From positions 1 through 20,816 of the forward strand of contig CAKZLA010000023.1 of NCBI GenBank assembly GCA_937124525.1: a stretch of 20,816 bases of DNA. The letters run 5' to 3'. Source of the DNA: an uncultured Desulfobacterium sp. (GTDB lineage: Bacteria > Desulfobacterota > Desulfobacteria > Desulfobacterales > Desulfobacteraceae). Numbering within the stretch: the stretch's first letter is position 1; each line of letters opens with the position of its first letter. The notes below the pieces were generated by a model that saw only the letters and a list, made by a program, of their open reading frames with translations, searched no databases and was not told the DNA's origin. A program made the translations under genes and the position numbers. Positions 1 through 20,816 of this stretch are shown here, one piece after another.

Positions 1-57
1 ATCAATGATGAATTTGACAAGTGCTAAGACGAAAATGATAATGCCGTATTTTTTCAT
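1..57 (-). CDS. possible membrane or exported protein, N-terminus only
   Basis: An ATG at 57 on the minus strand opens a frame that stays open to the window edge and encodes MKKYGIIIFVLALVKFIID. A lysine pair followed by a run of hydrophobic residues is typical of a signal peptide or a first membrane helix. No clear Shine-Dalgarno sequence precedes it, and only 19 codons are visible, so neither the family nor the reality of the gene can be settled here. Confidence 0.35.
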   Translation of the reverse strand, partial: MKKYGIIIFVLALVKFIID

Positions 58-596
58 AAAATTTACAGGACAAGAATCTTCAAGAGATGAAATTAAATTT
101 AAGGATTATTCATATCCATTCAAATATTATTTGTAGATAAATGGCATCATAATTTTTAAGACCAATAGCTTTGAACTCAAGACGAGTTCGTCCCTATCTT
201 ACTTATGGCTTAATCTCATATAGATTCGCCGCTACAATTTTGTGCCAAACAAATATCAACTGGGAGCATACGCACACATTCTAAAGAAACTTAATCTGTA
301 AAAAAAAGATATCTTTAGATTTAAGCAATTCATATTCCGCAAGATAAGACAGGAGCTATATTATTGAACAAATACAAGTCCGAATGATACAACCCAAAAT
401 TAAAATTGAACCCAATGGAATAATAAATTTCTTTAAAATATTGAGTTTTATTTTCTTGATGGAACCATCTGGTTGAATGCGCGCTATGAAGATGTTATTG
501 GAAGCATCTTTTAATGGACCACCTGCTTTAGCAATAGCTGTTTTCACAGGAAAATATTCGCATGGCTAAATATCAAAAACTATCACGTTTAAATTA
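58..596. other. AT-rich intergenic region
   Basis: This stretch is clearly richer in A and T than the rest of the window. Apart from one weak minus-strand frame at 356-547, I see no supported gene, RNA gene, strong terminator or long repeat. It should carry the promoter of the DUF454 gene starting at 597, but no convincing pair of -35 and -10 boxes stands out. Confidence 0.4.
356..547 (-). CDS. doubtful small hypothetical protein with one membrane segment
   Basis: This is a 63-codon frame starting with GTG. The first 35 residues are polar and unremarkable. Residues about 41-57 form a hydrophobic stretch (IIPLGSILILGCIIRTC) that could span a membrane. There is no ATG in the frame, no clear ribosome-binding site, and the frame closes a few codons upstream of the GTG. 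I recognise no family. It may be a chance frame in AT-rich DNA. Confidence 0.2.
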   Translation of the reverse strand: MKTAIAKAGGPLKDASNNIFIARIQPDGSIKKIKLNILKKFIIPLGSILILGCIIRTCICSII

Positions 597-911
597 ATGC
601 GAAACTCACTAAAAAATCATTTGCTCATTATATTAGGTTGGTTCTTTGTGGCTTTAGGTATAATTGGCGTATTCCTTCCCCTTTTACCTACAACGCCATT
701 TTTAATTCTTGCGCTCACACTATTCTCTAAAAGTTCACCTAAATTTCATCAAATGTTGTTAAATAATCGATGGTTTGGCCCTGCACTAAGGCAATGGGAG
801 TCTCAAAGAAAGCTTTCCAGAAAAATAAAATATAAAGTAAAAAAACGACTAAAAGAAAAATCGATTATAGTAAGAGTGAAAAAAAAGAAAATAAGTAAAG
901 GAGCTGATTGA
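597..911 (+). CDS. DUF454/YbaN-family inner membrane protein, shortened
   Basis: The 104-residue product starts with the DUF454 (YbaN-like) signature: a membrane helix GWFFVALGIIGVFLPLLP, then TTPFLILALTLFSKSSPKFH, then a short loop with NNRWFGPALRQWE. Family members of about 120-130 residues normally continue, after a short basic loop, into two more membrane helices. Here everything after about residue 70 is a lysine- and arginine-rich tail with no hydrophobic segment, encoded by very A-rich DNA. The protein is therefore probably C-terminally eroded, either truncated or replaced by a new tail. The function of the family is not established. The stop codon overlaps the start of the next gene by one base (TGATG), which implies co-translation. 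Confidence 0.7.
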   Translation: MRNSLKNHLLIILGWFFVALGIIGVFLPLLPTTPFLILALTLFSKSSPKFHQMLLNNRWFGPALRQWESQRKLSRKIKYKVKKRLKEKSIIVRVKKKKISKGAD

Positions 912-1186
912 TGAGCGCACAAATGACCATCTCGGTGTTCACCCTGGTGATATATCTCATTATTATATTTGTATTTAATAACGCTCGAATTAAATATGCC
1001 GGTGGGAAAGTCGGAAAGGTTATTAATCTTATTCTGGTAACAGTGTGCCTTTTATTTCTTGCCGATTATGTTGTGATTCTTGAGTCTTTTATGGATACGG
1101 AAATCCTGGACATCATCAGGGCGTTGTTCCGAACAGCGGCTCTTTCTTTCCTGGCCTACGGTGGGACCAAGGTGGCAGATTCATAA
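911..1186 (+). CDS. small three-helix membrane protein of unknown function
   Basis: I recognise no family. The 91 residues contain three hydrophobic segments: about 6-24 (FTLVIYLIIIFVF), about 38-58 (INLILVTVCLLFLADYVVI) and about 70-86 (ALFRTAALSFLAYGG). A short polar loop NNARIKYAGGK separates the first two. I chose the ATG at 911 over the TTG at 908 because an AAAGGAG sequence at 897-903 lies at the usual distance, and because the start overlaps the stop of the upstream gene by one base. The pair is therefore probably one transcript encoding two small inner-membrane proteins. It ends eight bases before the convergent stop of the DUF4388 gene. Confidence 0.6.
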   Translation: MSAQMTISVFTLVIYLIIIFVFNNARIKYAGGKVGKVINLILVTVCLLFLADYVVILESFMDTEILDIIRALFRTAALSFLAYGGTKVADS

Positions 1187-1194
1187 AAAGGCTG

Positions 1195-2421
1195 TTAGAA
1201 AAAAGAGAATAATCCTTTTTTAGATTTTTTTGATTTTTTGTCAACGGTGAAATCCGATCGTATGAGCCCAATGATATTTCTCATGTCATTGACTATTTGA
1301 TTTTTTTCGTTTGACCCCGTTTGATATTTTGTGACATAATCCAAAACATTTTCAATGTCCTGCAATATTTTATTCAATGGGTGGGCACCTAAAAGATCTC
1401 CGATTCTTCGCAAAACAAGGCCACAATATTCGGTAAATCCTGAAATTAAAAATTCATTGGGGTTTTCAATGTGTGTCATCTCTTTTAACGCTGCTTCAAG
1501 AGCCTGAAGATTTGCATTCTTATGATGATCAGGATGATAATCCTTAAACACCGGTTTGAGCTCCATAACAAGCTCTGATTTACTTTCTTCAAACAAGGTG
1601 GCGGCTCTGTTACCGATTTCGGCGACAATATTTTTTTTTATGGCTTGAAACACATCATTGAATACAATGAGAATACCAGCACATTCTTTTGATTCTTCTC
1701 CACTGGAGAATGACGTTTCCTCCTTTTGCTCTATCAATCCCGAAGAGATCACTGAAAAGAAAATTTTATAAACAGCAAATTCATCATAACCGCTTTCAGT
1801 TATAATCTGTTTAACGGTGCGGGTACCGTCAATGAGGGAAAGAATCCGCCACTCATTGGCATTGAGCTTGATCTCTTCTTTGCTTTGAACTTTTCCCGAC
1901 ATTTTAAATACCAATTTGTCGCTGGGAATTAATTCTCTGAGAACGGAAAGCTCATCAATCCTTCGGGAGGCTTCAAGGATCAGTTTCATGGGATTGAGCT
2001 GGATCACAATCATGCCTTTTAGGTTCAATCGTGCGTCTTTATACTCAAATTTTCCTTTTTTCCAGAAAAAAAGATTGTAAAGTATGGTTTCAACCTGTTT
2101 GGTGTTATACTTTTTCAAAGTGTCTATGGAAACGTATCCTTTTTCCACCAGCACTTTTCCCAGGTGAAGTTTTGTCTCTTTTGCAAAGGAAATGCAGTTC
2201 TGGAGCTGTTGGGCAGAGAGGATTCCGTCATTGCGAAGTAAAAATCCAAGCCGGGCTTCTTTCAGGGATGCGGAGGCGTAAACAATGGTTCCCTTTTCAA
2301 AAAACACACGGCTTTTTTCATTCTCACAGGTTACAGTGAGGACCCCTGTTTTCTGGTCATTGCACAGAAGCTGAAGAACGCTGGCAAGTGTTAAGCCTTC
2401 AAAATCACCCTGAAGATTCAT
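1195..2421 (-). CDS. DUF4388 (PATAN-domain) regulatory protein
   Basis: A soluble protein of 408 residues with no signal peptide or membrane helix. Residues about 1-110 match the DUF4388/PATAN pattern: LQGDFEGLTLASVLQLLC, then KTGVLTVTCENEKSRVFFEKG, IVYASA and LGFLLRNDGILS. Residues about 160-240 form a second unit resembling the winged-helix-like part found in such proteins (ANEWRILSLIDGTRTVKQII). The C-terminal 160 residues are predicted helical, and the protein ends in a lysine-rich tail before GLFSFF. PATAN proteins generally act as adaptors in two-component or gliding-type signalling, but the partner cannot be read here. The ATG at 2421 is preceded by a modest purine-rich AGAG. The gene diverges from rapA and is probably monocistronic. 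Confidence 0.8.
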   Translation of the reverse strand: MNLQGDFEGLTLASVLQLLCNDQKTGVLTVTCENEKSRVFFEKGTIVYASASLKEARLGFLLRNDGILSAQQLQNCISFAKETKLHLGKVLVEKGYVSIDTLKKYNTKQVETILYNLFFWKKGKFEYKDARLNLKGMIVIQLNPMKLILEASRRIDELSVLRELIPSDKLVFKMSGKVQSKEEIKLNANEWRILSLIDGTRTVKQIITESGYDEFAVYKIFFSVISSGLIEQKEETSFSSGEESKECAGILIVFNDVFQAIKKNIVAEIGNRAATLFEESKSELVMELKPVFKDYHPDHHKNANLQALEAALKEMTHIENPNEFLISGFTEYCGLVLRRIGDLLGAHPLNKILQDIENVLDYVTKYQTGSNEKNQIVNDMRNIIGLIRSDFTVDKKSKKSKKGLFSFF

Positions 2422-2697
2422 AATGTCATCTCTGCCTTTTATGGGTGGAATACAGCGATTTTTAATTTGAAATCGTTTTTTTAAATGATTTTCATGTAAA
2501 AATCGTAGGTTTTCAATAACCCGGGGTAATAAAATCTGGTTAAGCCTTTAAACGCCGGATGGTATTTAAAAGGATTTACTGAATTCCCGAACTTTTTGAG
2601 ACCTTACTAAAACAACACACTAAAACTCCGCCCAAGATGCTGGAATCATAAGAGTTTATTTTTTATTGTGGCAGATGATTACTGCCATGTATGTTAT

Positions 2698-2809
2698 CAC
2701 TACAGCGACACTTTCATGATCCATCCTGTTTGGAGGGGGATTTTTAAGCGCGTTTTCCCACCTTTCGACACTCGATTTTTAATGAAATAAGCAAAGTTTC
2801 ACTGTAGTG
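2698..2809. mobile_element. MITE-like element with 17-bp terminal inverted repeats
   Basis: The left end CACTACAGCGACACTTT (2698-2714) and the reverse complement of the right end (2793-2809, CACTACAGTGAAACTTT) agree at 15 of 17 positions. A TTAT sequence sits directly outside each end (2694-2697 and 2810-2813), as expected of a target-site duplication. The 112-bp interior has no open frame of note. This suggests a small non-autonomous insertion, but the transposase family cannot be named from the ends alone. An RNA or DNA hairpin of another origin is possible. Confidence 0.45.
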
Positions 2810-2901
2810 TTATATTATGTCATATTATTTTTTTCAACACAACCATCAAAAACATGTCCCCCAAATACTCAAAATGATAATTGTTCAAGTCTATTGAAAG
2901 A

Positions 2902-2932
2902 GGTTGACACTTTATGTCAACCCTGCAATAAA
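2902..2932 (+). promoter_or_regulatory. probable rapA promoter with overlapping operator palindrome
   Basis: TTGACA at 2904-2909 is a perfect -35 box. It is followed after 17 bases by AATAAA at 2927-2932, which matches 4 of 6 positions of TATAAT. The -35 box is embedded in a perfect inverted repeat, GGTTGACA (2902-2909) and TGTCAACC (2915-2922), separated by five bases. A dimeric repressor binding there would occlude the polymerase. A strong ribosome-binding sequence (AGGGGGA) then precedes the ATG at 2968. Confidence 0.5.
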
Positions 2933-2967
2933 AACTATTTTTTTCTTTAAGAAAAACAGGGGGAAAG

Positions 2968-5616
2968 ATGCCATTTAAAAAAGGACAACGCTGGATCAGC
3001 CGCATGGAGCCGGAACTGGGTTTGGGTATACTCGGTGCCGTGGAAAACAACGGCAGAAGGGTGTGTATAAAGTTCCGGGCAAGCGGTGTGGTTCGGCACT
3101 ATTCCATGGAAAGTGCCCCCCTTGAAAGGGCTGCATTTTCTCCGGGGGATCTTGTCTCTTTAATGGATAACACTACCCTTACCGTGTCATCTGTGGACAC
3201 CGTGGATGGTCTGTTCCATTACCATGGCCAGGGCCGTGTCATCTGTGAAGAGATGCTCTCTGACACCATGTCCTTTTCCAGCCCCAAAGAACGCCTGACT
3301 GCGGGGCTGTTTGACTCCACGTTCACCTTTGATCTGAGGTTACAGGCCAGAACCCTCCAGCACCGATACCGCAGTTCCAACTCCATGGGGTTTCTGGGGG
3401 GACGTGTGGAGCTTATTCCCCACCAGTTTTACATTGCAGGGGAGGTGTCATCGCGCTATCTTCCCCGTATTTTGCTGGCCGATGAAACAGGCCTTGGAAA
3501 GACCATAGAAGCTTGTTTGATCATGCATCGCCTTTTGTTGAGTGAGCGAATTTCCCGGGTGCTTATCCTGGTGCCCGACTCCCTTGTGCACCAGTGGTTT
3601 GTGGAGATGTATCGACGATTCAACCTCTCTTTTTGCATTGTAAATGATGATTTTCTGGTATCCATGAAAAAAAAGGGTAACCCTTTCCTGGATGACCAAC
3701 TTTTTATCTGCCCCATGGATCGCATGGATGTTGATTCTGCTTTAAAACAGCTTGCCCTTGCTGCCGGATGGGACATGGTTGTGGTGGACGAAGCCCACCA
3801 TGTGGACCCCCATGGAGAGACCCATGGGTTTTTACAGCGCATTGGCCATGGCACCACAGGTATGATGCTTCTTACGGCCACGCCGGAACAATTGGGCATT
3901 GAACGACACTTTGCCCACTTAAAACTCCTTGATCCCCATCGATATACCACCCTTGCTGCCCATCAGAGGGAAGCCACCAGCTATGAGAATACCGTTAAAG
4001 ATATAAACAGACGTTTTGAAAAACACATGGAAACGAACGGGGCTTCGGACAATTCTTTTGAAATGCTGTTGGATTGCCATGGACCAGGCCGGTCAATTTT
4101 CAGGAATACCCGGGCGGTGATCAAAGGGTTTTCCAGCAGAAAGGGACAACTCCATCCCCTTTCCCACCCCCATGACGAGGTCACATGGCTGGCAGGGCTG
4201 TTGAAGTGGTTGAAAACTGAAAAAATTCTTGTGATTTGCAGCACAAAGGATCGTGCAGCAGCCATTGGCAGGGCCCTTCGGGGGGAGATAACACTTAAAT
4301 TCACCCAGTTTGATGAATCCATGAGTCTTCTGCAGCGGGATCGCAGTGCAGCCTGGTTTTCGGAAAAAGAAGGGGCAAGGCTCATGATCTGTTCCGAGAT
4401 CGGGTCCGAGGGTAGAAATTTTCAATTCTGCCATCATCTGGTATTATTTGACCTTCCCCGTAATCCAGAGCTTCTGGAGCAACGGATTGGGCGATTGGAC
4501 CGCATCGGTCAAACCCGGGACATTGAAATCCATCTACCTTTTTTAAAAGACAGTTCCCAGGAGATCCTGGCCAGGTGGTACAAAGATGGCACCGGTATAT
4601 TTGAAGGTCATGTCAGCGGACTTTATCAGATATATGATCCATTTAAGTCCCAGCTGACCCTTCTTTGTGATGCCTGTGATCAGGGACTTCCCCTGGACCG
4701 CACAGCCCTTGAATGCCTCATTGAAGAGACCCGTACCCATGCCCGGAAGATTCAGACAACCCTGTCCCGGGGAAGGGATCGGCTTTTGGAGCTCAATTCC
4801 TTTCGGCCCCAACCGGCAAAGGCGCTTATTGAGGCCATTGTCACCGAAGATGAGGATAGCACCCTGGAAATATTTGTTCTATCCCTTTTTGATTTTTTCA
4901 ACGTCTTCCATGATGAACTCATGCCACGGACCCACGCCATCACCTTTGACATGGCCCATCCCTCCTTTCCTGTTCCGCCCTTAAAGCAAGAGGGCATGAC
5001 CATTACCTTTGATAGAAACATTGCCGTCACCCGGGGGGAAATGGATTTCATCACCTGGGATCATCCCCTGGTCCATGCTGCAATGGAATTGCTGCTGGGT
5101 ACGGAGCAGGGAAATTGTGCCTTTGCCCGGTGCCGGGCCCAGGGGGATTTTCAATTACTGCTTGAAGCGGTGCATGTACTGGAATGCGTAGCTCCGGGAC
5201 ATCTTAACATGGATCAATTTCTGCCGGTTACCCCCATCCGGGTGGTGGTGAACCATTTGATGGAAGAGGTGACGGCGGACAAAGCATGGGATACTTTTCA
5301 CCTTGAACTTGTGGATGAAAAGAGCGGGTTTCTCCGTGAATATCCTGAAATTAAGGAATCCCTGCTCCCGGGAATGATCCGGGCATCTGCCATGGCGGTT
5401 GAAAAACAGTCAAAACAAATCATTGCAAAGACCAAAGCGGATATGGCCCATACCCTGGGGATGGAGGTTCAACGACTGGAGTATTTACAAAGTAAAAATT
5501 CTGGTGTGACGGACACTGAGATTGCCATGGCCCGTGCCAGCCTTGAAGAACTTGAAATGGCTCTGTCGACGGCCAGGCTTCGTCTGGATGCCCTGCGCCT
5601 GATCCGGGTGGGTTGA
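2968..5616 (+). CDS. rapA: RNA polymerase-associated Swi2/Snf2 ATPase RapA
   Basis: RapA is a Swi2/Snf2 ATPase that binds core RNA polymerase and promotes polymerase recycling after termination. The 882 residues follow the RapA order. The N-terminal Tudor-like beta-barrels begin KKGQRWISRMEPELGLG, as in E. coli RapA. The helicase ATP-binding domain has Walker A GLGKT at 175-179, DEAH at 274-277 and LLTATPEQLG at 301-310. The C-terminal helicase domain has QRIGRLDRIGQ at 505-515. The remainder is the RapA-specific C-terminal region. It is somewhat shorter than the E. coli protein of 968 residues. Walker A is preceded by DET where most RapA proteins have DEV. The ATG at 2968 has an excellent AGGGGGA ribosome-binding sequence. 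The neighbouring cmoAB genes also concern gene expression but lie 238 bases away. Confidence 0.93.
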   Translation: MPFKKGQRWISRMEPELGLGILGAVENNGRRVCIKFRASGVVRHYSMESAPLERAAFSPGDLVSLMDNTTLTVSSVDTVDGLFHYHGQGRVICEEMLSDTMSFSSPKERLTAGLFDSTFTFDLRLQARTLQHRYRSSNSMGFLGGRVELIPHQFYIAGEVSSRYLPRILLADETGLGKTIEACLIMHRLLLSERISRVLILVPDSLVHQWFVEMYRRFNLSFCIVNDDFLVSMKKKGNPFLDDQLFICPMDRMDVDSALKQLALAAGWDMVVVDEAHHVDPHGETHGFLQRIGHGTTGMMLLTATPEQLGIERHFAHLKLLDPHRYTTLAAHQREATSYENTVKDINRRFEKHMETNGASDNSFEMLLDCHGPGRSIFRNTRAVIKGFSSRKGQLHPLSHPHDEVTWLAGLLKWLKTEKILVICSTKDRAAAIGRALRGEITLKFTQFDESMSLLQRDRSAAWFSEKEGARLMICSEIGSEGRNFQFCHHLVLFDLPRNPELLEQRIGRLDRIGQTRDIEIHLPFLKDSSQEILARWYKDGTGIFEGHVSGLYQIYDPFKSQLTLLCDACDQGLPLDRTALECLIEETRTHARKIQTTLSRGRDRLLELNSFRPQPAKALIEAIVTEDEDSTLEIFVLSLFDFFNVFHDELMPRTHAITFDMAHPSFPVPPLKQEGMTITFDRNIAVTRGEMDFITWDHPLVHAAMELLLGTEQGNCAFARCRAQGDFQLLLEAVHVLECVAPGHLNMDQFLPVTPIRVVVNHLMEEVTADKAWDTFHLELVDEKSGFLREYPEIKESLLPGMIRASAMAVEKQSKQIIAKTKADMAHTLGMEVQRLEYLQSKNSGVTDTEIAMARASLEELEMALSTARLRLDALRLIRVG

Positions 5617-5854
5617 CACTGACCATGCCTGTAGCATCCTGCAACCAGGGCTTAATTACACCCTTGGCCATGGGGTGGTTGGGGTACTTTTGACGGGTGT
5701 TTGATTCCGCTGTGTGGTGAAAAACACTTAACTAAATGATTAGGATCATGTATGGTCTTTTGCTGGCTGATTTGAAATATTCCTTAAATAACGACTAAAA
5801 ACAACGGGCGGTCCGGGGTCTGAAACGGGTGACGGCAGACTGTAAGGACTGACC

Positions 5855-6595
5855 ATGGTAACAGAAGAGATGAAAAAAGACACATTGTTTAAAGAAAAAA
5901 AAGATCCGGTGCCGGCCTTTGAATTCAACGAGAACGTGGCCCAGGTGTTTGATGATATGATAACCCGTTCAGTACCGCTTTATGGGGAGTGCGTCCATCG
6001 CCAGGCCCAGCTGGCGGCACAGTTTTATCAGAAGGGAACCCTGATTTATGATCTTGGATGTTCCCACGGCAATTTTGGCATGACACTCCACACGATCATG
6101 ACCGATGCCTCCTTTGACATGATGGCGGTGGACAGCTCCCAACCCATGTTGGACAGGTACGCGAGCCGGTTGAAAGAAAAAAAGACGGCCTCTTCGATTT
6201 TTCTTGTGTGCAATCTGGTGGAAAATATTGCCATTGCCAATGCCTCGGTGGTGGTGCTCAACCTTACCCTCCAGTTTATTTCCCCCCACAGAAGGCAGCG
6301 GATGATTCAGACCATTTATGACGGGCTTTGTCCGGGTGGGCTGCTGCTGGTCACCGAAAAAATTGTCCATGAAAATAATAAGATGGATGCGCTTGAGCAG
6401 CAGTATTATAAAAAATTCAAGCGGGAAAACGGTTATTCTGATCTGGAGATCAGCCAGAAACGGGATGCCTTGGAGGATGTCCTGGTGCCGGACACATTGG
6501 AAACCCACCGGCAACGCTTGCGCGGGGCCGGATTTGTTAACATTGATACCTGGCTTAAATGGTTTAATTTTGCAGCCATGCTTGCCATAAAATAG
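5855..6595 (+). CDS. cmoA: carboxy-S-adenosyl-L-methionine synthase CmoA
   Basis: CmoA converts SAM and prephenate to carboxy-SAM (Cx-SAM), the donor for tRNA wobble uridine modification. The 246 residues contain the class I methyltransferase fold with DLGCSHG at 66-72 (SAM glycine loop) and AVDSSQPM near 91-98 (acidic residue for the ribose). Family-specific stretches are also present: FNENVAQVFDDMITRSVP near the N-terminus, NGYSDLEISQKR, and ETHRQRLRGAGF near the C-terminus. These distinguish CmoA from ordinary methyltransferases. The ATG at 5855 is preceded by TAAGGA. Seven bases separate its stop from cmoB, so the two are almost certainly one transcript. In the cytoplasm the product feeds CmoB directly. 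Confidence 0.93.
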   Translation: MVTEEMKKDTLFKEKKDPVPAFEFNENVAQVFDDMITRSVPLYGECVHRQAQLAAQFYQKGTLIYDLGCSHGNFGMTLHTIMTDASFDMMAVDSSQPMLDRYASRLKEKKTASSIFLVCNLVENIAIANASVVVLNLTLQFISPHRRQRMIQTIYDGLCPGGLLLVTEKIVHENNKMDALEQQYYKKFKRENGYSDLEISQKRDALEDVLVPDTLETHRQRLRGAGFVNIDTWLKWFNFAAMLAIK

Positions 6596-6602
6596 GTGAT
6601 TC

Positions 6603-7592
6603 ATGATCCCGGAAATTGCGGCTGAATTTAAAAAAATTGACATTGAACGTTTAAGTGAGACTCCTTTTAAAGAGGGGCTCCATGCGGCCCTTGATAAAAA
6701 ACGATCCCAGTTTGAAATTCCCCGGGGAAATATTTTAAAGTATGCCACGGCATTGAAACGCCTGCCAAAGGTTATTCCTTTAAGCTGTGATCTTAAAACG
6801 GACGTGGTCAGGGTGGGCAGGGGTGATGAGATACCTCCTGATGAAAGGGCAGACATGGCATCGGCATTGTCTTTGATGTGCCCCTGGCGCAAGGGACCCT
6901 TTGCTCTTTTTGGCATCCCCATTGACACCGAATGGCAGAGTTTTATCAAATGGGATCGATTGGCAAAACATATTGCCCCCCTTCACCGCAGACGGATTAT
7001 GGACATAGGTGCCAGCAACGGCTACTACATGTTTCGCATGGCCGCCTTTGATCCGTCCCTGGTGGTGGGGCTGGAACCCCAGCACACCTTCTATTTTCAA
7101 TATCTGGCCCTGCAGAAATATTTAAACCTGCCCCGGGTGGCCAATCTTCCCTTTACCTTTGATGAATTTCCCGTGGTCCGGGGATATTTTGACACTGTTT
7201 TTTGCATGGGAGTCCTTTATCACCGAAAATCTCCCCTGGAAATGCTGATAAAAATCCATGATGCCCTTAAAAAAGGCGGAGAGCTGGTCCTTGAAAATCT
7301 TATCATCAGTTCCACGGAAGATGTGTGTTTTTTTCCGGAAGATCGGTACGCCAAGATGCGAAATGTTTTTTTTATTCCCAGCATCTCGGCCATGACCTCC
7401 TGGCTGAAGCGCACCGGGTTTACGAATATTCGCTGCGTTGATGTTTCCCCCACCACCCCGGGTGAACAGCGAAAAACCCCATGGATTCAAACGGAATCAC
7501 TGGATGATTTTCTGGACCCGGCAGATCCTGACAAAACCGTTGAAGGGTATCCGGCACCGGTGCGGGCCATTTTCCTTGCCACCGCCGGATGA
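6603..7592 (+). CDS. cmoB: tRNA U34 carboxymethyltransferase CmoB
   Basis: CmoB transfers the carboxymethyl group of Cx-SAM to 5-hydroxyuridine at position 34 of several tRNAs, giving uridine 5-oxyacetic acid, which broadens codon reading. The 329 residues match the family length (323 in E. coli). Diagnostic segments are CPWRKGPF near 93-100, the SAM loop IMDIGASNGYYM at 132-143, DRYAKMRNVFFIPS, and the C-terminal ESLDDFLDPADPDKTVEGYP. The SAM loop reads GASNG where the E. coli enzyme has GCGSG, a conservative variation. The ATG at 6603 lies seven bases after the cmoA stop. No strong terminator follows; the next 768 bases are non-coding. Confidence 0.93.
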   Translation: MIPEIAAEFKKIDIERLSETPFKEGLHAALDKKRSQFEIPRGNILKYATALKRLPKVIPLSCDLKTDVVRVGRGDEIPPDERADMASALSLMCPWRKGPFALFGIPIDTEWQSFIKWDRLAKHIAPLHRRRIMDIGASNGYYMFRMAAFDPSLVVGLEPQHTFYFQYLALQKYLNLPRVANLPFTFDEFPVVRGYFDTVFCMGVLYHRKSPLEMLIKIHDALKKGGELVLENLIISSTEDVCFFPEDRYAKMRNVFFIPSISAMTSWLKRTGFTNIRCVDVSPTTPGEQRKTPWIQTESLDDFLDPADPDKTVEGYPAPVRAIFLATAG

Positions 7593-7834
7593 CGGTTCCG
7601 GTCCTTTTTGCGTTGCGAGGCAATTCTACTGTTATATTACGTGCCAATAAATTGTTTCTGCAAACCCCACATCCGAATTGAATTTCAGGAGGAAATAATT
7701 TTGGGTGCTTAGCTTCCCGGGTCGTCCAAGACTGTTTAAAAAATTTTGAATTAAAGATAAAAAGATTATATTCAGCTTGACAAATATGGATACAAATAGT
7801 TCTATCTTTGCGGGGGGACAGTGATTGGAATTGA

Positions 7835-7850
7835 TTTATTCATGAATATT
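7835..7850. repeat. 16-bp palindrome-centred repeat, copy 1 (copy 2 at 8006-8021)
   Basis: TTTATTCATGAATATT here is the exact reverse complement of 8006-8021. The core TATTCATGAATA reads the same on both strands, so only the outer bases show the inverted orientation. Copy 2 fills the spacer between the two tandem palindromic elements. The pair could be binding sites for a dimeric regulator or remnants of element insertion. Confidence 0.45.
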
Positions 7851-7897
7851 CCTTTGCTATGGTTTTGTCTGGACAACTTAACAATAATAAAAATTTT

Positions 7898-8125
7898 TGG
7901 TATCCTTTATAAAGTACTTTACACTTTTTTTGATCATTTTTCATTTGCAGGGTCTTTTCACAAAAGACCGTAAAGTATTTTCGAGATCGTATGAAGGATG
8001 CCAAAATATTCATGAATAAATGGCATCCTTCATTCCTTTTTTACACTTTCTGGAACAATGCCCCATCTTCGGGCAAGCCTTTCAAAAAAGTGTAAATTGC
8101 ATTTGAGGTCATATGATGGATGCCG
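7898..8125. repeat. two tandem copies of a ~105-bp palindromic intergenic element
   Basis: Copy A is 7898-8004 and copy B is 8022-8125, separated by 17 bases. Both begin TGGYATCCTTYAT, then carry TTTACACTTT (7918-7927; 8040-8049), a central hairpin, GTAAA on the return side, and an end ATGAWGGATGCC. The last 33 bases of the copies agree at 24 positions. Each copy can fold end to end. The central hairpin of A is GGTCTTTT-CAC-AAAAGACC (7951-7969). That of B is TGCCC/GGGCA (8059-8075) inside TTTACACTTT/AAAGTGTAAA (8040-8049, 8087-8096). The end of A and start of B also form a perfect 13-bp inverted repeat (7992-8004, 8022-8034). Divergence with conserved pairing suggests a REP- or MITE-like family. 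Confidence 0.6.
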
Positions 8126-8170
8126 AATAAATCAGCTTAAAATCACTGCTCCCCCCAATTCGTTAGAATC

Positions 8171-8303
8171 AGGGGGCTTGGTCATAACGTCGGCCATTTT
8201 GTGATGGAATTTTAATGGTAAAAATTAAACCCTGTTATTACCGCAGTTTGAGATGAGTAAGATTTTATCTCCGGTATAGTGGCCCAGCTTATGACCAACC
8301 CCT
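8171..8303. mobile_element. 133-bp MITE-like element with long terminal inverted repeats
   Basis: The left end (8171-8195) reads AGGGGGCTTGGTCATAA then CGTCGGCC. The reverse complement of the right end (8281-8303) reads AGGGGTTGGTCATAA then GCTGGGCC. The ends match over about 23 positions except for a 2-base gap and a short mismatched patch, with a perfect 10-bp core TTGGTCATAA (8178-8187) and TTATGACCAA (8289-8298). AATC stands immediately outside both ends (8167-8170; 8304-8307), which fits a 4-bp target duplication. The interior has no coding frame. It lies 57 bases upstream of the signalling operon and may affect its leader. Confidence 0.55.
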
Positions 8304-8347
8304 AATCAGGTATATGTTGTTTAGTATTTTATATTTTCAACAGTAAA

Positions 8348-8356
8348 GGGGGGGGG
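8348..8356 (+). promoter_or_regulatory. G9 homopolymer in the ribosome-binding site
   Basis: Nine consecutive G residues, preceded by AAA, end four bases before the ATG at 8361. The AAAGGGGGGGGG sequence serves as the Shine-Dalgarno region of the PstS-like gene. Slippage in the tract would change the Shine-Dalgarno spacing and could tune translation of the operon's first gene. Confidence 0.55.
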
Positions 8357-8360
8357 CAAA

Positions 8361-9203
8361 ATGATCAACAGCAAAATTATTATCATTGTTGCCGTTGCAT
8401 TATGCTTATTTGGGGGTATTGGCTGGTCGCATCAAGTATTGTTGCAAACAGATCATGCAAAATTAACGGTGGCAGGTTCAGGAGTCAACCTTGGCATTAC
8501 CCGTCTATTAGCCGAGGCATTTATGAAAGAAAATCCGAAAATAAAAATTGATGTTCCCGGCAGCATTGGCTCTAAGGGAGCCATCTTAGCCGTCACCGAT
8601 GACGCCATAACTCTTGGTCTTACATCTCGGCGGTTGAAGGGAGAAGAAAAGACCCTGGGGATAACCACCAAACCATATGCTCGTGTTGCCATGGTTATAG
8701 GAGCCCACCCAATAGTAAAAGACGATAACATAACTTCCAAGGAACTCGTTGAGATTATCAGCGGCTCCAGAACACACTGGCATGATGGAAATGAAATTAT
8801 TGTTCAGGTGAGAGAAAAATTTGACAGTGGCTTTCAACTCCTTGAAAAAAAAATCCCTGGATTCAAAAAAGTCTATTGGGAAAGTCTGGAAGAAGAACGC
8901 TGGATTCTAAATTTTAATGATCAAGACGCGAATGATGCCCTTGCAGCAACCCCCCATGCCCTTGGGGTTACCGGTTTGGGCATGATTTCAACTGAAGGCT
9001 TAAACATTAAAGTATTGAAATTTAATGGTGTCTTTCCAACCCAGGAAAATCTTAACAATGGGACCTATCCCCTGACCAGAGAACTGAACTTTATTTATCG
9101 CGAAAGCATACTCCCTGAAGAAGCGAAGGCATTTGTGAATTTTGTTTTCTCTGATAAAGGTGGAAGCATACTGAAATTACACAACTACCTGCCGTTGCAA
9201 TAG
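8361..9203 (+). CDS. PstS-like periplasmic substrate-binding protein
   Basis: A 280-residue exported protein of the phosphate-ABC-transporter binding-protein type (PBP-like fold). Residues 1-23 form a signal peptide (hydrophobic IIIIVAVALCLFGGIG). The mature part starts with the typical first strand and ligand loop KLTVAGSGVN, followed by LLAEAFMKENPKIKIDV. Later GSKGAILAVTDDAITLGL and ALGVTGLGM resemble ligand-contacting segments of PstS-type proteins. No permease or ATPase gene is nearby. Instead, a membrane histidine kinase starts nine bases downstream. The protein may therefore present a ligand (phosphate or another oxyanion; identity unknown) to the kinase rather than feed a transporter. 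This role is inferred from context only. Confidence 0.82.
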   Translation: MINSKIIIIVAVALCLFGGIGWSHQVLLQTDHAKLTVAGSGVNLGITRLLAEAFMKENPKIKIDVPGSIGSKGAILAVTDDAITLGLTSRRLKGEEKTLGITTKPYARVAMVIGAHPIVKDDNITSKELVEIISGSRTHWHDGNEIIVQVREKFDSGFQLLEKKIPGFKKVYWESLEEERWILNFNDQDANDALAATPHALGVTGLGMISTEGLNIKVLKFNGVFPTQENLNNGTYPLTRELNFIYRESILPEEAKAFVNFVFSDKGGSILKLHNYLPLQ

Positions 9204-9212
9204 GATTGCCTG

Positions 9213-11888
9213 ATGCACAAAAAGGAGAAGCAGAGCAATATCAGCAAGGTACTCGCTAAAAAATTGCTTCCATTGACCCTGTCCATTCTTATAATTATTG
9301 CCCTGGGTATCCCAGGAGTATATTCTTTTCTTGAATTCAATAGGTTGACCCAGGAATCAAGTCACTACTCCAACCAGCTTGCGAAAAACATCAGGCAGCT
9401 GGCTCAATCATCACCTGACCTCTGGAAATATCAGAAAACTAAATACGCACAGATGCTCAATTGCTTCCTTGTTGGTAAAAACATATCAAGTATTAACATC
9501 CTCGATGATCAATTACGTCCCGTCAACCAGTATAACCATTCAAGTTCTGGAAAAAATATCCTGGGTTCTTTTACAGTCCAGGGAATTCCAGCCAAAATTG
9601 AGTTTAACAACAGACAGATCGGCGAGGTTAACCTCAGTTTATCAGCAGATGGTGTTTTAAAAACCGTTTTTATTGTGTTTCTTCTCTGCCTGGTTATTGG
9701 TGCGGCCATATCCCTGACGGTTTATAAGCTTCCATTGACTATTGTGCGTAGACTTGAGTGTCAATTGATTTCTTATCAAGAATCACTGGTAAATCAGATG
9801 GAAGAACGGAACAGTGCTTTACTGGCGGCAAAAGAAGCCGCAGAAGCTACGAACAGTGCCAAGAGCGACTTCCTGGCCAACATGAGCCATGAGATCCGCA
9901 CGCCGATGAATGGTGTGCTGGGCATGAATGAACTGTTGCAGGATACAGGATTGACAGAAGAACAGCGCCGTTTTTCCGGGATTATTCAGGGCTCTGGAGA
10001 ATTATTGCTGGCAATTATCAATGATATCCTGGATTTTTCGAAGATTGAAGCAGGTAAAATAGAACTGGAAAATATTCCTTTTAATCTGCGTCTGTTGATT
10101 GAAGATGTTGCCCTGCTGCTTGCCGAGCGCGCCCATGCCAAAGGACTTGAGCTCGCTGTTTTGATACCCCCGGATAGCTGCAACAGTTTATGCGGGGACC
10201 CGACTCGTCTACGCCAGGTGCTCACTAATCTTATTGCCAATGCCGTTAAATTCACAGAGAAGGGCGAAGTTGTTGTTCGGGCGACGACGGTCAAGCAGGG
10301 AGACGGTACTCTTCTACTGCAGGTATCGGTGGCAGACACGGGCATTGGTATCAGCCAGAATGTCCAGCATCTCCTTTTTAAACCTTTTTCCCAGGCTGAT
10401 GCTTCAACAACTCGGCAATATGGCGGAACCGGTCTTGGGCTTGCGATCTCAAGTGAGCTCATTTCTTGCATGGGAGGTGTTCTGTCCTGTAAAAGTGAAC
10501 TGGATAAGGGGGCACTTTTCTTTTTTGATATCCCGCTTGAGGCGGCTGGGGAAGAGGTAGTCCTCTCCTGTTCATCTGATCCCGCAGAACTACAGGGGGT
10601 TCGGGTCCTTATTATTGATGACAATGCAGCCAATCGAGAAATTATAGAACAGCAGACGGCCTCATGGAAAATGGACAGTGAAACTGCCGACAATGGACCG
10701 GATGGACTTATGAAGCTGCGTATTGCCCAACAAAATGATCAACCTTTTGCTTTGGTCATCCTTGATATGCAGATGCCGGATATGGATGGACAGGAAGTTG
10801 CCGAAAGAATAAAGATGGACCCGGCTGTGGCAGATGTGCAGATGATCATGCTAACTTCCCTTGGATTTCGGGAAAATACGGACAGAGCGAGAAAGAACAT
10901 CTCTGCATATCTGACCAAACCTATCCGGCAATCTGATTTATGCGCTACTCTCCTTATGGTCATGGGGCAAAAAGGCCACCAAGAGCACACAGGGCTTGTT
11001 ACCCGGCGCACTCCCGGCGAAGACGAAGACGAAAAACTGCAGAACTTGCATATCCTGGTTGCGGAAGATAATGAAACCAATCAGGAAGTAGCCCTTGGCA
11101 TGCTGCAATATTTCGGCTGCCGGGTGAAGATATGCACCAACGGCAGAGAGGCCGTGGCTGCGGCAACAAAGTGTAAATATGATCTTATTTTTATGGATTG
11201 CCAGATGCCGGTGATGGATGGATATCAGGCAGCAGGCGCAATTCGTCGGATAGAGGAAGAGAATGGTGGGAAAAATCATGTGCCGATCATAGCCTTGACG
11301 GCAAATGCACTGGCAGGTGACAGGGAGAAATGTCTTTTGGCTGGTATGGATGATTATCTGAGTAAGCCTTTTAAACAGGAGTCGATTTTTACTGTTCTGA
11401 AGCTTTGGACTGAAGGGAAATCAACTACTACCATAGAACCCGCAGACCCAGAAGAGACGGAAAATGAAATGTCGGCTTCCGAACAATTACAGGAAAAATT
11501 CATTACCCAAGATGGTGGCTTACCGGCAGATCCCCAGGATCAATGTGTTGACCAAAAGGTATTGAACACACTAAGGAGTTTGCAGATAGAAGGAAAACCG
11601 AATATATTGCTTAGAATTATAGGAGCTTATCTGCAAAACCATGAGCTTCAGATCAGCCGCTTGCAGGAATCACTCGAAATAAATGATATACACTTTTTGC
11701 AGAATACAGCGCATAGTCTTAAATCAAGCAGCGCTAATGTGGGTGCGATGACGCTTTCCCAAATGTGCAGGGAGCTTGAAATGTGCTGTAAGCAGCAGAC
11801 GCTCGAAAATGCAAGGGAGTTGATTGCAGCCATAGAATCAGAATTTACCAGAGCAAGGGTCATATTGCAAAAGGAGCTTGTGTCGTAG
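9213..11888 (+). CDS. hybrid histidine kinase (HisKA-HATPase-REC-REC-HPt)
   Basis: An inner-membrane sensor kinase of 891 residues, BarA-like in its multi-step layout. TM1 is about 17-40, a periplasmic sensor of about 110 residues follows, and TM2 is about 151-171. A coiled linker leads to the dimerisation domain with phospho-acceptor H226 in [11 protein letters not shown]. The ATPase domain ends with GTGLGL at 405-410. Receiver 1 has D518 in [10 protein letters not shown], receiver 2 has D662 in [10 protein letters not shown], and the HPt domain has H834 in AHSLKSSSA. All phosphorelay residues are present, so it should be active. The gene starts nine bases after the binding-protein stop and ends two bases before the next gene, whose receiver is the probable final acceptor. 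The input is probably the upstream periplasmic protein. Confidence 0.92.
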
Positions 11889-11890
11889 GT

Positions 11891-14023
11891 ATGACAAATA
11901 AAATTTCTTCCCAGGATAAACCCCTGGCCCTGGTAGTTGATGATGACCTTTCTCTGCGTCTGTCCATGTGTGCAGCATTGGCAAAAGCGGGTTTTGCTAC
12001 AGTCGAAGCGGAAAATGGCCGTGAAGCCCTGGAAGTTTTCCAATCCCATCCCCCCGAGATTGTCCTGCTTGATGTGGTAATGCCGGGAATGGATGGTTTT
12101 GCAACGTGCACTGCCCTGCGCAATCTGCCGAAGGGAAAGTATACCCAGATTTTGATGGTAACCGGACTCGATGATACGGAGTCCATAGAGCGAGCTTTTG
12201 AGGCCGGGGCAAACGATTTTATTGCCAAACCGATCAATTGGGTGATGTTGGGACATAGAGGCAGGTATATGCTTCGTTCCGGCCGCACCACAGAGGCGCT
12301 CAACAAGAGTAGACGTCGTTTGGCCAAGACCCAGGAACTGGCCCGGCTGGGCAATTGGGAAATTGACCTCATCAACAATTCATTTCACTGCTCCCCGGAA
12401 GCCTTCCGCCTTCACGGTTTGAGTGAGGACAGTCCAGAGATCAATTTTGAGGATTTTTTGGTGACTGTAGCTGTCCAGGAGCAGAATAGGGTGAAGGAAA
12501 AAATCCGCACTGCTGTTAAGTTGCAAAGACCTTTCAGTATAAATTACCAGGTTATTCTTCGCGATGGAACACAGTTACACATCTTGAATCGTTGTGAAAT
12601 TATCTATAATCAAAGCGGCTCAGCAGAAATTATGATGGGCGCAGTGCAGGATGTGACCCAGCTTAAAACCGCCGAGGAAGAGATCCATCACCTCGCCTAT
12701 TATGACAGGCTGACCGGTTTGGCAAATCGCACCCTTTTTATGGATCGCCTTGGCTATGAAATTTCTGCAGCTACACGTAATGGGAAACTTTTCGCTCTGT
12801 TATTTATCGATCTTGACCAGTTTAAAAGGATTAATGACACCCTGGGTCATCATATTGGAGACCTGTTATTAAAAAATGTGTCTGAAACACTCAAGAAATG
12901 TATCCGTAAAAACGATACGGTGACAGGTCCGGTAGCTTTCAGCAATTCAGAGCATTTGATAGCAAGGCTCGTGGGTGATGAATTTATTATTTTGCTGACG
13001 GATATACAACGGCCGGAAAATGCGGCCATTGTCGCCAGAAAAATCATTCAGACCATACCAGAAACTTTTTTTATTGATGGTCATGAAATATCGGTAACAT
13101 CAAGCATTGGCATAAGTGTCTTTCCGGCAGATGGCGAAGAGATGGAAATCCTCTTAAAAAATGCCGATTCAGCAATGTACCATGCCAAGAAAAAGGGCAA
13201 AAATAATTATCAGTTTTATAAAAAATCGTTAAATGATGCCGTTTTAGAGCGGTACTCCCTGGAACAGGGAATACGAAACGCCCTGAAAAATGACGAGTTT
13301 GTCCTCTATTACCAGCCGCAAATTGCTCTCAGCACCCGGAAAATTGTTGGTGCCGAAGCCCTGATACGCTGGTTGCATCCGAAAAAGGGGATGATTCCGC
13401 CTGACAAGTTTATTCCCCTTGCCGAGGAGACCGGCCTGATTGTCGATATTAACAAATGGGTGATCCAAACCGCCTGCCGACAGAATGAACAATGGCGCCG
13501 GGAAGGTTTAGAACCCATAAGGATTGCAGTTAATCTGTCGGGGTATCGACTTGCAGGTCAGAATATTATCCAGATCATCGAAGATGCCCTTCTCAATGCC
13601 GGGCTCGACGCCGGTAAGCTTGAGATTGAAATTACCGAAAATGTTTTTATGCAGGAAACGGAAGATAATATAGAGGTCCTCAGGCAAATGAAAGATCTGA
13701 AACTCAAGATAGCCTTGGATGATTTTGGAACCGGTTATTCATCTCTCAGTTATCTGACCTCTTTTCCCATAGATATTATTAAAATTGATCGTTCTTTTGT
13801 CATGGGCTCCACTATGCTTAAAAATAATCGAGTTGTTATTAAAGCCATAATAGCCATGGGCCACAGTCTGGGTATGAAGATTATCGCAGAGGGCATTGAA
13901 ACCGAAGAACAATTTGAACTCATTAAAGGATATGGTGCAGATGAAGGCCAGGGATATTATTTTTCCCCGCCGGTTCCATGTGGAGAATTTGCGGGTCTGA
14001 TGTTAGGGAATGCTTTTTTGTAA
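11891..14023 (+). CDS. response regulator with PAS, GGDEF and EAL domains
   Basis: A cytoplasmic 710-residue c-di-GMP turnover protein. The receiver (about 10-125) has acidic residues VDDD and phospho-acceptor D61 in LLDVVMPGMDG. A PAS domain covers about 145-255. The GGDEF domain (about 270-435) reads VGDEF at 361-365, so the first glycine of the signature is valine; an insertion of about 14 residues precedes it. The EAL domain has E489-A-L, VNLSG, EIEITEN, DDFGTG at 610-615 and AEGIET, i.e. an apparently complete phosphodiesterase site. Net activity is likely c-di-GMP hydrolysis, with weak or regulatory cyclase. Two bases separate it from the hybrid kinase gene, which probably phosphorylates D61 through its HPt domain. 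Confidence 0.92.
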   Translation: MTNKISSQDKPLALVVDDDLSLRLSMCAALAKAGFATVEAENGREALEVFQSHPPEIVLLDVVMPGMDGFATCTALRNLPKGKYTQILMVTGLDDTESIERAFEAGANDFIAKPINWVMLGHRGRYMLRSGRTTEALNKSRRRLAKTQELARLGNWEIDLINNSFHCSPEAFRLHGLSEDSPEINFEDFLVTVAVQEQNRVKEKIRTAVKLQRPFSINYQVILRDGTQLHILNRCEIIYNQSGSAEIMMGAVQDVTQLKTAEEEIHHLAYYDRLTGLANRTLFMDRLGYEISAATRNGKLFALLFIDLDQFKRINDTLGHHIGDLLLKNVSETLKKCIRKNDTVTGPVAFSNSEHLIARLVGDEFIILLTDIQRPENAAIVARKIIQTIPETFFIDGHEISVTSSIGISVFPADGEEMEILLKNADSAMYHAKKKGKNNYQFYKKSLNDAVLERYSLEQGIRNALKNDEFVLYYQPQIALSTRKIVGAEALIRWLHPKKGMIPPDKFIPLAEETGLIVDINKWVIQTACRQNEQWRREGLEPIRIAVNLSGYRLAGQNIIQIIEDALLNAGLDAGKLEIEITENVFMQETEDNIEVLRQMKDLKLKIALDDFGTGYSSLSYLTSFPIDIIKIDRSFVMGSTMLKNNRVVIKAIIAMGHSLGMKIIAEGIETEEQFELIKGYGADEGQGYYFSPPVPCGEFAGLMLGNAFL

Positions 14024-14046
14024 TCCCCCAAAAAGGTAAGAAACGT

Positions 14047-14616
14047 TTAATTTTTACGGGCTACCAGGGTGGCCATGAGGCTGTTTTGGTAGTTGTGACA
14101 TTCTTTTCGCTCCTCATAAAACAGAATATGCAAATTCAAGAAGGCGTGAAGGAGTTCATTTTTTCTTAAAAGATAACTTCGATGGTGGGGCTGCCCCTCA
14201 TCATCCGTTCCCTCCAGAAAGGATTCAAAAATCAACAGCCCTCCTTTTTTAAGCCCTTCTTGCATCTGGGGAAAAAGACGCCGGTCCAGAAATCGGACAT
14301 TGATGATCAATTGAAAATGATCCCGGGGGATTTCCCAGGTATCCAGATCCATGCACAGTGTATTAATATCTGCATGACGGTCTTTTAGACGATCCGTGGC
14401 AATGTTTGAAATGTCCACCGCATCCACGGTAAATCCTTTTTTTGCCAGAAAAATGCTGTTTCTCCCGTTGCCACAGGCAATGTCCAGGGCCGGTCCTGGT
14501 GTGACCCTGTCATGGTATTTTATGACATTGTCTGTGGGTGCATTGGCTTTGGTGTCATCATTATACCTGGAATTCCATTTTTGTCGGTCTTTGTCGGTCA
14601 TATACACACTTTTCAT
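14047..14616 (-). CDS. class I SAM-dependent methyltransferase (TehB-like)
   Basis: The 189 residues show a class I methyltransferase: N-terminal DRQKWNSRYNDD, the SAM glycine loop ALDIACGNGRNSIFLAKKG (about 43-61), the acidic end of strand 2 in VDAVDIS, and a C-terminal half ending SLMATLVARKN. Length and the WNSRY opening resemble TehB/thiopurine-type small methyltransferases, but the substrate is unknown. No good ribosome-binding sequence precedes the ATG at 14616; the start could equally be the sixth codon (MTDKDRQKW, ATG at 14601). The gene lies 247 bases downstream of metF on the same strand and converges with the GGDEF-EAL gene 23 bases away, so it may be read as a tail of the metF operon or alone. 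Confidence 0.82.
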   Translation of the reverse strand: MKSVYMTDKDRQKWNSRYNDDTKANAPTDNVIKYHDRVTPGPALDIACGNGRNSIFLAKKGFTVDAVDISNIATDRLKDRHADINTLCMDLDTWEIPRDHFQLIINVRFLDRRLFPQMQEGLKKGGLLIFESFLEGTDDEGQPHHRSYLLRKNELLHAFLNLHILFYEERKECHNYQNSLMATLVARKN

Positions 14617-14734
14617 TTGCCCATGAAAGGGGTTGTTGATAGATGAGAACGTCCTTTTCCCTGTCTTGACCGATCAATTTATCCCAACACCCTGGAAAAA
14701 GCCACCAGAATATTTTCCTTTGAATAACTGCCAC

Positions 14735-14766
14735 GGGCAGACCTCAGGGGGGACCCGGGCCTGCCC
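14735..14766 (-). terminator. strong hairpin downstream of metF (possible transcript end)
   Basis: On the minus strand GGGCAGGCC and GGTCTGCCC form a nine-pair stem with one G-U pair and a 14-base loop. On the plus strand the same position would be an A-C mismatch, so the structure favours minus-strand RNA. No T-run follows, so it would be a 3' end stabiliser or a Rho-type site rather than a classic intrinsic terminator. Confidence 0.35.
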
Positions 14767-14832
14767 ATAACGAAGCATGAAAGAATGTTAGGTATGTCTA
14801 CTCTTTCATATAAAATGGATACCTGTTGAATT

Positions 14833-14858
14833 CAAGGAGGGCTGGAAGTCCTCCATTG
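14833..14858 (-). terminator. weak hairpin just after the metF stop
   Basis: CAAGGAGG (14833-14840) pairs with CCTCC(A)TTG (14850-14858), with one bulged base and a nine-base loop. It begins six bases beyond the stop codon of metF on the minus strand. No T-run follows, so its role as a terminator is uncertain. Confidence 0.3.
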
Positions 14859-14863
14859 GTACT

Positions 14864-15796
14864 TTAAACTGAAGGTCTGGGAAGGACCCCGCATCGCTGG
14901 GCAATCTCAGGGACTTTATGTTCCCACTCAATGGCCATCATATGGACCCCGGCAACACCCTCCATCTCTTTGAACTCTTCCACCTGTTCTATGGCAAATT
15001 TGATCCCTTCCTCTGCCTGGTCTTTTTTTTCAACGCCCTTGAGACGTTTAATGACGGTGTCTGGTACATCCATGCCAGGAACAAATTTTCTCATGAAATT
15101 TGCCATGCCCACATTTTTCATGGGGGTGACCCCGGCAAGGATATAACATTTTTCGTGGAGCCCCATGTCCACGGCCCGGCGCATGAACTCCCTGAATTTT
15201 TCCATGTTGTAAATGCATTGGGTCTGGATAAAATCCGCACCTGCTGCCACTTTGGCCGCCAGGCGGTGGACCCGATAGTCAAAGGGATCGGCAAAGGGGT
15301 TGCAGGCGGCCCCCACAAAGAGCTTTGGCCGGACATCAATCTCTTCTCCGTTGGCAAAGGTGCCCTGGTCCCGCATGGTGGTCACAAGTTTAATCAGCTG
15401 CATGGAGTCAATGTCATGGACGTTCTTGGCCTGGGGATGGTTACCAAAGGTTTGATGATCCCCGGAAAGGCAGAGCATGTTTTTAATGCCCAATGCCTGG
15501 GCACCCAGAATATCACTGGTGATGGCCAGGCGGTTTCTGTCCCGGCATACCATCTGGAAATTTGGCTCCATGCCCTCGTGCACCATGAGGTGGGATGCGG
15601 CAAGGCTGGACATCCTCACCACAGCGGTCTGGTTGTCGGTGATATTAACGGCGTCCACATTGCCTTTAAGGTGCTGGAATTTTTCCACAAGGTGTGCAAC
15701 GTTGGCCCCCTTGGGGGGACCACACTCGCCGGTGAAGGCAAAATGTCCGGCAGTGAGCACTTTTTCAAGGTTGCTTCCTGATTTCAGATCACTCAT
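14864..15796 (-). CDS. metF: methylene-tetrahydrofolate reductase, MetF catalytic subunit
   Basis: MetF reduces methylene-H4F to methyl-H4F on FAD (or the reverse), a step of the Wood-Ljungdahl methyl branch and of methionine synthesis. The 310 residues form the (beta/alpha)8 barrel of the family: FTGECGPPKGANV near the N-terminus places the catalytic glutamate at E24, LCLSGDH supplies the conserved aspartate D113, and GADFIQTQCIYN provides the substrate-binding glutamines. There is no C-terminal regulatory domain, as usual in bacteria. AAGGAGAA lies eight bases before the ATG at 15796. The gene follows metV by 56 bases. Pairing with MetV, MvhD and HdrA indicates that electrons reach the flavin through iron-sulfur partners and not by direct NADH binding, as in acetogen MetVF enzymes. 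Confidence 0.93.
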   Translation of the reverse strand: MSDLKSGSNLEKVLTAGHFAFTGECGPPKGANVAHLVEKFQHLKGNVDAVNITDNQTAVVRMSSLAASHLMVHEGMEPNFQMVCRDRNRLAITSDILGAQALGIKNMLCLSGDHQTFGNHPQAKNVHDIDSMQLIKLVTTMRDQGTFANGEEIDVRPKLFVGAACNPFADPFDYRVHRLAAKVAAGADFIQTQCIYNMEKFREFMRRAVDMGLHEKCYILAGVTPMKNVGMANFMRKFVPGMDVPDTVIKRLKGVEKKDQAEEGIKFAIEQVEEFKEMEGVAGVHMMAIEWEHKVPEIAQRCGVLPRPSV

Positions 15797-15852
15797 GGGG
15801 TGTTCTCCTTATCTGTATTTGTTGTGTCAGGGGCGGCACTGTGCCACCTTTA

Positions 15853-16521
15853 TTATTGGGTTAGCTCTTCCCGGATACTTTTCCGGGGACCGCCATCCCT
15901 GGCGGACCGCCAGTCCCTTAACTCCCTGACCCCCAAAAGATCGGTCAGTTTTCCCAGTTCCATTTTTTTTGAGACAATGAGATCCCAGATGCATTGGGTG
16001 TCTGGATTAATTTCACATTTGGTTTGGGACGATCCCCCGCAGGGACCATGGAGAAGACTTTTGGCACACCGGGCAATGGGGCAAAGGCCTTCAAAATCGT
16101 GGATAATACAGGTGCCGCAACCGGCACATCGCTCTTCCCAAATGCCATGGGCCACGGCCCCGCCGTAAAAGGTGGTGTTAACGGCGGGGAAAAATTTCTG
16201 GCCGGGGTAGGCTTCGGACAGAAACTGGGGCCCTACGCCACAGGCCATGGAGAGCACCGCGTCATAGTCGTTGACGGTGTCACTTAATTGGTCCACATAC
16301 TCATTGTCGCACTGGCGTTCAATGATGGTGGTCTCTATGGTTAAAGCTGAGTTCTCTTTTTTCCGGGCAATGCCCAGGGACGATGCCAGGATTTCCACCT
16401 CCTTGAGCCCGCCGGTATTGCAAACGGTGACGCACCCCTTGCATCCAACTATGAGGATCTTTTTTTCTGCCTCTATCATCTTTAATATTTCTGTCAGTGG
16501 TTTACGATCGGCAACTATCAT
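15853..16521 (-). CDS. metV: MetV, cysteine-rich partner of methylene-tetrahydrofolate reductase
   Basis: MetV is the iron-sulfur/zinc subunit that pairs with short MetF proteins in acetogens and other Wood-Ljungdahl organisms. The 222 residues have 13 cysteines. The N-terminal half has VGCKGCVTVC (C27, C30, C34) and SMACGVGPQ. The C-terminal MTHFR_C domain has CAGCGTC (C132, C135, C138), then GLCPIARCAKSLLHGPCGG with C147, C152 and C161, and further cysteines at 169 and 177. A good AGAGGTG ribosome-binding sequence precedes the ATG at 16521. The start is 15 bases after the mvhD stop, so both belong to one transcript. It presumably bridges MvhD/HdrA electrons to MetF. Confidence 0.9.
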   Translation of the reverse strand: MIVADRKPLTEILKMIEAEKKILIVGCKGCVTVCNTGGLKEVEILASSLGIARKKENSALTIETTIIERQCDNEYVDQLSDTVNDYDAVLSMACGVGPQFLSEAYPGQKFFPAVNTTFYGGAVAHGIWEERCAGCGTCIIHDFEGLCPIARCAKSLLHGPCGGSSQTKCEINPDTQCIWDLIVSKKMELGKLTDLLGVRELRDWRSARDGGPRKSIREELTQ

Positions 16522-16536
16522 GCTTCACCTCTATTT

Positions 16537-16950
16537 TTATTTTTTTATGGGTGTGGGGCCGAGTTGTCGGATTTTATCCGTCATCTCATGGGCAATTTGT
16601 GCAAACCGTCCCCCCTGGGCCGAAGACAGGTTGTACATCTCCACCCGATCCGGCTCCATGCCGATTTCTTTAAGGATTTTTTTTACATAGGTTACTTTCT
16701 TTCGGGTTTTAATATTGCCGGTGAGGTAGTGACACTCCCCCTCCAGGCATCCGGCCACATAGACACCGTCGGCACCGTCTTCTATGGCCTTGAGCAGATG
16801 GAGAATGTCCACCCTGCCGGTGCACGGCACCTGCAATACCTTTATTTCACTGGGATAGCTTAATCTCATGGAACCTGCCAGGTCCCCGGCTGCGTAAGCT
16901 CAATATTGGCAGCAAAAAGCAATGATGCGGGGTTCAAAGGAATCCGTCAT
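16537..16950 (-). CDS. mvhD: MvhD-type iron-sulfur subunit with in-frame TGA (probable selenocysteine)
   Basis: MvhD shuttles electrons between a donor enzyme and HdrA through a [2Fe-2S] cluster. The frame from the ATG at 16950 gives 137 residues, the usual MvhD length, if the TGA at 16902-16900 is read as selenocysteine (residue 17). The protein begins with IIAFCCQY, then Sec, then AYAAGDLAGS; the family has a CxxC here (typically CNWCSYAGAD), so Sec replaces the second cysteine. Other family marks follow: VPCTGRVD and VAGCLEGECHY. The ATG has a perfect AGGAGGAG sequence four bases upstream and lies 12 bases after the HdrA stop. An internal ATG after the TGA would yield a 110-residue protein without the cluster motif and has no such site. 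A nonsense mutation is the alternative. Confidence 0.88.
16870..16902 (-). promoter_or_regulatory. candidate bacterial SECIS element in mvhD
   Basis: After the TGA (16902-16900) and a 13-base spacer, GGGACCT and AGGTTCC form a seven-pair stem (one G-U pair) around a GGC loop at 16879-16877. The loop begins 21 bases after the TGA, close to the geometry of the E. coli fdhF element. Guanines in the apical loop are what SelB typically recognises. The element lies within the coding sequence, as in bacteria generally. Confidence 0.6.
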
Positions 16951-16962
16951 GGGTCTCCTCCT

Positions 16963-19900
16963 TTATGCCACGTTGAACAGGGCATGGGTTTTGGCAAGTA
17001 TCTGCCGATCGGTGAAATGGTTCAGGGTAATGGCCTTGGCCGGACACTCGGACACACACAATCCACAGCCATGGCACTCTCCCGGATCAATGACGGCATA
17101 GCCTTCTTCATGGATATAGGGGATTTCATAGGGGCAGGTTCTCACACAGGTGAGACACACGGCACATTGCTCCTGTTCCACCGTTGCCACAATGCCCCCC
17201 ACCATGATGTCATCCCGGGAGATGATGCGCATGGCCCTTGCCACGGCGGCCATTGCCTGGGCAATGGTCTCCTCAATGGGTTTTGGAAAATGGGCAAGTC
17301 CTGCCACAAACAGACCATCCGATGCAAAATCCACGGGTCTTAGTTTTGCATGGGCCTCCACCAGAAATCCCTCTTCATTCACCGGTATTTTAAAGGCCTC
17401 AAAGAGATGCTTATTTTCATGGGGGACAATGCCCGATGCCAGCACCAGAAAATCAGGACAGATGGTGACGGGCATCTTGAGTACATGGTCTTCCACAGTT
17501 AATTTTAAGCTGTTGGTATCATCGATTTTTACGGTGGGCATTTTTTCAAGGTCATATCGGATGAAAATAATGCCCATTCCCCGGGCCTTCTGATATAGAT
17601 CTTCCCGGAATCCATAGGACCTGATATCCCGGTAGAGAATATAAACCCGGGCCTGGGGAGACAGGATTTTCACCTCCATGGCACTTTTCAGGCTGTGGGT
17701 ACAGCACACCTTGCTGCAATAGGGGTTTTCATTGTTCCGGGAGCCCACACACTGGATGAACACCACGGATCTGCTCTTTTGAATGCGTGGTGTTTCATTT
17801 TCAAGGATTTTGTCCATTTCAAGGTGGGTCAGAACATGGGGATGTTCACCATGGCAATATTCCTTGGGCTGAAACTCCCTTCCGCCGGTGGCAATGACGG
17901 TGGCGCCATGTTCCACAGCTTCCCCGGAGGAGAGAGTGGTGATAAAATTACCCAGACTGCCCGTGGTTGATTTCACATGGGTGTTTAAGAAAACAGTGAT
18001 CTGCTCATGGGTTTGAACCTGGGTGATCCTCTTTTCAAGGTAGGGTTTAATGGGCTCTCCCTGCCAGGTGGATCTCAATTCCCGGGCCACGCCGCCCAGG
18101 AAATTCTCCCTTTCCACCAGCCATACCTGGAACCCTTGCTGGGCCACAGACAGGGCCGCCTCCATTCCAGCAATTCCCCCCCCCACCACGAGCAGGGCTT
18201 TTTTGATGGCAAGCTTAACCTGGTGTAAAGGTTCCACATGGGCGGCCTTGGCCACGGCCATGCGCACCAGATCCTTGGCCTTTTGGGTGGCTTTTTCCGG
18301 CTGGTTCATGTGAACCCAGGTGTTCTGGTCCCGGATGTTGGCCATTTCAAACAGATATTTGTTAAGCCCTGCATCCCTGATGGTCTCCTGGAACAGGGCC
18401 TCGTGGGTGCGGGGGGAACAAGATGCCACCACCACCCGGTTGATCTGTTTTTCCTGGATGATCTCTTTAATTTGCTCCTGGGTATCCTGGGAACAGGTAA
18501 ACAGATTCTCTTCCACATGGATCACATAGGGCAGGGTGGCGGCATAATCCCGCACAGCTGGCACATCGGCAATGCCGCCGATGTTGATGCCGCAATTGCA
18601 AACAAAGACGCCGATGCGGGGAGCCATGCCGGAAAAATCCCGTTCCGGTGGCAGCTCCCGGGTTCTGGTCAGGGACCAGCGCTGTTGGGACAACATTCTG
18701 GCGGCCATGGTGGCCGTTGCCGAGGCCTCCATGACGGACATGGGAATGTCCTTGGGCTCCTGGAAGGCGCCGCACACAAAAATGCCCTCCCGGGTGGTAT
18801 TCACAGGTGTCAGGTTTTGGGTATCTGCAAATTGATGGGAATTGAGTTCAATGCCCATCACCGTTGCCAGTTCCCGGGCACCGCCACAGGGGGCAAGTCC
18901 CACGGAAAGCACCACCATGTCAAAAATTTCCTGGGCCGTGGAGCCCGATTCCGTGGCATAATCAATGCGCAATCTTTGATCTTTCATGGGAAACAGGGAG
19001 TGAATTCTGGAGCGAATAAAGCGAACTCCGTTTTCGTCCTCGGCCCGGATGTTGTACTTGTCAAACTCCTTGCCATGGGTTCTCATGTCCATGAAAAAAA
19101 TGGCAGTATCCAGGGGGTGCTCACTGTGCTCCTTGGCAATCACCGCCTGCTTATTGGCATACATGCAGCACACACCGGAGCAATAACTGTGATCGCCCTG
19201 GTTGATATCCCGGGACCCCACGCACTGGAGCCAGGCGATTTTTTTGGGTTCTGCCTTGTCCGAGGGGCGTACCAGATGACCTTCATGGGGGCCGGATGCA
19301 GAGAGCAGGCGCTCAAACTCAATGCTGGTGACAATGTTGGGGGAGGTCCCGTACCCATAGGTTTTATAGGGTTCCGGATTAAAGGGGGTAAACCCCGGGG
19401 ATAAAATAATGGCCCCCACATGGATCTCCTGGACCACCGGGGTCATGGCATGGTCCACGGCCCCGGCAAGGCAGGCATCCACACAGGCCATGCACTCGGA
19501 GCAATAGCCGCAGTTAAGGCAGCGATCCGCCTCCTGCTGGCCCTGGGTCTCTTCAAACCCCAGTTCCACCTCGTTAAAATTGCCTTTGCGGTCTGCCAGG
19601 GATAGTTCCTGGATGCCATAACGTGGGGTTTGCTCAATATCCTGGGACAGCGGGGTATAGTTGGAAGATTCCTTTAATTGCCCACGGGCGGATGTAAAAG
19701 CCGTTCTACCCGCTTTCATGTCCTCCCCTGCAAGGTATCTTTCAATGGATTTTGCGGTTTCCATGCCTGCTGCAATGGCACCAATGGCCACTCCGGGACC
19801 GGTTTGCACATCTCCACCGGCAAAGACCCCTTTTTGATGGGTTTCAAAGGTTATTTCATCCACCTCTGTTGTTCCCCACCGGGTAAGGGATATGTCGCCA

Positions 19901-20816
19901 TCAGGGGAGATGGCAGTGGTGTCCGGGGTCTGTCCAATGGCCAGAATCAGTTGGTCAATGCTAATGTCATGCTCACTGCCCGGGATGGGAACGGGTCGTC
20001 GTCGTCCGGATTTATCGGGTTCGCCAAGTTCCATGCCAAGGCATTTCAGTCCGATGAGGACGTTATCCTGGCCCAAAACTTTTAGGGGCGCACAAAGGTA
20101 TACAATTTTAACGCCTTCGGCTTCGGCGGCAACAATTTCCTCCTCCCAGGCGGGCATCTCCTCCCGGGTCCGGCGGTAGAGAATGGTGGTTGTTTCAGCC
20201 CCCAGTCTTACGGCGCTTCTTGCCACATCAATGGCCACGTTTCCGCCGCCGATGATGGCCACATGTTTACCCACACGGGTGGTCCCGGTTAAATTCAGCT
20301 CCCTTAAAAAATCAACGCCCTGGCGCACATTGTCCAGATCCTCGCCGGGGATGCCAAGCCCAATGCCCTTGTGGGCCCCCAGGGCCAGAAACACCGCATC
20401 AAACCCATTCGCCAAAAGGGAATCGATGGTGAAATCTTTTCCCAGGGGGGTGTCAAGTCTTATCTCAACCCCCAGCTGGGTGATCACCTCAATGTCTTTA
20501 TCCAGTACCTCCGGTGGCAGGCGGTGGTCAGGAATCCCCACCCGGAGCATGCCCCCGGCTTTGGGAAGGGCCTCAAATATGGTGGATTTTATACCCCTTC
20601 GGGCCAGATGGTAGGCGCAGGAAAGACCCGCTGGGCCAGATCCGATGATGGCCACTTTTTTGCCTGTATCCGGGGCGCACTCAATTTTAATATCCCTGGC
20701 ATCGTACTGATCCGCGGCCAGTCGTTTCAGATCCCGAATGGCAATTGGTTCATCCACCTCACACCGGCGGCAGGCATTTTCACATTCATGGGGGCAGATA
20801 CGTCCCAGGACCCCGG
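16963..20816 (-). CDS. hdrA: NfnB/GltD-like - HdrA - HdrA fusion flavoprotein (5' end outside window)
   Basis: At least 1283 residues; the frame runs off the window edge. Numbering from the GTG at 20757: the upstream codons give GRICPHECENACRRCE, the end of an N-terminal iron-sulfur domain, so this GTG is not the start. Residues 1-350 are a GltD/NfnB-like NAD(P)H:flavin module (FAD loop GSGPAG at 39-44; nucleotide loop GGGNVA at 170-175). Residues about 355-700 are a partial HdrA with CLNCGYCSEC, CVGSRD and YCSGVCC. Residues about 712-1190 are a complete HdrA (VCNCGINIGG; FAD loop GGGIAGMEAA at 859; second CVGSR and YCSKVCC). Two [4Fe-4S] motifs follow: C1198/1201/1204/1208 and C1228/1231/1234/1238. 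It probably links NAD(P)H to ferredoxin and, through MvhD, to MetVF. No TGA interrupts this gene. Confidence 0.88.
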   Translation of the reverse strand, partial: GVLGRICPHECENACRRCEVDEPIAIRDLKRLAADQYDARDIKIECAPDTGKKVAIIGSGPAGLSCAYHLARRGIKSTIFEALPKAGGMLRVGIPDHRLPPEVLDKDIEVITQLGVEIRLDTPLGKDFTIDSLLANGFDAVFLALGAHKGIGLGIPGEDLDNVRQGVDFLRELNLTGTTRVGKHVAIIGGGNVAIDVARSAVRLGAETTTILYRRTREEMPAWEEEIVAAEAEGVKIVYLCAPLKVLGQDNVLIGLKCLGMELGEPDKSGRRRPVPIPGSEHDISIDQLILAIGQTPDTTAISPDGDISLTRWGTTEVDEITFETHQKGVFAGGDVQTGPGVAIGAIAAGMETAKSIERYLAGEDMKAGRTAFTSARGQLKESSNYTPLSQDIEQTPRYGIQELSLADRKGNFNEVELGFEETQGQQEADRCLNCGYCSECMACVDACLAGAVDHAMTPVVQEIHVGAIILSPGFTPFNPEPYKTYGYGTSPNIVTSIEFERLLSASGPHEGHLVRPSDKAEPKKIAWLQCVGSRDINQGDHSYCSGVCCMYANKQAVIAKEHSEHPLDTAIFFMDMRTHGKEFDKYNIRAEDENGVRFIRSRIHSLFPMKDQRLRIDYATESGSTAQEIFDMVVLSVGLAPCGGARELATVMGIELNSHQFADTQNLTPVNTTREGIFVCGAFQEPKDIPMSVMEASATATMAARMLSQQRWSLTRTRELPPERDFSGMAPRIGVFVCNCGINIGGIADVPAVRDYAATLPYVIHVEENLFTCSQDTQEQIKEIIQEKQINRVVVASCSPRTHEALFQETIRDAGLNKYLFEMANIRDQNTWVHMNQPEKATQKAKDLVRMAVAKAAHVEPLHQVKLAIKKALLVVGGGIAGMEAALSVAQQGFQVWLVERENFLGGVARELRSTWQGEPIKPYLEKRITQVQTHEQITVFLNTHVKSTTGSLGNFITTLSSGEAVEHGATVIATGGREFQPKEYCHGEHPHVLTHLEMDKILENETPRIQKSRSVVFIQCVGSRNNENPYCSKVCCTHSLKSAMEVKILSPQARVYILYRDIRSYGFREDLYQKARGMGIIFIRYDLEKMPTVKIDDTNSLKLTVEDHVLKMPVTICPDFLVLASGIVPHENKHLFEAFKIPVNEEGFLVEAHAKLRPVDFASDGLFVAGLAHFPKPIEETIAQAMAAVARAMRIISRDDIMVGGIVATVEQEQCAVCLTCVRTCPYEIPYIHEEGYAVIDPGECHGCGLCVSECPAKAITLNHFTDRQILAKTHALFNVA

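Follow-up and report, generated by a model that had tools for sequence, protein, structure and literature searches.

A probable selenocysteine-containing MvhD encoded with hdrL, metV, and metF in an uncultured Desulfobacterium sp.

It has been shown that MvhD-type subunits contain a [2Fe-2S] cluster and relay electrons from one module to another, linking a donor with the flavin of HdrA (PMC12350162; PMC5861303). In Moorella thermoacetica, MetFV, HdrABC, and MvhD make up one methylene-tetrahydrofolate (methylene-THF) reductase (PMC5861303; PMC8515935), and MetF, MetV, MvhD, and HdrA are encoded together (PMC8515935; PMC6085437; PMC5861303). In Thermacetogenium phaeum, hdrA, metF, metV, and a gene for an F420-hydrogenase delta subunit stand together without hdrBC (PMC6895022), and Chloroflexi DscP3 possesses an hdrABC-mvhD-metVF cluster in which hdrC is fused to hdrB (PMC5736913). 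Selenocysteine (Sec) in MvhD is not mentioned in the passages available from the papers on hdrA-mvhD-metV-metF clusters (PMC5736913; PMC6895022; PMC9012536); the MvhD and Hdr proteins of T. phaeum and DscP3, which are compared here by description only, are not called selenoproteins there.

Sec-containing members of the family have been known for some time. A 2006 paper described Sec FrhD of Deltaproteobacteria in hdrA-frhD-frhG-frhA operons, some of which also include a Sec GlpC (PMC1794560). In Desulfobacterium autotrophicum HRM2, mvhD1, 2, 3, and 5 encode selenoproteins and lie beside HdrA/HdrL genes (PMC2702500), and one Sec MvhD has been reported for Desulfococcus multivorans (PMC5109826). 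A 2026 review lists PF02662 with a CxxU motif and some archaeal forms with more than one Sec (PMC13188914). Publications on Sec MvhD with CxxU go back to 2006, so that selenoproteins of this kind are not new. In the published passages available, Sec FrhD, MvhD, and VhuD occur in hydrogenase, HdrA/HdrL, or formate dehydrogenase settings, and a metV-metF setting is not mentioned. No report of a Sec MvhD in a metFV operon was found among the papers and passages searched in one open-access library; the same holds for a Sec MvhD combined with metV-metF and a second selenoprotein, and for a bacterial switch of the Sec site between residues 17 and 68.

In this study, a stretch of 20,816 nt from an uncultured Desulfobacterium sp. 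(the window) was analyzed. It carries the gene order hdrL-mvhD(U)-metV-metF (Table 1). Judged from the sequence and its relatives, the mvhD gene almost certainly reads a TGA codon as Sec, as the relatives do. Our main reading, to which we assign a probability of about 0.9, is that MvhD would be the Sec17-containing [2Fe-2S] connector of a MetF-MetV-MvhD-HdrL reductase complex, with UGA decoding directed by a hairpin. As in Moorella, metF, metV, mvhD, and hdrA are adjacent. The cluster would represent a selenium-containing counterpart of the MetFV-HdrABC-MvhD methylene-THF reductase known from Moorella. By comparison with the description of the Moorella enzyme in the passages available, the locus differs in having Sec at MvhD residue 17 and a long HdrA to which a GltD-like NAD(P)H-binding part is fused; in place of HdrB and HdrC, 14 close relatives encode one fused HdrCB-like selenoprotein, in a region outside the window.

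Table 1. Features of the mvhD region, in window positions.
Feature	Positions	Strand	Basis
mvhD, FlpD/MvhD protein, 137 aa, Sec at residue 17	16537..16950	minus	translation, PF02662, relatives
TGA codon 17, in frame and read as Sec, at the second Cys of CxxC (C14-x-x-U17)	16900..16902	minus	translation, relatives' codons
Ribosome-binding site AGGAGGAG, 4 nt ahead of the mvhD ATG	16955..16962	minus	sequence
Shortened ORF of 110 aa from internal Met28, product of ordinary gene calling	16537..16869	minus	ORF list, database copies
SECIS-like hairpin GGGACCU-GGC-AGGUUCC, loop 20 nt past the TGA	16870..16886	minus	comparison, bSECIS limits
hdrL, HdrA fusion with a GltD/NfnB-like NAD(P)H domain, 5' end past the window edge	16963..20816	minus	
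metV, PF12225, methylene-THF reductase C-terminal family	15853..16521	minus	ORF list, profile search
metF, PF02219, methylene-THF reductase	14864..15796	minus	ORF list, profile search

The mvhD gene begins with an ATG (16950..16948) 12 nt after the hdrL stop codon and ends with a TAA (16539..16537) on the minus strand; the plus strand of 16537-16950 does not encode mvhD. With TGA translated as U, the product reads MTDSFEPRIIAFCCQYUAYAAGDLAGSMRLSYP... (137 residues). The preliminary description had pointed to an ATG with a good ribosome-binding site, an in-frame TGA at codon 17, and MvhD homology on both sides of it. These observations hold: in a profile search PF02662 matched residues 9-131 over the full profile (E 2e-48), with 163.9 bits against a gathering score of 22.3. 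The family and the CxxU motif are those of the Sec FrhD, MvhD, and VhuD proteins described in available passages on Deltaproteobacteria and methanogens. The score against the archaeal VhuD model (NCBIfam NF045873) was 156.5 bits, below the curated cut-off of 215, and by this model the protein is a bacterial relative of MvhD and not VhuD. Codon 17 of mvhD is the only internal TGA in the 6078 codons of the 14 delimited genes of the window. TGA terminates three of the 14 and TGG is used 46 times; with a single internal TGA and three genes ending in this codon, the code of the window looks standard.

A scan of GTDB genomes yielded at least 80 homologous mvhD loci, which share ancestry, and the counts given here describe close relatives rather than the whole family. 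Codon 17 was readable in 79 of the 80 loci listed (L069 starts downstream of the site); it is TGA in 46, TGC in 26, and TGT in 7. With TGA in these 46 loci and TGC or TGT in the other 33, the TGA is not a chance occurrence, and its assignment to the second Cys of the CxxC motif, suggested earlier from the single sequence, agrees with every readable locus. A relative with a residue other than Cys or Sec, which had been named as evidence that would count against the selenoprotein, did not turn up among them. All 80 rows read (window included) have Cys at residues 14, 43, and 73 and either Cys or TGA at residues 17 and 68; residue 13 showed no conservation in these rows. The nearest relative among the loci listed is Desulfocicer vacuolatum DSM 3385 (locus L007, genome G007), also with TGA at codon 17; its MvhD is 91% identical to that of the window, and the mvhD-metV DNA 88%. 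In 59 genomes of the D. vacuolatum family, drawn from a larger group, each of the 36 top-scoring matches (35 genomes) contained exactly one TGA; lower ranks included stop-free matches (up to 70% identity) and remoter ones with one TGA. A tree of the 80 MvhD rows gave five changes for Sec17 and two for Sec68. Well-supported branches force at least four and at least one, respectively, in a tree that is built on few columns and carries a long-branch warning (L077 with L080).

metV lies downstream of mvhD in 32 of the 46 loci with TGA at codon 17 (TGA17 loci, among at least 80). In four of the remaining 14, the contig ends inside mvhD or at most 190 nt past it, and ten have at least 2.6 kb free of metV, giving 32 of 42 TGA17 loci with enough sequence. 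The gene was also found downstream in 29 of the 33 Cys17 loci, which belong to several phyla. Its presence beside both forms suggests that the mvhD-metV association is probably older than the Sec/Cys difference. The ten TGA17 loci lacking metV indicate that MvhD also serves other partners, and the alternative that survives best builds on this: the protein is a selenoprotein that works with HdrL and a hydrogenase, a formate dehydrogenase, or another donor, metV and metF being mere neighbors. It has been described that methanogen MvhD joins different donors to Hdr (PMC12350162, in the part available). Against this, metV recurs next to mvhD across phyla, and the available text on Moorella reports that MetFV-HdrABC-MvhD was purified as one complex (PMC5861303). 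We consider a partner other than MetFV unlikely and favor the MetF-MetV-MvhD-HdrL complex.

The reading frame of hdrL is open to the edge of the window (20758-20816), and the start in the ORF list, an internal GTG at 20757, is too late; the complete HdrL of D. vacuolatum has 1478 aa. Among NCBIfam models, the window protein matched HdrA and GltD-like NAD(P)-binding ones, with scores under the curated cut-offs throughout the best 25 of 174 rows. MetF scored below the cut-offs of the NCBIfam MetF models listed, and MetV had no NCBIfam model match. The HdrL-MvhD loci of strain HRM2 likewise show an HdrA/glutamate-synthase fusion (HdrL) followed by mvhD, several with Sec; in the description available, Sec is also present in HdrL3 and in HdrL1, the latter being linked to dsrABC (PMC2702500), whereas the part of hdrL within the window has no in-frame TGA. 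A second Sec in the window HdrL, the N-terminus of which lies outside the window, was considered and is made less likely by this and by the Cys found at the HdrA-type NDCxxC site in the complete HdrL proteins of L007 and L001. This site is Cys in 57 of 60 properly aligned loci, after seven more rows that had aligned to a wrong internal domain were dropped, and TGA in three (L053, L065, and L080). The TGA there (L053:1751, L065:1478, and L080:1174) takes the second Cys of NDCxxC, and MvhD in the same loci also has TGA17. Separately, it was observed that nine TGA17 mvhD genes (L033, L034, L036, L040, L042, L043, L046, L048, and L050) had no metV or metF found downstream, and that hdrL adjoins all of them except L043.

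The preliminary description had also predicted that standard annotation would begin at an internal Met. ORF calling with table 11 does yield a 110-aa MvhD from Met28, and with this form as the query 118 of the best 120 of 2599 matches start exactly at the internal MR[LI]. No CxxC motif was found in the first 40 residues of any of these best 120 matches, which include the D. vacuolatum MvhD (110 aa) and one labeled fragment; the list is biased by query length and by its cut. These matches document a recurrent annotation error, in which copies of MvhD are listed without their N-terminal cysteines, and from such copies the Fe-S connector of a central enzyme of one-carbon metabolism looks defective.

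Twenty nt after the TGA, a hairpin (GGACCU-GGC-AGGUUC) is common to the TGA rows and absent from the Cys rows. Codons 23-26 are GAC CTG GCA GGT in 46 of 47 TGA rows (window counted; L080 is the exception). The probability of finding the same codon at these positions is 0.96 in TGA rows, compared to 0.45 on average and 0.76 at most for 71 other codons, and 0.62, 0.29, 0.25, and 0.40 in Cys rows. Codon 27, at the outer end of the stem, is freer in TGA rows (TCC or TCG, 0.57). Pairing in the 7-pair helix amounted to 94.7% of cells among the TGA rows, compared to 51.1% among the Cys rows. None of 500 shuffles reached the former value, and sliding by one column reduced it to 67.4%. The helix without its outer pair is almost invariant (98.2% of cells paired); of the 46 distinct TGA rows, 22 have G-C as the outer pair, 12 have C-G, and 12 leave it unpaired. 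As the rest of the helix hardly varies, the compensatory evidence comes from this outer pair; of five measures of covariation, the one for further pair types was not above shuffles. RNAalifold recovered the hairpin in the TGA alignment; in the Cys alignment it gave a different hairpin without two-sided changes.

The window hairpin (3-nt loop with G first, 7-bp stem, spacing of 20 nt, -7.8 kcal/mol) falls within the bSECIS limits quoted in the available text of PMC13188914. The best hairpin combines a 3-nt loop with 6 or 7 bp and a spacing of 20 in 44 of the 47 TGA rows, and 22 of 47 reach the energy limit of -7.5 kcal/mol; one of 33 Cys rows passes the limits. The limits are unspecific by themselves: of the 797 other TGAs that the window contains, 22 pass. 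The single-sequence fold of the region was no more stable than shuffles (z -0.15 to -0.33) and an Rfam search of the window gave no match, so the argument for a SECIS element comes from comparison. On that comparison, the hairpin, which keeps within published limits and is conserved together with the UGA, appears to be a bacterial SECIS element. A motif scan (TGA, 13-24 nt, CCTGGN[AG]GG) gave, besides the minus-strand site in mvhD, a plus-strand site at 18732, opposite hdrL; the latter was judged to be a chance match (shuffle mean 0.13).

The above data bear on a second alternative, according to which translation does end at the TGA, the 110-aa Met28 form is the actual protein, and the sequence upstream is a leader or has decayed. 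Table 11 calling and the databases give that form, and the hairpin is weak by itself. The shortened protein would lose residues 14 and 17, both of them Cys or Sec throughout the 80 rows read, and the upstream ATG is preceded by a good ribosome-binding site; MvhD homology spans codon 17 in the readable loci, and the synonymous codons past the TGA are frozen. A true stop is therefore very improbable. The selenoprotein proposed in the preliminary description is favored by TGA17 in the relatives, by the hairpin, and by the frozen codons.

The genome of D. vacuolatum (G007) encodes SelA (609 bits), SelB (380 bits), SelD (363 bits; the gene itself carries an in-frame TGA), and tRNA-Sec (75.8 bits). 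SelB was detected over its cut-off in 39 of 45 TGA17 genomes, three of five genomes with TGA at MvhD residue 68 (TGA68, described below), and 15 of 26 Cys-only genomes. For SelB or tRNA-Sec (at least 58 bits) the counts were 43/45, 5/5, and 20/26. These groups leave out the genome of L069. Fisher tests of the TGA17 and TGA68 genomes against Cys-only genomes gave p = 0.024 (SelB) and p = 0.017 (SelB or tRNA-Sec), with kinship ignored. The 58-bit threshold was chosen by us because Rfam's own limit gave hits in 5 of 14 controls, and the tRNA-Sec search scored part of the candidates. Two TGA17 genomes (G017 and G051) showed neither SelB over the cut-off nor tRNA-Sec at 58 bits, and SelD was missing in one (G004) of six genomes tested. 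The least probable alternative, in which tryptophan is inserted at the TGA (codes 4/25) or near-cognate read-through takes place, could draw on the best 120 of 6373 matches to the full-length query, where site 17 is Trp in two, possibly through translation of TGA as Trp at the source, and Arg in one; it is opposed by Cys in the other 117 (115 counted by motif and two by eye), by the TGA terminators, TGG usage, and single internal TGA of the window's delimited genes, by the conserved hairpin, and by SelB and tRNA-Sec in relatives.

Under the main reading, MvhD would act as the [2Fe-2S] electron connector of a methylene-THF reductase complex (MetF-MetV-MvhD-HdrL) in a sulfate reducer near Desulfocicer, probably joined by an HdrCB-like subunit encoded outside the window. 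Codon 17 UGA would be decoded as Sec by SelB and tRNA-Sec, directed by the hairpin with its GGC loop, and Sec would replace the second Cys of C14-x-x-C17. MetFV and HdrL may exchange electrons via MvhD; in that case the complex would couple methyl-THF/methylene-THF to NAD(P)H and a further carrier. Electrons would flow from methyl-THF to NAD(P)H and the other carrier in complete oxidation, and in reverse in CO2 fixation. It is suggested that Sec17 lies at or near the cluster and that Sec at the connector speeds or protects electron transfer; it may be a ligand of the cluster, form a selenenylsulfide, or guard against oxidation. CxxU may also tune the electron entry point to HdrA, as proposed in the preliminary description. 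Conservation of the UGA, the hairpin, and the gene neighbors, together with the sel genes of relatives, points to this scheme at the sequence level; decoding in the source organism, complex formation, and the redox role are what it predicts.

Just upstream of hdrL, L007 (252-1553) and L001 (225-1511) carry an HdrCB/GlpC-like gene with one TGA read through (U240, VVNTE-U-GHS), giving products of 433 and 428 residues, respectively; the L007 product combines an HdrC-like ferredoxin domain with HdrB-like CCG domains. By tblastn, the TGA is kept in all 14 copies found just upstream of hdrL, and a 15th match (L022) sits elsewhere in its locus. All 14 loci are TGA17 and close to the window; in remoter TGA17 loci with more than 1.2 kb of upstream sequence (e.g., L026, L028, L030, L033, L042, L046, L053, and L065) no HdrCB-like match was found. 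The core downstream of this TGA, CCTGGAAGG or CCTGGAGGG, is similar to the mvhD core CCTGGCAGG. Standard gene calling breaks the HdrCB-like gene into two ORFs.

Five loci of distant relatives (L059, L061, L064, L071, and L074), from Chloroflexi, Abyssobacteria, and Deltaproteobacteria/Desulfobacterales bins, encode MvhD with Cys17 and a TGA at residue 68; here too CCTGGAAGG follows the TGA, as part of a 7-bp hairpin that is weak (-4.3 kcal/mol). None of the 79 readable loci (among at least 80) has TGA at both positions. In PDB entry 9sfi_K, an MvhD-type subunit (F420-non-reducing hydrogenase subunit delta), an X aligns with both 17 and 68 and is presumably Sec. A two-selenoprotein methylene-THF reductase of Desulfobacteraceae, HdrCB-like(U240)-hdrL-mvhD(U17)-metV-metF, with sites 17 and 68 functionally paired, may be suggested from these observations, and we regard the odds for it as even. 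If true, selenium would stand at two electron-transfer points between methyl-THF and the electron pools of the cell, and the MvhD family would have a pair of cysteines at 17 and 68 able to be replaced by Sec, with 9sfi_K non-standard at both and the sampled bacteria at one only.

Phage records gave no near match to 14800-20816 of the window. Elsewhere in the window, two neighboring methyltransferase-like genes at 5855-7592 are presumably similar to cmoA and cmoB.
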